DNA of 64,000 bases from positions 1-64,000 of the IMG/VR virus record IMGVR_UViG_3300042868_005134. One strand, given 5' to 3'. The translations under genes were made by a program, and so were the position numbers. How positions within the stretch are numbered: position 1 is the first letter of the stretch; each line of letters begins with the position of its first letter. Positions 1-64,000 of this stretch are shown in pieces. A model generated the notes under the pieces. It saw only the letters and a list, made by a program, of their open reading frames with translations, was not told where the DNA came from and ran no database searches. This DNA is from a virus.

Positions 1-77
1 ATGCCGAACTTGCCGTCAGTAATGGCAGCAAATGCATTTGAGCATACTAACAATAAGGCTAATAATATCTTTTTCAT
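1..77 (-). CDS. Exported protein, 5' end only (partial)
   Basis: The first 25 codons of a gene that runs off the left edge. The ATG lies at 77-75 and overlaps the TGA of the FecR-like gene as ATGA, which argues for a coupled downstream gene. The peptide starts MKKILLALLLVCSNAFA followed by AITDG, a typical Sec signal peptide with an AFA cleavage site. Function cannot be told from this fragment, but its place at the end of the csgF-csgG-curlin-FecR run suggests another envelope or extracellular component of that system. Confidence 0.75.
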   Translation of the reverse strand, partial: MKKILLALLLVCSNAFAAITDGKFG

Positions 78-1246
78 CTGAAATTCTGATTGATAACAAT
101 CTGCCCCACTGCTTTACCGCTGCTAAAGTTCCAGCTGTTAGTCTGCATGTCCTGTGTAACAACGACCTGCACCTGTGTATTGATAGGCATAACCACATTG
201 GCATAGTTTCTACTATTAGGGCTTAAACTTTCATACTGCCAACCAACCTGTTGTGTTTCGCTCTTGTCTTTCCACAATTTCTTAACATAGGGATTTTCAG
301 TGTCACTGACTGCGGCTACATCATTAACTAGTGCATCTTTATTTCCAGCTGTATCTAGTCCAATCTTGGTTCTATTCTCAGGATCTTCGTCACCCTCATT
401 GGCACTACGACCCTGCTTTGCCGAACGAGCACCACCGCCTTCTTTGTTGGCAGCTTGTTGTCGTTCTTCTTTAGCATCATCCTTGTCTTCTTTATCTTCT
501 TTCTTGTCTTTGTTATCTGACTTTTTAGCATCGCCTGTGGCCACTGCGGCAGCACGAGCAGCAGCAATAACATTTAGGCCGGTAGTTGTTCGTGGCGGAT
601 TAACCATTAAATTGTTGCCAATGGCCATACCGTTAAGAGCAACGACAACAGCAGGGCTAGGCATGCCATTTAGTGTTTCGACTAAAGTAGCTTGATAAGG
701 ACGATTCAACTTAACGATACCTGCTGGTGTTTCCACATCAATAGCACCACTGCCACAGGTAAGACCTTTAAGGTTTACATTTTGTTCTATTTCACAACGT
801 GGCATCAGCATGATCATGCTGGCGCCGGTTTCGCTCACAGCCATGACAAAGTCAGTGCCACGAACAGCAATGGCCGCTGTGGGTGTGTTGATTTTTACGT
901 TCTTGGGATCTTTGGCTATACTGCCTGACACATAACGAACTGTTCCTGCGGCTGCTTTAAGCCCTAACTTACCCGCGCCGCTTTTAGGATCATATACAAA
1001 ATCGTCAATAACAAGGCTACTGGACTCAGTAACAGTAACATTTGTATCGTCTTTAAAAACAATCTTAACCTTACCGTTCTTGGTTTCAATCTTGTCATTA
1101 ACTTCAATTACTGTGCCTTTGGCAATCTGGATTGTATCCTTGCCGCGCTTGATAATGGCAGTACCGGACGATTCAGTGACCGACCCAATATTTGCCCATG
1201 TAGAGCATGTTATTAATAAGCCGACAGCAAGGATGGCAATTTTCAT
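74..1246 (-). CDS. Exported FecR-domain protein
   Basis: 390 residues with a Sec signal peptide (ends near CSTWA) and then a FecR-type beta domain at about residues 20-150. It shows the family pattern of alternating beta strands ending in VKINTPTAAIAVRGTDF, where TPTA-x-RGT is the FecR hallmark. The second half (about 240-300) is a Lys/Glu/Asp-rich, probably disordered or coiled stretch, followed by a small C-terminal domain. There is no transmembrane anchor, so it is predicted to be periplasmic or secreted, not a sigma regulator. It follows the curlin gene by 9 bases and overlaps the next exported gene by 4. Its role in curli-type export is inferred only from position. Confidence 0.8.
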   Translation of the reverse strand: MKIAILAVGLLITCSTWANIGSVTESSGTAIIKRGKDTIQIAKGTVIEVNDKIETKNGKVKIVFKDDTNVTVTESSSLVIDDFVYDPKSGAGKLGLKAAAGTVRYVSGSIAKDPKNVKINTPTAAIAVRGTDFVMAVSETGASMIMLMPRCEIEQNVNLKGLTCGSGAIDVETPAGIVKLNRPYQATLVETLNGMPSPAVVVALNGMAIGNNLMVNPPRTTTGLNVIAAARAAAVATGDAKKSDNKDKKEDKEDKDDAKEERQQAANKEGGGARSAKQGRSANEGDEDPENRTKIGLDTAGNKDALVNDVAAVSDTENPYVKKLWKDKSETQQVGWQYESLSPNSRNYANVVMPINTQVQVVVTQDMQTNSWNFSSGKAVGQIVINQNFR

Positions 1247-1255
1247 TGCCAGTCC

Positions 1256-2044
1256 TTAGTTCTTCTGTGTTATATTGAACATGCCACTGTTGGACACACT
1301 CTTGATGTTGATAACGCTGTCAATAGTACCAGTTTGACTCAAGGTAAAAGTATTGCTGTTGCCTGTTAAGTCCACCCAAATACTAGAACCAGCGGCACCT
1401 GTTGAGCGTTGGTTGATATCAAATGTATTAGTGTCACCTACCACTTTGATAGTTTGGCTATGCTTGTTACCAATAGCATCGATACGGAATATATTACTGT
1501 CGCCTGTGACATCAACTGCGCTCTTTAGATCATCGCCAGTACCACGGAATTGGAAATCGTTACTGTCGCCAGTGAACTTCCAATTGAAGTCAGCAGCCTT
1601 ACATCCCGATAATGCTGTAGTACCATCGCTGGCATTCCCGTAACCGCAGGCAGCATCAACTCTATTGTTGTCACCAATTTGCTGAATAGTGATGTTAACA
1701 CCTTGTCCAGTTCCGGTGGTGTTGTTTACCGCTTCTAAACTGATTTCATTGTTAACACCAATTTGACGAGTAACGATGGTTTGGTCAATACCACGTAGGT
1801 ATATAGGGCGGCCGCCACTGCCAGCAGCATTGCCTGTGCCGTCTTGTGTCATATTGACATTAGGGTTGTCACCGCTTTGGTCGATAAAAATTTTGTTGGT
1901 TGTAGCAATGGCCAATGCAGCTGTTGCGTTGGGACTAACTGTGACCATGTTTGGAATCACAGGCGCACTTGGTGCTGACACAGCGGTCTGGGCCATTACT
2001 GGAAATGCCGCTGCTAATAATATTGTTATAATTGTTTTTTTCAT
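1256..2044 (-). CDS. Curlin-repeat (CsgA/CsgB-like) secreted protein
   Basis: 262 residues with a signal peptide (MKKTIITILLAAAFPVMA). The mature part is rich in Asn, Gln, Gly, Ser and Thr and carries spaced repeats of the type hydrophobic-x-G-D/N-S/T-N-x-F/I (for example VTGDSNIFRID, VVGDTNTFDIN, LTGNSNTFTLS) plus QQIGDNN and a final NITQKN. This resembles curlin repeats, which form beta-solenoid amyloid. Repeat spacing is less regular than in E. coli CsgA and there is a two-Cys insert near residues 130-150. It lies directly downstream of csgG with an AGGAGA ribosome site, so it is the likely cargo of the CsgG pore. Amyloid formation is inferred, not shown. Confidence 0.75.
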   Translation of the reverse strand: MKKTIITILLAAAFPVMAQTAVSAPSAPVIPNMVTVSPNATAALAIATTNKIFIDQSGDNPNVNMTQDGTGNAAGSGGRPIYLRGIDQTIVTRQIGVNNEISLEAVNNTTGTGQGVNITIQQIGDNNRVDAACGYGNASDGTTALSGCKAADFNWKFTGDSNDFQFRGTGDDLKSAVDVTGDSNIFRIDAIGNKHSQTIKVVGDTNTFDINQRSTGAAGSSIWVDLTGNSNTFTLSQTGTIDSVINIKSVSNSGMFNITQKN

Positions 2045-2072
2045 TATATTCTCCTAACCTTGTGGGTTATTT

Positions 2073-3026
2073 TTATTTTGTTGATGTGATTGGGTTTCCG
2101 TTGCCATCAACTGCGTTTGTTGTAACTTGGTTTGATCCCACAGTTTTTCCGCTATCGGACTGCTGTGGTGCGGGTGTAGCTTTGGTTGTGTCCTGGGCCT
2201 TGGTTTGTGTTTGAACCAACTCATTAGGTTTCTCCTTGAATTTCCACAAGCCGTTGCGTTCGCCTTTATTAATCAACTCGATAACTGCTGTTTCAATAGC
2301 TGAACGAAGAGCATAGTTACCTGGTTCGTTGAATGTTTGGCTAGAGTCAAACTCAAATGCTTGAGTAGCTTGGTTGAAAAACTTCAACGCTGTGGCGCCA
2401 TCGGCGGTGCTGAGCAAGTTCTTCTCCACTGTTACTGTGGTTAAGACTTCGCCAGTTTGAACACTGACTAGACGTAAACTGATAACAACCACGTCCTGTG
2501 TGTAGGCAGTCTGTGCTCCGATACCAAATATTCTAGCACCTGTTCCGCCTGTTAGTGTGTTGCTGTTGTAGTCAATGATGCCGCCTTCTAGTATAACGCC
2601 GGCCATCTGTAATGGAGGTAGCATTTTAGCGTTAGCACCGTCATAGATTTCACGAGTCTGTTTAATCATCTGACGCTCTTTTAACAAGTTGTCAAGGCCA
2701 ACACGTTCAACAACTGTGAACCATTGACGATTGCCAACTTCTTGTAAACTTTTCATTAGGTATGCTTCTGCACCCTGTGTAACTGCTGTAGAGAACAAGC
2801 TGAGTGTTGAACTTGGTTTACGCTGTCCTGTTAGGTCTTTAAATCCATACACTGCTACTGTTACTGCTGGGCCTGCTGGTGCGGGCACATTGGCAAAACT
2901 CTTGTTGATAGTGTTTGAAACTGTGGCTTCTTCTTTGATTTTTGTGTTACCCAATGGGCGTACTGTTGAGCAGCCTGCTAGAGCTACTACGGCTAGTGTG
3001 ATTAAGGATAGTTTGATTGCGTTCAT
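2073..3026 (-). CDS. csgG: CsgG-family outer-membrane curli secretion lipoprotein
   Basis: 317 residues. It has a lipoprotein signal peptide with lipobox LAGC, then the CsgG fold across residues 45-270. Segments matching E. coli CsgG by eye include VAVYGFKDLTGQRKP, FSTAV, VVERVGLDNLL, GGIIDYNSNT, GGTGARIFGIGA and ALRSAIETAVIELI. The last 50 residues are a Gln/Thr/Asn-rich tail not found in E. coli. CsgG forms a nonameric outer-membrane pore that exports curlins. In the constriction loop, E. coli YPASNF is replaced by SSTLSLF, so the Tyr and Asn that gate the channel appear lost while Phe is kept. The gene starts 9 bases after csgF, and no csgE is visible. Confidence 0.95.
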   Translation of the reverse strand: MNAIKLSLITLAVVALAGCSTVRPLGNTKIKEEATVSNTINKSFANVPAPAGPAVTVAVYGFKDLTGQRKPSSTLSLFSTAVTQGAEAYLMKSLQEVGNRQWFTVVERVGLDNLLKERQMIKQTREIYDGANAKMLPPLQMAGVILEGGIIDYNSNTLTGGTGARIFGIGAQTAYTQDVVVISLRLVSVQTGEVLTTVTVEKNLLSTADGATALKFFNQATQAFEFDSSQTFNEPGNYALRSAIETAVIELINKGERNGLWKFKEKPNELVQTQTKAQDTTKATPAPQQSDSGKTVGSNQVTTNAVDGNGNPITSTK

Positions 3027-3035
3027 ATGTTCTCC

Positions 3036-3515
3036 TTAAAAACTAAAACTGGCAATTGGAACTACTACTGTAGTCACTGTGCCTTTGGCATCCACCACTG
3101 TTAGTGTGACTTTGTCATTGGCTTTTGCCCAAGTAACTGTATTACCATCTAGGGCAAAAGTTCCAGTTGTTGGATTGACACAACCAGGAATTGCTGTGCC
3201 ATCTGCGGCACTACATTTGTTTGTGAATAGGTTGTTGCTTAACTGTGTGGCCAGTTGAGCATATATTTGACTTTGAAACAGACTCATAAATCTATTCAAA
3301 GGAGTGTTTAGCAGTTCTGCTTCTGCTTTGGCAATGGCAGCTTTTTTGTCTGCTTCGATAGCGTCTTTACGTGACTTTTCAATACTGTCAATCGTCAAGA
3401 CGTGGCTGCTGAATCCAATGCCGCTAAAGGCTGGATTTTTAAATTGTTGTACTAGCTCTGCTTGCGACACTGTCGCAATCGCACTTAGACTTAGTGATAC
3501 TAAGATTTTTTTCAT
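3036..3515 (-). CDS. csgF: CsgF-like curli assembly protein
   Basis: 159 residues with a signal peptide ending SQA. The mature N-terminus ELVQQFKNPAFSG matches the CsgF signature TFQFRNPNFGG, the segment known to insert into the CsgG channel and form its second constriction. A helical Ala/Glu/Lys region follows (about 45-80), then FMSLFQSQIYAQLATQLS, corresponding to the CsgF helix, and a C-terminal beta domain with a two-Cys insert. It is first in the curli-type operon, directly upstream of csgG. The FKNPAF motif plus the neighbour makes the call firm, although overall identity to bacterial CsgF looks low. Confidence 0.9.
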   Translation of the reverse strand: MKKILVSLSLSAIATVSQAELVQQFKNPAFSGIGFSSHVLTIDSIEKSRKDAIEADKKAAIAKAEAELLNTPLNRFMSLFQSQIYAQLATQLSNNLFTNKCSAADGTAIPGCVNPTTGTFALDGNTVTWAKANDKVTLTVVDAKGTVTTVVVPIASFSF

Positions 3516-3526
3516 CGGTTCGCTCC

Positions 3527-3548
3527 CGGTTACAAAAGTATTTAACCG
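3527..3548 (-). promoter_or_regulatory. Candidate late promoter and inverted repeat before csgF
   Basis: Upstream of csgF the minus strand reads GGTTAAATACT (TAAATA core at 3544-3539), 24 bases before the ATG. A 6-bp inverted repeat, CGGTTA/TAACCG with a 10-base gap, frames the core (3527-3532 and 3543-3548). The TAAATA core matches the T4-like late promoter pattern seen elsewhere in this window. No sigma70-type -35 was seen. Confidence 0.4.
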
Positions 3549-3575
3549 AAAGCTGCGATAGATTAAACTCTACTA

Positions 3576-3947
3576 TTAAAGGATAATTAAAATGTATGCC
3601 ATTGCCATATAGCATACTTGATGGGCTAGTTGATCTAGGCCAAACTGGTTCCAAAACAATGGTTTAGTATTGTCCTTACAACCGTATTTTACTTTTGTGT
3701 AATCGATTGTGTAATGTAGTATACCTTCTACGAACACGATAGGAATGATTAACTGAGCATTAATTGGAAATAATATTGCGAAAACCAGTAAGGCAACCAA
3801 CGAGCACCAGATATGATCCATAGTATGACTTATGCCGATCGGGTCTAACCACACGCCTTTTTTGATAGTTTGCATGTAGGTTTGAATCTTAAAATCAGCG
3901 TACCAGTGCTTGATTTGTAGCAGGGTTAAAAGTGCTAGTATTTCCAT
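3576..3947 (-). CDS. DUF3307-like small membrane protein
   Basis: 123 residues with about three hydrophobic helices. It shows the polar pattern I associate with DUF3307: an early WYADFKIQT, a central HTMDHIWCS, then ILHYTIDYTKVKYG and FGLDQLAHQVCY, that is conserved H/D/Q residues within membrane helices. Function unknown. It stands between the curli operon and the 596-residue protein. There is no Shine-Dalgarno sequence: the ATG is only 7 bases after a TAAATA core (3960-3955), one of several genes here with a leaderless-looking start. Confidence 0.6.
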   Translation of the reverse strand: MEILALLTLLQIKHWYADFKIQTYMQTIKKGVWLDPIGISHTMDHIWCSLVALLVFAILFPINAQLIIPIVFVEGILHYTIDYTKVKYGCKDNTKPLFWNQFGLDQLAHQVCYMAMAYILIIL

Positions 3948-4000
3948 GTGTTTTTATTTATTAAAACACAGAGGGAGATTTTAGTAAAAAAGGCCAGTTA

Positions 4001-5791
4001 TTAGCTCGAAATTATACTAGCGTTATAGGATGGTGTTGGAGTTTGTTGGGCATCGTTCCAGTTGAATCCACTTGTGATTACAACTGTACCGTTTTGGATT
4101 TTATCTAAGAAATCTGTAGGATCGCCACCTGATCCACGCATAATTGTATAATCTAGTGTAGTAGTGTTTAAAAACATAATATTTTCAACACCGTCTTCTA
4201 AATGGTAACTTACGAAAGAAATAGCAGTTACAGCTTTGTTCATTTCTTCAAAATTAACAGACTTACCGTTCCTAGCAATAGCTTTTCCTATCATACCTTC
4301 TGGAGAATCTATACCTAGTTCTTCCATGTGCTGTTTAACAGCGCCCCAGTTGTTTACAATAGACTTCATCGTGTTAAGAAACAAACCAACTGTTTCTGCA
4401 CGTGTGCTGTGCGGTAGTACTTCGTTGTTTAACGCATCGAAGCCTTTCTTATTCCAGTTATACTTTGACGCAGTTTTACCCGATGAAAGGTTAACCATGT
4501 TCGAACTGTACTGTTTAGACTTAACCGAAACAGGATTGCCTTTTTTATCTGTATTTTGGAATGTAGCAGTGGGAGGAGCGTTCTTTTGTATAAGTTCATC
4601 GATAACTTGACTCCAGATTTTCCAACCTGTTGTTGCTTTACCAATGCCCTTACTATTCAAACGGCCACCGTTCTTTTTACCTGCTTTAATCTCATACATC
4701 TCGCCATTGATTTCCAAGTCGCCGTGCGTTTCGGCTTTTCTAGTTGGGCTACCCATCATAGAAAGAGCCATTTCACCAGGACCTACAGCGCCGGATGTTG
4801 TACCTGGACTGTATTCAAAGATATTGTTTTCAGGTCTTGTAAACAAGTCGAACACATCAGCCCATTGGCCATTTAATGCGTCGCGGATGTTTCCGCGATC
4901 TTGTCCAACTACTGCTGTCATGTCGATAACTTTCTTATCAACACATGCTTTTAAGAAGTTTTTAATTTGATCAGGTGTTACGCTTGTTTCACGCTTGTTA
5001 GCCATTTCAATGATTAAGCCAAACAATGCTTGTCTTAGTGTACTAGTAAACTGCTGTGCGTTAACGATTTTTTTCTTTTGTGCAGCTTTTAACGAGCTAG
5101 TATCGATGCTATCGATAGTTTCACTATAGCCTTGTACACGATCACCTAATACTGTTAAGTAGCCAGCAATGTCTTTTAAGAACTTGTCGGCTTCTTCTTT
5201 TTGCTTCTTGTATAAGTCACGCTCTTCGACTGCCGCTTTAAAGCCTTTAAAAGTAGCTGTAGCACTTTCTAACTGTTGATTAGCAAACTGTAATCCGCGA
5301 TCACGTAATTGTGTTTCTTTTGGTGTTTCGGGCTCAACTGATTCTAAGTAACGAATTTCTTCTTTGATAGTTTCTAAGTTGGCTTTGGCTGCTTCTAACT
5401 GATCTGGAAAATGATATTCGCGTCTTCTGTTATATTTTACACCTTCTGTTACAGGCGCTTCTGGAGCAATCGGTGACACTGCTTGGGCAGGTTGTACTGA
5501 AGCAGGCACTGGTTGTACTGGGGCAGGAGCAGGCACTGGGGCAGGAGCAGGCGCTGGAGCAGACTGAGCCAGAGTAGACTTTGCCCTAAAGTATTCTGTA
5601 AACTTGCCAATACCATCAATAATCTTTTCTAGCGTATCGTTAAATTTAACTAGTCGCTGTCCGTCTTCTTCGGGTATTTTGTCAGTTACTGAAGTTAACA
5701 AGTTTACAGTATGTAAAGCATTGTTTGCTGTTAGTCGAGGGTCTGCGGCAGCTTCGTAAAGGTTGGTGATTTTAAATTCGCGAAATCTCAT
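4001..5791 (-). CDS. Putative capsid-targeted protein with PD-(D/E)XK-like motif
   Basis: 596 residues, no family recognised with certainty. It begins MRFREFKITNLYEAAAD. The basic/EF start and the LYE-A site resemble a T4 capsid-targeting sequence with its prohead-protease cleavage site (L/I-x-E before A/S/G). A Pro/Ala linker lies near residues 75-110, then coiled coil to about 240. In the C-terminal half D358, E367 and K369 in HGDLEINGEMYEIKAGKK fit the D...E-x-K pattern of PD-(D/E)XK nucleases. The start codon sits 7 bases after a TAAATA core (5804-5799) with no ribosome site. An injected internal head protein with nuclease activity is a reasonable but unproven idea. Confidence 0.55.
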   Translation of the reverse strand: MRFREFKITNLYEAAADPRLTANNALHTVNLLTSVTDKIPEEDGQRLVKFNDTLEKIIDGIGKFTEYFRAKSTLAQSAPAPAPAPVPAPAPVQPVPASVQPAQAVSPIAPEAPVTEGVKYNRRREYHFPDQLEAAKANLETIKEEIRYLESVEPETPKETQLRDRGLQFANQQLESATATFKGFKAAVEERDLYKKQKEEADKFLKDIAGYLTVLGDRVQGYSETIDSIDTSSLKAAQKKKIVNAQQFTSTLRQALFGLIIEMANKRETSVTPDQIKNFLKACVDKKVIDMTAVVGQDRGNIRDALNGQWADVFDLFTRPENNIFEYSPGTTSGAVGPGEMALSMMGSPTRKAETHGDLEINGEMYEIKAGKKNGGRLNSKGIGKATTGWKIWSQVIDELIQKNAPPTATFQNTDKKGNPVSVKSKQYSSNMVNLSSGKTASKYNWNKKGFDALNNEVLPHSTRAETVGLFLNTMKSIVNNWGAVKQHMEELGIDSPEGMIGKAIARNGKSVNFEEMNKAVTAISFVSYHLEDGVENIMFLNTTTLDYTIMRGSGGDPTDFLDKIQNGTVVITSGFNWNDAQQTPTPSYNASIISS

Positions 5792-5801
5792 AGTTTAATA
5801 T

Positions 5802-6482
5802 TTAGCGAATTTCAGGGAACAAGCAGTCCTGAATGAACACTTTTACATCTTCTTCGTTTAGCCCTAGACTAGCCATAACTTTAGGAGTATGCGGATTCTG
5901 CTTTTGATTCTGTGCGTAGAAGTTCTGTGCGTCTTTAGTGCTTTCCACAGTATTATTAGTTTCTGACACAGTGGCAAGGTAATGATTTAAATTCTTACGT
6001 GCCATGGCAAGAATCTGAGTTAGCTCTTCGCCTTCGCTTACATTGCCTGCTGCCACCATGTGTTTGGTAAAAATACGTTGTGCCCAATCGGGTAATGGGC
6101 GTGGCTTGTTCCATTCTAGCTTGCTAGATTCATGTTCGAACCAGTCAATCATAGGATGGGCTGGATCTCCGGCGGGACTGAAATCATGAAAACAACCGGT
6201 AATTTTATTCTTACCTGCTACTACATCAAAGCCAAATATTGGTGCTGGATTGTGTAAGTGCGGAAACACACAGCAATGCATCATCCAAAGACCCCGAGTG
6301 TCTCTAGCATCTACTATGTCAATGTGCGCTCTACGGTAACTGTCGCTTTCCCACACCAAGTTAACCCACCCTGGTTTGTTAAAACGATCCATATTTTTTT
6401 CATGTAATAACCAGCCGCTGTTGTGAAAGGCTATTTCGAAATATTCTTGTACATCTACAAGTGTGTTCCAAACTTGACTCAT
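5802..6482 (-). CDS. pcyX: Ferredoxin-dependent bilin reductase, PcyX type
   Basis: 226 residues of the HY2/PcyA family. Core segments are RRAHIDIVDAR, MMHCCVFPHL, APIFGFDVVAGKNKIT and CFHDFSPAG. The HC-x-FP His and the Asp of HDFSP align with catalytic His88 and Asp105 of PcyA. At the PcyA Glu76 position I read Asp (HIDI). The enzyme reduces biliverdin with ferredoxin; phage PcyX is known to make phycoerythrobilin. The ATG at 6482 overlaps the heme oxygenase TGA as ATGA, which decides this start over longer in-frame alternatives. Substrate comes from the upstream heme oxygenase. PebS or PcyA activity cannot be excluded from sequence alone. Confidence 0.85.
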   Translation of the reverse strand: MSQVWNTLVDVQEYFEIAFHNSGWLLHEKNMDRFNKPGWVNLVWESDSYRRAHIDIVDARDTRGLWMMHCCVFPHLHNPAPIFGFDVVAGKNKITGCFHDFSPAGDPAHPMIDWFEHESSKLEWNKPRPLPDWAQRIFTKHMVAAGNVSEGEELTQILAMARKNLNHYLATVSETNNTVESTKDAQNFYAQNQKQNPHTPKVMASLGLNEEDVKVFIQDCLFPEIR

Positions 6483-7018
6483 AATTCTGTGTTCAACGCT
6501 TTCATCAGTTTGATAGCCCACTCGAAAGCCACTCGAGCTTCATCGCCCAGGTCATCTGTGAGTTCTGCTCTAATTGCTGCCTTAAGAGCTTCTGAATCTT
6601 TAAACTGATAAAATCTGCCTTGTCCTGGAACTTTTTTAGCAATTATTTGTCCGCCAAACAAATCGCCCATGTGTCTACAGTACAGGTGAGCCTTGACTAG
6701 ATGTTTACGATCACTGTAGTTGAGTGCTAGTAAATATTGATAGTAATCAATAGTTGCGGGCAACCATTTAAGTTGATGGTTGGGTCCGACTAGTTCAATA
6801 CAATCTTGATAAATTTTATGTGCTCGTTCAATGTCGGGTAAGTTTTTTAACATACCCTGGCTATTTGCAGCTACCTCAATGCCGTTATAAACAAGTGTCA
6901 TTTGCCAAAGATAATTGGCGTATTCTTCTGTTGAAATACTGCCTGTAACTAATTTTTTGGCAAACAGCGTTCGTTCTGCGTCCGTGTGTAAATCTTTTGT
7001 TATGTCTCGTAAGCTCAT
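6479..7018 (-). CDS. hemO: Heme oxygenase
   Basis: 179 residues, compact for the family. The proximal heme ligand lies in DLHTDAERT and the distal helix in YCRHMGDLFGGQIIAKKVPG, matching the GDLSGGQ signature. It cleaves heme to biliverdin, iron and CO using reduced ferredoxin or a similar donor. Both ends overlap neighbours by ATGA: clpS upstream and the bilin reductase downstream. So all three should be translated from one message, with biliverdin passing to the reductase. Paired phage heme oxygenase and PcyX cassettes have been described from oceanic viral sequences. Iron release may also matter, given the Fe-S and ribonucleotide reductase genes nearby. Confidence 0.93.
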   Translation of the reverse strand: MSLRDITKDLHTDAERTLFAKKLVTGSISTEEYANYLWQMTLVYNGIEVAANSQGMLKNLPDIERAHKIYQDCIELVGPNHQLKWLPATIDYYQYLLALNYSDRKHLVKAHLYCRHMGDLFGGQIIAKKVPGQGRFYQFKDSEALKAAIRAELTDDLGDEARVAFEWAIKLMKALNTEL

Positions 7019-7317
7019 TCTTCCTCCATCTTTATTTGAAGCGGAAAACCGTTGCTTCTTGCGAGTTGTGTTGACTCTACTGCTTTTGCTTCAGCAATTT
7101 CAAAACTGTACACACCAGCAACGCCGCTGCCTGTATTATGTACCTCTATTGTGATTCCTTTAGCAGTTTCCTGAGTGTGCTTGAAGATATCTGTAAGTAT
7201 ACCCACAACAAAATCCATGGGTGTTGTTTCGTCATTTAGTAGTAATACTTTCCAACGTTTAGGTTCATGAATTTTCTGTTTGATTTTTTCATCAATTTGA
7301 ATTTCGGTAGTTGACAT
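7015..7317 (-). CDS. clpS: ClpS-like N-end-rule protease adaptor
   Basis: 100 residues from the ATG at 7317, chosen over an upstream TTG because GGAGA lies 6-10 bases before it. It has a flexible charged N-terminus, then WKVLLLNDETTPMDFVVGIL, a matching VH residue and GSGVAGVYSFEIAEAKA, all ClpS hallmarks. The ND-T-PMD segment forms the N-degron pocket with the later His. ClpS delivers proteins with destabilising N-termini to ClpAP. The ORF is followed with a 4-base overlap by heme oxygenase. In a phage it could redirect host proteolysis or compete with host ClpS; this is inference. Confidence 0.92.
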   Translation of the reverse strand: MSTTEIQIDEKIKQKIHEPKRWKVLLLNDETTPMDFVVGILTDIFKHTQETAKGITIEVHNTGSGVAGVYSFEIAEAKAVESTQLARSNGFPLQIKMEEE

Positions 7318-7333
7318 AATATTCTCCAAAAGT

Positions 7334-7365
7334 GGGAGAGAACAACTCCCCCGGTTTTATATTTA
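7334..7365 (-). promoter_or_regulatory. Candidate late promoter plus 5' hairpin before clpS
   Basis: The minus strand reads GTAAATATAA over the hsp20 stop codon (TAAATA at 7365-7360). Seven bases on, at the expected transcript start, is a hairpin GGGAG/CTCCC (7350-7346 with 7338-7334, 7-base loop). The clpS ribosome site follows. The same promoter-hairpin-ribosome-site order recurs at four other genes. Confidence 0.45.
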
Positions 7366-7788
7366 CTTGATTTCGATTCTACGAGGCTTAAGAGCTTCTG
7401 GTACAAGACGGTGTATGTCAATTTGTAACATACCGTGTTCTACTTTGGCGCCGCGAACTTCCATATACTCAGCAAGAGTAAATGTCTGTTCAAAGTCACG
7501 AGCTGCCAATCCACGATGTAAGTACTCAACTCCAGCATCTGCGTTGGGTCGATTTTTAATACCACGAATTGTTAATTGGTCCTGATCCACTTCTACAGTA
7601 ACTTCTTCTTTATTGAAGCCTGCCACTGCAACTTCAATAGCATACGTATCGTCGCTATATTTTACAATATTGTGCGGAGGATAGTTACCATTTTGGTGAT
7701 GTGTCGCACTGAAGTAGCGATCAAATCCTACTAGTGCTCTACTTAGTTGGGCAAGGTCTGCCGCGTTGATAGTTCTTAGCTGTGTCAT
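7363..7788 (-). CDS. hsp20: Small heat-shock protein (Hsp20, IbpA-like)
   Basis: 141 residues, close to E. coli IbpA in length and pattern. It has a GFDRYF segment before the alpha-crystallin domain, then YPPHNIVKYSDDTYAIEVAVAGF, a conserved YLHRGLAARDFEQTFTLAEY, VRGAKVEHGMLQIDI and the terminal PEALKPRRIEIK. It is an ATP-independent holdase that keeps unfolding proteins soluble for DnaK. It sits between dnaK and clpS in the same direction, with AAGGAGA before the ATG. T4-like cyanophages commonly carry hsp20; this one is of the proteobacterial IbpA type. Confidence 0.95.
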   Translation of the reverse strand: MTQLRTINAADLAQLSRALVGFDRYFSATHHQNGNYPPHNIVKYSDDTYAIEVAVAGFNKEEVTVEVDQDQLTIRGIKNRPNADAGVEYLHRGLAARDFEQTFTLAEYMEVRGAKVEHGMLQIDIHRLVPEALKPRRIEIK

Positions 7789-7818
7789 AATAATCTCCTT
7801 TGATAAGCAAGAATGAAT

Positions 7819-7842
7819 GAGGGCCTTGTTATAAGCGCCCTC
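7819..7842 (-). other. Intercistronic hairpin between dnaK and hsp20
   Basis: A 6-bp GC-rich stem, GAGGGC/GCCCTC, with a 12-base loop lies 30 bases before the hsp20 start. It lacks a following T-run on the minus strand, so it is not a standard terminator. After it comes ATTCTTGCTTA, the same 11 bases found between the dnaK leader hairpin and the dnaK ribosome site. This suggests a duplicated or conserved leader element controlling stability or translation of both chaperone genes. Confidence 0.45.
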
Positions 7843-7854
7843 GTTTGGTTTTAA

Positions 7855-9750
7855 TTAAGCCTTGTCTTTGACTTCGGTAAACTCTGCGTCTACAATGTTG
7901 TCATCGTTGGGCTTGGGTTGGCTGTCAGCTTGTTCAGCTTTGGCCTTGGCTTCCATTACTGGCATGCCCGCAGTGAATAAATCGCTTGTGGCCTTTTGAA
8001 TGGCTTCAGCGTCATCACCTTGTTTAGCATCCTCTACAGCTTTAATAGCATCTTCGATAGCAGTCTTCTGCTCGTTGGTCAACGAGCTTTCAACTTCTTT
8101 CATATCAGTGCGTAGGCTGTGTACAGATGCTTCCGCTTGGTTACGTGCCTCAATGAGTCCACGTTGTTTCTTGTCAGCTTCAGCGTTAACTTCTGCTTCC
8201 TGAACCATGCGTTCGATTTCTTCCTTGGTAAGTCCACTATCACTCTTGATAGTGATTTTGTTTTCCTTGCCTGTGTTCTTGTCCTTGGCGCTGACATGCA
8301 TGATACCGTTGGCGTCGATGTCGATAGTGACTTCAATTTGCGGTTGTCCTCTACGGCTAGGAGCGATGCCTTCTAGGTTGAACTCACCTAACATTTTATT
8401 GTATTGGAACAGTTCACGTTCACCCTGTGCTACCTTGATAGTAACAGCTGGTTGATTGTCTTCTGCTGTACTGAATGTTTGACTAGCTTTGGTTGGAATA
8501 GTTGTGTTCTTGTTAATCAACTTGGTAAACACGCCACCCATTGTTTCAATACCCAAGCTCAATGGCGTAACGTCTAACAATAACACGTCAGTGCGGTCGC
8601 CTGCTAGTACACTGCCTTGAATGGCTGCGCCTGCGGCAACTGCTTCGTCTGGGTTAACATCACGACGTGGTGCTTTGCCAAACAGTTTCTCAACTGTTTC
8701 TTGTACCTTAGGCATACGTGTCATACCACCAACAAGAATAACTTCATCAATGTCAGAGGCTGTGACGCCTGCGTCACTCATAGCTATCTTACATGGCTTA
8801 ACACTACGCTCGATGAGTTCTTCAACTAGACTTTCTAGTTTAGCACGATTGATCATGATGTTCATGTGCATCGGGCCGCCGGCATTGGCAGTAATGTATG
8901 GAAGATTAACAGCCGTTTGTTGTGTGCTAGACAATTCAATCTTGGCTTTTTCAGCTGACTCTTTCAAACGCTGTAATGCCAACACATCAGTCTTAAGATC
9001 CACACCTGTATCTTTCTTGAACTCGTCAACAAGGAAGTCCATGATACGTTGGTCGAAGTCTTCACCGCCTAGGAATGTATCGCCGTTAGTGCTTAATACT
9101 TCGATCTGTTTGTCGCCATCTACTTCCGCAATCTCAATGATTGATACATCGAATGTACCGCCACCAAGGTCGTAAACAGCAATTTTCCTATCTTTTTTAT
9201 CAGACTTATCAACACCATAACTAAGAGCTGCCGCAGTAGGCTCGTTGATAATACGCAGTACTTCCAAGCCTGCGATTCGGCCAGCATCTTTAGTTGCCTG
9301 ACGTTGACTGTCGTTAAAGTACGCAGGAACTGTGATAACGGCTTGAGTAACTTCATGTCCTAAATAGTCCTCGGCTGTCTTCTTCATCTTGCGAAGAACT
9401 TCAGCACTAATTTGTGGAGGTGCAAGTTGCTCTCCATTTGCTTCGACCCAAGCATCGCCATTGGCTGCTTCTGTAATCTTATAAGGCATAAGCCCTATGT
9501 CTTTTTGTACTGCTTCTTCTTTGAACTTTCGTCCAATGAGACGCTTGGCAGCATAAATTGTGTTTTTGGGGTTTGTAACTGCTTGACGCTTTGCGCTTGC
9601 GCCTACTAGAATTTCATTGTTAGCATAAGCAACAATACTTGGTGTAGTACGTGCGCCTTCGCTATTTTCAATTACTTTTGTAACACCGTTTTCAATAACG
9701 GCTACGCATGAATTTGTGGTACCTAAATCGATACCGATGACTTTGCTCAT
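7855..9750 (-). CDS. dnaK: Full-length Hsp70 chaperone DnaK
   Basis: 631 residues, almost the length of E. coli DnaK (638). The nucleotide-binding domain has [14 protein letters not shown] at the start, [13 protein letters not shown] and [11 protein letters not shown]. The substrate domain has [17 protein letters not shown], and the helical lid ends in [14 protein letters not shown], like the bacterial terminus. There is no intein, truncation or missing motif. It needs DnaJ and GrpE partners, not seen in this window, so presumably uses the host's. It heads a dnaK-hsp20-clpS-hemO-pcyX run and has its own late promoter and hairpin leader. A complete DnaK is rare in phages, and the sequence looks recently proteobacterial. 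Confidence 0.97.
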
Positions 9751-9776
9751 AATTTTCTCCTTATATTAAGCAAGAA

Positions 9777-9814
9777 TTTGTAGACCCTCGCGGCGTTCTA
9801 CAAATTTATTTATC
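9777..9814 (-). promoter_or_regulatory. Candidate late promoter plus 5' hairpin before dnaK
   Basis: GATAAATA (9814-9807, minus) matches the T4 late consensus at 7 of 8 bases. It is followed after two bases by the hairpin TTTGTAGA/TCTACAAA (9804-9797 with 9784-9777, 12-base GC-rich loop), then ATTCTTGCTTA and AAGGAGA before the ATG. The predicted transcript start falls at the first arm of the stem. Confidence 0.5.
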
Positions 9815-10099
9815 TCAGATATTCTCTAAATTAAAGATATTGGACCATTTTTTTAGCTTGTCTATTTTAGCTAATTTTGCGGATTCTAAACTGTCTAAGT
9901 CCACAATCTGCATATCCACTAAAATGTCAATCATAGCCAATAAATCGCCAAGTTCTTCTTCTAAGTGTTGGCAATTAGTTTTAGGCTTGCCTGGCTTTAA
10001 ATTATCCAGTCCAAATCTATGACACTTGCTAACTGCTTGAATTACTTCCGCACATTCTTCTGAAAGAATGTTCATTGCTTCGCGTTCACGTTCGTTCAT
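9815..10099 (-). CDS. MazG-like nucleotide pyrophosphohydrolase
   Basis: 94 residues with the all-alpha MazG metal site: SEECAEVIQAVSK (E-E-x-x-E) followed by LEEELGDLLAMIDIL (E-x-x-D). A Lys-rich C-terminal helix follows. Family members hydrolyse NTPs or dNTPs to monophosphates. Phage MazG has been linked to nucleotide recycling and to ppGpp metabolism, but which substrate this short version uses is unknown. It sits 2 bases after the DexA-like exonuclease, suggesting coupled expression and a role in recycling host DNA. Confidence 0.8.
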   Translation of the reverse strand: MNEREREAMNILSEECAEVIQAVSKCHRFGLDNLKPGKPKTNCQHLEEELGDLLAMIDILVDMQIVDLDSLESAKLAKIDKLKKWSNIFNLENI

Positions 10100-10101
10100 A
10101 A

Positions 10102-10686
10102 TTACCTTTGATTTGCAAATGGTGAAATCATTTTACCGTTGTACATTGTACTGCCGCGTAATTTTTGAAATATGTGTTGTACACCAACTGCTTGATTCCA
10201 AGCATCCTCTAGTGCGTGATGTTTTAGTACTGGTGGACGTTCTGGATCAATACCCAAGTCGAACAATGTGCGAGTATCGCGTACTTCCCAGAAACTCCAA
10301 GGAATTGCCCTGCCCACTTTTCTAAAAATGTGCTCGCACATCACAACGTCAAATGCGGACCCATGACTCCAAACACGTTTTGCGCCCCAACAAAATTTAT
10401 ACAGTTGAGCCATTGCTTCCACAATGTCAATTCTATCCGCTGGGTCGAATGCTTCGTCTTGTGCTTCTTTACTTTGCTGTGCCCACCAAGCAATAGTGTC
10501 GTCGTTGGTAACTAGCCCAATCCTATCGCAACTATCAAGGTCAACTCTACAGTAAAATTTTACACATTTAGGATCTGACAATTCGTCTCCAAACGGATCA
10601 AATTTTACTGCGCCTATTGTGAGAATGGAAGCATCTGGAGTAGTTGCCAATGTCTCTAAGTCAATCATAATGTCTGTTAGTGCCAT
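10102..10686 (-). CDS. DexA-like 3'-5' exonuclease (DEDD superfamily)
   Basis: 194 residues. Exo I is MIDLETLAT (Asp and Glu metal ligands), exo II is WSHGSAFDVVM (Asp), and exo III is HHALEDAWNQAVG (His-x4-Asp), which makes a DEDDh-type nuclease. DTIAWWAQQSKEAQ and the FWEVRDTRTL segment resemble T4 DexA. Such enzymes degrade DNA or RNA from 3' ends and may help recycle host nucleic acid. A consensus sigma70 promoter at 10742-10713 precedes it with a normal leader of about 20 bases. It reads as the first gene of an early unit with the MazG-like gene. Confidence 0.85.
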   Translation of the reverse strand: MALTDIMIDLETLATTPDASILTIGAVKFDPFGDELSDPKCVKFYCRVDLDSCDRIGLVTNDDTIAWWAQQSKEAQDEAFDPADRIDIVEAMAQLYKFCWGAKRVWSHGSAFDVVMCEHIFRKVGRAIPWSFWEVRDTRTLFDLGIDPERPPVLKHHALEDAWNQAVGVQHIFQKLRGSTMYNGKMISPFANQR

Positions 10687-10712
10687 AAGTTCTTTCTTTA
10701 AAAGTAACTTAC

Positions 10713-10742
10713 ATTATAACAGACACTGTGCTGAAATGTCAA
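10713..10742 (-). promoter_or_regulatory. Consensus sigma70 promoter before the exonuclease gene
   Basis: On the minus strand TTGACA (10742-10737), 18 bases, then TATAAT (10718-10713); both hexamers are perfect. It begins inside the last codons of rpsU and points at the exonuclease ATG (10686). It should be read by host RNA polymerase, as expected for an early gene. Confidence 0.75.
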
Positions 10743-10981
10743 TACATTTTCTTAGGTAATTCTTGTTCTCTGAGCTTCTTGGCCCAACGACTTTTGGCTG
10801 CGGCAGCTTTGCGCTTGCGAGCAGTCGTTGGCTTTTCGTAGAACTCTTTCTTTTGAAGATCTTTTAGCTTGCCGCTATCTTCAATTTTATTTTTGAACTT
10901 TCTTAAAGCACGGCCGACATCGTCGCCATCTTTAAGAAACACTGTCGAGCCATATAATTTTACCACGTTATTTTCCTTCAT
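10739..10981 (-). CDS. rpsU: Ribosomal protein bS21
   Basis: 80 residues from the ATG at 10981, preferred over one 12 codons upstream because GAGGAAG lies just before it. The core DVGRALRKFKNKIEDSGKL, KKEFYEKPTTARKRKAAAAKSRWAKKLREQ is the bS21 signature (E. coli: REFYEKPTTERKR). bS21 binds the 30S platform next to the anti-Shine-Dalgarno end of 16S rRNA and affects initiation. Phage copies are known, including, from memory, in pelagiphage HTVC008M, and are thought to replace the host protein. Here it coincides with many genes lacking a Shine-Dalgarno sequence. Confidence 0.95.
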   Translation of the reverse strand: MKENNVVKLYGSTVFLKDGDDVGRALRKFKNKIEDSGKLKDLQKKEFYEKPTTARKRKAAAAKSRWAKKLREQELPKKMY

Positions 10982-11396
10982 TGTCTTCCTCTTCTGAGTC
11001 TTCCTCGTCTTCTCCATTGGATTCTAAAATTTCCAATATCCAATCTAAATTATAGATTCTATTTCTACTAATTAAATTCCAGGGTGTTATTTCATCGCTG
11101 GTCATATAATAAGAATTGGGTTGCGCCAACATAAAGCTAACGAAGCTTTTTGTTATTTCGTCGCAGTTGTCAACATCAATGATAACAAAGTCTGCGTGTT
11201 GACTAGCATTTAACATCCAAGCAATGTCCGCTTCTTCTGTATCATAAACATACACATTGATATCATCGTCTACGGCACTTAACAAAGTTTGAAATTGCAT
11301 CTTCAACTTGGTGCTGGGTTTTACCAACAAGTAACCGGGGTTCAAATTAAATAAATTATCCGGCGGTGTTATTAGATTGATTTTTCCTAAGTTCAT
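10968..11396 (-). CDS. Hypothetical acidic-tail protein
   Basis: 142 residues, not recognised. It has an alpha/beta-looking core (VYVYDTEEADIAWMLNAS, ADFVIIDVDNC, SYYMTSDEITPWNLISRN) and a very acidic C-terminal tail (DEEDSEEEDNEG). It overlaps the upstream frameshift-extended reading frame by 41 bases and rpsU by 14. The acidic tail could mimic nucleic acid or bind the basic bS21 encoded next to it; that is speculation from position and charge only. Confidence 0.7.
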   Translation of the reverse strand: MNLGKINLITPPDNLFNLNPGYLLVKPSTKLKMQFQTLLSAVDDDINVYVYDTEEADIAWMLNASQHADFVIIDVDNCDEITKSFVSFMLAQPNSYYMTSDEITPWNLISRNRIYNLDWILEILESNGEDEEDSEEEDNEGK

Positions 11397-11690
11397 AAAT
11401 CCTACTTACAAATTGTTCAAGTTTTTCTGATGTATAATTATTAAATTTTGGTCCTTTTATATTCGTTTCTTCAACAAATTTACTCAATTCCAAATCTATA
11501 GTTTTGTCTACTACCAATGTTTCAAATACATTGTTACCATACAGCTTATATAGTTCATCCGCAGGTCTAAATCCTGTTCTATTGATTAGTTTTGACCACA
11601 AAGTATCATGTCCTTGTTCTTCATTTTGAACATATTCGGTTAATTTTTGATCTTGACTATCTGCTGTTCCCCTTGCTTGATCATGTAGCT
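11356..11690 (-). CDS. Likely -1 frameshift extension of the 379-residue membrane protein
   Basis: An open frame with no ATG. The only start-like codon is a TTG at 11601 with no good ribosome site, giving 81 residues. In this frame the sequence is open without a stop from the poly-A slippery site at 11697-11691, which lies inside the end of the membrane-protein gene. A -1 slip there adds 111 residues (starting ELHDQARGTADS and including LINRTGFRPADELYKLYGN) and yields a product of about 474 residues. The domain is not recognised. Alternatives are a TTG-started small gene or an indel in the A9 run. Confidence 0.6.
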
Positions 11691-12779
11691 CTTTTTTTTT
11701 GATTCTTCTTCTAACTCAGGTAGTATTTGGTATGTTGGTTCATCAACTTTAACTTCCGAGCTATCAACTGTAGTAGGTGTTATATCTTCATAATTTGCTA
11801 AAAATTCAAAATCGTCTTCTTTCTTTTCAACTTTTGGTTTATGAACCATAGGTTTTAGATCTTTGAAATGACTAAATGGTTCATGAAGATAGGCATGTTT
11901 GCTGATATCAAATTCAGATTTTATTTCCTCAACAGGAGGCTTACTCATTTCTTTTAACTGTTCGATTTGCTCGTCAGTTAACGGACCGTCATCGGGTTCG
12001 TAAGCGGGCGCAAGTTGTTCTTTTTGTTGCCTCAACCAACCAAATGTCATCTGTGCGGCTAGCAACATGATAACTGCCAATGGATCGAACACAATAACAA
12101 TTAAAATAATTACCCAAGTGACTGCTTTTTCTAATAATCCTTCGTTGGTCTCACCATAGATGAAGGCGGCAATGTATTTGATAGGTCCTACTTCTGCTTC
12201 GACCTTGCGTACTTCTGCGCGAATAGGTGCGGCTTCGTCATTAAGTTTAGCAATAAGCTTCTGGTTGGTTTCAATGTCTTTGGCCAACGCACTGCGATCA
12301 CGAGACTGAGCCTTGCGTATTGAAACCGCTTTGTCCGCACCTTTTTCATCTGAACTGCGGCCCATGACTTGGTCAACTGCCTCATCCATTTGTTTGAGTT
12401 GCTTGCGGTTGGTTTCAATATTTTCTCGTGCTGTTTTAATTTTTTCATCATAGATAGCAATCTTGCTTTGAACATCACCGCTTACTAAGTTTTGATCATT
12501 GTGTGCTTTAGAGAGGAATCCAAAAATGCCCATACTGGTGATTAGCATGAGAATAGCCACAGCGGATATCATGTAATACTTCATGTAAGCAGGAGCACGT
12601 TCCCAATTGGCTTTTAACCAGCTGGCGCATACTAGTTTACCTACTTCAAGTGCTGACCCCATGACAATGATAGGAATCACTGCCGCTGAAAAGATAGCGG
12701 TCAAACCTATTACCGAATAATAGATTGCGACCGCTGAAATGGTGAGACCAGTAAGTAATAATAACCAAGCAAGAATCAT
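11640..12779 (-). CDS. Polytopic membrane protein with coiled coil
   Basis: 379 residues in the zero frame. Hydrophobic helices lie at about 2-20, 24-46, 68-90 and 218-245. The loop between helices 3 and 4 (about 95-200) is a charged coiled coil, and the tail from 250 on is Glu/Lys/Pro-rich and probably cytoplasmic. I recall similar membrane proteins in T4-like cyanophages, function unknown. Near the 3' end, codons AAA AAG preceded by A form the dnaX-type slippery heptamer in frame. It follows the virion-protein gene by 3 bases. Confidence 0.8.
   Translation of the reverse strand: MILAWLLLLTGLTISAVAIYYSVIGLTAIFSAAVIPIIVMGSALEVGKLVCASWLKANWERAPAYMKYYMISAVAILMLITSMGIFGFLSKAHNDQNLVSGDVQSKIAIYDEKIKTARENIETNRKQLKQMDEAVDQVMGRSSDEKGADKAVSIRKAQSRDRSALAKDIETNQKLIAKLNDEAAPIRAEVRKVEAEVGPIKYIAAFIYGETNEGLLEKAVTWVIILIVIVFDPLAVIMLLAAQMTFGWLRQQKEQLAPAYEPDDGPLTDEQIEQLKEMSKPPVEEIKSEFDISKHAYLHEPFSHFKDLKPMVHKPKVEKKEDDFEFLANYEDITPTTVDSSEVKVDEPTYQILPELEEESKKKSYMIKQGEQQIVKIKN
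11691..11697 (-). promoter_or_regulatory. Putative -1 ribosomal frameshift site (A AAA AAG)
   Basis: The minus strand has nine A residues then G (11700-11691), read in the zero frame as TCA AAA AAA AAG AGC. The last seven bases are the E. coli dnaX heptamer in the correct phase. Slipping back one base enters the open frame that runs to 11356. I saw no strong hairpin after it, and only a weak purine-rich stretch (GAAGAAGAA) before it. Confidence 0.55.
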
Positions 12780-12782
12780 GTA

Positions 12783-13394
12783 TTACAATTCAGTGCCGTT
12801 GATTGCAGCAACAGATATGTCATCATAAACGTCACCATCTGTGTCTGGACGATTGATTGTTATGCTTGGTTGATAGCCATTAGTGTTGGCAAATGAATAC
12901 GTATTATGTGTACGAGTATATCCAGCTGTGCCGCCACGTTGAACACCCTGACCCACTAGATAACGTATTGCTTTTGCTGTATTATCAATAGTAACTGCAA
13001 CACCTGTGGTAGGAGCAAATGTTGTAGCAATTTTTTGAACTGCGCCTAGTACAAAATCGTCTCTATCGTATTTTACACTAAACGCAATGGCAGTAGGAAT
13101 ATTGTTGGCATCTGTGAGACCCGCACTGGTTACTTCCACATCGAGAATTTGAGCATCAGAATGTTTAGTAAGCTCTTCGAGAATGGCTTGCCAACGCATG
13201 TTGCCGCGACTTAGTCTTTGACCATTAGCATCGCTACTGGGCAATGTTGTATAGCTGTCCCAGTTGTATGGGTTCACAGCGCCGTTTGCTGGGCTGGCTG
13301 CTGTCCAAGTGGCAGTGCCGCCACTCATTGTGATTACCACACGATAAAAATCTGGTGATAGTTGGTTTATGTCTTGTTGAAATCCTGAGGCCAT
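12783..13394 (-). CDS. Putative virion structural protein
   Basis: 203 residues, beta-rich and without a signal peptide. The start MASGFQQDINQLSPDFYRVVI resembles structural proteins I remember from T4-like cyanophages; this match needs a search. A TAAATA late core (13424-13419) with a normal leader and AGGAAG before the ATG fit a late, abundantly made product. Its neighbours are the membrane protein downstream and the exported-protein cluster upstream. No enzyme motif was seen. Confidence 0.6.
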   Translation of the reverse strand: MASGFQQDINQLSPDFYRVVITMSGGTATWTAASPANGAVNPYNWDSYTTLPSSDANGQRLSRGNMRWQAILEELTKHSDAQILDVEVTSAGLTDANNIPTAIAFSVKYDRDDFVLGAVQKIATTFAPTTGVAVTIDNTAKAIRYLVGQGVQRGGTAGYTRTHNTYSFANTNGYQPSITINRPDTDGDVYDDISVAAINGTEL

Positions 13395-13414
13395 TTTGAG
13401 CTTCCTATTTTATT

Positions 13415-13813
13415 CTAGTATTTATCAATGAAAGTCCAAGTCTGTCTATTATTGTCCAAACAGGCAGTGTCCTGAAACGATCTGTACGACGAATTTATAC
13501 GTACATAACTATAAATCCGTCTACATACACCTGCGCCGCCAGGCCAAGTGTAGGCAATTTTTACTTGACCAGCTGTATCAGCTTGATCATTGTGCCAAGA
13601 GACTAGCTCTCCATTGTCTAAGTTATTTAACGCATGATACACAGAAGTTCTATGAGTATGTATATCTGTTTTAGACAATGAGTTGCCGAACCAACGATCC
13701 GCCAATGTGGCAATCACATTGGAAGTTTCAAAAGCAGGGCTTTGTGCGTTGGCTGTGTTAAGGGCTAACAGTAGGCACAATTTCCCAAGTACCATCCCAT
13801 TTTTTACACGCAT
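13415..13813 (-). CDS. Exported surface-antigen-like protein (tandem copy 2)
   Basis: 132 residues from the ATG at 13813; a later ATG at 13795 is also possible. It has an N-terminal signal peptide ending NTANA and no lipobox. The C-terminal part (VKIAYTWPGGAGVCRRIYSYVRI ... TACLDNNRQTWTFI) follows the pattern of bacterial 17-kDa surface-antigen tails: a Cys-Arg strand, a hairpin, then A-C-x(5)-TW. The upstream gene carries the same tail, and the two reading frames overlap by at least 38 bases. Role unknown; an envelope function during infection is likely. Confidence 0.6.
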   Translation of the reverse strand: MRVKNGMVLGKLCLLLALNTANAQSPAFETSNVIATLADRWFGNSLSKTDIHTHRTSVYHALNNLDNGELVSWHNDQADTAGQVKIAYTWPGGAGVCRRIYSYVRINSSYRSFQDTACLDNNRQTWTFIDKY

Positions 13814-14075
13814 AATTACGCCTTTCAACTGGTTTACCATTTAAGTTCATTACATACCTGTACTCGCCGCAATCGCTGGCAATGCCGGTACGCTTCATTA
13901 CTACACGTTCGATTGGATCATCTGAACAGCTAACTATAGTTTTACTGGCAACAGATGCCCCGTTGTCAACTTCAATAGTTTTACTAGTATGACAGAATTG
14001 ACTTACTTGTTTGGGCGGTGTGCTACCGCATCCAGATAAACCAATTGCTGCCATTAATACAATTAGATATTTCAC
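13758..14075 (-). CDS. Surface-antigen-like lipoprotein (tandem copy 1)
   Basis: 105 residues with lipobox LSGC at residues 13-16, so a lipid-anchored envelope protein. The C-terminus SDCGEYRYVMNL ... NYACKKWDGTWEIV parallels the downstream protein, suggesting an old duplication. It starts by an ATGA overlap with the LPP20-like gene. The set (small membrane protein, LPP20-like lipoprotein, this lipoprotein, exported copy) is driven by one sigma70 promoter and should be expressed early. Confidence 0.7.
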   Translation of the reverse strand: MKYLIVLMAAIGLSGCGSTPPKQVSQFCHTSKTIEVDNGASVASKTIVSCSDDPIERVVMKRTGIASDCGEYRYVMNLNGKPVERRNYACKKWDGTWEIVPTVSP

Positions 14076-14545
14076 TGCTTTTTGACCTTGGATTCAGCAA
14101 TCAATTGATCAAAGATTGCTTTGGGCATTTCCAAACGCACAAACGTATGATGCTTCCCGTTCATGGTAAAGTGTGCGGTTTCTGTACGGAGGTGCTCGCG
14201 TATGGTAGTATCCTTTACCACATAGGAAATCTTAGTGTACGTACTCTTTCGGTCGTTGTCGAATTTAATTTCGGTAACTGAGTTTACTTCACTGTTAATT
14301 CGTTTGGCAAAGTTGTTCATGGCGATGGCATACATCTGCTCTTCAGCGGCCTGTGCGTAAGTGCTTTCGCCGCCACCGCAGGCATTGGCAAATTCTTTCT
14401 TCCACCAGAAGTAGCCTTTAACTGAACTTTGCTGACAGTCTTGATACCAATCAGGTACTGCGTAGGACTTGCGTTCTTCAACAGTTTTCATGCCTGAACA
14501 GGCAGTGAGTGCCGCAACGATAGGTACTAGGATAAGTTTTTTCAT
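14072..14545 (-). CDS. LPP20-like lipoprotein
   Basis: 157 residues with lipobox LTAC, followed by SYAVPDWYQDC, then a Gly-rich turn and a helix ESTYAQAAEEQMYAIAMNNFAKRI leading into beta strands. This P-D-W-Y plus helix arrangement is that of the LPP20/FlgP lipoprotein family, outer-membrane associated in bacteria. It overlaps both neighbours by ATGA. Such lipoproteins are unusual in a phage; blocking superinfection or altering the envelope is possible but unproven. Confidence 0.7.
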   Translation of the reverse strand: MKKLILVPIVAALTACSGMKTVEERKSYAVPDWYQDCQQSSVKGYFWWKKEFANACGGGESTYAQAAEEQMYAIAMNNFAKRINSEVNSVTEIKFDNDRKSTYTKISYVVKDTTIREHLRTETAHFTMNGKHHTFVRLEMPKAIFDQLIAESKVKKQ

Positions 14546-14667
14546 TTTGCCATCTCCTGACTTTGCGTTTTAATTGTGTCAACGCCTCTATCGAACATTT
14601 TAGCGATGCCGCTAAAGCCCACGGTGGCGAGCACCATTCCAAAAACAATACAAATAATGTATTTCAT
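14542..14667 (-). CDS. Small single-pass membrane protein
   Basis: 41 residues from the ATG at 14667, chosen because AAAGG lies 6-10 bases upstream; a longer frame to 14739 would run back through the promoter. MKYIICIVFGMVLATVGFSGIAKMFDRGVDTIKTQ is a membrane helix plus an amphipathic tail. I recall very similar small proteins in T4-like cyanophages, function unknown. First gene of the lipoprotein operon. Confidence 0.75.
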   Translation of the reverse strand: MKYIICIVFGMVLATVGFSGIAKMFDRGVDTIKTQSQEMAK

Positions 14668-14710
14668 ACTAACCTTTCTGTGTGTGTAAAAATAAAGCCT
14701 CTGAGTACAT

Positions 14711-14739
14711 AGTATACTACAAAGGCTTGGTGTGGTCAA
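14711..14739 (-). promoter_or_regulatory. Sigma70-like promoter of the lipoprotein operon
   Basis: TTGACC (14739-14734), 17 bases, TATACT (14716-14711) on the minus strand. The transcript start is expected near 14704, leaving a leader of about 37 bases before the small membrane-protein gene. Confidence 0.7.
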
Positions 14740-14748
14740 GTCTTTTGG

Positions 14749-15051
14749 TTATTTAAAAAATATCAAAACCATCAAGACTGATTGGATAATAAATCCAACT
14801 CCAATTGTGATAATATTCAGCATGTCTTTTTGAACTGCGGCTTTGACAAACAATAGAGTCAGTCCCGTCCATGCTAATAGAATCAAATCAGCACCTGGCA
14901 TCTTGTCTGTTAGTCCAGTCATTACAGCCAGCAAGCTGGGAATGGTTGCGGCATGAATGGCAATAACAGCCAACCATCCTAATGTTTCTGCTGACACATG
15001 AGCAAACTTTTCACGAACGAATGTGCTAACTTTTTCAATATCGAAATCCAT
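14749..15051 (-). CDS. Three-helix membrane protein
   Basis: 100 residues with hydrophobic helices at about 24-44, 51-70 and 75-98. No family recognised with certainty; I recall similar proteins in cyanophage genomes. It follows the SleB-type hydrolase gene by 2 bases, which raises the possibility of a holin-like role, but this is from position and topology alone. Confidence 0.65.
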   Translation of the reverse strand: MDFDIEKVSTFVREKFAHVSAETLGWLAVIAIHAATIPSLLAVMTGLTDKMPGADLILLAWTGLTLLFVKAAVQKDMLNIITIGVGFIIQSVLMVLIFFK

Positions 15052-15053
15052 GA

Positions 15054-15593
15054 TTATTCCTTATAAAAGATGTGACGACCAATTTTACCAACTACGGGTT
15101 TACCCCAGCCTGGATTAACGTAGTCGGCATGAAAGTACATGGCCTTCTTCATTGTGTCCAAACGGAATCCTTCTAATAGAACTTTTTTGGCAACTTCATA
15201 ACTTTCATTATACATTGCTGTGTTCTTAATAATTGCTTTGCCGCCATTTTGGCAGTACCAACTAAATTGGCACACAACCTTTTCCATGAATATATTTTTT
15301 TGGTAGACAACTCCGCAAATATCTTTTGGGAATCTACCACTTTCACTTCTGTTTATGGTTACTTGTGCCACAGCCACTTTACCCTCAAAAGGTTCGCCGC
15401 CTGCTTCGTGATACACATTTTTAGCTAGGCAATCTAGCTGGCGTTCTCTGTCTTTGGCTGTTATGATTTCTGTAGAAGCCATGGCTTCTTTATCTTCCAA
15501 ATACGAGAATTTTCGCATTGTCACGGTTTGTATCAAACTTGCTATAAGCATGAAGCTGATAACAAAGATACCGAATCGTATCATTTTTTCCAT
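15054..15593 (-). CDS. SleB-type cell-wall hydrolase (Hydrolase_2), candidate endolysin
   Basis: 179 residues from the ATG at 15593, chosen because AAGGAGAA lies just upstream. Residues 5-24 form a hydrophobic helix after a basic start, then the SleB domain: LAKNVYHEAGGEPFEGKVAVAQVTINR (catalytic Glu in YHEAGGE), CGVVYQK, CQFSWYC and YFHADYVNPGW. SleB enzymes cleave peptidoglycan glycan chains. The weakly hydrophobic N-terminal segment fits a signal-anchor-release endolysin or a periplasmic tethered form. A three-helix membrane protein is next to it. Confidence 0.88.
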   Translation of the reverse strand: MEKMIRFGIFVISFMLIASLIQTVTMRKFSYLEDKEAMASTEIITAKDRERQLDCLAKNVYHEAGGEPFEGKVAVAQVTINRSESGRFPKDICGVVYQKNIFMEKVVCQFSWYCQNGGKAIIKNTAMYNESYEVAKKVLLEGFRLDTMKKAMYFHADYVNPGWGKPVVGKIGRHIFYKE

Positions 15594-15636
15594 ATATTTC
15601 TCCTTGAGTAAGTAGTTATCCTCGGCAGATGCCAAG

Positions 15637-16032
15637 TTATCTACGCATTTTGCTAATGTCAATAGCTTCTTCGTCACTAAACACCGGCACCGCATTGCTC
15701 TTATGCATGGTTGCGATACCTTTTACCTTAGTCCCAGTATAGACATTTGGTGTTTTTAGGGTTGCGTTACCGCCAGTATCTACACTTTTGAGATGTGCGG
15801 TAGTGTTGCGGCCTGCTGGTATGGTCAACGAGTAATTGCCACTTAGTGGTTCAGCGGCTAGTGCTCGTTTGCGTTTCTTTTCTTCTAGTTCAACGCCCCA
15901 GCGTTTTTGAAGTTCTTTCCAATCTTTATCCAATTGTTCGCTTTTCCGTTTTGCTTCTGCGCTGGCAAATTTTACTTTGCCTTTCTTCTTGCCACTGGTA
16001 CTGAGCCACGGGCCTTCTAAATGCATTGTCAT
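15637..16032 (-). CDS. Conserved phage protein, basic
   Basis: 131 residues from an ATG at 16032; a second ATG lies two codons later. The N-terminus HLEGPWLSTSGKKKGKVKFASAEAKRKSEQL is basic and helical, and I recall it from T4-like cyanophages, function unknown. The C-terminal half is Thr/Gly-rich. It is expressed from a sigma70-like promoter at 16091-16063, so probably early, and overlaps the out-of-frame upstream extension of the hydrolase ORF but not its chosen start. Confidence 0.65.
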   Translation of the reverse strand: MTMHLEGPWLSTSGKKKGKVKFASAEAKRKSEQLDKDWKELQKRWGVELEEKKRKRALAAEPLSGNYSLTIPAGRNTTAHLKSVDTGGNATLKTPNVYTGTKVKGIATMHKSNAVPVFSDEEAIDISKMRR

Positions 16033-16062
16033 ATTCGTTACCAAAAGTTAAACATAGTCTAT

Positions 16063-16091
16063 AGTATACTACATATAGACAACAGTGTCAA
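16063..16091 (-). promoter_or_regulatory. Sigma70-like promoter downstream of iscA
   Basis: TTGACA (16091-16086), 17 bases, TATACT (16068-16063), minus strand. It serves the basic conserved protein and probably the wall-hydrolase genes beyond it. Confidence 0.7.
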
Positions 16092-16101
16092 CTAAATTGG
16101 T

Positions 16102-16428
16102 TTAGATTCTAAATGACTCGCCGCAACCGCAACGATCCTTTTCATTTGGATTGACAAAGTCAAATCCTTCATTGAGCCCATTACGAACCCAATCCATAGT
16201 CAAACCATTTAGATATACTATACTTTTGGCATCTACCAATACCACAAAGTCAGTTTGGGCATAGTTAGTAACACCTGCTTCGGCTGTGTATTCGTCTACA
16301 TATTCTAACACATAGGCTAGTCCACTACATCCAGTAGTCTTTACACCAATACGAATGCCCACACCCTTGCCACGCTTTTCCAGATTTTGTTTAATCCGTT
16401 TACTTGCTGTGTCGGTTACGGTAATCAT
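16102..16428 (-). CDS. iscA: A-type iron-sulfur carrier (IscA/ErpA/HesB family)
   Basis: 108 residues of the HesB fold. The three cysteines that bind the cluster are present: TTGCSGLAYVL and the terminal DRCGCGESF. It accepts or passes on Fe-S clusters made on IscU. It starts inside the end of iscU (29-base overlap), so the two are coupled. IscA versus ErpA cannot be decided here. Likely clients are ferredoxin for the heme oxygenase and bilin reductase, or host enzymes during infection. Confidence 0.92.
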   Translation of the reverse strand: MITVTDTASKRIKQNLEKRGKGVGIRIGVKTTGCSGLAYVLEYVDEYTAEAGVTNYAQTDFVVLVDAKSIVYLNGLTMDWVRNGLNEGFDFVNPNEKDRCGCGESFRI

Positions 16429-16783
16429 TTACGGCCGCTTTGATAGCATCTTCTGCTAGGATACTACAGTGTATCTTAACTGGGGGTAAGGCTAGTTCTT
16501 CAGCAATTTCCGAATTACTAAGTTTGATAGCATCATCAAGATGCATTCCTTTAACCATCTCGGTGACAAGACTTGAGCTGGCGATTGCTGAACCACATCC
16601 ATATGTCTTGAAACGAGCATCTCTAATAATGCCATCACTGTCAACCTTTATCTGTAATTTCATTACGTCGCCGCAAGCAGGTGCACCAACCATACCAGTA
16701 CCAATATCAGGATCACTCTTGTCAAAAGATCCGACATTCCGGGGATTTTCATAGTGATCAATCACCTTTTCTGAATAAGCCAT
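16400..16783 (-). CDS. iscU: Iron-sulfur cluster scaffold IscU
   Basis: 127 residues, about the length of E. coli IscU (128), and by eye about three quarters identical. The first 20 residues are the same as E. coli, and GMVGAPACGDVMKLQIKV, RFKTYGCGSAIASSS and ELALPPVKIHCS are near-identical. Cluster ligands in PACGD, YGCGS and IHCS and the LPPVK chaperone-binding loop are all present. It assembles [2Fe-2S] clusters with host IscS. The strong conservation suggests fairly recent capture from a proteobacterium. AGGAGG before the start and a TAAATA core (16810-16805) suggest strong, late expression. Confidence 0.97.
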   Translation of the reverse strand: MAYSEKVIDHYENPRNVGSFDKSDPDIGTGMVGAPACGDVMKLQIKVDSDGIIRDARFKTYGCGSAIASSSLVTEMVKGMHLDDAIKLSNSEIAEELALPPVKIHCSILAEDAIKAAVNDYRNRHSK

Positions 16784-16804
16784 ACTACCTCCTATTGGAT
16801 ATTG

Positions 16805-16812
16805 TATTTATG
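16805..16812 (-). promoter_or_regulatory. Candidate late promoter of iscU-iscA
   Basis: CATAAATA (16812-16805), 7 of 8 to the T4 late consensus, 22 bases before the iscU ATG with AGGAGG between. No hairpin follows. Confidence 0.45.
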
Positions 16813-16815
16813 CTA

Positions 16816-17007
16816 TTATTTTGGTTCTTTACGTGCGTTCTTAACTGCGGTAACATCATTGCGTGTTTCTTTACACAGCTTGGCTAGCTCTTGTAAATGC
16901 TTACGAACTCTAGTACCTGCGGCACCGACTTCTTTATCGTAAAACTTTTCGAAATCGCTTTCCATTGCTTCTACGATTGCTGTGAACTCTGAATATTTGT
17001 TTGACAT
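16816..17007 (-). CDS. Histone H1-like (Hc1-type) small protein
   Basis: 63 residues: an acidic helix (YSEFTAIVEAMESDFEKFYDKE), then AAGTRVRKHLQELAKLCKETRND and a basic tail. The A-A-x-T/Q-R-V-R-K-x-L helix is typical of the bacterial and phage Hc1-like family that is proposed to bind or shape DNA. It has AAGGAGA before the ATG. Binding to viral or host DNA is inferred from the family only. Confidence 0.65.
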   Translation of the reverse strand: MSNKYSEFTAIVEAMESDFEKFYDKEVGAAGTRVRKHLQELAKLCKETRNDVTAVKNARKEPK

Positions 17008-17031
17008 ATTAGTCTCCTTGTTTAATAGTTA

Positions 17032-17223
17032 TTACCAGTGCTTAATTGTGTTGGCAATTATGAAACAACAGGTAACGGTGTGTATTATAACCCAAAATGT
17101 TTTTAGGAATAATGCGATGCGGGCTTCACGTAGAGTCAAAATTGGAATATCTGGACGATCCTCGTCCGTTTGACCCATTAAGTGACCCGTTGCTCTTGCC
17201 CAAATTTTTTCTAAACTGTTCAT
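17032..17223 (-). CDS. Small membrane protein
   Basis: 63 residues: a polar N-terminal half with DEDRPDIPILTLREARIALF and one membrane helix (FWVIIHTVTCCFIIANTI). I recall similar proteins in T4-like cyanophages. Coupled by ATGA overlap to the HAD phosphatase upstream. Function unknown. Confidence 0.65.
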   Translation of the reverse strand: MNSLEKIWARATGHLMGQTDEDRPDIPILTLREARIALFLKTFWVIIHTVTCCFIIANTIKHW

Positions 17224-17798
17224 CGAGTGACCAATTCGTGGATTTCTTTCCAGTTTTTCACAATGCGATATTTTGTATTTTTATGCTCCATGTTGTGACC
17301 GTGTTCCATCAGATAACTACGTAGTCCCAAGTTGGCGCCTACAAGTGCGTTATCAACTTTGTCTTCTATCCAAATGTAGCCTGAGCCTTTGTACTCTGCC
17401 AGTGCCTCATCTTTGTCAGCACCAGTATCTAAAAACACAAAACGATCAAAGGCTGTGTTGCCAAACAACTTTCGCAAATTCATTTTGCGAAGTTCTTGTG
17501 CGTTTTCATCTTTGCTTAGGCTAGTGATACAATGGAACACATATCCATGTTCTTCATGTAGTCGTTTAACATAGTACATGGCATCTCTTAGAGCAGGCAA
17601 GAAGCCAATGGCTGCTGATTCGTTAAAGACTTTGATTAGTTTTTTGCCCTGCTCCATGTCAATACCATAGCGTTTGCCAATATTGTATTTGAGAGGTTCT
17701 TGGAGTGTGAAGCCGTGTTGCTCCATCCATACATTGAAAGCATATTCCCAATCGAGAAGTACGCCATCTGCATCAGTGAGTATGATCTTATTTTTCAT
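17220..17798 (-). CDS. HAD-family 5'-nucleotidase-like phosphatase
   Basis: 192 residues. Motif I is TDADGVLLDW (nucleophile Asp and acid/base Asp), motif II is HCITSLSKD (Thr/Ser), and motif IV is GYIWIEDKVDNA (acidic pair). The layout is that of small phage/bacterial nucleotidases (NT5C-like) that dephosphorylate nucleoside monophosphates, possibly for nucleotide salvage with MazG and ribonucleotide reductase. The start is unusual: the ATG comes 6 bases after a TATAGT -10 element, so the mRNA would be leaderless. Confidence 0.8.
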   Translation of the reverse strand: MKNKIILTDADGVLLDWEYAFNVWMEQHGFTLQEPLKYNIGKRYGIDMEQGKKLIKVFNESAAIGFLPALRDAMYYVKRLHEEHGYVFHCITSLSKDENAQELRKMNLRKLFGNTAFDRFVFLDTGADKDEALAEYKGSGYIWIEDKVDNALVGANLGLRSYLMEHGHNMEHKNTKYRIVKNWKEIHELVTR

Positions 17799-17804
17799 AC
17801 TCTA

Positions 17805-17833
17805 ACTATAACAGAATTTTGTTTGTAGGTCAA
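17805..17833 (-). promoter_or_regulatory. Sigma70-like promoter giving a leaderless start
   Basis: TTGACC (17833-17828), 17 bases, TATAGT (17810-17805). Transcription should begin at about 17798, which is the first base of the HAD gene. No Shine-Dalgarno sequence is present. Confidence 0.6.
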
Positions 17834-17834
17834 A

Positions 17835-18098
17835 TTAATTGGCAAACACGTTGCCTGAACCGCTAGCTGGATGGCCACATGTGGCAGGATCGCCGGCTCG
17901 ACAAACTGCTATGCCGTTGGCAAATACATTGCCGCTGCCAGCAGCCATTACAGGACTTCTATGTGGGCCGCGGCCGTGGCCTGCTACTGCATCGCCGACT
18001 CGTGCTACAGGACTACCATTGGCAAACACATTACCCGAGCCTTGAATAATGGCTCCACCGGCTGCGTCCGTGCCTGCGTTTCTTGCTATCCCAGGCAT
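17835..18098 (-). CDS. PAAR-repeat tail-spike tip protein
   Basis: 87 residues with the PAAR pattern: MPGIAR start, then repeats of GSGNVFANG followed by PVARVGD or IAVCRAGD, and His/Cys residues (GHGRGPHRSP, ATCGHP) that can hold the tip metal ion. PAAR proteins cap the membrane-piercing spike of contractile tails; T4 gp5.4 is the equivalent. It ends 2 bases before the end of the preceding virion-type gene's partner run, as expected in a baseplate module. Confidence 0.9.
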   Translation of the reverse strand: MPGIARNAGTDAAGGAIIQGSGNVFANGSPVARVGDAVAGHGRGPHRSPVMAAGSGNVFANGIAVCRAGDPATCGHPASGSGNVFAN

Positions 18099-18099
18099 G

Positions 18100-18570
18100 T
18101 TAAAACTCCTTGGAAATATTATTTTTGATCAACTCTGAAAGACGTCTTACTTCTATCAACGCTTGAGCGACTTGTTCAGGAGTTGCTGTGGCTCCTGTAG
18201 ATTCTAGAATCTTGGCCTGTTCTATCATCATTCGATATATTGAAACTAATCCAAATACTTCGTACGGTCCAATAAAATGTATGCCGGGACCTTCGCCTAG
18301 CTCTTTCATTTTCTTTTGATAAGTTTCAATGGCTGTTAGTTTACTAGCAATGGTGGTAGTGTTAGTGGCCATTGTTGTTGAGTTAGTGGCCATTGTGCCA
18401 AGGCTAGTTGCTATCAACAATAACGTTGCCGCCGTGGCAGTAGTGTCGATGTCGATGTCAGCCAACTCTTCTCTAACTTGATTTAGATATGTTGATATGT
18501 TACCGTAAACACTGCCATAGTCGTATGTGGGCGGTGCTGCAGGTGCAGGCTCAAATAAGTAAGCAGCCAT
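18100..18570 (-). CDS. Hypothetical virion-associated protein
   Basis: 156 residues, not recognised. It has a Pro/Ala-rich N-terminus, then a long Thr/Ala/Met heptad-like stretch (about 45-95, with TMATNSTTMATNTTTIASKL), then helical segments. It lies between the PAAR gene and a beta-rich small protein, one-base overlap with the latter. Location suggests a baseplate or tail component with a trimeric coiled coil, but no homology supports this. Confidence 0.55.
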   Translation of the reverse strand: MAAYLFEPAPAAPPTYDYGSVYGNISTYLNQVREELADIDIDTTATAATLLLIATSLGTMATNSTTMATNTTTIASKLTAIETYQKKMKELGEGPGIHFIGPYEVFGLVSIYRMMIEQAKILESTGATATPEQVAQALIEVRRLSELIKNNISKEF

Positions 18571-18881
18571 TATGGTATCTCCTTTCCTTCTACACGGATA
18601 CTAAAATTACTAGGGCTATAAAGGTAAATTCCTTCACCAGTTTTCACTAAAACATCATTGAGAATAAATGTTCCTTTGGATGCCAAAGGAAAGTCGTATA
18701 GTATAGATTCCGATTCGCTAGGGCTACTATTTGAAATGCCTAATCGAAAATTTCCGCTTGAGTTACTTCTATTTGTAATATAGATATTACATTGTGTATC
18801 TGCGGCCAAGGCCGCATCCACTAGCGTAAACGTATTAGCAGTACCAGTGTTGATAGCAAGTGTTTTAGAAATAAAGGGCAT
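18570..18881 (-). CDS. Small beta-rich virion-type protein
   Basis: 103 residues, predicted all-beta (TLAINTGTANTFTLVDAAL ... NIYITNRS ... GEGIYLYSPSNFSIRVEG). The pattern resembles short tail or decoration proteins; the 111-residue protein at 51005-51340 has a similar style. The start codon lies 4 bases after a TAAATA core (18891-18886) with no ribosome site, again a leaderless-looking start. Function unknown. Confidence 0.55.
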   Translation of the reverse strand: MPFISKTLAINTGTANTFTLVDAALAADTQCNIYITNRSNSSGNFRLGISNSSPSESESILYDFPLASKGTFILNDVLVKTGEGIYLYSPSNFSIRVEGKEIP

Positions 18882-18888
18882 ATAATAT

Positions 18889-19179
18889 TTATGCTAGGGC
18901 AATACCAGTGGTGCTTTCAATAAACTGCTTGGCAAACTGTTCATCAGTTCCTTCAGCTACTGTAACAGTGGATTTGGCCAATTTGATTTCTCTATCAGGA
19001 CTAACTGTAAACAGGTAGGGCATCAAACCAGGGCCTTTTGGGCCCATGCCAATAACTTGAGGGTTCTTTAACTTGTAATACATTGGGCCGTCTTCCACTA
19101 ACTTGGCCACGATTTCTTCTCCACTGGTCAGTTTAAGTGTGACTACTTCGCCTTCTGTTACGCCTTTTGAAATTAACAT
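18889..19179 (-). CDS. Small beta-barrel-like conserved phage protein
   Basis: 96 residues. GEVVTLKLTSGEEIVAKLVEDGPMYYKLKNPQVI has the strand pattern of an Sm/SH3-like barrel. I recall similar proteins in T4-like cyanophages. The rest is a short helix. It lies one base after glutaredoxin. RNA or protein binding is possible from the fold guess only. Confidence 0.55.
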   Translation of the reverse strand: MLISKGVTEGEVVTLKLTSGEEIVAKLVEDGPMYYKLKNPQVIGMGPKGPGLMPYLFTVSPDREIKLAKSTVTVAEGTDEQFAKQFIESTTGIALA

Positions 19180-19180
19180 A

Positions 19181-19408
19181 TTATACCTTTTCTAAATGTT
19201 GTTTGAGTTCTGTAAATCCGCCGATTAATTGTTCGTCAATAAAAATCTGCGGAACTGTTCGTGCTGAGGGCACTGCTTCTAATAATTCTTCTCGAGTAAA
19301 CCCATCTCCAATTTTCTTCTCTTCAATGATGTATCCTCGTTGTTTTAACAGTGCCTTAGCTTGATCGCAGTAAGGGCAATGATACTTACTCCATACAGTT
19401 GCTTTCAT
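19181..19408 (-). CDS. Glutaredoxin
   Basis: 75 residues from the ATG at 19408, which overlaps the stop of the 55-residue gene as TAATG; longer in-frame starts are ruled out by that gene. The active site is CPYC (YHCPYCDQA), followed by TVPQIFI (cis-Pro) and GGFTEL. It supplies electrons to ribonucleotide reductase from glutathione. Its place just downstream of nrdB fits that role. Confidence 0.95.
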   Translation of the reverse strand: MKATVWSKYHCPYCDQAKALLKQRGYIIEEKKIGDGFTREELLEAVPSARTVPQIFIDEQLIGGFTELKQHLEKV

Positions 19409-19575
19409 TATGCTCGCTCCACTTCCACAATGATACCTGCGCCTGCAAGCTCTTGAGCCACTTGTTCGATAGCTGAACAAAACTCGTCGTCAGCCAGCAT
19501 CAAATCTGCTCCGTCTTTTTCTTTAACCAGTTTACTTAATTTAAGTACAACTACTTCTTCGTGTAATTTTGCCAT
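19408..19575 (-). CDS. Hypothetical 55-residue protein between nrdB and glutaredoxin
   Basis: A short gene: ATG at 19575, stop TAA at 19410-19408. It begins MAKLHEEVVVLKLSKLVKEK and is acidic overall with a short helical region and a final IIVEVERA strand. AAGGAAA precedes the ATG. It is coupled to glutaredoxin by TAATG, and follows nrdB by 18 bases, so it belongs to the nucleotide-reduction operon. The two strands (VVVLKLSKL, GIIVEVE) suggest a small alpha/beta fold. Not recognised. Confidence 0.7.
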   Translation of the reverse strand: MAKLHEEVVVLKLSKLVKEKDGADLMLADDEFCSAIEQVAQELAGAGIIVEVERA

Positions 19576-19593
19576 TTTAATTTCCTTTTATTT

Positions 19594-20694
19594 TTATAAT
19601 GCTGGTAGCGCATCATAGTCGATGCCTTCTCCCATGACTCCAATAACATAGTTAGTGCTTTCGTTTTCTTGTAAGGCTGTTTGCTTCTTGCTAGTATCAC
19701 TATGTTTGTTGAACCAAGGAATCGGTGTGCTCTTAGGAGCAGGACTTTGATATTTGATACCAATATCTTTAAGTGCGCCAACTGCTGTGTAGTCTACAAA
19801 GTCTTTAAGAATGTTAGCGTTAAGACCAATAACTGGACCTTTGTTAAACAAATAGTCCGCCCACTGTTTTTCTTCACGTATCACATCTAGATATAACGCA
19901 TACACTTCGCGTTCACATTCTTTTGCGGCGGTGGTGAAACGAGAGTCTTCTTTGACCACTTGATTGATGATGTACGCTGTCCAGCCTTTGTGTAACAGTT
20001 CGTCTTGTAGAATCAAACTGATAATATTTCCGTTACCAATAAAGATCTTGTTCTCAACCATGGCCAAGCTGGTGGCAAATGAAACCATGAAGCGAAATGC
20101 TTCTAATGCGTAGCTGGCGTGTAGGGCCATGTAAACTGCTCTAACATGTTCTTGTTCAATGACTGCTTGGCCCAATTCTTTTTGACAGTTAATCTTGTGT
20201 AATTCATCATAGTACTTGCCCACACTACTTGCCATGTCTACAATTTCTTTAGTGTCATGAATTGTGTTAAACACATCCTTGGGTACATTGTAGATGTTGC
20301 GAATGATATGACTGTAGCTTTTGCTGTGAATGTTAGTTTCAAAAAAGCCCCAGTTGTACATCAACGCTTCAAGTTCGGGCAGTGAACACACAGGAGTAAA
20401 CACCTGTGTTGGCCCTCTACCTTGCAAACTATCAAGTGCTGTTTGACGTAGTAGGTTGCTAGTAAAAATATGTTTAACGGCATCACTTGCATCCTTAAAA
20501 TCGTTTGCGTCTTTGCTAAGACTAATCTCTTCGGGTTGCCAAAAGAATCCACGGGCAGTACTATCAAAGTCCGCAATCTTTTTATATTTTACTTCTTCGA
20601 ATCGTTGGATAGTAACAGGACCTGCTGGATCTAGAAACATTTTACGATTAAGGTAGTCTGTTTTTGTTGATAAGTTATATTGTGCTTTACTCAT
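19594..20694 (-). CDS. nrdB: Ribonucleotide reductase class Ia, beta subunit
   Basis: 366 residues, the usual length. The diiron and radical residues are in place: ALDSLQGRGP (Asp), SLPELEALMYNWGFFETNIHSKSY (Glu, His and the radical Tyr), IEQEHVRAVY region and ILQDELLHKGW (Glu, His). The C-terminus ends in acidic residues that dock NrdA. It makes the tyrosyl radical used to reduce ribonucleotides for viral DNA. It is separated from nrdA by a class II aldolase and a 65-residue gene, an unusual insertion. Confidence 0.97.
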   Translation of the reverse strand: MSKAQYNLSTKTDYLNRKMFLDPAGPVTIQRFEEVKYKKIADFDSTARGFFWQPEEISLSKDANDFKDASDAVKHIFTSNLLRQTALDSLQGRGPTQVFTPVCSLPELEALMYNWGFFETNIHSKSYSHIIRNIYNVPKDVFNTIHDTKEIVDMASSVGKYYDELHKINCQKELGQAVIEQEHVRAVYMALHASYALEAFRFMVSFATSLAMVENKIFIGNGNIISLILQDELLHKGWTAYIINQVVKEDSRFTTAAKECEREVYALYLDVIREEKQWADYLFNKGPVIGLNANILKDFVDYTAVGALKDIGIKYQSPAPKSTPIPWFNKHSDTSKKQTALQENESTNYVIGVMGEGIDYDALPAL

Positions 20695-21345
20695 TTAATA
20701 TTTTCCTGATGCAAGTACTATCTTGCAAATGTGTTCTAATCTTTCTATATGCTCGTATGCTCGCCACGGTGTTGTATCGATAGCAACAACTCCGTGTCCT
20801 TTAATACCAACTATGTCGTAGGCAATATTTCCACGGTCATCCAATTCTAACCGATAATGGCATTGATCCGCAAGCTCTTGGCTGATGGGTTTTACATCAC
20901 CTACATTTGGTGCTACTTTAGTATAACGATTGAGTTCTGGAAACGCTGAACTGACTGTGCTCAAATCAATTCCGGCATGCATGGCCGCAATACAGTAAGT
21001 GGGGTGAACGTGTACTACTACACGAACTTCACCGGTGTGCTGTCCCATTTCTTTTTGTAGGCCAAAGTGTAAGGGTAGTTCTCCACTGGGCTTTAAGTTG
21101 GCACTGATTTCAGTATAGGGTAGTTCTTTGCTCGCATGATAAGGACGAGGAGGTTGGTCATAGTATCCTGTCTCAATGCCAATCTTTTTAAACTGGTCTG
21201 GTTGTAGAGTCTGCTTACGCACACCACTGGGTGTGATGTAAAAGTGGTCACGGTCATGATGTCGTATGCTTACGTTACCATCACGACTGGTAATCCAATT
21301 ACGCTTGTAAGCGTCTACCATTATGTCACATATAGTTTCTAACAC
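20695..21345 (-). CDS. Class II aldolase/adducin-family protein
   Basis: 216 residues. It has NWITSRDGNVSIR, ITPSGVRKQTL, SGELPLHFGLQ (conserved Glu), VVVHVHPTYC (two zinc His) and GIKGHGVVA (third zinc His), the full zinc-aldolase set as in FucA, AraD and MtnB. It probably acts on a phosphorylated sugar, either aldol cleavage, dehydration or epimerisation; the substrate cannot be told. It sits exactly between nrdA and nrdB with no spacer, so it is co-expressed with nucleotide reduction. A link to deoxyribose- or pentose-phosphate supply is conceivable. Confidence 0.85.
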   Translation of the reverse strand: MLETICDIMVDAYKRNWITSRDGNVSIRHHDRDHFYITPSGVRKQTLQPDQFKKIGIETGYYDQPPRPYHASKELPYTEISANLKPSGELPLHFGLQKEMGQHTGEVRVVVHVHPTYCIAAMHAGIDLSTVSSAFPELNRYTKVAPNVGDVKPISQELADQCHYRLELDDRGNIAYDIVGIKGHGVVAIDTTPWRAYEHIERLEHICKIVLASGKY

Positions 21346-21543
21346 TTATTCATGTCCTCTGTGAATTAATTGATTAACCATATTGAGATCAAACTCCAAC
21401 TTAGAAATTTGATCTCGTGCCTGTTGATACTCTATGCTATGAACATCACCGTCATTGGTAACAATGTTCAAATACATATTTGAGGCACGGTCGTGCGCTT
21501 CTTTGAGATCGCGTTCTAATAATACTCTTCTATCTTTTAACAT
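21346..21543 (-). CDS. Hypothetical coiled-coil protein
   Basis: 65 residues, mostly two charged helices (MLKDRRVLLERDLKEAHDRASNMY and YQQARDQISKLEFDLNMVNQLIH) with a turn NDGDVHS between. Not recognised. It lies between nrdA (9 bases) and the aldolase (directly abutting). A helical hairpin that binds a partner is the most that can be said. Confidence 0.6.
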   Translation of the reverse strand: MLKDRRVLLERDLKEAHDRASNMYLNIVTNDGDVHSIEYQQARDQISKLEFDLNMVNQLIHRGHE

Positions 21544-21552
21544 ATCGATTCC

Positions 21553-23874
21553 TTAGAGCTTGCAAGATTCACAGTCTTCTTCGTCATCAAAGTTAATAGG
21601 CTCTAACATTGTTGGCGCAATTTCAGCAGCCATCTTACTGCCTGCTTTGTTAATCAAACTATAGTAGAAAGTTTTTAAGCCCCACATGTGTGACTGCATT
21701 AAATTCTTAGCAATCAACGTAGTTGGCACTTTGCGATCCGCGAAGTGCGCTGGGTTGTAGAATGTGTTAGTGCTGATTGATTGGTCCACATAGGCTGCGA
21801 TCACCGCACTAGTCTTTAAATAGCCTTCACAATCTTTTTGTTCCCACATGAGTTGATATTTGTTCTTTAACTTATGGTACTCAGGTACAACCTGTACAAA
21901 TGATCCTGCCTTACTTTCTTTAACGCTAATCAAGCTCATGGGCATTTCTATGCCATTGGTGCTGTTAATGACAACACTTGAGCTTTCAACTGGAGCAACT
22001 GCCATTTGAGTAGCATTACGAACACCATGTTCTTTCATTTGACCACGTAGTGTTTCCCAATCTAGTTCCGGAGCAAAGTCTGTTAGTTCATTAGCACCTT
22101 TAGCACGAGTCTCCCATGGGAAGGTTCCTTTACCATATCTTGTGTGGTCGCTGCCTTCACAACGACCACGTTCCTTGGCCAGTTCAACTGACGCTTCAGT
22201 TAGATAGAACGCTTGATGTTCCATCCACGATTTAACTTCAGCTAACGAATCTTTCTCTCCATACTTCAAACTACGTTTGGCATGCCAGTAGGCTAGATTA
22301 GTAATACCAATACCCAGGGGGCGAATTTCATCATTGCTCAACTTACTTTGAATACTCAGGAAGTCCTGGTAATCAAGGATATTGTTAAGACTGCGGTGAA
22401 GTATACGGCAAGCCCTACGCATATCTTCTGGATTACGGAAAGCTCCCCAGTTAATACTACCCAACGTGCATAAAGCAATGCGACCATCAGCATCATCGAG
22501 ACGTTTAAAAGACTTAGTAGGTAATAGGATTTCACAGCAAAGGTTACTCTGGTAAATTGTATGATACTCTGGATCAAAAGGTCCTTGGTTCATGACGTTG
22601 TCAATGAACACTAGATAGATACGTCCTGTATCTGTACGTTCTTTTAAGATGCCACTCTTGAATACTTCTTCAGCACTCATTGTTTTCTTACGAAGTCCTG
22701 ATTGCTTTTCGTACTTAACATACAGCTCTTCGAATCGTTCAGTATTTTGATAGAACGCTTCGTACAAGTCTGGCACTTCGTTAGGATCAAAGAATGTTAT
22801 TTGTTCTTTGTTTTTAAATCGTCTCCAGAAGAAAGCACTAAGCACAACCCCATAATCCATATGACGGACTCGGGTTTCTTCTGTTCCTTGGTTGTTCTTA
22901 AGTACAATAAGATCATCAAACTGATGATGCCAAATAGGATAAAATACAGTAGCACTTGCATTACGAATACCTCCCTGTGAGCATGAGCGCAAATCACCGA
23001 ACCATTTTTTCAGGAATGGTATCATACCTGTGTGCATAATCTCACCGCCTCGGATGGGACTACCTAACGGACGTAGCCGCCCGATCTCCAAACCAATGCC
23101 GGCACGTTTGCTGGCATACTTGGCCATCATCTCGCCCGAAGCAAAGATACTGTCTAGATCATCATCCGAACGAATGAGTACGCAAGAGCTAAACTGTTTA
23201 GTAGGAGTACCAAGGCCAGCCAATACAGGAGTAGCAAGAGTAAAAAGTCCATCGCTTGCGGCGTTGTAATATTCTTTGATATAGCGCATACGAGCACTGT
23301 TAGGTTCTTCTGTATGGAACACAGTAGCGGCCGCCACCATATATCTAATTTGTGGAGTTTCATATGTTTGTTTTGTACTGCGGTTCTTAACCAAGTACTT
23401 CTCTATTAATTGTTCAATTGCGGCGTACCCGTACTCTTCATCTTTGTCATGCTGAAGCATGTCATCCATTCGACTCCAATCTTCTTCAGTATACCATACA
23501 AGTAATTCTGGAGTATATAAACCAATCTCAACATTTTTCTTTACAACTTCGTAAAGGTGTGGTACTTCGTAGCTGCCGTAAACATCTTTGCGAAGCATAC
23601 TGAGTCGTTGCTTGCCTGCTACGTATTGATAGTTTGTATGTCCAACGTCAGGATTATTTTCCACATCAATAAGATCCACTATGGCTCTTAGTGTGATTTC
23701 GTCAATTTCTTGTGTGGTGATACCATCATAAAAGTGCGGCTGACTTTTGATCTCAATCATGCTTTGACTAACATCTGCTATACCTTTACAAACTTTGGCA
23801 ATCTGAGTTTGCCATTTTTCAATCATTAGGTATTCTTTTTTGCCGCTTCTTTTTATTACAGTTATGTTCGTCAT
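21553..23874 (-). CDS. nrdA: Ribonucleotide reductase class Ia, alpha subunit
   Basis: 773 residues, full length. An ATP-cone occupies about 1-95. The catalytic barrel has FSSCVLI (first redox Cys), NLCCEILLPT (Asn, radical Cys, Glu) and KTFYYSLINKAG (two radical-transfer Tyr). The terminal CESCKL provides the shuttle Cys pair reduced by glutaredoxin. It reduces ribonucleoside diphosphates to dNDPs with NrdB. No intein interrupts it, unlike many phage copies. Confidence 0.97.
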   Translation of the reverse strand: MTNITVIKRSGKKEYLMIEKWQTQIAKVCKGIADVSQSMIEIKSQPHFYDGITTQEIDEITLRAIVDLIDVENNPDVGHTNYQYVAGKQRLSMLRKDVYGSYEVPHLYEVVKKNVEIGLYTPELLVWYTEEDWSRMDDMLQHDKDEEYGYAAIEQLIEKYLVKNRSTKQTYETPQIRYMVAAATVFHTEEPNSARMRYIKEYYNAASDGLFTLATPVLAGLGTPTKQFSSCVLIRSDDDLDSIFASGEMMAKYASKRAGIGLEIGRLRPLGSPIRGGEIMHTGMIPFLKKWFGDLRSCSQGGIRNASATVFYPIWHHQFDDLIVLKNNQGTEETRVRHMDYGVVLSAFFWRRFKNKEQITFFDPNEVPDLYEAFYQNTERFEELYVKYEKQSGLRKKTMSAEEVFKSGILKERTDTGRIYLVFIDNVMNQGPFDPEYHTIYQSNLCCEILLPTKSFKRLDDADGRIALCTLGSINWGAFRNPEDMRRACRILHRSLNNILDYQDFLSIQSKLSNDEIRPLGIGITNLAYWHAKRSLKYGEKDSLAEVKSWMEHQAFYLTEASVELAKERGRCEGSDHTRYGKGTFPWETRAKGANELTDFAPELDWETLRGQMKEHGVRNATQMAVAPVESSSVVINSTNGIEMPMSLISVKESKAGSFVQVVPEYHKLKNKYQLMWEQKDCEGYLKTSAVIAAYVDQSISTNTFYNPAHFADRKVPTTLIAKNLMQSHMWGLKTFYYSLINKAGSKMAAEIAPTMLEPINFDDEEDCESCKL

Positions 23875-23939
23875 TGTTATTCTCAGTGTCCTCTGTTGCT
23901 AGACAATTCCAGCCAAAATGCTTTTAATAGAAAACTTAT

Positions 23940-24374
23940 TTAGTGAAGTGGCGGCATCACATAAATCTTTAAATCTGTTAGGGTTTCCGGTAGTGCGTGA
24001 GCCGATATCCAGCCCTCTGTGTCGTACCCATAGATCTTATCATCTAAGCAAAGTAAATAATACACTGTTTTAATGTTTTTGTCTAGTGATATTTTTATCA
24101 ACGGAGTACTATTTTTAAAATGACTAGTTAATTGAAGTGTATAACATATTGCCAAAACTATATTGAATGGGCAATATTCATTTTCGTCTATTAATTCCCA
24201 TGCGGTGGGCCAAGTTGATTGGTCGTATGGATCTGTGTATATTTTTACTTTTGGAACTTGTTGAAAGTAATTGTGTACATCTTCCATGGGCATAGAAGAT
24301 GTTTCCAAACGTTGCCTAAAGTCGTACCAATCAGTTAATCTATGTTTAGATTTTCTATCTACATCTTTGAACAT
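23940..24374 (-). CDS. Conserved phage protein of unknown function
   Basis: 144 residues. WPTAWELIDENEYCPFNIVLAICYTLQLT is the most distinctive segment; I recall this pattern in T4-like cyanophage proteins without a known function. The rest is beta-rich (IYTDPYD, IKISLDKNIKTVYYLLCLDDKIYGYD). It begins in a TAATG overlap with the tail-fibre gene, so it may be a late protein linked to tail assembly. Confidence 0.6.
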   Translation of the reverse strand: MFKDVDRKSKHRLTDWYDFRQRLETSSMPMEDVHNYFQQVPKVKIYTDPYDQSTWPTAWELIDENEYCPFNIVLAICYTLQLTSHFKNSTPLIKISLDKNIKTVYYLLCLDDKIYGYDTEGWISAHALPETLTDLKIYVMPPLH

Positions 24375-26290
24375 TAGCTAATAGCTGAGTATGAGTATGT
24401 GAATGTGTTAACATCACCAATATTGTCATTGGTGTAATATACTACTACAGTTTTCACACTGCTGGTAGTAACAACTTGAGCACTTAATGTGATGCGACTA
24501 TCTTCTGAAGGTGTTCCTACATATTCGTATTCGTCAACTAACTGTACAGTGCTGTTATTTTTATCAACTGCAATGTGTAGTTTTCCCTTGCGCATCTGTG
24601 TAAAGTTTGTGCTTTGAAATACATAATCAACTTCAAATCCACTACTGGTGTTAAGTGGCAATCTAAAGGCTTGTGCGTTAGTGGTTGCGTATAGCAAGCT
24701 AATGGTTGTTGGCATATTTTGTTGTAGTTGAGCATGACCTTCTATTTCAGGAATATATGCTTCAGCCCAATTGCCTGTGGCTAACTCGATTGCTCTATCA
24801 AAGCTGTCTTGTAAACTGCTGTTGCCTGCTGTGGTAAATTTGATTTGTCCGTATAGATTATTTGCGTTGCCGCCGCCGTTGTTACCCACATCAATATAGG
24901 TATTTGCCTGTGAACGATTGCCGTACCCCTTGTCAACTAACAATCCATATTGACTGATTGTGTCAAACAAACTGTTACTCACAGTGTTCTTGCGTGGTCC
25001 AGGATCTCCGCTGCCAGTGCCTTCCCCAAAACTTACACCTTTCTGTAATGTTTTGAATACACAGTCATCGAAATGGTTGTGTATGATGTTGGTGTTAGAA
25101 TAGGCACCATAGGTAAACCCGTCTGCTTCTATGCCTATAAACTTATTTCGTTGCGTTGTTACCACTGAACTAGTTGCTTGTAGTTCCATGGCAATACTGT
25201 TAGCGACTGCGCCGTCTGCGTGTACCCATGTGCCAGATGTTCGTAAGTTTACGAATTCACTGTCTCTCACATTAACAATATAAAAAGATCTAATACCGTC
25301 CACATTGGTGGTCACGCTAAAGTCTTTTAAAAGAACATCTCTAACTTGATTGTTGTAGGTAGTTGGGCTGGTATTTCTACTAAGCACAGTACTGGTGTTG
25401 TTTACAAACTCAAACACTGTAGTGGTATTAAACACTGGGTAATCATAAGCACCTGCTTCGTTACTGCCTAAAGTGATTGTTAAATCGTTTGCCGGTGTTG
25501 CGCCGCCAAGTGCAGTGCCCAACACTTTGATGACATCGCCAATAGCGTATCCACTACCGCTGTTTAGAACTGTTATCTGTGTATTCGAAGTTTGATATGT
25601 TGAACTACCCGCGCTAGTTCTAGTTATGGCAAGAATTGCTCCGCTGCCACTGCCGGTTACTGCGGCAGTGGCCACTGTTGGGTAACTGGCAGTGGCTCCT
25701 GATGCCACGGCAATGGCCACTCCAGGTGTTAGTGCTAGACTGGTACCAGTGTTAATGCCACCTTTTACAAAGTTAAACACAGTGTGATTTTTGCCCGATC
25801 CGATAAGTCTCACATAGCTGGGAATATACAATGTTCCTGTAATTCTATAGGTACCTGGATCAAATTCAATTGCCACTCGATTTGAAGCAGTGACTGTGAT
25901 GTATACACTGTTGATAGCATTTTGTATTAGTGCTGTTTGATCCACTGCGCTATTCAGCCCGCTGATGCCAAAACTGGCAGCATTAACTCTACCTTCGTCT
26001 AGTCGTTGTTGTACAGTGCGTTCAGTAACATTGCCATTGAGCCCTGTTAGTATTGATGTGTCGGCGGGCTTATATTTGTATTGATCTAACAGATCGAGAA
26101 TGCTATCGTGTTCTGTAAGAATTTTAGTGTTTCCCACTAGAGGTGCGCCTTCGCTGACAGCGCCGTTACCCACGTACAATTCCTGTGTATCAATGGCCCA
26201 AGCCATTTCACCACTGGCCAACTGTGGAAGACCTGAATCTAATTTCTTCCCGCGTCTTAATTGAATTTTACTTATTTGGACAACAGCCAT
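24374..26290 (-). CDS. Tail-fibre/tailspike protein with beta-helix
   Basis: 638 residues. The N-terminal 55 residues (KIQLRRGKKLDSGLPQLASGEMAWAIDTQELYVGNG) are the Mtd_N-like domain that begins many phage fibre proteins. From about 110 on, NAASFGISGLNSAVDQTALIQNAINSV and FDPGTYRITGTLYIPSYVRLIG start a right-handed beta-helix of the pectate-lyase-like type, running to about 500. A beta-sandwich-like C-terminus follows. It probably binds or cleaves a surface polysaccharide. A GCTAAATAT late core lies 21 bases before the ATG. Confidence 0.82.
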   Translation of the reverse strand: MAVVQISKIQLRRGKKLDSGLPQLASGEMAWAIDTQELYVGNGAVSEGAPLVGNTKILTEHDSILDLLDQYKYKPADTSILTGLNGNVTERTVQQRLDEGRVNAASFGISGLNSAVDQTALIQNAINSVYITVTASNRVAIEFDPGTYRITGTLYIPSYVRLIGSGKNHTVFNFVKGGINTGTSLALTPGVAIAVASGATASYPTVATAAVTGSGSGAILAITRTSAGSSTYQTSNTQITVLNSGSGYAIGDVIKVLGTALGGATPANDLTITLGSNEAGAYDYPVFNTTTVFEFVNNTSTVLSRNTSPTTYNNQVRDVLLKDFSVTTNVDGIRSFYIVNVRDSEFVNLRTSGTWVHADGAVANSIAMELQATSSVVTTQRNKFIGIEADGFTYGAYSNTNIIHNHFDDCVFKTLQKGVSFGEGTGSGDPGPRKNTVSNSLFDTISQYGLLVDKGYGNRSQANTYIDVGNNGGGNANNLYGQIKFTTAGNSSLQDSFDRAIELATGNWAEAYIPEIEGHAQLQQNMPTTISLLYATTNAQAFRLPLNTSSGFEVDYVFQSTNFTQMRKGKLHIAVDKNNSTVQLVDEYEYVGTPSEDSRITLSAQVVTTSSVKTVVVYYTNDNIGDVNTFTYSYSAIS

Positions 26291-26310
26291 AATATATCCT
26301 CTTTATACGA

Positions 26311-26318
26311 TATTTAGC
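26311..26318 (-). promoter_or_regulatory. Candidate late promoter of the tail-fibre gene
   Basis: GCTAAATA (26318-26311, minus) is placed 20 bases before the fibre ATG, with AGAGGA between. No hairpin. Confidence 0.45.
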
Positions 26319-27003
26319 TGTTTTCCCTGTAGTATTGTTCCACACGCTTACACCATTCTTCAGTCCAGTAGTCAAAGTCTTTGGGTTCTAGCGTAAACTC
26401 TTGATATTCAAAGTCCTTGCTACACATCAGGATAACACCTTTGCGTATGTTAGTGCCGTGTACTTCATTGTGTGCCAGCGCATAGGCTGTTAACTGTAGG
26501 AAGTAGTCGCTGATGTATTCTAGTTTCTTGGGCTTGTTGGTTTGTTTAAAGTCAAGAATACTTTGGTCACCGGCATGTACTCCCACACAGTCAGTAGTTC
26601 CCGCATATAGTTCAGGAAAGTACAAGGGCACTTCACTGCCCCATACTTCAGTAACATTCTTCATGCCTTCAGCAATAACAATACTTGCCATCTTGTGGCT
26701 TTGTTGACTAAAAGGATTTGTGCCTGGATCGTTGATATTACCCTGCTTGACAAAGTCCTCTAGGAACTTGTGCATTCGTGTTCCACGATTGGCAGCTTCT
26801 GTGGTAATCTCTTGTGCCTTCTTTTCGCCCACTGCTTTCCTCCAGTTGGCTAACGCAATGCGTGATTCAGCAGGCTTGGTTTTGTCTAGGATGGTTGTAA
26901 CACTGGGAACTTTTGAACCATCAGGTGTTGCGTACAATCGCTTGCCCTGGGATTCGTCTCTGGCTAATTTGGTATATTGGTATCGTTCAATTAATAATGT
27001 CAT
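26314..27003 (-). CDS. PD-(D/E)XK exonuclease (RecB/Cas4/MGME1-like)
   Basis: 229 residues. VPSVTTILDKTKP at the start, NRGTRMHKFLEDF (conserved His), then YAGTTDCVGVHAGDQSILDFKQTNK (motif II Asp and D-x-K) and YFLQLTAYALAHNE (motif QxxxYA) make the RecB-like nuclease set. Such single-domain nucleases in T4-like phages are thought to process DNA ends. The gene is transcribed from a sigma70-like promoter only 5 bases before the ATG and has no ribosome site, so it should be early and leaderless, unlike its late neighbours. Confidence 0.85.
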   Translation of the reverse strand: MTLLIERYQYTKLARDESQGKRLYATPDGSKVPSVTTILDKTKPAESRIALANWRKAVGEKKAQEITTEAANRGTRMHKFLEDFVKQGNINDPGTNPFSQQSHKMASIVIAEGMKNVTEVWGSEVPLYFPELYAGTTDCVGVHAGDQSILDFKQTNKPKKLEYISDYFLQLTAYALAHNEVHGTNIRKGVILMCSKDFEYQEFTLEPKDFDYWTEEWCKRVEQYYRENS

Positions 27004-27008
27004 AGTGT

Positions 27009-27037
27009 ATTATATAGCACTACGACATTAAAGTCAA
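27009..27037 (-). promoter_or_regulatory. Sigma70-like promoter giving a leaderless start
   Basis: TTGACT (27037-27032), 17 bases, TATAAT (27014-27009), then ACACT and the ATG of the nuclease gene. The expected transcript start falls at or next to the A of the start codon. Confidence 0.65.
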
Positions 27038-27345
27038 CCTACCATCTTGGCGGCGGCACGTTTGGCAGCGGCATTTACACCTGCCTTGGCCTTGTCCTTG
27101 TCACTGGGTGTGCCAGGTTCTTGTTTTTTAGCTTTGGTTTTGATAGTGATGCCATTTTCGTCGAAGTTGTCAACTAGCTCTTTTAGAGCAGGGTTAGCAT
27201 CAAATTGTGCTTTGAACGCATCATAGTCAACTTCTTGACCTGTTGTGTTCTGCATCATTTTGGAAACAGCGGGCCACGAGAATTGAGCTGTAACGCCCTT
27301 GCTGTCGGCACGGCTTTGAAGATTAGAAAGGATGCGGATAATCAT
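27034..27345 (-). CDS. Hypothetical protein, possible frameshift extension of the 304-residue protein
   Basis: 103 residues from an ATG at 27345. MIIRILSNLQSRADSKGVTAQFSWPAVSKMM is helical; the C-terminal third is Lys/Ala-rich. There is no clear Shine-Dalgarno sequence. The frame is open upstream across six codons (INEDAD) to the poly-A run that ends the 304-residue gene, so a -1 slip there would fuse the two into about 413 residues. It may be made both ways. Not recognised. Confidence 0.6.
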   Translation of the reverse strand: MIIRILSNLQSRADSKGVTAQFSWPAVSKMMQNTTGQEVDYDAFKAQFDANPALKELVDNFDENGITIKTKAKKQEPGTPSDKDKAKAGVNAAAKRAAAKMVG

Positions 27346-27359
27346 ATCCGCATCTTCAT

Positions 27360-28274
27360 TTATTTTTTTTTTGAGCTTAAAATTGTGCCTAGCTTGCGGC
27401 TGTATTGAATGCTTTCTCTTTTCATTCTGCCTGCGATGTCGTCGCCACCAGTTGCTGGTTCGCTTGCGCCAAACTCGTCACCACCTTCTTCAGGTGCTGA
27501 CATAGTGCTTGGCATTGATGCGCCCATATCAACGGCTGGTGCTGCGCCTGCCATGCCCATAGGAGCTTCTTCGCCTGTTAGGATACTGACTGCCTGTGCC
27601 AATGTTGTGCGATGGCCTTCTAGGTTTGTATATAAATCTTCAAGAGCAGGTTTTACTTTATCATTAAACTGTTGGCTAACATCACTGCCCATTTCGTCTC
27701 TTATAGAGTCGACTAACTCTAACATTGTTTCAGCTTTCATGCTGGATACATCTTCTAACCAACCAGTGACACGATCAACCATATCACGAGCACTCATAAT
27801 TAGAGCTGCCTTTTCTTCTTCGCCTTCTAGTAGTGTGCGCTCGCTGAGTACAGCACGTAACACTTCCATGGCTTCGCCTACGCTTTCTTTCTTTGCCATC
27901 TTAGTGGCAGTGGCATTCATGACTTCATCGCCTTTTTCACCATAACGCTTTTTAAATTCGCCTTTGGTCTTCTTCATGCCTTTGACATACTTTTCTTTCT
28001 TGCCTTTCTCGTCGTCGCTTAGTGTACGCTCTTTGATTGCTTGACGAATAACATCAAGCATGGCACGATTTTTTTGATAGTCGTTGTTTTCTAGTACGCT
28101 GTCAAAACTGTTTGTTTTTTCAAAGCTATTGATTCTTTCTGATAGTTGTAGTTGTACATTTTCTAATTGTACGTCACTGAATTTGTCAATGCTCAAGCGA
28201 TAGCCAAATTTCTTTGCTAGGCTTTCATTTAGCGATTCGCTGGTTAATTTATTCGATAATTCTCTGATTTGCAT
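27360..28274 (-). CDS. Conserved T4-like phage protein, possible internal head protein
   Basis: 304 residues. It begins MQIRELSNKLTSESLNESLAKKFGYRLS. LNE-S fits a prohead-protease cleavage site (L/I-x-E before A/S/G) after a capsid-targeting-like leader. YVKGMKKTKGEFKKRYGEKGDEVMNATATKMAKKE is a segment I recall in many cyanophage proteins. The C-terminal part is Met/Gly/Pro-rich and ends in Lys codons. It has a GATAAATA late core (28310-28303). Function unknown; core or injected protein is an inference. Confidence 0.65.
   Translation of the reverse strand: MQIRELSNKLTSESLNESLAKKFGYRLSIDKFSDVQLENVQLQLSERINSFEKTNSFDSVLENNDYQKNRAMLDVIRQAIKERTLSDDEKGKKEKYVKGMKKTKGEFKKRYGEKGDEVMNATATKMAKKESVGEAMEVLRAVLSERTLLEGEEEKAALIMSARDMVDRVTGWLEDVSSMKAETMLELVDSIRDEMGSDVSQQFNDKVKPALEDLYTNLEGHRTTLAQAVSILTGEEAPMGMAGAAPAVDMGASMPSTMSAPEEGGDEFGASEPATGGDDIAGRMKRESIQYSRKLGTILSSKKK
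27363..27372 (-). promoter_or_regulatory. Putative -1 frameshift site (A10 run before stop)
   Basis: Ten A residues (27372-27363) read TCA AAA AAA AAA TAA in the zero frame. The in-phase heptamer A AAA AAA is slippery. A -1 slip avoids the TAA and reads ATA AAT GAA GAT GCG GAT ATG in frame with the next gene. No strong downstream structure was seen. Confidence 0.45.
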
Positions 28275-28302
28275 GTTAGCATCCTAAAAGACTTGTTAAT
28301 GT

Positions 28303-28310
28303 TATTTATC
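28303..28310 (-). promoter_or_regulatory. Candidate late promoter of the 304-residue gene
   Basis: GATAAATA (28310-28303, minus), 28 bases before the ATG. It lies across the end of the 143-residue gene. Confidence 0.4.
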
Positions 28311-28740
28311 AAAACATGGCCTTAAACTTGGCCTCTATTTGAGATTTAGTTCGTTTAGCCCGTTCGCTAGTTAGTTCCCAGCGCCATAGAGCTAAGTCTC
28401 GTTTGTCTAAATCTTTGTATGTTTTATAGTTGTGTTTGAAAAGTTCAGCATCTGTTGAATTTTGATGATAGTGATTGTCCAAATTCTTAACTTCGTTATA
28501 GGGTGTTAAACTATTAACGCTGTAGTACTTAGCCGCCATCAGAGCACAGGCCTTTAAATTAAATACATCTATTAAATTTCCGCCTATTCTATATAAACTA
28601 TAGCCGCCTGTTTTGTTCTGTTTAATTTTGAAGTTCTTATAGACTATGCTGCCGTTAGGCATCACGGCTATGGGCAGTGTATTTTTAAATTCTGCTTCTA
28701 AATACTGCTCTAATTTTTCTGCTTGGCGTTTAAAATTCAT
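28309..28740 (-). CDS. Hypothetical phage protein
   Basis: 143 residues, not recognised. A short helix (KRQAEKLEQYLEAEF), a beta portion (NGSIVYKNFKIKQNKTGGYSLYRIGGNLIDVFNLKACALMAAKYY) that looks like a small DNA- or protein-binding fold, then a charged helix. It overlaps the 66-residue gene upstream by 11 bases. Role unknown. Confidence 0.6.
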   Translation of the reverse strand: MNFKRQAEKLEQYLEAEFKNTLPIAVMPNGSIVYKNFKIKQNKTGGYSLYRIGGNLIDVFNLKACALMAAKYYSVNSLTPYNEVKNLDNHYHQNSTDAELFKHNYKTYKDLDKRDLALWRWELTSERAKRTKSQIEAKFKAMF

Positions 28741-28930
28741 TTGCTATTACTCTAGGATTGTCTGTTCCTATCTTAATTACCAAACTTTTACGTATCATAC
28801 CCTCAATCGTGAAACGATCGTGTTCGTTAAAACTATTGAGGTATACCATACTGTTTAATCGTTCAAGCAAGGCTGCTTCTTCACGGCTAGTGAATATCTC
28901 GAAGTTGCTGATTAGCTCGTTAATTTTCAT
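28730..28930 (-). CDS. Hypothetical 66-residue protein
   Basis: 66 residues starting MKINELISNFEIFTSREEAALLERL; two helices and a final strand. It overlaps the 700-residue gene by ATGA, indicating coupling. The MKINEL start weakly resembles the targeting-like starts of its neighbours, but no cleavage site follows. Not recognised. Confidence 0.6.
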   Translation of the reverse strand: MKINELISNFEIFTSREEAALLERLNSMVYLNSFNEHDRFTIEGMIRKSLVIKIGTDNPRVIANEF

Positions 28931-31029
28931 CTTAATTTTGCAATAGTTAGCATCTTGTCAAGTTCTTCGTAGTACTGCCTGTCTTCCGATTTTGTTCCGC
29001 CTGCGGGTATGCCTAATTTTGCTCTACCTTGATCAATTACAGAAGGCTGTGTTGCCATTCTTTGACTAACTGACAGTTTAGTTGGGTCTACTGGTGCTGC
29101 TGGGCTTGCAGCTTGTAGTGCTGGTTGATTTACTCCGGGTCTTGGAGCAGCTTTCATCTGAGCGGCAGTTGGGCCGCCTTGCCCTCCACGGCCGCCACCG
29201 GCATTACTATTCATGTTTACACCAGTTCTGATCTGTGTGTTAGCAGTTTGATTTGGTTGATCTAATCTACGTGGATCAGGAGCAGTCCCGCGCCCTGCTC
29301 CTGCTGTACTGGGAGCAACGCCTTGAGGCAACGGAACATTGCCACTGACTGCTTTTGGAAATTGTTGCATTGCTGTTCGTGTAGCTGGTCCCATGACACC
29401 GTCTGCTTTAATTTTTGCGCCAGCAGCAATTAACTTATCTTGTAATGCTTTTATGTTAGGGTCGCTTTTAGCTAGTGTTTTAGCTGGTGCTGCAGGACTT
29501 GCGGCTTGGCCACCTGCTGGTGCTGCAGCGGTAGTTGTCTTCTCACCTGTTTCAGGATTTGTTCCATCTGGCATTGTAACATTCTGACCTGCTGCGTTCA
29601 CACCATTGGCCGCTTGAGTAGCTGCTTGGGCATTGGCTGTCATTGCCGCTCCCATGTCAGCATCATCTTGATCAGCTGCTGTCATTGCTGGAACCGCTGG
29701 GCTTGCTGCTTGTTGTGGTTGGGCAGCGGCAGCATTAGCTGTCATAGCTGCACCTAGTTCAGCATCGTCTCTGTCTGCTTGATTAGGGTCAACTTTTTGT
29801 GCTGTTGGTGTACCAGCTAATTGTTTTATTCTAGCTAATTCTGCTGCTGCTTCTTCTCCGGGATTTCCTGCTCCTGTGGCTGCGCTGGTTGAGTTACCAC
29901 CGGCTGCATTTGCTCGCATAGCTGCTCCCTGCTCAGCATCGTCTCTGTCTGCTTGATTAGGGTCAACTTTTTGTACTGCCGCTGGTGCTGGTGCTGGTGC
30001 TGCCGCTGGTGCTGGTGCTGCCGCTTGTGCAGCCTGTACCACAGCCTGGCCACCGCCGGAAACTAGATCTGAGCCATCTCCTGTTTTGATCGGTTTTCCG
30101 TCGCCACCAACTACTTTTCCAGCGTTTGGATTGGCTGTTTGGAATGCTGCAATATCTTGTTGTGTAGCAGGCTTGTATCCCATTCTTTGTCGAATAACTG
30201 GATCAATAGGAGTTCCCGGAGGAGCATCTTTTAGTTCAGTAGGTTTCATACCAAACAATCCTTTGACTGAATTAAGGTTCTTTTGACCTTGAGCCATTTG
30301 CTTGGCATAGTCGGCGTCAGACATTGGCTCATCGCCAGCCCGCTCAACTAGTTGTTCCGTTAACCTGTCAGCGGCGTTGTGTAGGCCCGCAAGTCTTAAC
30401 ATTCTGATAGTTTCATTCATTTTTTCAATTCCTTCTGTAGTTGCTGGCTGAAACACAGTTTCGCCTGGTTTGGGTTCGTCTGGTTTTTCTCCGCCAGCCG
30501 CGGGAGTTTTGGACAGTACAAAACCTTTACCAGTTGGGTCGCGTGTCAAGCTGGCCTTGGGCGCAATGGTTTGTGTTCCGTCTTTGTTGTCAATAGTTAC
30601 CTTATCACCGGTGGCTGCTAGTATTTGTCCAGGTGCTCCGTCCATCTCAGCAATACTGGATTCTGGTGTAGGATTGTCTTGTTTATCACTGGCAGTTGTT
30701 GTCAGTGTAAACTTTTTATCTCGGTTAAATGGTTTAGACATCATGGTAACTGCCGCTTTGTTAGCCGCTTCTTTACCTCTAAACTGATAAGGCTGACCTT
30801 CTTTATTTTTTAAAAGTTTGCCGTTGATTCGAATGTAGTATGTGCTGGACTGTTCTTTGCGTTGTTGTTCATCTTCATGCCCCAACTCATGTTCCATCTC
30901 ACGACGTTTGAATTCTCGTTTGCCGTAATCCATTTGATCCTGTTGATATCTGTCATAGTTGCCAGGGCTCATGGTATCTGGATTGCTACTACCGTAGCGG
31001 CCGCCTTCATTTACTTGTCTAACTTTCAT
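28927..31029 (-). CDS. Large Ala/Pro-rich protein with peptidoglycan-binding domain
   Basis: 700 residues. Start MKVRQVNEGGRYGSS: short basic leader with a V-N-E-G possible prohead cleavage site. A STYYIRINGKLLKNKEGQPYQFRG segment (62-85) is a small conserved domain. The middle (about 330-500) is Ala/Gln/Pro-rich and has three near-copies of KVDPNQADRDDAEQGAAM-x-ANA, 23-29 residues long. At about 530-565, DPNIKALQDKLIAAGAKIKADGVMGPATRTAMQQF is a PG_binding_1 domain. It may be a virion protein that meets the cell wall. It overlaps the nucleotidyltransferase gene by ATGA. Confidence 0.7.
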   Translation of the reverse strand: MKVRQVNEGGRYGSSNPDTMSPGNYDRYQQDQMDYGKREFKRREMEHELGHEDEQQRKEQSSTYYIRINGKLLKNKEGQPYQFRGKEAANKAAVTMMSKPFNRDKKFTLTTTASDKQDNPTPESSIAEMDGAPGQILAATGDKVTIDNKDGTQTIAPKASLTRDPTGKGFVLSKTPAAGGEKPDEPKPGETVFQPATTEGIEKMNETIRMLRLAGLHNAADRLTEQLVERAGDEPMSDADYAKQMAQGQKNLNSVKGLFGMKPTELKDAPPGTPIDPVIRQRMGYKPATQQDIAAFQTANPNAGKVVGGDGKPIKTGDGSDLVSGGGQAVVQAAQAAAPAPAAAPAPAPAAVQKVDPNQADRDDAEQGAAMRANAAGGNSTSAATGAGNPGEEAAAELARIKQLAGTPTAQKVDPNQADRDDAELGAAMTANAAAAQPQQAASPAVPAMTAADQDDADMGAAMTANAQAATQAANGVNAAGQNVTMPDGTNPETGEKTTTAAAPAGGQAASPAAPAKTLAKSDPNIKALQDKLIAAGAKIKADGVMGPATRTAMQQFPKAVSGNVPLPQGVAPSTAGAGRGTAPDPRRLDQPNQTANTQIRTGVNMNSNAGGGRGGQGGPTAAQMKAAPRPGVNQPALQAASPAAPVDPTKLSVSQRMATQPSVIDQGRAKLGIPAGGTKSEDRQYYEELDKMLTIAKLR

Positions 31030-31742
31030 TTGTGTTCTCCGAGGCTAAGGGCCTTGTCTTGTAATTTGTCAATGTGTTGCTGTAACTGCTGAATAAAACC
31101 CTTGGCTCTTAGCACTTTGAACGCCACGTTCTCCACACTAAATTCGCCACCTTGTTCCAAGCCTGACTGACGTAGTTTTCTAATTTCCTGGTACATCTCT
31201 TTTGCTTCGTCAATGTCATCGGTAGTTAAAGCCTGCATAATCTTATTTAAGTAATTTTCAACTTTAGCCTCAACATCTCCGTCATCTATCTTGATGGTGG
31301 CCATTGTGGGTTCACTGACCCACTTGTTATCTAACACGCTGTATATGCCCAAACTGTGATGCTTTTGATCTTCTGGCTGTACATAAACTTCCACGTCAAT
31401 GCCTTTGATTTTGATGTCGTGTACGTAATTATACTGATTTTTCTTGGCGTCGTAAAGTGGCTTCAGTAACAGTTCGCGCTCTCGAGGCACTGTCACTATG
31501 AGATGTAAATCTATGTCACTTTGAGCTGTGTAACTGTAGGCAGCATTGCTACCTGAAATAGTAACGTCCTTGAGCAGAAGTTCTGGGATGTCGATAAAAT
31601 CTATAAAATGTTTGGCTATTTGTAACAACTTGTATCTAACTTGAGATTTAAGTACAGATCCGCGCCATAGTAGTGGGTTGAGTTCCTTGTGAAACTGAAC
31701 AGCTGAGTCTACTATGCCTTCTGTAAATTCTCTTAGATACAT
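31026..31742 (-). CDS. Nucleotidyltransferase-fold protein (Pol beta type)
   Basis: 238 residues starting MYLREFTEGIVDSA. The catalytic pattern is complete: G64-S65 in ISGSNAAYSYTAQSDIDLHLIV with D76 and D78, and D116 in GIDVEVYVQ. The fold transfers NMPs to RNA, protein or small molecules. A C-terminal helical region (about 165-235) follows. Which substrate is unknown; the short Y-S-x-x-SDIDLH loop is like stand-alone phage nucleotidyltransferases. A second, different one is encoded at 34979-35773. Confidence 0.8.
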   Translation of the reverse strand: MYLREFTEGIVDSAVQFHKELNPLLWRGSVLKSQVRYKLLQIAKHFIDFIDIPELLLKDVTISGSNAAYSYTAQSDIDLHLIVTVPRERELLLKPLYDAKKNQYNYVHDIKIKGIDVEVYVQPEDQKHHSLGIYSVLDNKWVSEPTMATIKIDDGDVEAKVENYLNKIMQALTTDDIDEAKEMYQEIRKLRQSGLEQGGEFSVENVAFKVLRAKGFIQQLQQHIDKLQDKALSLGEHK

Positions 31743-31745
31743 ACA

Positions 31746-32051
31746 TTACTTTAGAAATTTAAGCACAGTGTCTGCGTGAGCTGATGCCCAACTTACTACC
31801 ACCGCGCCACCGGCAATCATGTAAAGCCACTTTTGTTTCCATTTTTCTAAATCGGAAATTTTAGTTGCCAGTTCTTCATGTTGATTACAAGATGCTGAAT
31901 ACATTTCGTCTAGTTTACCTAACAAACTATCTCTAGTCTGATCCAAGCAATCGTGCATTTCTTTGACATCCCCTTTGAGGTCGTCCATCTTTTCGTTCAA
32001 ATTCTCTACCTTGGTTTCTACTATACCAAGGCGTTCCACTGTAGTTGCCAT
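31746..32051 (-). CDS. Coiled-coil protein with C-terminal membrane helix, holin-like
   Basis: 101 residues from the ATG at 32051 (TAGGAGA upstream; the TTG one codon earlier is less likely). Residues 5-75 are a heptad-rich coiled coil (VETKVENLNEKMDDLKGDVKEM), then KWKQKWLYMIAGGAVVVSWASAHA, one membrane helix. This coil-then-helix layout is that of XhlA-type haemolysin/holin accessory proteins. A late TAAATA core (32142-32137) lies upstream. A lysis role is plausible but untested. Confidence 0.6.
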   Translation of the reverse strand: MATTVERLGIVETKVENLNEKMDDLKGDVKEMHDCLDQTRDSLLGKLDEMYSASCNQHEELATKISDLEKWKQKWLYMIAGGAVVVSWASAHADTVLKFLK

Positions 32052-32136
32052 CAAGGGCGTCTCCTATTGCTTAGTTTGGCTGAATGCCGCTATTGTAAGT
32101 TTGTATCAACGCCTTGTGTGCCTAATTGTTATAGTA

Positions 32137-32144
32137 TATTTATT
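32137..32144 (-). promoter_or_regulatory. Candidate late promoter of the holin-like gene
   Basis: GAATAAATA core (TAAATA 32142-32137, minus), overlapping the end of the upstream gene. It leaves a leader of about 80 bases. Confidence 0.35.
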
Positions 32145-32541
32145 CGCGCAAGTGGAAAACAATATTCTTCCCTGGATCCTGGGTGTTGAATACTCTATGC
32201 GTTTGGGTCATGCTTTCCCCCAAATTGCCAATATAAGGCACTAGATGAAAGTCTTGTTTCAAGAAACCCAATGGATCGTTGTCCATGGTATAGTAGTCTG
32301 CTTCCGTGGTCCAATCAAAACGCCATACTCGCAGTATGTCGTCTGTACCGAATCCCACCAAGGATCCCTTGACTTCTAGCGGCTGTGAGCCACCACTATA
32401 AAATATGTTTGATCGTAGTCCCAGTGTGTGTATCACTGTGTTGAAGTTTTGTTCCTGCTGCCACAGTCGTTCTTTGCCCTGCTCGTGACGATATTGTCCC
32501 GTGTGTGTTATGTCCACTAGTGTGTATAGCTTGTAATTCAT
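32140..32541 (-). CDS. Conserved T4-like phage protein
   Basis: 133 residues from the ATG at 32541. MNYKLYTLVDITHTGQYRHEQGKERLWQQEQNFNTVIHTLGLRSN is a start I recall from many cyanophage genomes, function unknown. The rest is beta-rich with GFGTDDILRVWRFDWTTEADYY. The ATG follows a TAAATA core (32551-32546) by 4 bases and has no Shine-Dalgarno sequence. The gene lies just after an intrinsic terminator, so it needs its own promoter, which supports the leaderless reading. Confidence 0.7.
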   Translation of the reverse strand: MNYKLYTLVDITHTGQYRHEQGKERLWQQEQNFNTVIHTLGLRSNIFYSGGSQPLEVKGSLVGFGTDDILRVWRFDWTTEADYYTMDNDPLGFLKQDFHLVPYIGNLGESMTQTHRVFNTQDPGKNIVFHLRE

Positions 32542-32559
32542 GATGTATTTAACAGTCAT

Positions 32560-32585
32560 AAAAAAGCCCTAGTCGAAACTAGGGC
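32560..32585 (-). terminator. Intrinsic terminator after the 154-residue structural gene
   Basis: On the minus strand GCCCTAGT (32585-32578), loop TTCG, ACTAGGGC (32573-32566), followed by six T residues (32565-32560). It lies 27 bases beyond the stop of the gene at 32613. Confidence 0.9.
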
Positions 32586-32612
32586 CATCTTCCCATCCCG
32601 AGAAAGATTAGA

Positions 32613-33077
32613 TTAAGACCATGTAACGCCAGTACAAGTGCTGGTAGTTACTGCCACTGTGGCGCCGCCTAGGGCACCACTGATTGCTGCTTCAAGAATA
32701 CTGAAAGTTTCAGTGCCTGTTACAGGATCACCAGTTGTTGCGCCTGGGTTTGTGTTGAAGTCTGGAGCCATGTAAACAATAGTGCTGTCGCCACCGCCTG
32801 ATACTGAAGGTGCAAATACTGCAAATAGTTCACTGGTCACTTGTAGAGCACGTACTACTTTGCTGTAATCGCTGTTAGCTGCTTCAGGTGTCGCTGTGAT
32901 GTCTACACCAGTGATAACCACTTTGTAGCCACGCAGGTTTGGTGTGCTGAATGTCAACAATGGTGATGTTGCTGTACCGTTTAGGCCGTCATAGGCTGCG
33001 CCTGGACTTTGTACTGCTTTTAGATAGTTTGCGGCAATGCTTACACCACCGCTGGTTGTTCCGATTAAACTTGGCAT
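32613..33077 (-). CDS. Putative abundant virion protein
   Basis: 154 residues, beta-rich, small and Ala/Thr/Gly-heavy (MPSLIGTTSGGVSIAANYLKAV start). MPSLIGT with a following AANYL is reminiscent of structural proteins I recall from T4-like cyanophages. It is the only gene in the window boxed by its own late promoter with hairpin leader and its own strong terminator, which suggests a separate, highly expressed late transcript such as a decoration or major structural protein. No enzyme motifs. Confidence 0.65.
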   Translation of the reverse strand: MPSLIGTTSGGVSIAANYLKAVQSPGAAYDGLNGTATSPLLTFSTPNLRGYKVVITGVDITATPEAANSDYSKVVRALQVTSELFAVFAPSVSGGGDSTIVYMAPDFNTNPGATTGDPVTGTETFSILEAAISGALGGATVAVTTSTCTGVTWS

Positions 33078-33106
33078 AATAATATCTCCTCTGATTTATG
33101 CTTTAA

Positions 33107-33140
33107 GCCACACTCTGTGGCCTTTGTAATATTATTTAGT
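33107..33140 (-). promoter_or_regulatory. Candidate late promoter plus 5' hairpin
   Basis: AACTAAATA (TAAATA 33138-33133, minus), then 11 bases later the hairpin GCCACA/TGTGGC (33121-33116 with 33112-33107, loop GAG), then AGGAGA before the ATG of the 154-residue gene. The predicted start is about five bases before the stem. Confidence 0.5.
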
Positions 33141-33168
33141 TCAAATGGAAAAAACTAGCCCAAAAGGG

Positions 33169-33834
33169 TTATTTTTCGCGATTGTAACTTTGTGGGTTTT
33201 GAAGGTGTTGAACCAGTATGGGCAGCAGATCAAAGTTAGGCAGTTTGTTTCTAAAGCTGTTTAATATGCGATAGGCCAGTTGCTGTATGTCGCTGTCCAA
33301 AGGATCGTGATAGCTCAACATACGGCGTATTTCTTTATACTCATAGTTTTCTATAGTTAATGCTTGTTCCAACTGCATGTAAAAATAGTTGCCGCGTCCT
33401 GAGTTGCCGGGCAAGCTGTGTAACCAGCCGTTTAGGGCAGTTACAGGCAAGAATGTGCGTTCCCTAGACAGTTTTGCTTGACTGCTATTGAATATAGTTT
33501 CAACACGACTGGCAGGTGCTGTAACAAAGAATATAAAGTTGTGTAGATCCGTTGCGCTGGATCTAAATTCAGTATAACCGCTGTACTGTGAGGTTTGTCT
33601 AGCATAGTTAACGGCAGCATCCTGGCCTTTCTTTAACCTACTTAAGAACTCCAATGCCAATACACAAAGGTACACTGATTCGCAAGCTTCTTTAAAGGTT
33701 ATCTTTACATCAGCTTCATTTTGAATGATACGGGCTTCATGTAGTTCTTTGATAAAACTCATCATGCCTTTTGCTCTTGGTTCCAAGCTGTGTCCGCCTG
33801 CCATTACAGCACGATCCATGTCAGTAAACATCAT
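33169..33834 (-). CDS. Conserved T4-like phage protein
   Basis: 221 residues from the ATG at 33834, which overlaps the stop of the upstream gene as ATGA; the longer frame would need a TTG. It begins MMFTDMDRAVMAGGH. Mostly helical, with CESVYLCVLALEFLSRLKKGQDAAVNYARQT and FRSSATDLHNFIFFV. I recall a similar family in cyanophage genomes next to the KxDG protein. Function unknown. Confidence 0.65.
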   Translation of the reverse strand: MMFTDMDRAVMAGGHSLEPRAKGMMSFIKELHEARIIQNEADVKITFKEACESVYLCVLALEFLSRLKKGQDAAVNYARQTSQYSGYTEFRSSATDLHNFIFFVTAPASRVETIFNSSQAKLSRERTFLPVTALNGWLHSLPGNSGRGNYFYMQLEQALTIENYEYKEIRRMLSYHDPLDSDIQQLAYRILNSFRNKLPNFDLLPILVQHLQNPQSYNREK

Positions 33835-34982
33835 GTAGGTGTCCAACGCTTTCTAGGCACTAGTTTTACTTTACCAAACTGCTTAGATGCGTCAGGATAA
33901 CGAACTCGGCCTTCGCCATTTGTGTCCCATATTTCGGCCTGCTGGCCTGCTTCCACTTGATCAATGATGCTGTCTTTTAGGTTCATTATCTGTATGACTA
34001 GACTAAAAATAGCAGCCAACGAATTTTTATTCATTTGTGCCAATTCTTTGATCTTGGTCTGCTTGTTGGTACTGACCTTGCTGGTAGCTAGCCAATTGTA
34101 AAAATGATCTGGATTCATGGCACCAAGTTGTTTGGCCTTGGCTGTTTGATTCACGTAGGTGTACAATATATTTTTAAGGTCGCCTAGTCCAGCAGTGCCT
34201 TGTAGAAAGCTATCAATCTGTGCGGCATGTTGATTTAGGTATACTTCAACATCGGTAATGGCATCTGCGTCCACGCTGGGTGTAGTAGAGTTATATATAG
34301 GGCCTTGTACAATTAGGTCAGCTGTTTGATCAAACATGCTAAAGTCGTCCATGGGTTCTTGTTCATCATCGCCCATGCCAAACTCAGGAAAGAAAGCATG
34401 TCCAACCACCATGGCTTGTGCTTGACTAATACGCTTGCCTAGTTCACCTGTGCCTCTTACATGATAGCAAGTTTTACTCTTGGGATTAGGGCAGAATGTG
34501 TACACACCTTGCTGATCTATTTCTGGACGTTTTAAAAACAAGCCGTCAGCATACACAAATCCCACAAAGTCTCTTGGTGTTGCTCTATCAAACAACGGAT
34601 ACAACTCTGCGAACTGTTGAGCAAATTGTTTGCGGCCAGCCAGTTCTTCTGGAGTCTTCGCGCTGCCGCTTTTGTTCACTATAAAATCAGTTAGTTCTGC
34701 CGGGCTAGTGGTCATTGCTCCGCGGCTCCAGCCATTGTGTCCTGCTAGTACTAAGGGTCCACCTTTCTTTGCACGTCCCCAATAGATTTGAGGATTACCG
34801 TCCCACTTCATACGCAGGCTACTAGCACCTTCTGTAGTGGCTAGATCTTTAACGTGACTCAGGGCTTCCAGTGTGCCTTTGCTGCCATGGAAGAATACTA
34901 GATCTTCCAGGTGATTAAATGCTCTGCCTAACTTTTTAGTTACGGCAGCTTCTGCTTCTTTTAGGAACTCTGTTGCTCTCAT
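33831..34982 (-). CDS. Nucleotidyltransferase/ligase-like (KxDG) protein with targeting-like N-terminus
   Basis: 383 residues. It begins MRATEFLKEAEAAV, close to the T4 capsid-targeting leader MKTYQEFIAEA, with LKE-A as a perfect prohead-protease site. Residues 52-70 (GASSLRMKWDGNPQIYWGR) contain K59-W-D-G, the motif I of ATP/NAD ligases and capping enzymes. FVGFVYADGLFL and the terminal FGKVKLVPRKRW could serve as motifs III/IV and V. So it may form a covalent Lys-AMP and join nucleic acid ends. Family assignment (I think a DUF for cyanophage proteins) is uncertain. It overlaps neighbours on both sides. Confidence 0.65.
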   Translation of the reverse strand: MRATEFLKEAEAAVTKKLGRAFNHLEDLVFFHGSKGTLEALSHVKDLATTEGASSLRMKWDGNPQIYWGRAKKGGPLVLAGHNGWSRGAMTTSPAELTDFIVNKSGSAKTPEELAGRKQFAQQFAELYPLFDRATPRDFVGFVYADGLFLKRPEIDQQGVYTFCPNPKSKTCYHVRGTGELGKRISQAQAMVVGHAFFPEFGMGDDEQEPMDDFSMFDQTADLIVQGPIYNSTTPSVDADAITDVEVYLNQHAAQIDSFLQGTAGLGDLKNILYTYVNQTAKAKQLGAMNPDHFYNWLATSKVSTNKQTKIKELAQMNKNSLAAIFSLVIQIMNLKDSIIDQVEAGQQAEIWDTNGEGRVRYPDASKQFGKVKLVPRKRWTPT

Positions 34983-35773
34983 ATCTTGCTCAATATATTA
35001 CGGAACCATTCGTTAACTGGCGGTGCGCTTGGCACTTGCGGTACTGGTGTTCGCTGAACCCAATTCTTGTCTTGTTGCGCTTGTGCCAACAAGGCTTGTC
35101 CTTGTTGGGCTGGAAGACTTGACACAATAGCTTCCACACTGTCTATGGCAGTACCGTTAGGCACACCAACTAGTGCCTGTGCTATCTCGTCCCAGTCATC
35201 TGTTACTAGCTCGCCCTTTTTGTTATCAGGTGTACGATTATACAATCCTTCCCAGGCACTGTAAACATAACCTTTTTGTTTGGCTAGCATTGCTAGCATC
35301 AATTGCTTGCTAACACCTTTGTAAGGGCTACCTTTTGGTATCTTGTGTTGATGGTAGCGGGCAATTTTCTTTACTTTGTAAATTGTTTCCAAGTCCACTT
35401 GGTAAGCATTTTCGCCAAATGGCACACGCACAAACACGTTGACACCCGCTTGTGCTGTTTTAAATCCACGCTCATCAAAATAGCTGGCCAGGGCCTTACG
35501 TGCTAGTTTTGCTTGTTCTTTAGGGTCTTGCGAAATCTTTGCTGTTTCAAAGTGCTTGATAACATCTGCTAGTTCAACTTGTAGGTCTAGATCACCACTC
35601 CATTCTTCGGGACTCTTATCAGGGTCTGGTTCATAGGTACTGCCCACAGCTTCAGATGACAAGTCGATGGCGGCCAATTGTTTGTCCACTATGGCTCTTA
35701 CTTCGTCGACAAACTTGGGATTAATTTTCCTGGTGTCTGGGAATATAGCGTTTTTGCTCTCACGGAGTATCAT
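34979..35773 (-). CDS. Second nucleotidyltransferase-fold protein
   Basis: 264 residues. EAVGSTYEPDPDKSPEEWSGDLDLQV gives G44-S45 and D61/D63, and AYQVDLET gives the third acid D127, so the Pol beta-type metal site is complete, with an unusually long loop between GS and DxD. A helical C-terminal half carries KGVSKQLMLAMLAKQKGYVYSAWEGL, similar to nucleotidyltransferase substrate-binding domains. It is coupled by ATGA to the KxDG protein. Joint action on a nucleic acid end is inferred from linkage. Confidence 0.75.
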   Translation of the reverse strand: MILRESKNAIFPDTRKINPKFVDEVRAIVDKQLAAIDLSSEAVGSTYEPDPDKSPEEWSGDLDLQVELADVIKHFETAKISQDPKEQAKLARKALASYFDERGFKTAQAGVNVFVRVPFGENAYQVDLETIYKVKKIARYHQHKIPKGSPYKGVSKQLMLAMLAKQKGYVYSAWEGLYNRTPDNKKGELVTDDWDEIAQALVGVPNGTAIDSVEAIVSSLPAQQGQALLAQAQQDKNWVQRTPVPQVPSAPPVNEWFRNILSKI

Positions 35774-36020
35774 CTTTGTTTTCCTGTATTCGTTTGATGC
35801 CGCGTTTGAATTTAGCTGGTTCAGCAGTTCTAATAGCGTTTAGAAAGCGGCGCTCTAATTCGGCTGCTGTTTCTAAATCGTAGTTTTCACGTATCAACGT
35901 AAGTAGATTAATAGCACTTTCAATCAAGTTAGTGCCACGACTTTCAATAACCAAATCTTTATTACGGTTAACGCCTAAGTCGCTAAGTTCTTGTAGTATT
36001 GACCTTGTGCTTTTTCTCAT
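35760..36020 (-). CDS. Hypothetical helical protein
   Basis: 86 residues, all helical and charged (MRKSTRSILQELSDLGVNRNKDLVIESRGTNLIESAINLL). It overlaps the nucleotidyltransferase gene by 14 bases and is the first gene of that unit, with a GGTAAATA late core 23 bases upstream (36051-36044). Not recognised; a small partner of the downstream enzymes is possible. Confidence 0.6.
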   Translation of the reverse strand: MRKSTRSILQELSDLGVNRNKDLVIESRGTNLIESAINLLTLIRENYDLETAAELERRFLNAIRTAEPAKFKRGIKRIQENKDDTP

Positions 36021-36043
36021 TGTGTTACAGCATCCCTTTGCTA

Positions 36044-36051
36044 TATTTACC
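36044..36051 (-). promoter_or_regulatory. Candidate late promoter of the nucleotidyltransferase unit
   Basis: GGTAAATA (36051-36044, minus). Back to back with the plus-strand late promoter at 36098, so this 137-base gap is a divergent promoter region. Confidence 0.4.
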
Positions 36052-36097
36052 GTTTTTCTCTTGCTAAAAGTTTTTTGTGCGATGCCACATTAGTTTG

Positions 36098-36132
36098 TAT
36101 AAATACTCAGTAGAAACCATGATATGGTTCTA
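36098..36132 (+). promoter_or_regulatory. Perfect T4-type late promoter plus 5' hairpin
   Basis: TATAAATA (36098-36105), an exact T4 late consensus. Five bases later is a hairpin: TAGA-A-ACCAT (36111-36120) pairing with ATGGTTCTA (36124-36132), one bulged A and a GAT loop. The predicted transcript start is at 36112, the first bases of the stem. The gene's ribosome site (ACAAGGA) follows. Confidence 0.65.
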
Positions 36133-36157
36133 TACACACTTACACAAGGATTATAAC

Positions 36158-36334
36158 ATGAAAATGCTATCAAAGCAAATGATTAGGCTAATGGAACGTC
36201 TATCTGAAATGTTCCCAGGCTCATCATATCAAAGCCGATTAGACAGTTATCTAAGTACCAAAGGCATTACCGATGCCGCTCAGCTTGAAAACTACATCAA
36301 GCAATTCAATTCTCAAAAGGAAAGTTATCTATGA
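36158..36334 (+). CDS. DUF3563-like small protein
   Basis: 58 residues from the ATG at 36158, chosen because AAGGA lies just upstream. MKMLSKQMIRLMERLSEMFPGSSYQSRLDSYLSTKGITDAAQLENYIKQF has the pattern of DUF3563, small bacterial proteins of unknown function with a helical start, P-G-S and a following helical pair. In bacteria such genes are often next to a second tiny W/F-A-R-A protein like the one overlapping it here. Likely captured from a host. Confidence 0.65.
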   Translation: MKMLSKQMIRLMERLSEMFPGSSYQSRLDSYLSTKGITDAAQLENYIKQFNSQKESYL

Positions 36335-36450
36335 AAACAATCTTAAACTCAATCTGGTCATTTTTAGAAGCATTTGGGCAAGCCCGTGTGGCCGCAAGTC
36401 TTGCTCGTCAGGGCCGTATAGAAGAAGCCAAAGCCGTATACAGAGCCTGA
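36331..36450 (+). CDS. 39-residue small protein, bacterial type
   Basis: A very short gene (36331-36450), ATGA overlap with the DUF3563-like gene. It begins MKTILNSIWSFLEAFGQARV and continues AASLARQGRIEEAKAVYRA. The motif of an aromatic helix followed by A-R-A-A-x-x-L-A-R-x-G is shared with tiny bacterial proteins found beside DUF3563. One amphipathic helix pair. Function unknown, but the coupling and intact frame indicate a real gene. Confidence 0.65.
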   Translation: MKTILNSIWSFLEAFGQARVAASLARQGRIEEAKAVYRA

Positions 36451-36461
36451 TAAATATTGGC

Positions 36462-37037
36462 ATGAACTTGGTGTATATTCACGGGGCTAATGCCACTAGC
36501 GAGAGCTTTAACTATATTAAGAGTAAACTAGGCCAAGGTCTAGACATTAACTATGACAGTCGAAATGGGTTTGAAAATAACCTAAAAGACATGCAATCAA
36601 CATTGAGCAACTACACTGACATGGTGTTCGTTGCCCATAGCTTGGGCGGCATATACAGTTTACATTTGGCCAACGCAATGCCCAGTGCCGTTAAAGGTGC
36701 TGTGACATTAAGCACACCTTATGGTGGTGCCGAAGTAGCGGACTATGCTCGCTACTTCTTGCCGTTTAGCAGACTGATGCGCGACATTGGTCCTAGCAGT
36801 TGGGTTATGAAACAGGCAAGGAACATTAAGATACAGCATCCTTGGACCAACATAGTAACAGTCAAGGGTCAAAGTGCCTTTATGCACGAGCCCAATGACG
36901 GTGTAGTTACTATTGCCAGTCAAAAACATCACGAAGACATGGAATTAGTAGAAGTGGATTATAACCACTACGAAGTTGTGCTCAGCGACGAAGTGATTAA
37001 ACTTATTAAAGAACGAATAAAAAAGTTTAAAAAATAA
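36462..37037 (+). CDS. Alpha/beta hydrolase, esterase/lipase-like
   Basis: 191 residues from the ATG at 36462. NLVYIHGANATSESF provides the oxyanion HG segment, FVAHSLGGIYSLHLA the nucleophile elbow (Ser in AHSLGG), NDGVVT the acid and NHYEVV the catalytic His. The fold is the small lipase/esterase kind without a lid. No signal peptide. The TGATAAATATT just before the ATG (5 bases) suggests a leaderless late start, and there is no ribosome site. A role in membrane-lipid or ester cleavage is possible. Confidence 0.8.
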   Translation: MNLVYIHGANATSESFNYIKSKLGQGLDINYDSRNGFENNLKDMQSTLSNYTDMVFVAHSLGGIYSLHLANAMPSAVKGAVTLSTPYGGAEVADYARYFLPFSRLMRDIGPSSWVMKQARNIKIQHPWTNIVTVKGQSAFMHEPNDGVVTIASQKHHEDMELVEVDYNHYEVVLSDEVIKLIKERIKKFKK

Positions 37038-37047
37038 CTCATATCAC

Positions 37048-37102
37048 TTTACATATAGTATTTGTGATAGTATAATAAATACATGGACAGCAAAATGCTG
37101 TC
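37048..37102 (+). promoter_or_regulatory. Overlapping sigma70 and late promoters plus 5' hairpin
   Basis: TTTACA (37048-37053), 17 bases, TATAAT (37071-37076) is a sigma70-type promoter. AATAAATA (TAAATA 37076-37081) overlaps its -10 as a late promoter. Five bases on is a hairpin GACAGC/GCTGTC (37086-37091 with 37097-37102, loop AAAAT), at the predicted late start. AGGAGA precedes the ATG at 37133. Confidence 0.55.
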
Positions 37103-37132
37103 ACATACAGACATTACACACAGGAGATTATT

Positions 37133-37420
37133 ATGTCAGATTACACACCAAAGCTACCAGAAGTTAAATTTAACAAGAACGGATACGAGATCCGTACAGA
37201 TATCCTTGCCATGGCAAAAGATATGATTCAATCAGAACACAGTACCAAGTTTCATGGTTGGGAAATGTCAGCTACACGTGATGAGAAGACTGGTCAGATC
37301 GTTACCACAGTTGGTATGCCAGAGTTCCCAGGATTAGACAAAGTATTAGAAACAGCTGAAAAGATGTACAGCTTTGTCAATCAAGGCGTTAGTCAAGTAA
37401 GTAAAGCTACTAAAAAATAA
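37133..37420 (+). CDS. Conserved T4-like phage protein
   Basis: 95 residues, soluble. PKLPEVKFNKNGYEIRTDILAMAKDMIQSEHSTKFHGWEMS and MPEFPGLDKVLETAEKMYSFV are stretches I recognise from T4-like cyanophages and pelagiphages; no function known to me. It has its own dual promoter with a hairpin leader and its own terminator, which indicates strong, possibly constitutive, expression as a single-gene unit. Confidence 0.8.
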   Translation: MSDYTPKLPEVKFNKNGYEIRTDILAMAKDMIQSEHSTKFHGWEMSATRDEKTGQIVTTVGMPEFPGLDKVLETAEKMYSFVNQGVSQVSKATKK

Positions 37421-37461
37421 TTGTATTACGCTCCTAGAGCAAACTATATTATATCATAAAC

Positions 37462-37488
37462 AAAAAGGACCTTCGGGTCCTTTTTTTT
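37462..37488 (+). terminator. Bidirectional intrinsic terminator
   Basis: AAAAAGGACC (37462-37471), loop TTCG, GGTCC then eight T residues (37481-37488). The A-run on the other side gives a T-run on the minus strand too, so it can also end the minus-strand unit stopping at 37491. Confidence 0.92.
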
Positions 37489-37490
37489 GA

Positions 37491-38198
37491 TTAGATTTTT
37501 GTAGAATCTTTGCCTTTATACACTGTCCAGTTCAAACTTTCCACAGGAATACTAAGCCCTGGCTTATTAGCTACACCGGTAGCTGATCCAAGTCTACTCA
37601 CAAACTTAGTCTTGTCGATATATGGTACCATCTCAGGCCAGTGTTTATCAAACCAGTCGGCATCAAAGCCTGAGAGTACTTTTAACTTATGCTTTCTTAC
37701 AAAGTTTTGCATCATCTTGTGCTCGATATGCATTTGTCTCCATAGCCGATGATCTTCACCATACCATTTATAACTAGGGTATTCAATATCAAATCCTCCC
37801 GAGTCATGCCACATGTTAAAACTCATTTCAACATTACGTAGGGACATGATGACGTCAACTTCTGGTAAGTTTTCAGCAATCCAATCTAGTTGATAAGAAA
37901 ACCAGTGGCACTGTACAAATCTAATCTGATGTTGATCGTTGGTGTCGTAGGCTCTATCAATTTCTCCAAAGATTGCTTCTTTGTTAGGATACGTACTAAG
38001 TGCATCAAACTGTTCACCAATTTCATTATACGGGCCAGCAAACACTAGTCCTGTATGATGAGCTAGACTTCCTTTTGCGTTATTAACACGCCAAGGCTTT
38101 GCTCCTGACGGGTCAACGAGATTAGTAGCTGCAGACAAGTAGTATGCGGGCCACCCCCAACAGCTACCTGCAACTCCTGATATAAAAACATATTTCAT
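37491..38198 (-). CDS. Sulfotransferase-like or P-loop-like conserved phage protein
   Basis: 235 residues. MKYVFISGVAGSCWGWPAYYL looks like a degenerate phosphate-binding loop of the sulfotransferase type, and VDVIMSLRNVEMSFNMWHDSG corresponds to the R-x(n)-S phosphosulfate region (LRNV...S). I recall similar cyanophage proteins with no assigned function. It overlaps the TctC-like gene by ATGA. Proposed role: modifying a sugar or protein, in line with the nearby glycosyltransferase; low certainty. Confidence 0.5.
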   Translation of the reverse strand: MKYVFISGVAGSCWGWPAYYLSAATNLVDPSGAKPWRVNNAKGSLAHHTGLVFAGPYNEIGEQFDALSTYPNKEAIFGEIDRAYDTNDQHQIRFVQCHWFSYQLDWIAENLPEVDVIMSLRNVEMSFNMWHDSGGFDIEYPSYKWYGEDHRLWRQMHIEHKMMQNFVRKHKLKVLSGFDADWFDKHWPEMVPYIDKTKFVSRLGSATGVANKPGLSIPVESLNWTVYKGKDSTKI

Positions 38199-39157
38199 TT
38201 GGCAATAGTATCAATCAACGGTTTCCAGTCCTGTGTTTGCTTCTTCATATAAGCGCCGATTACAGCAGGAGTGTTCAAGTTAGAGTTAATTTCAAATTGT
38301 TGTTTTTTAAACAATTCTTTCAGTGCTGGGTTAGCATATGCTTTAGTGAATTCTATATGATACCATTGTAACACATCAGGACTTACATCCTTTTGTAATG
38401 CCAGGGCCCATTCTGAATTAATATCAAATCCGGGTAACACTGAATTCAGTGTGTTAATTTCTGGAAATGCTACAGATTTTTTCTTGCCGGCAATGGCAAT
38501 AATTTTAAGTTTTTTGTCCTTGTATAATTCTGAGACTATACTGATAGGAACAACAGCAAATCGTATATGCCCACCAATTACATCTGTTATTGCGAGAGTA
38601 GGGCCTCTATGATCTATACGTTGTACACCATCGACACCTTGTTTAAATTTAATTCGATTGGCTAACTCTTCATAGATTAGTCTTGCTCCGCCACTGGCAG
38701 CAAACGAAATTTTTTCATTTTTCAACACTTCCACTAATTGTGGCGGTGTTGATACAGGATCAGTTGGTAAGGTTACCACTGCAAATGCCGACTCCGCAAG
38801 ATGTATTGGATATACAAAACTTTCTGTCTTGTATGTTCTGTTTTGTTCTGATGGCACAGCAACACGGTCCATTGCGACGATTCCGTTTATGCTGGCTGCT
38901 AATACACTATGTCCATCAGCTGGTAGTTTGCTAAAATATTCGTTGCCAATGACACCACCAGCGCCTGGCTTATGTATAATATTGAATACCACTCCAGTAT
39001 TCTTGGTAACTTCTTCTGAAGTAATTCTAACCAATACTTCGTTGGCACTGCCCGGCGCAAACGGAACCACTACTTCAACTGGTTTGGTTGGTTGCCACGC
39101 AAAGGCTAAAGCTGGAACCATGACTAATACTACTAGCAATCTCTTAATTGAAACCAT
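38195..39157 (-). CDS. TctC/Bug-family periplasmic substrate-binding protein
   Basis: 320 residues with a signal peptide (ends ALAFA). The mature start WQPTKPVEVVVPFAPGSANEVLVR, then FNIIHKPGAGGVIGNEYFSKLPADGHSVL is the tripartite-tricarboxylate/Bug family signature, and the two lobes continue to the C-terminus at full length. These proteins bind small carboxylates in the periplasm and feed a TctAB transporter, which is absent here. Its presence in a phage is odd: it may alter host uptake or sequester a compound. It is controlled by a sigma70-like promoter (39215-39186) with TAGGAG before the ATG. Confidence 0.88.
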   Translation of the reverse strand: MVSIKRLLVVLVMVPALAFAWQPTKPVEVVVPFAPGSANEVLVRITSEEVTKNTGVVFNIIHKPGAGGVIGNEYFSKLPADGHSVLAASINGIVAMDRVAVPSEQNRTYKTESFVYPIHLAESAFAVVTLPTDPVSTPPQLVEVLKNEKISFAASGGARLIYEELANRIKFKQGVDGVQRIDHRGPTLAITDVIGGHIRFAVVPISIVSELYKDKKLKIIAIAGKKKSVAFPEINTLNSVLPGFDINSEWALALQKDVSPDVLQWYHIEFTKAYANPALKELFKKQQFEINSNLNTPAVIGAYMKKQTQDWKPLIDTIAK

Positions 39158-39185
39158 GTTTGTTAAACTCCTATAAAAACTTTAT

Positions 39186-39215
39186 ATTATATAGCATCAA
39201 GTGCTACTTTATCAA
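39186..39215 (-). promoter_or_regulatory. Sigma70-like promoter of the tctC-like gene
   Basis: TTGATA (39215-39210), 18 bases, TATAAT (39191-39186), minus strand. The leader is of normal length with a TAGGAG ribosome site. Confidence 0.6.
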
Positions 39216-39222
39216 AAATAAA

Positions 39223-39825
39223 TTATATACTAATCCAAAATCCCAATCTATCTCCGCCTGGGCTTGGATACCATGTGGTATTTTCAGGTTGCGGTTGTGT
39301 ATCTTCTTTCCATACTGGATATATTACGTCACTGCTGTGATTACTAAAATCATCATTCCAACGTAGATGTACTTCAATGATTTTACCATCTACATACTCT
39401 ACATTGATCCAGGGTGTTAGTCTCCACAGTTCGCCCAGTACCTTAGGAAAACTGTATTGTTCGTTGATACGTTCCCAACGACTAAATCTATCTAATCTAT
39501 CGCTGTTGCGAAACCCTTCAACTACCAACTTAGGTATACCATAGTGAAAATCCACACTGGTATGGCGACCAGTAAACCATTCTGTCCAAAAGTATCCATC
39601 TGGTACGAGGTCAGTGTCAGCAGGTGTTAGCCATTGTTTTGTGGCACCACGACTCATCATGCGTATGTTGGTTATAGGGCGAACAATATAGTGTGCTGGC
39701 TTAGGCACTGCTACGCCAGCTGGTCCTGCTGAGTATCCTAACTTGCGAGCCAGTATCAGTTTATCATAGATCCAAAGGTAATCTGTAGGGCAGGTAGACC
39801 ATACATCTTTATCATCTATGAACAT
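39223..39825 (-). CDS. Conserved T4-like phage protein
   Basis: 200 residues. TDYLWIYDKLILARKLGYSAGPAGVAVPKPAHYIVRPITNIRMMSRGA is a stretch I recall in cyanophage genomes, with some look of an ATP-grasp or carbohydrate-related fold, and PDGYFWTEWFTGRHTSVDFHYG follows. Function unknown. It lies between a ConA-like fibre gene and the TctC-like gene. No leader element was seen. Confidence 0.6.
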   Translation of the reverse strand: MFIDDKDVWSTCPTDYLWIYDKLILARKLGYSAGPAGVAVPKPAHYIVRPITNIRMMSRGATKQWLTPADTDLVPDGYFWTEWFTGRHTSVDFHYGIPKLVVEGFRNSDRLDRFSRWERINEQYSFPKVLGELWRLTPWINVEYVDGKIIEVHLRWNDDFSNHSSDVIYPVWKEDTQPQPENTTWYPSPGGDRLGFWISI

Positions 39826-39870
39826 TAGAATCCGTTAGTGGCTGTGTACTTCCAGTATCTTGTGCTCTTA

Positions 39871-40842
39871 TCAATACAGTTTAGATGCTGACCAAGTTTC
39901 AGCTAGTGTTATTTCAGCTTGTGTTGACGTAGCTCCACGAATTACTGCTCCATAGAAGTTGCCTGTAAAGAAGAAAGTTGTGCCGTTTCTGGCTCCAATG
40001 TACAATGGCAAGTTGCCAAACATACTGGCAGTACTACCAGTATCGGTACCTACGTAGGCCAAAGCCGGAGCATTATAACCATTCAACCTTGGGATCAAAC
40101 CCAATGTTCTATCAGACTGTGACAAATCATATAAACCTGTTATCACATCGTGTTGAGGATCGTTGTTGGAAAACACTGCGTAAAGTGATGCTGTTCCTCG
40201 AGCTCCTATGGAATGATCTCGCATGTTGTTTTTGGCAGTGATATAAAATGAACCGTTGACGTTGCCAGCACCAAGTTCTATCATTATTCTTGATGTGCCT
40301 GTGCCTGGTGGAATCAGGTGGAATCCTGTAGTGGCCGTGACTTTGTTTGTTCCAGTAAAGTCTAATGAACCGGTGACCATGAAGTCATCAACTCCATCAA
40401 AATGTAGGGCACTGTACGCAGTTCCTGGATAGTTATAATAAGTTGGGCGTTTGGTTGGGTCACTTTGTGTAGCGTGGGCATTATTACCTGACTTGTCGTT
40501 GATTCGAGCCACTGATTGTCCGCTGGCTGTGACCGGAACAGTTCCCGAAACATCTTGGAACAGTGTTGTGATATCGCTTGGATCATACCAAGCACCTTTT
40601 TCACCTGCGGCAAATAGTGATGCAATTCCAGCGGGCTGTGTACTCCATGGACGGCCTTGAACTAGTCCACCTACGTTAGGATTATCTATAACGCTATTGC
40701 CGCTATACTGTGTAGGTAGTTTTGTGATATCGTAATGGTGTCTTTCATTACCATGCCCTGCACGATCTAAACTGGCGTGATCTAGTTTAGCTTTTTGACG
40801 TAGCTCTTTAGTTGCCAATGTTGAAATTCCGTTAGCTGCCAT
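39871..40842 (-). CDS. Tail-fibre-like protein with ConA-like domain
   Basis: 323 residues. WYDPSDITTLFQDVSGTVPVTASGQSVARINDKSGNNAHATQ is a motif common in phage tail proteins, followed by a beta-sandwich (concanavalin A-like) domain to residue 320. The first 60 residues are a basic helical attachment region. It probably displays a sugar-binding head on the virion. A CGATAAATATT late core (40871-40864) lies upstream with AAGGAA before the ATG. Confidence 0.75.
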   Translation of the reverse strand: MAANGISTLATKELRQKAKLDHASLDRAGHGNERHHYDITKLPTQYSGNSVIDNPNVGGLVQGRPWSTQPAGIASLFAAGEKGAWYDPSDITTLFQDVSGTVPVTASGQSVARINDKSGNNAHATQSDPTKRPTYYNYPGTAYSALHFDGVDDFMVTGSLDFTGTNKVTATTGFHLIPPGTGTSRIMIELGAGNVNGSFYITAKNNMRDHSIGARGTASLYAVFSNNDPQHDVITGLYDLSQSDRTLGLIPRLNGYNAPALAYVGTDTGSTASMFGNLPLYIGARNGTTFFFTGNFYGAVIRGATSTQAEITLAETWSASKLY

Positions 40843-40863
40843 ATTAATATATTCCTTAATTAA

Positions 40864-40871
40864 TATTTATC
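40864..40871 (-). promoter_or_regulatory. Candidate late promoter of the ConA-like fibre gene
   Basis: GATAAATA (40871-40864, minus), 21 bases before the ATG, overlapping the end of the glycosyltransferase gene. No hairpin beyond an AT-rich palindrome. Confidence 0.45.
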
Positions 40872-43800
40872 GTTTGACAAAGTGATAATCACCGTCAGGC
40901 CCGTTATTGCTAAACAAACCCTTACAATCAAATCCTATTGTGTCCATATAGGCTATAACAGTGTCTTTTAACGGAGCACCTTTGTTATATTCTACCGATT
41001 GTAGCTCTAGTATAACATGTTTTACAGTTTGCAACACTTGGCTTGCACCTTTTATTACATCCAACTCAGCACCTTGCACATCCATCTTGATTAACTCAGG
41101 CAAGGGAAACTGTTTTAATCTAACCACCGCATCCAGTGTTGCAGTTTTTAAAACTCGTTTGTGCTTTTCATTAAAGTACTGGGGTGCTTCTGGATTGACT
41201 TCGGCATTTTCTTTGTAATAGCTGTTGCCACCAGGATGCCAGTCATTTTGATAAAATTCAACTTCTTTGCCAGTAACATCGCTCAATGCTCCCATAAAGT
41301 ACTTTAAGCCCTGTTCCTTGTATAGGAATTCGCTAGAGTCCATAGCTTCAAACGCTACTGTTTCTGCATTGGGCCATATTCTTCGTGATTCATTAGTCCA
41401 ATGTAACACACATGCTCCTATGTCATAGATCACTCGAGGTTCAAATCCTTGTGCTTTTAATGCAGCCAAATAGTCAACGTGATCTTTTGGTATCAATCTT
41501 TGACTACCTAATTCCCTGAGTCTTGCTTTGATGTCCACTTGTTGGGACTCTGCTGGTGCCACGGCAGGGATGTTGTTGTCCACTGCAAAAGTAAAACTGC
41601 CAGTATGCTGACATTGTATAGTAGTGTCAGCATAAATTTTAAATCCTTTGCCCAGGGCTTTACGACAAAAATCTACATCTTCTGAAACAGTGTGATTGTG
41701 ATCCAATGCACTGTGATATTTAAACTGAGGATACCCAACATCCTTTAACACTTGACTCTTGACTAACACACAGCCAAACCCGCAGCTGGCAATTTCTATT
41801 AATCCATGTCCTTTTATTTTACCATAAGGAATATTGCTGACTCCACCGCGATCATTGTGTTCATACAGCTCTAGTATGTGTTGTCCAGGCTTACGTTGTA
41901 TATACAATCCTGACACCACAGGCTTGTCATGTGCCAATAACTTGACCAATGTGTCGGGAGCAAAGCTGATGTCGCTGTCCACACTGAACAAATAGTCATA
42001 ACCTTTTACTGTCCAGTCAGCGATCAAGTTTCTTACTTGATCAATGTTATAGCCGTAGAAGTATTGAAATGTGGTTTGGTAACCCTCGGGCACTATTAGG
42101 TCGTAGATGCTCTTGTATGTCTCGGGCTCTATGTTCTTGGCTGTGGGTATTGCTATCAATATTCTTTTTTTTTCGGTTGACATTTTTACTATTTCTCTTG
42201 CGTTTTTGTTTTGTTCTTGACCGTTGACTTTGTAGTCATTAAGTGGGTTGACGTCATTGTAGTTGTAAACCACGTCCTGCAGACATTTAACTTTGTCAGC
42301 ATCAGCTACTTCTATCAGTGAATAAAATACTGATCCGTCACCACCTGCTCGGTACCATTGTCCTGCGTCATCTTTAAATTGTATATCTTCGCAACTGTTC
42401 AATAGATGCTTTTTAAATGTTCTTAAATGCGTATACGGCAAGATCCAGTTGAAGTGATGTTGTCTGTATGTCTTGTTCTGTCGAACTGTTTGAGGATAAG
42501 GCTGACTGATCAAAGGAATACTGTCCGCCATACTCCAACAGCTTCCGTAGGTAAACTCTGTTGAGCCATCGTATATACTGTTGTAGTAACTGAACACAGT
42601 GTTGTCATTGACCAATGTGTCATCACCATCTAACAACATTACAATAGCATCGTCATCTAATGGTCTAATGTTTTCTATTTGATTACGAACAGCGCCGCGA
42701 TTTTCCTTGTTGTTTATTAATAAAAATTTGCCTTTAAGTTCTTGTGGCAAATTGCTTAATGCTGTTTTGACCACATCGGCAGAATCGTCAGTGCTGGCAT
42801 CGTTGATCAAATAATGCAGATAGTTGTCGTAATCTTGTGCAGCCACGCTGGCAATACATTTTTCAATATACTTGCTGCAATTATAAAACGGACTGATTAC
42901 TACAATCTGTTGTTCTCTGCCTGCTTTGTAGTTCTCCAACTCAACTGTGTTGTGAAACTTGCGATTGTATATCTTGTGTAGTCTATGATTGATTTTACTC
43001 ACAGCACGATAGTCTTGTTTGCTGAGATAGTGTTCTGACTTTTTATAGAAGTGCTGCTTCCATTGTAGTGCTACACTGTCCCATCCCGCAATATCTTTGA
43101 CAATGTTGCAGTAGTATTGTTTTTGTTGATGTAGGTATGGATTGCGATACGCTTCTATAGTGGTCTTGACAAACTGTTCAACTTGTTGCGGAACGTTTAT
43201 GTCAGGAAACAAACTATTGGGTTCTACAGCATAGTCAATTAGATAGCAGGCACCTGCTAGAGCAATTTCTTCCAGTGCTCCGAAGCGACAAGTTATGATA
43301 GGAGTGTTGTAGCATAGACTCTCCATTGAGGAGATGCCATATGTTTCAGGAAAGGCAGCTGGATACAACATGAAGTTAGCCTGTGCCAGTATATCAGCAA
43401 TTTCCCGTTGGCTAATAACGCCTGTAAACTCTATATCCAACTTGGCCAGTTCTGGATCAGCAGCCATCACTCGCCAATCTTTTTCCTGTTGATCAGGTTC
43501 TGCATTGGTACTGAATCTATAATAGCCGCCTATGACTTTTAATCGAGCTTCGGGTATGTGTCGCTTGACATGCGGCCATATCATCTTGACTAATGGTATC
43601 ATGCCTTTGGTAACACTTGCATTGTAGACAAACAAGTTTTTGTTTTTGGCTGCGATGTCAACTTCGTCGTGATACAGTCTAACACCGTTACGTGTTATAA
43701 ACAGCTTGTTCTTCAATACTTCAAAGTTTCGTCTACGCCCGTGATTGCAGTTGGCAATGTAAGTGGTGTGCCAGTCGCTCAGCGTAAAAATGTCTGTGAT

Positions 43801-44235
43801 GCGATTGTTCACAGTCAGGTCTTCAATCAAGTTGTCACCAAGACAAAATGTATCGTGCATCCAAAGTACTCGCATCTTGGCCTTGCTGAGAATCCTATCA
43901 TAAAGATTCATAGCGGCAAAACGATTGCTTCTATTGTCGTTTAGTTTAGCATAGTCTTTTGGATCAGTAAATGGGATCACAGTTCTTGAACTGATCACTA
44001 TGTCAAATTCATAGTCTTGTGCCAAGGCAGACAGTGGGCAGTAGGTCACTGTGTCGTAAATGCCTGGTTTAGCATGATCCATGTCACAGTTGTTAAAAAC
44101 TGTAACTTCGAATCCAATTTGTGATAGTTCTTTGGCCATCAGGGTGACAGCACTTTCGCTACCGCCTAGGCCTTGTTTGAATACTGTGGTACCATCGTAT
44201 GGGATACCTATAATGTCTATAATAGCAATCTTCAT
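40867..44235 (-). CDS. Four-domain glycosyltransferase-FkbM methyltransferase fusion
   Basis: 1122 residues. Residues 1-410 are a GT-B (GT4-like) enzyme with GLGGSESAVTLMAKEL and PETYGISSMESLCYNTPII. Residues 441-650 are a GT2 domain: VVISPFYNCSKYIEKCIASVAAQDY and LLDGDDTLV. Residues 690-880 are a further GT-A domain: ILIAIPTAKN, DYLFSVDSDISF and EDVDFCRKAL. Residues 925-1122 are an FkbM methyltransferase: VIYDIGACVLHW, AFEAM and LIKMDVQGAELDVI. It probably builds and methylates a glycan, maybe on virion fibres or the host surface. The start is leaderless-looking: TATAAT lies 7 bases before the ATG. Confidence 0.9.
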   Translation of the reverse strand: MKIAIIDIIGIPYDGTTVFKQGLGGSESAVTLMAKELSQIGFEVTVFNNCDMDHAKPGIYDTVTYCPLSALAQDYEFDIVISSRTVIPFTDPKDYAKLNDNRSNRFAAMNLYDRILSKAKMRVLWMHDTFCLGDNLIEDLTVNNRITDIFTLSDWHTTYIANCNHGRRRNFEVLKNKLFITRNGVRLYHDEVDIAAKNKNLFVYNASVTKGMIPLVKMIWPHVKRHIPEARLKVIGGYYRFSTNAEPDQQEKDWRVMAADPELAKLDIEFTGVISQREIADILAQANFMLYPAAFPETYGISSMESLCYNTPIITCRFGALEEIALAGACYLIDYAVEPNSLFPDINVPQQVEQFVKTTIEAYRNPYLHQQKQYYCNIVKDIAGWDSVALQWKQHFYKKSEHYLSKQDYRAVSKINHRLHKIYNRKFHNTVELENYKAGREQQIVVISPFYNCSKYIEKCIASVAAQDYDNYLHYLINDASTDDSADVVKTALSNLPQELKGKFLLINNKENRGAVRNQIENIRPLDDDAIVMLLDGDDTLVNDNTVFSYYNSIYDGSTEFTYGSCWSMADSIPLISQPYPQTVRQNKTYRQHHFNWILPYTHLRTFKKHLLNSCEDIQFKDDAGQWYRAGGDGSVFYSLIEVADADKVKCLQDVVYNYNDVNPLNDYKVNGQEQNKNAREIVKMSTEKKRILIAIPTAKNIEPETYKSIYDLIVPEGYQTTFQYFYGYNIDQVRNLIADWTVKGYDYLFSVDSDISFAPDTLVKLLAHDKPVVSGLYIQRKPGQHILELYEHNDRGGVSNIPYGKIKGHGLIEIASCGFGCVLVKSQVLKDVGYPQFKYHSALDHNHTVSEDVDFCRKALGKGFKIYADTTIQCQHTGSFTFAVDNNIPAVAPAESQQVDIKARLRELGSQRLIPKDHVDYLAALKAQGFEPRVIYDIGACVLHWTNESRRIWPNAETVAFEAMDSSEFLYKEQGLKYFMGALSDVTGKEVEFYQNDWHPGGNSYYKENAEVNPEAPQYFNEKHKRVLKTATLDAVVRLKQFPLPELIKMDVQGAELDVIKGASQVLQTVKHVILELQSVEYNKGAPLKDTVIAYMDTIGFDCKGLFSNNGPDGDYHFVKR

Positions 44236-44242
44236 ACTATTA

Positions 44243-44270
44243 ATTATACATAGATAATCAAAGATGTCAA
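44243..44270 (-). promoter_or_regulatory. Consensus sigma70 promoter giving a leaderless start
   Basis: TTGACA (44270-44265), 16 bases, TATAAT (44248-44243). The ATG follows the -10 by 7 bases, so the transcript should start at or next to the start codon. No Shine-Dalgarno sequence. Confidence 0.65.
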
Positions 44271-44280
44271 CTGATTTGAT

Positions 44281-47200
44281 TTAATTCCAGTACTCTACTT
44301 GAGCTGACACAAGTAGGCCGCCTTCTCCTATTACCAATGCTCCAGCAGTTCCATAAGGAGCCAAAGTGAACGATCTTGATAATCCTGAATTTACCCCTTG
44401 CGACGCCGTTAATGTAGTACGTATCTGACTTGCAACTATAGAGTCTGTTATTACTGTTTTTGTTATAGGTTCTAACGGAAAAGACTCTAACAGGGATTGA
44501 CCAAATATTGTTGCTGTAGTTGCTAGGTTAGAAAAACTTGATACATGTCTAGATAAAACATTAGGTTTATTTGCTGTTGTTATTGAAAAGGCATTGCTCA
44601 ATGAAGGTCTCACATAACTATTAGGAATTTTATTAGCATTAACAGTCACCACTACTGAGTTAGGTGTGTAACCGTTGTTAACAGAGTTGGTAATAATCCA
44701 TTTAGGTTTGTTACTGCCGTTTATAACTGTATCTCGTATATAGACTAACACCGGTTCCGTAGCTTCATTACCAATATTGTCATTTGTTTGGCGTGCAAAA
44801 CGGTTACTGTAGATTGTTTGAACTGCTGAGTTAGGAGAGCCTACTGGATTGTAGACAAGTGCCGGAATTATTGTTTCTAATGCTAATGAATTATTAATCG
44901 TTACAGACTTAGAGATAGTCGATAAAGGTACAGCAGTTTGATTAAAGTCAGTAACACCGAGAATACTAACTTGTGTTACTGAATGTCCTTGTCTTCCTAA
45001 AGTTGTACTGCTGAAGGGATTGAGTTCGGAATTTTTAACTTCGCCAAATTTTGTTATAGTGAATGAATTGGATGATTGATCTACTATTGGCGCTGGTTTG
45101 CAAGTCAACAAACTGGTACCAGCTATGGCAGTTAATGGGCTGGTGGGCGGTGTGAAAGCTGAGGTATATACTGCGGTGCCCTTTACTACTCGTAGATTAG
45201 AAATATTCCCGTTTAAGAACGCACCTTGCCCCGTTTCGCATCCGATAAATGTATTTGCTCCTGTACCAACTGATCCGCTAAATGCTGCTGATCCTTTTGC
45301 CACCCCGTTAACATAGAAATAAAAGGTATTTCCGTTTCGAACATAAGCAAGATGATACCAAGTGTTTACAGCCATGCCGTGTGCAGTGCCGGCATACTGC
45401 GTGTCGTTATTTTGAATCAATAATTTAGTCTGTCCAATAATAAACCCAATACCGTCACCTGCGTTAAAAGTACCAACAGTGGCAAGCATCATGTGTAATG
45501 AATAACTTGTTGGCCAAGCATCGCTTGTTGGCAGTGCATTTAAGTAAACCCATGCTTCAACAGTAAAATCAGTACTTCCGAAATCCATAACAACATTTCC
45601 ATTGATTTGCAGATAATCTCCACTGCCGTCAAAATATGTACTAAATGAATTTTGGTAAGGCCCAACTAGAGAAAAGTCCCCTGTATTAGGAAATCGGGCA
45701 ACAGTTGCACGGGCTGTGGAACTGTTGTTAGTCACTGTATCGCTGTAGTTGACACCGTTATTAGTTCCTAATATAGGAATTCTACTGCTAATTCCTGTTG
45801 TGGTCGTACGAGCACCGTTCGACACGACTATTGTATTGTTTACAGTTGTTATAGAGTTAAAAATTCTAGCAGGCAAGTTTGGTTCAATGGTTGAGTCAGT
45901 TATTACTGTCTTGATGCTCGAAATGGCGTTTTGTCTAAAAAGCTGTTTACTTACTATAGGAGTTGTTAATAATGAAGGTACTGATACTATTGTACTATCA
46001 TACCATACGACAACAGCTTCTTGAGATTGAGAACCTGTACTAGACACATTTGTTGTTGGAAATGCTTTGCCGGGTCCCCATACAATTCTAACTGCGCCTC
46101 CGCCTCCGAAACCACCACCATAGCTGGTACCAGAGCCGCCTCCACCACCACCAAATGCGCCACCATTGATTATTCGATAACCGCTTTGTCCGGAACCTTC
46201 TCCACCTGTACCATTAGCGCCGCCGGAACCACCACCGCCGCCTAAAAATTGACCGCGAGCTGCGCCGTCTGCGCCTCGGCCATATATACCAACACCGCCG
46301 CCGGCTGGCACACCATATGTACTTGAGTAATAGCCAGCAGCAGCACCGGCACCAGAACCGGTTGGAGCGGCAGTTCCTGAAGAAGTGCCTGAGTCGGCAC
46401 CGTTGCCAGAATATCCGCCGGCGCCTCCGCCTCCTCTGTACCACCCTCCGTCATAGCCACCGTTGCCGCCACGACCACCACCATCACCAGTATAGCCGCC
46501 ACCATAGCCATTTGAAGCAGCAGTTGCTCCAGTGCCGCCACGGCCGCCGCCATAGCCCGCCACAGTGGCTAAACTGATAAAATAACTGTTGCCGCCTTCT
46601 GATCCAGCACTAGTAGCATTAGTATTACTAGTGCCACCCACACCAACTACAACGGTGTATGTTTGACCTGGAGTAACTGTAATATTATTTTTCCATCCGA
46701 GGCCACCGCCTCCGCCACCGCCAGAGCTCCATTGGTAGCCGCCACCGCCACCACCACCCACTGCTACTACACTTACTAATCCAACACCAGTTGGAGCAGT
46801 CCAAGTGTACGTGCCGGGTGTAGTAAATTCATTTTCTCCGTTTGGTGTAAACGGAATATTTGTACCTGTCTTTGAAAGACTGGAAATTTTACCTACTGTA
46901 GGAGAAGCTGACCCGTTTATAGCTGTGCATGTAATTTGATTAGTGTTAGGCAGACTGATTACGTACACTGTGTTTCCAGTGCCTAAATTACCAAGATTTC
47001 CCGATCCTGTAACTACAGATATTGCATCTCCAATTAAAAATACACTACTATCAAAAATACCAGAAATAGTCAGTCTCCATTCGGTCGCTGAAATCGCAGT
47101 AACCGACGATATACCAAGTTCAAATAATCTTCCAGAGTCTTGTACAGTTCTAACAATACCTTGAACTGGTGCAGTAGGGCCGCTGGCAATACAAGATATC

Positions 47201-47724
47201 GTTGTGCTGTTAATTACAGAATCAACAACAACTGTGGAACTAAATCTGCCGGTTCCTGGTGCAGATGTTATAATTTTACCATTCGATAATGATCTAGTAG
47301 TAGATAAATCTGAAAGATTGAAAGTCCATACATTTGCACCGTAGCTGGTAACCGACGTAGTTACAGCGCCGATAGTTCCGTTACCATATCCAGAGCTTGC
47401 TAGTACAGGCTGAACAACAGTACCAGTTGTGAAAAGTTTAGTCGGATTACTGTTAGCAACACTGACTGGTGTATTAAACTTGTTAGTATTAAATATGTTG
47501 TCAGTGCGAAATATCGTCGATGGCATAGCAAGACGAGTTGCTTGCTGAATGACAGTGACGGGTATTACTGGCCTGGGATATACGAATCCCAGTGCAGGTC
47601 TGTTTCCAAACTCTTTAGTCCAAGGCGGATAATACTGCCTTAGTTCTAAAGGACGTACTGTACTTTGAACTACAACAGATATCGACGGAACGTCAACATA
47701 ATTAAAGTTGCGTACAGATGGCAT
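44281..47724 (-). CDS. Tail-fibre protein with glycine-rich and LamG domains
   Basis: 1147 residues. Residues 305-560 hold a Gly-rich region, starting PGTYTWTAPTGVGLVSVVAVGGGGGGG and going on with many GGGG and YGGG stretches, of a type used in phage adhesins (polyglycine-II-like packing). Residues 680-900 are a LamG/ConA-like domain: YFDGSGDYLQI, FTVEAWVYL, WYHLAYVRNGNTFYFYVNG and GNISNLRVVKGTAVYT. The remaining beta-rich parts are Thr/Val/Asn-rich. It is the first of a run of fibre-like genes. AGGCGGA precedes the ATG. Confidence 0.8.
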   Translation of the reverse strand: MPSVRNFNYVDVPSISVVVQSTVRPLELRQYYPPWTKEFGNRPALGFVYPRPVIPVTVIQQATRLAMPSTIFRTDNIFNTNKFNTPVSVANSNPTKLFTTGTVVQPVLASSGYGNGTIGAVTTSVTSYGANVWTFNLSDLSTTRSLSNGKIITSAPGTGRFSSTVVVDSVINSTTISCIASGPTAPVQGIVRTVQDSGRLFELGISSVTAISATEWRLTISGIFDSSVFLIGDAISVVTGSGNLGNLGTGNTVYVISLPNTNQITCTAINGSASPTVGKISSLSKTGTNIPFTPNGENEFTTPGTYTWTAPTGVGLVSVVAVGGGGGGGYQWSSGGGGGGGLGWKNNITVTPGQTYTVVVGVGGTSNTNATSAGSEGGNSYFISLATVAGYGGGRGGTGATAASNGYGGGYTGDGGGRGGNGGYDGGWYRGGGGAGGYSGNGADSGTSSGTAAPTGSGAGAAAGYYSSTYGVPAGGGVGIYGRGADGAARGQFLGGGGGSGGANGTGGEGSGQSGYRIINGGAFGGGGGGSGTSYGGGFGGGGAVRIVWGPGKAFPTTNVSSTGSQSQEAVVVWYDSTIVSVPSLLTTPIVSKQLFRQNAISSIKTVITDSTIEPNLPARIFNSITTVNNTIVVSNGARTTTTGISSRIPILGTNNGVNYSDTVTNNSSTARATVARFPNTGDFSLVGPYQNSFSTYFDGSGDYLQINGNVVMDFGSTDFTVEAWVYLNALPTSDAWPTSYSLHMMLATVGTFNAGDGIGFIIGQTKLLIQNNDTQYAGTAHGMAVNTWYHLAYVRNGNTFYFYVNGVAKGSAAFSGSVGTGANTFIGCETGQGAFLNGNISNLRVVKGTAVYTSAFTPPTSPLTAIAGTSLLTCKPAPIVDQSSNSFTITKFGEVKNSELNPFSSTTLGRQGHSVTQVSILGVTDFNQTAVPLSTISKSVTINNSLALETIIPALVYNPVGSPNSAVQTIYSNRFARQTNDNIGNEATEPVLVYIRDTVINGSNKPKWIITNSVNNGYTPNSVVVTVNANKIPNSYVRPSLSNAFSITTANKPNVLSRHVSSFSNLATTATIFGQSLLESFPLEPITKTVITDSIVASQIRTTLTASQGVNSGLSRSFTLAPYGTAGALVIGEGGLLVSAQVEYWN

Positions 47725-47736
47725 TTATCCGCCTGT

Positions 47737-49470
47737 TTAAATGTCAATGCTAGCAATAATATTGTTAATACCGCCGCCTGTTATTGTTAAGTTTACAGTA
47801 GTAGTTGCGCTAGCACTGGTAGTAACCACTATGTTTTTAGTGCCGGTGCTGGCAAAAATCATACTTCCGCCGTCAATAGCAAGATTGATAGGTGCTGCCA
47901 ATCTTAGTCCATCGGCTCCGTAAGCATCTACTGTACAACTGGTTGAAATATTTGAACCAGTAAATGTATAACTTTGACTTGCCATAACCACGCTGATAGT
48001 AATAGGTAACGTAGGAGTTATCATGTGTAAAGTATTATTTCCCTTTTCTTTACTAATACCCCAAATTCTATTAGTTTGATCTAATCCTATTGTTCTAAAC
48101 TCATACGGATATGTACCAGTGGGCGACCACCCTGTGCTAGTGTTGAAACTAAAGAATCGCATTTGCAGTGTAACTGGTACTGCTACCTGTGTTCCTTCAG
48201 CATTAATAGGCAAGAAATCCCTAGGAATATCATTGACTGTGGGGAAAGTATAAGAACTGTGATATGTCAATGTATCATCTCCTGTTCCTGTTCCTATAGT
48301 GTAAGTCATCATGGTGCGTTTTAGTGCAGTGCTCCAACGAGTTAATCCGTTATTTACATGAGCATATTTGTCAGTTATCCAGAAAGTTATATAATTTGTT
48401 CCGCTTACTGTGAACTGGTGGCCTTTGCTATGCCAGCTGTAAAAAGAATAAGTGCTGTTATCTTCTGTGGTATATCTTGCAGAATACGTAGAATACGTAT
48501 TTGCGCCAGGATATACCATTGTACAGTTAGTGGCTACGACTGCTCCGTCAGCTGGATTCCATACGTAACGAATCGGCGTTAGATTGTTGCTTGAATCGTA
48601 ATGTCCGCTGTATAAAACTCGTCTAGTGGTAGTGGCCCTTCGAATGTTACTGGGCCAATGTCGAGGACCAGTTGTGCCACTGGCATTTCTCACACTTTGA
48701 TTTATTATTGTCGTCACAGCATGTGTAACAGGGTTTACTTTCCAAAAAGTATATTGACTATAATAGCTTATGCCATCTTGAACGCCGACAAAATGTAGGA
48801 ATCCACCGTCATCCACCCCCAAGAAGAAACCTTGCATTCTAGTGTTGTTTGGTGGAGTAACTTGGGCTACTTTACTCGGAGCAGTTTCATAGTTATTATG
48901 AGCACTAACATAGTGCCCCTCGCCACCACCGCTTTCAAAACACCACATCTTGTTATTACTAACATCTTCGTATATAAAAGCAGTGCCAAAGATATTAGCT
49001 ATGTAATAGCTGGCGCCAGCACCGGAAGTAATATCAGTTGTAGGATACACATAACCGTAAGTAGTACTTACTCCAGTAGTAGATGTGCCAGGAGGTGCCA
49101 TCGGTACAGCATATAAAATTTTATTGTTCACTGTTTTCCAGTGCTTTTTAACCGGATAAAATGCAGGATCCAATGATTGATGATACGGGGCTTGCCAAAA
49201 GTTGTCGTAAAATGTGTCAGGGCTTGGAGCCCAGCATTGTACCACAGCTTTTTCTAAATACATTATTCCCATGTCATTTGTTATACCGGCATCGTACGCT
49301 CTGTCCATAGTATCACTACGGTTAAAGTGAAAGTTTTTTTGAAATAATGGAGCTAAGGTTGTAGTATCATGCCCCACAGTACTTAAAAACAATCGATTGT
49401 TGGATAATACTGGATCTTCGAATAATGTAACAAGGTCATTTCCGATTTTTTTAACGTGTATTTCAGCCAT
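47737..49470 (-). CDS. Tail-fibre-like protein, possibly beta-propeller
   Basis: 577 residues, all-beta by pattern, with repeated short blades (NKMWCFESGGGEGHY, GFLHFVGVQDG, TRRVLYSGHYDSSNN, RTIGLDQTNRIWGIS) that suggest a propeller of about 45-60 residues per blade. The C-terminal 90 residues look like a small Ig-like domain (TFTGSNISTSCTVDAYGADG). No catalytic motif. It follows the Gly-rich fibre gene and has CTGGAG before the ATG. Probably a host-recognition element. Confidence 0.6.
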   Translation of the reverse strand: MAEIHVKKIGNDLVTLFEDPVLSNNRLFLSTVGHDTTTLAPLFQKNFHFNRSDTMDRAYDAGITNDMGIMYLEKAVVQCWAPSPDTFYDNFWQAPYHQSLDPAFYPVKKHWKTVNNKILYAVPMAPPGTSTTGVSTTYGYVYPTTDITSGAGASYYIANIFGTAFIYEDVSNNKMWCFESGGGEGHYVSAHNNYETAPSKVAQVTPPNNTRMQGFFLGVDDGGFLHFVGVQDGISYYSQYTFWKVNPVTHAVTTIINQSVRNASGTTGPRHWPSNIRRATTTRRVLYSGHYDSSNNLTPIRYVWNPADGAVVATNCTMVYPGANTYSTYSARYTTEDNSTYSFYSWHSKGHQFTVSGTNYITFWITDKYAHVNNGLTRWSTALKRTMMTYTIGTGTGDDTLTYHSSYTFPTVNDIPRDFLPINAEGTQVAVPVTLQMRFFSFNTSTGWSPTGTYPYEFRTIGLDQTNRIWGISKEKGNNTLHMITPTLPITISVVMASQSYTFTGSNISTSCTVDAYGADGLRLAAPINLAIDGGSMIFASTGTKNIVVTTSASATTTVNLTITGGGINNIIASIDI

Positions 49471-49472
49471 TT

Positions 49473-49676
49473 TTATTCTTCTCCAGTAGATTCAGTAATG
49501 TTAAATTGTTGTTCATAGGGCGCCTTTGCGCTGTCCCACCATGCCAATGCAGCAGCTTCGTTAGGAAATAGTTCCTGTGAACCGTCGCTAGAAGGTTGGA
49601 AAGGTTGATGTATAACATGTTTTTCTTCAAAATAAACATCTAATCTTCCGTTGTCATATAATATTCTAAAACTCAT
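49473..49676 (-). CDS. Small hypothetical protein of the fibre cluster
   Basis: 67 residues: MSFRILYDNGRLDVYFEEKHVIHQPFQPSSDGSQELFPNEAAALAWWDSAK, a beta meander then a helix with WW. It is one base from the collagen-like gene and has ACGAGGAT before the ATG. Could be a fibre chaperone or a small virion part. Not recognised. Confidence 0.6.
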   Translation of the reverse strand: MSFRILYDNGRLDVYFEEKHVIHQPFQPSSDGSQELFPNEAAALAWWDSAKAPYEQQFNITESTGEE

Positions 49677-49677
49677 T

Positions 49678-51012
49678 TTAAATCCTCGTATAAGTGAACG
49701 TAACTGTTAGATCTGCTCCAGCTATATTGGTTCCTACGCTCAGTATATCTACAGTGACAAATTTATTAATTAAAACTGTCAAGGGCGTAGAAAATACATT
49801 TGAAGCTTTGTCTAAGTTATTTATGTTTAAAGTAGCTACAGCAGTTTTATTCCCAACAGTATCGGTTACATTAACACCTATTTGAATTCCATTAGAAGTG
49901 CCAGTTGGTGCAGTTTCTACCCTAGCAATTATTCCAATTATAGTACTGTCCAGCGGTATATACCATTTTTCACTGCCTACAGAAACTGTAAGAGTTCCTG
50001 TTTTTCTATAATGTCTTTCTAATACCGTAGTGCCACCACTGCCAGAGCCGGAAGATCCAGTAAATCCTTGTATACCTTGATCACCTTTGCTGCCAGTAAA
50101 TCCTGCGGCGCCGTCTGTGCCATCGGAACCCGCTGCACCGCTGCCAGTAAATCCTATATCACCTCGACTGCCAGTAAATCCTGCGCTGCCACGGCTTCCA
50201 GTAAATCCTAGGTCACCCTGTGATCCAGCAAATCCCGCACCTTGACTGCCAGTAAATCCAACTGATCCATTATAACCAGCACTGCCCACAAATCCAGTGT
50301 CTCCTCGATCACCTGTTCTAGCAAATGTAACAACAACAGTCATCCCATCTGTAAACGTTGCTGTACCTGATAGATATGAAACAGGTATATGAAAGTGGTT
50401 AGCTGACGGGATACCTTCTTCAGTGTGTGATCCTGTTATAGCAAATAGGGCAAAATTACTAGGATCTGCTTTTTCTGCTATTGAAAAGTGACCTTTAATC
50501 TGCGAGGTAGAATCATCTATGGTTTGCAGATACGCATAAATTGATTCTCCTAGCTTATCATTAAAATTGATGTAGGCTACTGTGGTGCTTCCAGAAAAAG
50601 TTAACGTATTAAATTCTATTTCTCCGCTGAGAGGATCCGTGCCTGTTATATCAGTGCTATATAAGAACTCAAAGGCTGCTCCGCCGAAACTACCCTGCTC
50701 ACCTTTTGATCCAGTGTAGCCAACATCTCCTTGACTGCCTACAAATCCTGCTAAGCCATCTGAACCAGAAGAACCATCTGACCCAGACGTGCCAGCTGAA
50801 CCAGTAAATCCTTTGAATTCTTCTGCATAATCTGCAATATCAATCCATGTACGACTGCCGTCTAAGTCTCCTTTCAGTATACTGTTGTCAACTGTAGGCA
50901 AACCTAAATCAGGTTCGGCATTACTGATATCTAAATAGTCGTAACGCTCTGCACTAAGATCGGCACCGGTTAGTTTTTTCTTTTTGCCGCTGAGTAGCCG
51001 ATTTTTACTCAT
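49678..51012 (-). CDS. Collagen-like virion protein
   Basis: 444 residues. After a basic N-terminus (KKKKLTGADL) and a short domain come G-x-y triplets (GFTGSAGTSGSDGSSG ...), then a beta-sandwich insert (about 115-235), a second collagen-like run (GFTGSQGAGFAGSQGDLGFTGSRG), and a beta C-terminal domain that may trimerise. Triplets use Gly-Phe/Tyr-Thr and Gly-Ser-Gln/Arg/Lys, nearly without proline. Likely a tail or head fibre. It overlaps the 111-residue gene by 8 bases. Confidence 0.85.
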   Translation of the reverse strand: MSKNRLLSGKKKKLTGADLSAERYDYLDISNAEPDLGLPTVDNSILKGDLDGSRTWIDIADYAEEFKGFTGSAGTSGSDGSSGSDGLAGFVGSQGDVGYTGSKGEQGSFGGAAFEFLYSTDITGTDPLSGEIEFNTLTFSGSTTVAYINFNDKLGESIYAYLQTIDDSTSQIKGHFSIAEKADPSNFALFAITGSHTEEGIPSANHFHIPVSYLSGTATFTDGMTVVVTFARTGDRGDTGFVGSAGYNGSVGFTGSQGAGFAGSQGDLGFTGSRGSAGFTGSRGDIGFTGSGAAGSDGTDGAAGFTGSKGDQGIQGFTGSSGSGSGGTTVLERHYRKTGTLTVSVGSEKWYIPLDSTIIGIIARVETAPTGTSNGIQIGVNVTDTVGNKTAVATLNINNLDKASNVFSTPLTVLINKFVTVDILSVGTNIAGADLTVTFTYTRI

Positions 51013-51340
51013 TTGAGGTTTCCAATATGCTCAATACTAAGTTTAGTATGGAATTTGCACTGGCCACTGCGCTGACACTGGCGCCCTCTTCTATAACTAG
51101 TTTTCCTGTTGTCATTTCGGCTGCGTCATTTGGAGGTATTTCAAATGCATTGAGCATGACAAAATCTACGTTATTTTTTCTAAGCGTAAATGTAACAGTG
51201 GCAGGCACTGAACCTATGTTACTTGCTTGTGCTCCTAAAACGATGGTGGTAAGTCCTGTAGGAGTTGTATATATAGTTTGATTTGTAGTGGTCAACTCGA
51301 ATGTTTTAGTTTTAAACGTATTTAAAGGCAATGTTGCCAT
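51005..51340 (-). CDS. Small beta-sandwich virion-type protein
   Basis: 111 residues: KTKTFELTTTNQTIYTTPTGLTTIVLGAQASNIGSVPATVTFTLRKNN is a beta sandwich pattern seen in small phage fibre-associated proteins; the rest is similar to the 103-residue protein at 18570-18881. TTGGAGA precedes the ATG. Fibre accessory or decoration role inferred from position. Confidence 0.6.
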   Translation of the reverse strand: MATLPLNTFKTKTFELTTTNQTIYTTPTGLTTIVLGAQASNIGSVPATVTFTLRKNNVDFVMLNAFEIPPNDAAEMTTGKLVIEEGASVSAVASANSILNLVLSILETSNE

Positions 51341-51343
51341 ATT

Positions 51344-53593
51344 TTATTCTCCAATCGCTAATATGTAAGGAGTCATAACAGCAAACAAACTTTTTGTAAA
51401 TGTTCTACCTGTAATCGTTCCAGTATTTCTGTTGATCACTAAGTCATCTCCAATTCGGAAGTCGCCTCTTTGATCAGTTCCTGTATAATATATTTTACCT
51501 TGATTGGCAGAAACCACTTGATTTTCAGTTATTGGCACACCACCGAGATACGGTAAAGCAGTATTTACGTTTGTTCCGGCACCTACCCATTCAAAAGTTT
51601 GTCCTGCGGCAGTAATCAAACTGAACTGATGAAAGGTAACAACAGTGTTATCTGCAAGTTGATTTATTACTATTTCTTCTATTGTTATAGTGCTTGAATA
51701 AGCATTGGTTATTAAGTTTGTCACAATGTCAAACAGTTGATTAGTTACTGCTATTTCTTCTGTGCCAGCTGCCGGATTAGCTATGTTTTGCGTTACTGTA
51801 GTATTCAATCTAGTTATTTGCGTATTATTTAAACATGCGGCAGCAACTGTTTTTAAATAGTCAAATGTATCAGATGTGGCTTGTTTTTCTCCGCTGGGCA
51901 ATTGTAACGTTCCTGCACTGTAATATTCATCGGCTGCGTCTACTGTTTGGCTGTTGCCACCATATAACATGTCATATGTGACAGAATCTATAATAAATCC
52001 AATGTCTCTGCGGCATTTTGTACTGTCATAAGTTAAAGAAGGATAGTTTACAGAAACAAATGCGATGCCTTCTTCTATGAAAAAGTTACGGTTTTCTTGT
52101 AATATTGTTTTGGCGTTAACTGCGTTGTTTGTAACACCTGTGGGAGAATTAAACTGATAACTAGGAGTATTATTGACATCATTAATAATACTAACAATCG
52201 TGTTAAAATTAGTCTGTACTCTTGAATATTCTGTACTGCCTTGAGATAATATCGCTAAAACAGCATCTTTAGCAAAATTTATTCCTGCAACAGTTTGTGT
52301 TCTTTGTACAGTAATTACAGTTGAAGCTGTTCCTCTATAATAGCTTATGCCAGCCTGAATGCTTTTATAATTTGTGTTAAGTATCATATCATCAACAACT
52401 GAATCGATGATTAACCCTACATCTCTACTACATTTAAATTGATTAAACTCGAAATTTGGAAACGTTTCATTTAGATAGTCGATTACATCTATTTGAATTT
52501 TACTTTTTGCATCAAGAATAGTTTGCCTAGAATTTCTGATAGTGGCTGATTCAAGATTATATCGAGGATATGTAACAGCAGTATTTCCACTGGTGAACTG
52601 GGTGCTAGTGGCCAATGTATAAAAGGTATTGTCTCCTTCAAATTTAACAGCATCACCTACATTTGGTCTTGTTGTTAAATTATCTATAACAAAAGTTCTT
52701 CCTAACGTTGCACCATTTATTCTTCCGGAATATAAAGTTGAACTCACGCCGTCTGCTTTTAAACCAAAGTTACCAAAACTGCTATTACTGTTGGTTAAAG
52801 AACAGAATCCTCCGCTTTCGCATAGCACAGCCACATCACAACATATAGTAAACACAGAGACTAACTGTGAATTTCCTCTATTAAGGTGATGTATACCAAT
52901 CCCACCTTGGTTAAACTGAGTATAAGCGTCAACAACCATACTTCTTAGGCCACCAACGTGTGCTCCGTCTACCCGCATGCCTGTTCCAGTGGTTGTCATG
53001 CTTGTGCAGTTTTGTACATAAGGGCTTGTGTATATAACACCTGCACTTCCGTCTGGATTGAAAGCAACCGCAGACGACGGAGATTCATGATCCTTAAATG
53101 TCATGTGTGCCAAATATGAACCGTTATTAACATAAAACATATCTTGCGTTTTATTCAATGGTCTTACGGTTACAGTTCTTAAACTGTCTCCAACAACAGC
53201 AACGTTGTCGGGCACAGTCATAGGATTGTTTTCTGTGTAATCTCCACTTTTGACAAATATAGTGGTGCCAGGTGTGGCTGCTTCTAAAGCAGACTTGATA
53301 GTCAACTTGCTGGTATTTAATGAAGATCCGTCGTCAATATCATCACCGCTTTTGCTAACATAAAGCACATTGTCAACTGCGATATTTCCTATACTACCAG
53401 TAAATCCAGTGACACCACTACCAGTATATCCGCGAATACCCCCATACGGAAGTTCATTCCACGTGCCGACTCCATTACCAATCTTGAAAAGATTGGTATC
53501 GATTTCTAAACACATTTCTGCAAGTGCAAGCACAGGATTAACTGTGCTCCACTCTTCAGCTGTGCCTCTTCTTAGTTGAACATTAATAGCCAT
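51344..53593 (-). CDS. Tail-fibre protein with Mtd_N-like start, beta-helix and duplicated domain
   Basis: 749 residues. Residues 1-55 (VQLRRGTAEEWSTVNPVLALAEMCLEIDTNLFKIGNG) are an Mtd_N-like attachment domain; a short GYTGSGVTGFTGS collagen-like hinge follows. Residues 78-300 form a parallel beta-helix (LYVSKSGDDIDDGSS). Two copies of CSRDVGLIIDSVVDDM and CRRDIGFIIDSVTYDM start repeated helical domains at about 385 and 540. The C-terminus has TGTDQRGDFRIGDDLVINRNTGTITG. I recall the whole as typical of T4-like cyanophage fibres. A TAAATA core precedes it by 27 bases. Confidence 0.8.
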   Translation of the reverse strand: MAINVQLRRGTAEEWSTVNPVLALAEMCLEIDTNLFKIGNGVGTWNELPYGGIRGYTGSGVTGFTGSIGNIAVDNVLYVSKSGDDIDDGSSLNTSKLTIKSALEAATPGTTIFVKSGDYTENNPMTVPDNVAVVGDSLRTVTVRPLNKTQDMFYVNNGSYLAHMTFKDHESPSSAVAFNPDGSAGVIYTSPYVQNCTSMTTTGTGMRVDGAHVGGLRSMVVDAYTQFNQGGIGIHHLNRGNSQLVSVFTICCDVAVLCESGGFCSLTNSNSSFGNFGLKADGVSSTLYSGRINGATLGRTFVIDNLTTRPNVGDAVKFEGDNTFYTLATSTQFTSGNTAVTYPRYNLESATIRNSRQTILDAKSKIQIDVIDYLNETFPNFEFNQFKCSRDVGLIIDSVVDDMILNTNYKSIQAGISYYRGTASTVITVQRTQTVAGINFAKDAVLAILSQGSTEYSRVQTNFNTIVSIINDVNNTPSYQFNSPTGVTNNAVNAKTILQENRNFFIEEGIAFVSVNYPSLTYDSTKCRRDIGFIIDSVTYDMLYGGNSQTVDAADEYYSAGTLQLPSGEKQATSDTFDYLKTVAAACLNNTQITRLNTTVTQNIANPAAGTEEIAVTNQLFDIVTNLITNAYSSTITIEEIVINQLADNTVVTFHQFSLITAAGQTFEWVGAGTNVNTALPYLGGVPITENQVVSANQGKIYYTGTDQRGDFRIGDDLVINRNTGTITGRTFTKSLFAVMTPYILAIGE

Positions 53594-53619
53594 ATTTTAT
53601 CAATTCACGTTGTATGCTA

Positions 53620-53625
53620 TATTTA

Positions 53626-53627
<2 letters not shown>
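53620..53627 (-). promoter_or_regulatory. Candidate late promoter before the 749-residue fibre gene
   Basis: TAATAAATA (TAAATA 53625-53620, minus), overlapping the stop region of the giant gene, 26 bases before the next ATG. No clear ribosome site follows. Confidence 0.35.
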
Positions 53628-61314
<7,687 letters not shown>

Positions 61315-61337
61315 AGTATTGTATTTACCCTATGTTA

Positions 61338-63179
61338 TTATGCTCTTACGGTCAAGTCTAATATGTCAAAATATCCTAACCCGGTATCATAACAAATATA
61401 TATGGCAGCATTGACATCGTCGTAGTAATAATCTCCAGGTTTAAGATCGCTCAGGCTCAGCCCATTGGCTGCATCTGCATTGGTATACATTCTAGGTGCT
61501 GCTGATAGTTGTCCCGACCCGTCTGGGAATATTAGAGTATAACCTGATTGTATAGTGATAGAACTAACGCCATCCGACACTAATCCTTCTACGGCACTAC
61601 CAGTGTAACCTATCGATCCTTCGCTGCCTGTATAGCCATCTCGTCCTATTACACCGTCAGCACCTGCACTACCAGTGTAACCTATCGATCCTTCTGATCC
61701 AGTAAATCCAGTATCACCTTGTGATCCAGCAAAGCCAGCGCCTTGACTACCAGTATAGCCCAAGTCTCCTTGTGATCCAGCAAAGCCAACATCTCCTTGA
61801 CTTCCTGTATATCCATCAAGACCCGCACTACCAGTATAGCCAGTATCACCAAATGATCCAGTGTACCCCACATCTCCTTGTGATCCAGTAAAGCCAGTAT
61901 CACCACGACTACCAGTGTAGCCGGTGTCGCCAAATGATCCAGTATAGCCAACATCTCCTTGACTGCCTGTATAGCCAGTATCACCAAATGATCCAGTAAA
62001 GCCAACATCTCCTTGTGATCCAGTATACCCTACATCTCCTTGACTTCCTGTATAGCCAGTATCACCAAATGATCCAGTATACCCTACATCTCCTTGACTT
62101 CCTGTATAGCCAGTATCACCAAATGATCCAGTATACCCTACATCTCCTTGACTTCCTGTATATCCTTTTGGTCCTACAATATTACCTACATCTGACCAAA
62201 AATTTCCGACCCATACGTTTAAATGTCCGTTATCCAAAGTGATATACCCGTCGCCTGTATCTCCTGTGTAAGATGCCGGGAGGTCTGTATATGTAGCAGT
62301 ACTTCCTACAATTTTTACAGAAGTGCCGTCTACGCCCGCACTACCAGTATAGCCAGTATCACCAAATGATCCAGTGTACCCAACATCTCCTTGTGATCCA
62401 GTATAGCCAGTATCACCTTTTGATCCAGTGTAACCGATATCTCCTTGGTCACCCTGACTACCAGAATACCCCTGACTACCTAGGAATCCTCTAGATCCTG
62501 TATAACCAATTACACCCTGTGGACCTTGCTGCCCCTGACTACCAGTAAAACCTCTAAAACCTTGTTCACCTGAAATACCAGTATCACCTTTTGATCCAGT
62601 GTAACCCAAACTACCTGAATAACCATTACTGCCGGTAAATCCATCTCCTCCCTTACTTCCAACGAAACCAGTACTGCCGGTAAATCCTTCACTGCCTGTA
62701 TAGCCTATGTTGCCTTGGCTACCCGTAAATCCAGTGATACCTCGACTACCAGTAAATCCACTAATAGGTGTCTGAGCTGCACCAATATCAAGCCATTGAG
62801 ATCCGGTCCAAATGTATAGATGTGTATCGTCTATACTGACAAGTGCATCGCCAAGATCACCAACGTAGTTTTGCGGTAAATCGGCTTCGGTATTGACACT
62901 GCCTACTAGTTTAAAAGAACTACCCGATGAAGCATCAACAAATTCTAAAGAATCTTCTGTGGCATTTACTGCTAGAAATTTTCCAGCGGCGCCCAAATAC
63001 GAACTTGGTGTATCTGGAAGTTGAAGAAGAGTAAAAATGGGCAGGCCGCCCGAGGTGACACCGTTACCTAGTCTAAACTCTCCGGTTTCGACATTAAAAA
63101 CTATTTGGCCTTCTTCGGCTACATAATCTTCAAAGTCACTCTTTACTAAACCTGCTTTTATCTTTCGAAAGAATGCCAT
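61338..63179 (-). CDS. Collagen-like fibre protein with Mtd_N-like start
   Basis: 613 residues. Residues 1-50 (KIKAGLVKSDFEDYVAEEGQIVFNVETGEFRLGNG) are an attachment domain like those of other fibre genes here. At about 95-140 is a module LPQNYVGDLGDALVSIDDTHLYIWTGSQWLDIG, then a collagen-like run, a second copy of the module near 295-340 (LPASYTGDTGDGYITLDNGHLNVWVGNFW), more collagen-like repeats to 540, and a C-terminal beta domain. AGGAGCG precedes the ATG. Confidence 0.85.
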   Translation of the reverse strand: MAFFRKIKAGLVKSDFEDYVAEEGQIVFNVETGEFRLGNGVTSGGLPIFTLLQLPDTPSSYLGAAGKFLAVNATEDSLEFVDASSGSSFKLVGSVNTEADLPQNYVGDLGDALVSIDDTHLYIWTGSQWLDIGAAQTPISGFTGSRGITGFTGSQGNIGYTGSEGFTGSTGFVGSKGGDGFTGSNGYSGSLGYTGSKGDTGISGEQGFRGFTGSQGQQGPQGVIGYTGSRGFLGSQGYSGSQGDQGDIGYTGSKGDTGYTGSQGDVGYTGSFGDTGYTGSAGVDGTSVKIVGSTATYTDLPASYTGDTGDGYITLDNGHLNVWVGNFWSDVGNIVGPKGYTGSQGDVGYTGSFGDTGYTGSQGDVGYTGSFGDTGYTGSQGDVGYTGSQGDVGFTGSFGDTGYTGSQGDVGYTGSFGDTGYTGSRGDTGFTGSQGDVGYTGSFGDTGYTGSAGLDGYTGSQGDVGFAGSQGDLGYTGSQGAGFAGSQGDTGFTGSEGSIGYTGSAGADGVIGRDGYTGSEGSIGYTGSAVEGLVSDGVSSITIQSGYTLIFPDGSGQLSAAPRMYTNADAANGLSLSDLKPGDYYYDDVNAAIYICYDTGLGYFDILDLTVRA

Positions 63180-63197
63180 TTTCGCTCCTGGCCGTTC

Positions 63198-63467
63198 TTA
63201 TCTAGTAAACGGGCTTCTTAATGGACTTAGTGGAGGTGATGGTTCTGTTTCGTTCTGTGTCAGGTCTTGGATGACCGGACTTAGTTTGCCTACCTGCGCT
63301 TTCTTTAATTCCAACTCCTGTTGTAGTGGACTAACCATTACGGGATTGTCGTCTAATTCTGCTGGATCTGTCGCCTGGTCGGTTCCGGACATGTCTATCT
63401 CAGGATCGCCGTCGCCGTTGATCTTGATAGTGATTGGTACATTAATGGTAAATTCTCTTGCTCTCAT
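63198..63467 (-). CDS. Conserved T4-like phage protein with MRAREF start
   Basis: 89 residues. MRAREFTINVPITIKINGDGDPEIDM, then DDNPVMVSPLQQELELKKAQVGK and a Pro/Ser-rich tail. I recall this layout in many cyanophage genomes. It shares the M-R-x-R-E-F start of the putative head-targeted proteins but lacks a clear cleavage site. The late core at 63494-63487 is 19 bases upstream. Confidence 0.7.
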   Translation of the reverse strand: MRAREFTINVPITIKINGDGDPEIDMSGTDQATDPAELDDNPVMVSPLQQELELKKAQVGKLSPVIQDLTQNETEPSPPLSPLRSPFTR

Positions 63468-63486
63468 ATGTTTTTCCAGTATTAGA

Positions 63487-63494
63487 TATTTATC
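63487..63494 (-). promoter_or_regulatory. Candidate late promoter of the collagen-like fibre unit
   Basis: GATAAATA (63494-63487, minus). Divergent from the sigma70 promoter at 63501-63529, so the 67-base gap carries promoters for both strands. Confidence 0.5.
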
Positions 63495-63500
63495 GTATAG

Positions 63501-63529
63501 TTGACATGCTCAGTGAAAGACTGTATAAT
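63501..63529 (+). promoter_or_regulatory. Perfect sigma70 promoter giving a leaderless start
   Basis: TTGACA (63501-63506), exactly 17 bases, TATAAT (63524-63529), then AACTT and the ATG at 63535. The expected transcript start coincides with the start codon, and there is no Shine-Dalgarno sequence. Confidence 0.8.
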
Positions 63530-63534
63530 AACTT

Positions 63535-63849
63535 ATGCGAATAAAACCTAACGAAAGTATTGCTGATTGGGCCAAAAGAGTCCAACAATACGAGTACGGC
63601 TACGCACTACAGCAAGTGGCCAAAGGTCAAGATGTAAATTTGGTTATGGAAGCAATGTCTGCTAGGATTGTTCAAAAAATGATACATCCCATGGTAAAAG
63701 CCTTACAAACTGGTACAGAAATTAGTCCTGAAGAGTTTGAAAAACATAAAACTCAGTATAACGAAGCTTATGCCAAACGCAGTCCCGTTGCTGACCACGT
63801 GGTTGATGACTCAGACGAGACTGATCAACTGGGTAACACCAAAGACTAA
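63535..63849 (+). CDS. Conserved phage protein, HemA dimerisation-domain-like
   Basis: 104 residues. ESIADWAKRVQQYEYGYALQQVAKGQDVNLVMEAMSARIVQKMIHPMVKALQTG is helical and conserved in T4-like phages as I recall. The NLVMEAMSARIVQKMIHPMVKAL part is like the C-terminal dimerisation helices of glutamyl-tRNA reductase (L-x-N-K-x-x-H-x-x), which is of interest beside a heme oxygenase, but the fit is by eye. The 3' end overlaps the convergent minus-strand gene by 39 bases. Confidence 0.65.
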   Translation: MRIKPNESIADWAKRVQQYEYGYALQQVAKGQDVNLVMEAMSARIVQKMIHPMVKALQTGTEISPEEFEKHKTQYNEAYAKRSPVADHVVDDSDETDQLGNTKD

Positions 63850-64000
63850 CATCTGCTTAGATTCCAAGCTATCTGCTTCTGCTTCCAAAGCGTCAGTTCT
63901 AACCAAGTCTTCCAGTATGGCTCGATATTCATCTGTGCTCACTTGTCCTGCTTGGTGTGCCGCTACTAATTGTAACGCATACTGAGCACGTTGGGCAGCA
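63811..64000 (-). CDS. Conserved phage protein, 3' end only (partial)
   Basis: The last 62 codons of a gene entering from the right edge, stop TGA at 63813-63811. The peptide reads AAQRAQYALQLVAAHQAGQV, then STDEYRAILEDLVRTDALEA and further acidic helix. It is the only long open frame in this stretch and resembles short phage proteins whose function I do not know. It ends inside the 3' part of the plus-strand gene (tail-to-tail overlap of 39 bases), with no terminator between them. Confidence 0.6.
   Translation of the reverse strand, partial: AAQRAQYALQLVAAHQAGQVSTDEYRAILEDLVRTDALEAEADSLESKQMLVFGVTQLISLV

Follow-up and report, generated by a model that had tools for sequence, protein, structure and literature searches.

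At the left end of a phage record we found a close-packed operon of curli type, and we consider it somewhat better than even (probability roughly 0.55) that its late CsgG-CsgF pore exports a curli-like fibre with often sugar-binding heads, making infected cells adhesive. The window (the whole stretch of DNA that was analysed, 64,000 nt) was taken from the left end of virus record IMGVR_UViG_3300042868_005134, which is 383,411 bp long. The operon is a case of the phage T8SS module that was described in 2022 as csgF-csgG-curlin-FecR-curlin2-cyclase (PMC9599517). What appears to be new is its spread in a lineage of jumbo T4-like phages, a second curlin whose heads are exchangeable, a conserved late-type box, the contrast with the bacterial gene order, and low dN/dS throughout the operon. 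The purpose of phage curli has been debated since 2020, and the proposals comprise sibling capture, a lysis pore, import and exclusion.

All genes of the operon lie on the minus strand, and positions 1-3515 of the window hold only part of it. In the direction of transcription, csgF (3036..3515, 159 aa; Pfam CsgF, E 7.5e-12; alignment of 19) is followed by csgG (2073..3026, 317 aa; Pfam CsgG, E 6e-51), a curlin-repeat gene, here curlin 1 (1256..2044, 262 aa; Pfam Curlin_rpt, E 2e-4, above the cut-off), and a gene for a FecR-domain protein (74..1246, 390 aa; Pfam FecR, E 4e-10), with intergenic gaps of 9, 28 and 9 nt. The unit of four genes proposed in the original prediction is thus real, given the Pfam matches to all four and these short gaps. 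The same prediction had added a further exported protein. That gene is present; it is the start of a second curlin (curlin 2), whose first 25 codons lie at 1..77, and its start codon overlaps the FecR stop codon as ATGA at 74-77. The whole curlin 2 gene was located at the other end of the record (locus L056, 15469-17304) and encodes 611 aa with an F5/8 type C head and curlin repeats. It is followed there by a gene for a CHASE2 adenylate/guanylate cyclase (L056 13397-15460, 687 aa). From the window and L056 together, the full order reads csgF-csgG-curlin1-FecR-curlin2-CHASE2/cyclase. Positions 1-2813 of the window align to L056 17228-20000 with 82% identity, the first 118 bases being identical, so that csgG-curlin-FecR occurs again at the right end of the record, as another allele with 82% identity. 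The most plausible reading of these ends is that the genome is circular and closes through a strain variant; duplication of the cassette in tandem is judged less likely, because a duplicated cassette was seen in 0 of 53 related loci. No match to CsgE or CsgC was detected in the whole record, and the E. coli control was detected by the same search, so that the absence of csgE and csgC, at first noted for the unit, extends to the entire record. CsgE and CsgC are accessory and do not occur in all curli systems, and CsgE has been cited as non-essential (PMC7029224). Lacking CsgE, the phage system may secrete poorly or use another kind of gate.

The two pore proteins were identified by homology. 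CsgG matched the solved E. coli CsgG (E 8e-46) and has a lipoprotein-type start (LAGC), of which the lipoprotein-type cysteine C19 is invariant; it is predicted to be an outer-membrane lipoprotein secretion pore of type VIII. CsgF has a signal-peptide-like start and an FKNPAFSG segment, and scored 42 bits in a genome search against a cut-off of 25.8; neither phmmer nor a profile search returned a significant match for it in the PDB. Its sequence marks it as the putative CsgF component of a type VIII (curli) secretion system. By homology, CsgG and CsgF would assemble an outer-membrane pore. In curlin 1, QxGxxN repeats stand at invariant positions, and the AF2 model (pLDDT 81, fair confidence) shows about eight regular strand-turn-strand repeats after a disordered N-terminus. 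A Foldseek search of this model against the PDB gave no significant match; the case for a beta-solenoid, the fold by which the original prediction was to be judged, therefore rests on the predicted strand pattern and on the match of the curlin 1 family profile to the solved curlin fibril 8c50 (E 1.6e-8). The same profile matched E. coli CsgA (8enq) weakly, with E 0.02. Repeats and model are consistent with curlin 1 being a curlin-repeat cargo of a type VIII system, and amyloid formation is predicted.

The carrier is a T4-like jumbo phage of about 380 kb. The record encodes a T4-type capsid protein (E 1e-82) and a terminase, and large tail-fibre genes lie inside the window. The capsid protein is closest (69-72%) to those of the jumbo phages Sinorhizobium phage Phosso, Vibrio phage 2.275.O, Pseudomonas PA5oct and Serratia BF. 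In INPHARED, relatives of CsgG were found only in the Melnitz isolates, in HTVC008M and in a 1.5-kb Salmonella phage fragment, and the isolated jumbo relatives in that collection thus lack CsgG. One could suspect bacterial DNA that was assembled into a virus, or classed as one, by mistake; in favour of this, bacteria own csgF-csgG, and DnaK and ClpS-like genes occur in the window. We regard this as extremely improbable in view of the capsid, terminase and late sigma genes of the record, the tail fibres in the window, and a neighbourhood that recurs in dozens of viral contigs. Moreover, in a CsgG tree, one branch (98/96 support) separates the sequences of loci with viral order from those of bacteria, with the CsgG of this phage on the phage side and the jumbo lineage forming one clade (100/100). 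A curli-type operon with its own curlin cargo in a genuine phage, as originally predicted, is therefore supported by the gene identities and by the phage genes around it. Bacterial relatives were found when genomes were scanned with an alignment query; scanning with a single CsgG sequence had returned none. Contigs of viral order labelled as Flavobacteriaceae, Sphingobacteriales or Pelagibacter MAGs were considered as a bacterial version and rejected, as they carry a phage late sigma, UvsX, a phage helicase and terminase.

Conservation of the gene order was then assessed. In 53 IMG/VR contigs with CsgG 65-100% identical, csgF-csgG is followed on the same strand by curlin1, FecR and curlin2, as far as each contig reaches. 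The cyclase was detected in 30 of these close loci, and about seven that are long enough have no cyclase nearby. Most of the 53 share an upstream DUF3307 gene and a DnaK-heme oxygenase-bilin reductase stretch, and they are thus taken as one phage lineage. A wider CsgG search, from which the best 80 of at least 585 viral relatives were used, added 62 further loci with CsgG down to 45% identity. Among these 62 from the best 80, the exact six-gene order was present in 33, and one more locus had it with DUF3307 in front; in a further eight the order was kept but no curlin2 was recognised, and the remaining loci were mostly cut by contig ends. The csgF-csgG-curlin-FecR order, on whose recurrence in relatives the original prediction depended, is thus conserved in close and distant viral loci, Melnitz and HTVC008M included. 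When compared with close relatives, dN/dS was about 0.06-0.13 for csgF, csgG, FecR and cyclase and mostly below 0.1 for curlin 1, and these low values throughout indicate that the operon genes are maintained.

The original prediction pointed to csgG and csgF in marine myophages related to HTVC008M; in HTVC008M itself, both genes stand within the full six-gene module. All six genes, with their order unchanged, are shared by HTVC008M and Melnitz, so that the present unit is not more complete than that of pelagiphages, as had been supposed, and the module is already in PMC9599517. Compared with the pelagiphage/methylophage T8SS module (HTVC008M, Melnitz and HTVC023P-type podophages; PMC9599517, PMC7029224, PMC9004378), order and strand are the same, and csgE and csgC are lacking in both. 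CsgG is 41-44% and curlin 1 26-29% identical to its counterpart there; curlin 2 is longer here and has a CBM32-like head, and the carrier is a T4-like jumbo phage of about 380 kb. In the module of PMC9599517 a histidine kinase lies just upstream of csgF, whereas a DUF3307 membrane protein takes that place here, and no HATPase_c match was found in the whole record. Melnitz has no annotated kinase upstream of csgF either, and its annotation includes two curlin-repeat proteins. Bacterial curli systems (E. coli csgDEFG-csgBAC and alphaproteobacterial versions) have the CsgG pore, CsgF and curlin repeats in common with the phage operon. In contrast to them, the phage operon has its curlins downstream of csgF-csgG, an additional FecR protein and CHASE2-cyclase, a headed second curlin, and no csgE or csgC. 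In the Methylobacterium and Rhizobium genomes that were found, the curlins lie upstream of csgF-csgG, with no FecR or cyclase nearby.

The timing of expression was approached through the region before csgF. Reading of the sequence revealed a GGGAG ribosome-binding-like site (3523..3527) and a TAAATA late-promoter-type box (3539..3544), both on the minus strand, the latter 29 nt 5' of the csgF start codon. Of 45 distinct upstream regions from close relatives, 44 contain TAAATA before csgF, against 9 predicted by first-order shuffling; the hexamer mostly lies 26-36 nt 5' of the start codon, and the sequence around it has diverged. In HTVC008M, TATAAATA stands at the matching place; the box was not seen before csgF of Melnitz. 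For more distant viral loci it was present in 28 of 60 (9 expected). The signal is positional, as the hexamer is not above chance in the window overall (29 occurrences, 34 expected). It lies at -24 to -38 of 10 of the 63 window genes, including virion structural and tail fibre genes, and among the 15 hexamers with this base composition it is the best placed there; TAAATA is absent from the 150 nt that precede the capsid gene. The record also encodes a gp55-type late sigma factor (E 8e-25). Because the box is conserved and such a sigma factor is encoded, a TAAATA promoter ahead of csgF is likely to drive the operon late in infection.

Curlin 2 differs in its two halves. In this phage it combines an F5/8 type C (discoidin/CBM32) head (Pfam E 1.2e-8) with weak curlin repeats. 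Conservation covers the C-terminal half, which holds the curlin repeats, and a C-x5-C end, whereas the N-terminal head is variable, and whole curlin 2 proteins span 166 to 764 aa. F5/8 type C heads were recognised in 8 of 31 proteins and PA14 heads in 2 of 31; a recognised head domain is missing from some curlin 2 proteins. The model of the 608-aa curlin 2 of one relative (L012; mean pLDDT 68) matched CBM32 galactose-binding modules with a Foldseek probability of 1.00. F5/8 type C was also found in curlin 2 of 5 of 8 distant phages sampled, and curlin 2 of HTVC008M, annotated as 'hypothetical protein', bears a PA14 head. By its sequence and by the model of L012, the curlin 2 head of this phage fits a CBM32 / F5/8 type C sugar-binding domain, and sugar binding is predicted. 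Two relatives, L029 and L030, are 95-98% identical around curlin 2 and 98-100% identical over its last stretch, yet their heads differ, with 167 additional residues in L030. The L030 head is 74-94% identical to that of the present phage, and the curlin halves of those two are 16-43% identical. This pattern is best read as head recombination between distant lineages. Values of dN/dS were higher for the head (0.09-0.27) than for the curlin half (0.05-0.08). Nothing on such heads was found in the phage-curli papers PMC9599517, PMC7029224 and PMC9004378 or by a literature text search.

Taken together, these features suggest how the operon may act. Curlin 1 would be exported through the pore and polymerise into a curli-like fibre, as its repeats and predicted fold suggest. 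Curlin 2 probably decorates that fibre or sits at its tip as an adhesin, because its repeats are of the same kind and follow an exchangeable head that is often of a sugar-binding type. The surface of the dying cell would turn adhesive, and neighbouring hosts would be held close for the released virions, or rival phages blocked. 'Sibling capture' has been proposed for phage curli (PMC7029224). Counting against an adhesive role, Melnitz-infected cells did not clump under the authors' conditions (PMC9004378). Of the two functions originally offered, export of an amyloid-like fibre is favoured and a lysis or leakage pore is disfavoured, there being two conserved curlin cargoes, one of them often headed. 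Under the lysis alternative, CsgG-CsgF would be a repurposed lysis-timing pore, a pinholin-like outer-membrane leak with the curlins as bystanders, as was proposed for Melnitz from CsgG/CsgF models and synteny (PMC9004378); the late-type box is equally compatible with lysis timing. We consider this unlikely: virtually all viral loci of sufficient length have curlin 1 and FecR after the pore genes, the curlins are under purifying selection, Melnitz itself has its two annotated curlin-repeat proteins, and swappable sugar-binding heads would have no role in a leak. Adhesion or host capture is favoured over a lysis pore because curlins almost always accompany the pore and variation is greatest in the outward-facing head. 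Exclusion of rival phages is a serious alternative to which we assign a rather low probability. Curlin coats or lectin heads would mask receptors from rivals, as was suggested for pelagiphages (PMC9599517), and a surface-exposed, strain-variable head suits a shield against varied rivals; a late-type promoter, however, is late for exclusion. Exchangeable heads on a conserved curlin, together with the late-type promoter, favour an outward-facing adhesive role. If this adhesive role is correct, phages engineer cell-cell contact during infection. More tentatively, and with doubt prevailing, phages of several lineages might build a late curli-like fibre with a strain-variable, recombination-swapped lectin head as a modular adhesion device, by which the phage chooses what its host sticks to and keeps the next victims near.

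The FecR-domain protein and the cyclase complete the operon. In the former, Pfam detects a single domain, FecR (residues 51-141), behind a start that resembles a signal peptide; the cytoplasmic N-terminal anti-sigma part and membrane segment of the classical FecR iron regulator were not found by Pfam. FecR was regarded as an iron-dependent regulator in PMC9599517, and PMC7029224 and PMC9599517 suggest that the pore takes up large nutrients or cofactors while FecR acts as an iron-related regulator. Such a role is very unlikely in our judgement, as it leaves the curlins, CsgF and lectin heads unexplained and the protein has a FecR domain alone behind its signal-peptide-like start. Viral FecR tails contained a beta-strand motif like the last curlin strand in 90 of 90 distinct proteins (42 expected by shuffling). 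HH-suite comparison of the tail with curlins gave P 0.003-0.011, a nominal significance only (mid-protein control, 0.82), so a curlin-like tail is a suggestion only. We infer that this protein is exported and works together with the fibre or with the CHASE2 sensor domain, and that it is not a classical iron regulator. In the cyclase, the catalytic domain was found (E 7.7e-15), and the metal-site Asp residues and a Lys are kept. Activity is uncertain because Ser stands at the position of the solved cyclase's Asn in this phage, in some relatives and in Melnitz. The CHASE2-cyclase would act as a sensor in the inner membrane and may produce a cyclic nucleotide.

The gene directly upstream of csgF (window 3576-3947) encodes a DUF3307 membrane protein, and this placement was found in nearly all related contigs; in the viral contigs L011 and L026, the DUF3307 gene is located downstream of the cyclase gene. 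The DUF3307 protein is possibly part of the curli unit. Also beside the operon, a ferredoxin-dependent bilin reductase gene (Pfam E 9e-16) adjoins a heme-oxygenase-like gene (window 5802-7018), and this pair is kept in most related jumbo-phage contigs. Moreover, consecutive genes for ClpS-like, Hsp20-like, and full-length DnaK proteins (window 7015-9750) constitute a phage-borne chaperone/proteolysis set, whose position upstream of the curli operon is conserved.

When the CHASE2-cyclase proteins encoded by the last gene of the operon were aligned (contigs L005, L006, and L010 versus L017, L026, and L032), two types of catalytic domain, GDSVSLTARLE and GDAVNLASRLE, were observed within one phage lineage. 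The CHASE2 part preceding both types is similar, and this pattern suggests domain exchange in the cyclase.

Alleles of csgG-curlin-FecR, 82% identical, were present on both contig ends (window 1-2813 and positions 17228-20000 of L056, the right end of the record). Their dN/dS was 0.05-0.07, and 118 bases at one edge were identical. The two alleles represent either a strain variant or a duplication of the cassette.

This phage also encodes TctA, a tripartite tricarboxylate transporter membrane protein (Pfam E 7e-91), accompanied by TctC-like binding proteins (loci L056 7996-10534 and window 38195-39157). Elsewhere in the window, a NifU/IscU-like protein for Fe-S cluster assembly (PHROG E 1e-41) is encoded with a small conserved partner adjoining (16102-16783). 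A further gene, at 17835-18098, codes for a spike-tip protein of the PAAR type (E 2e-23).
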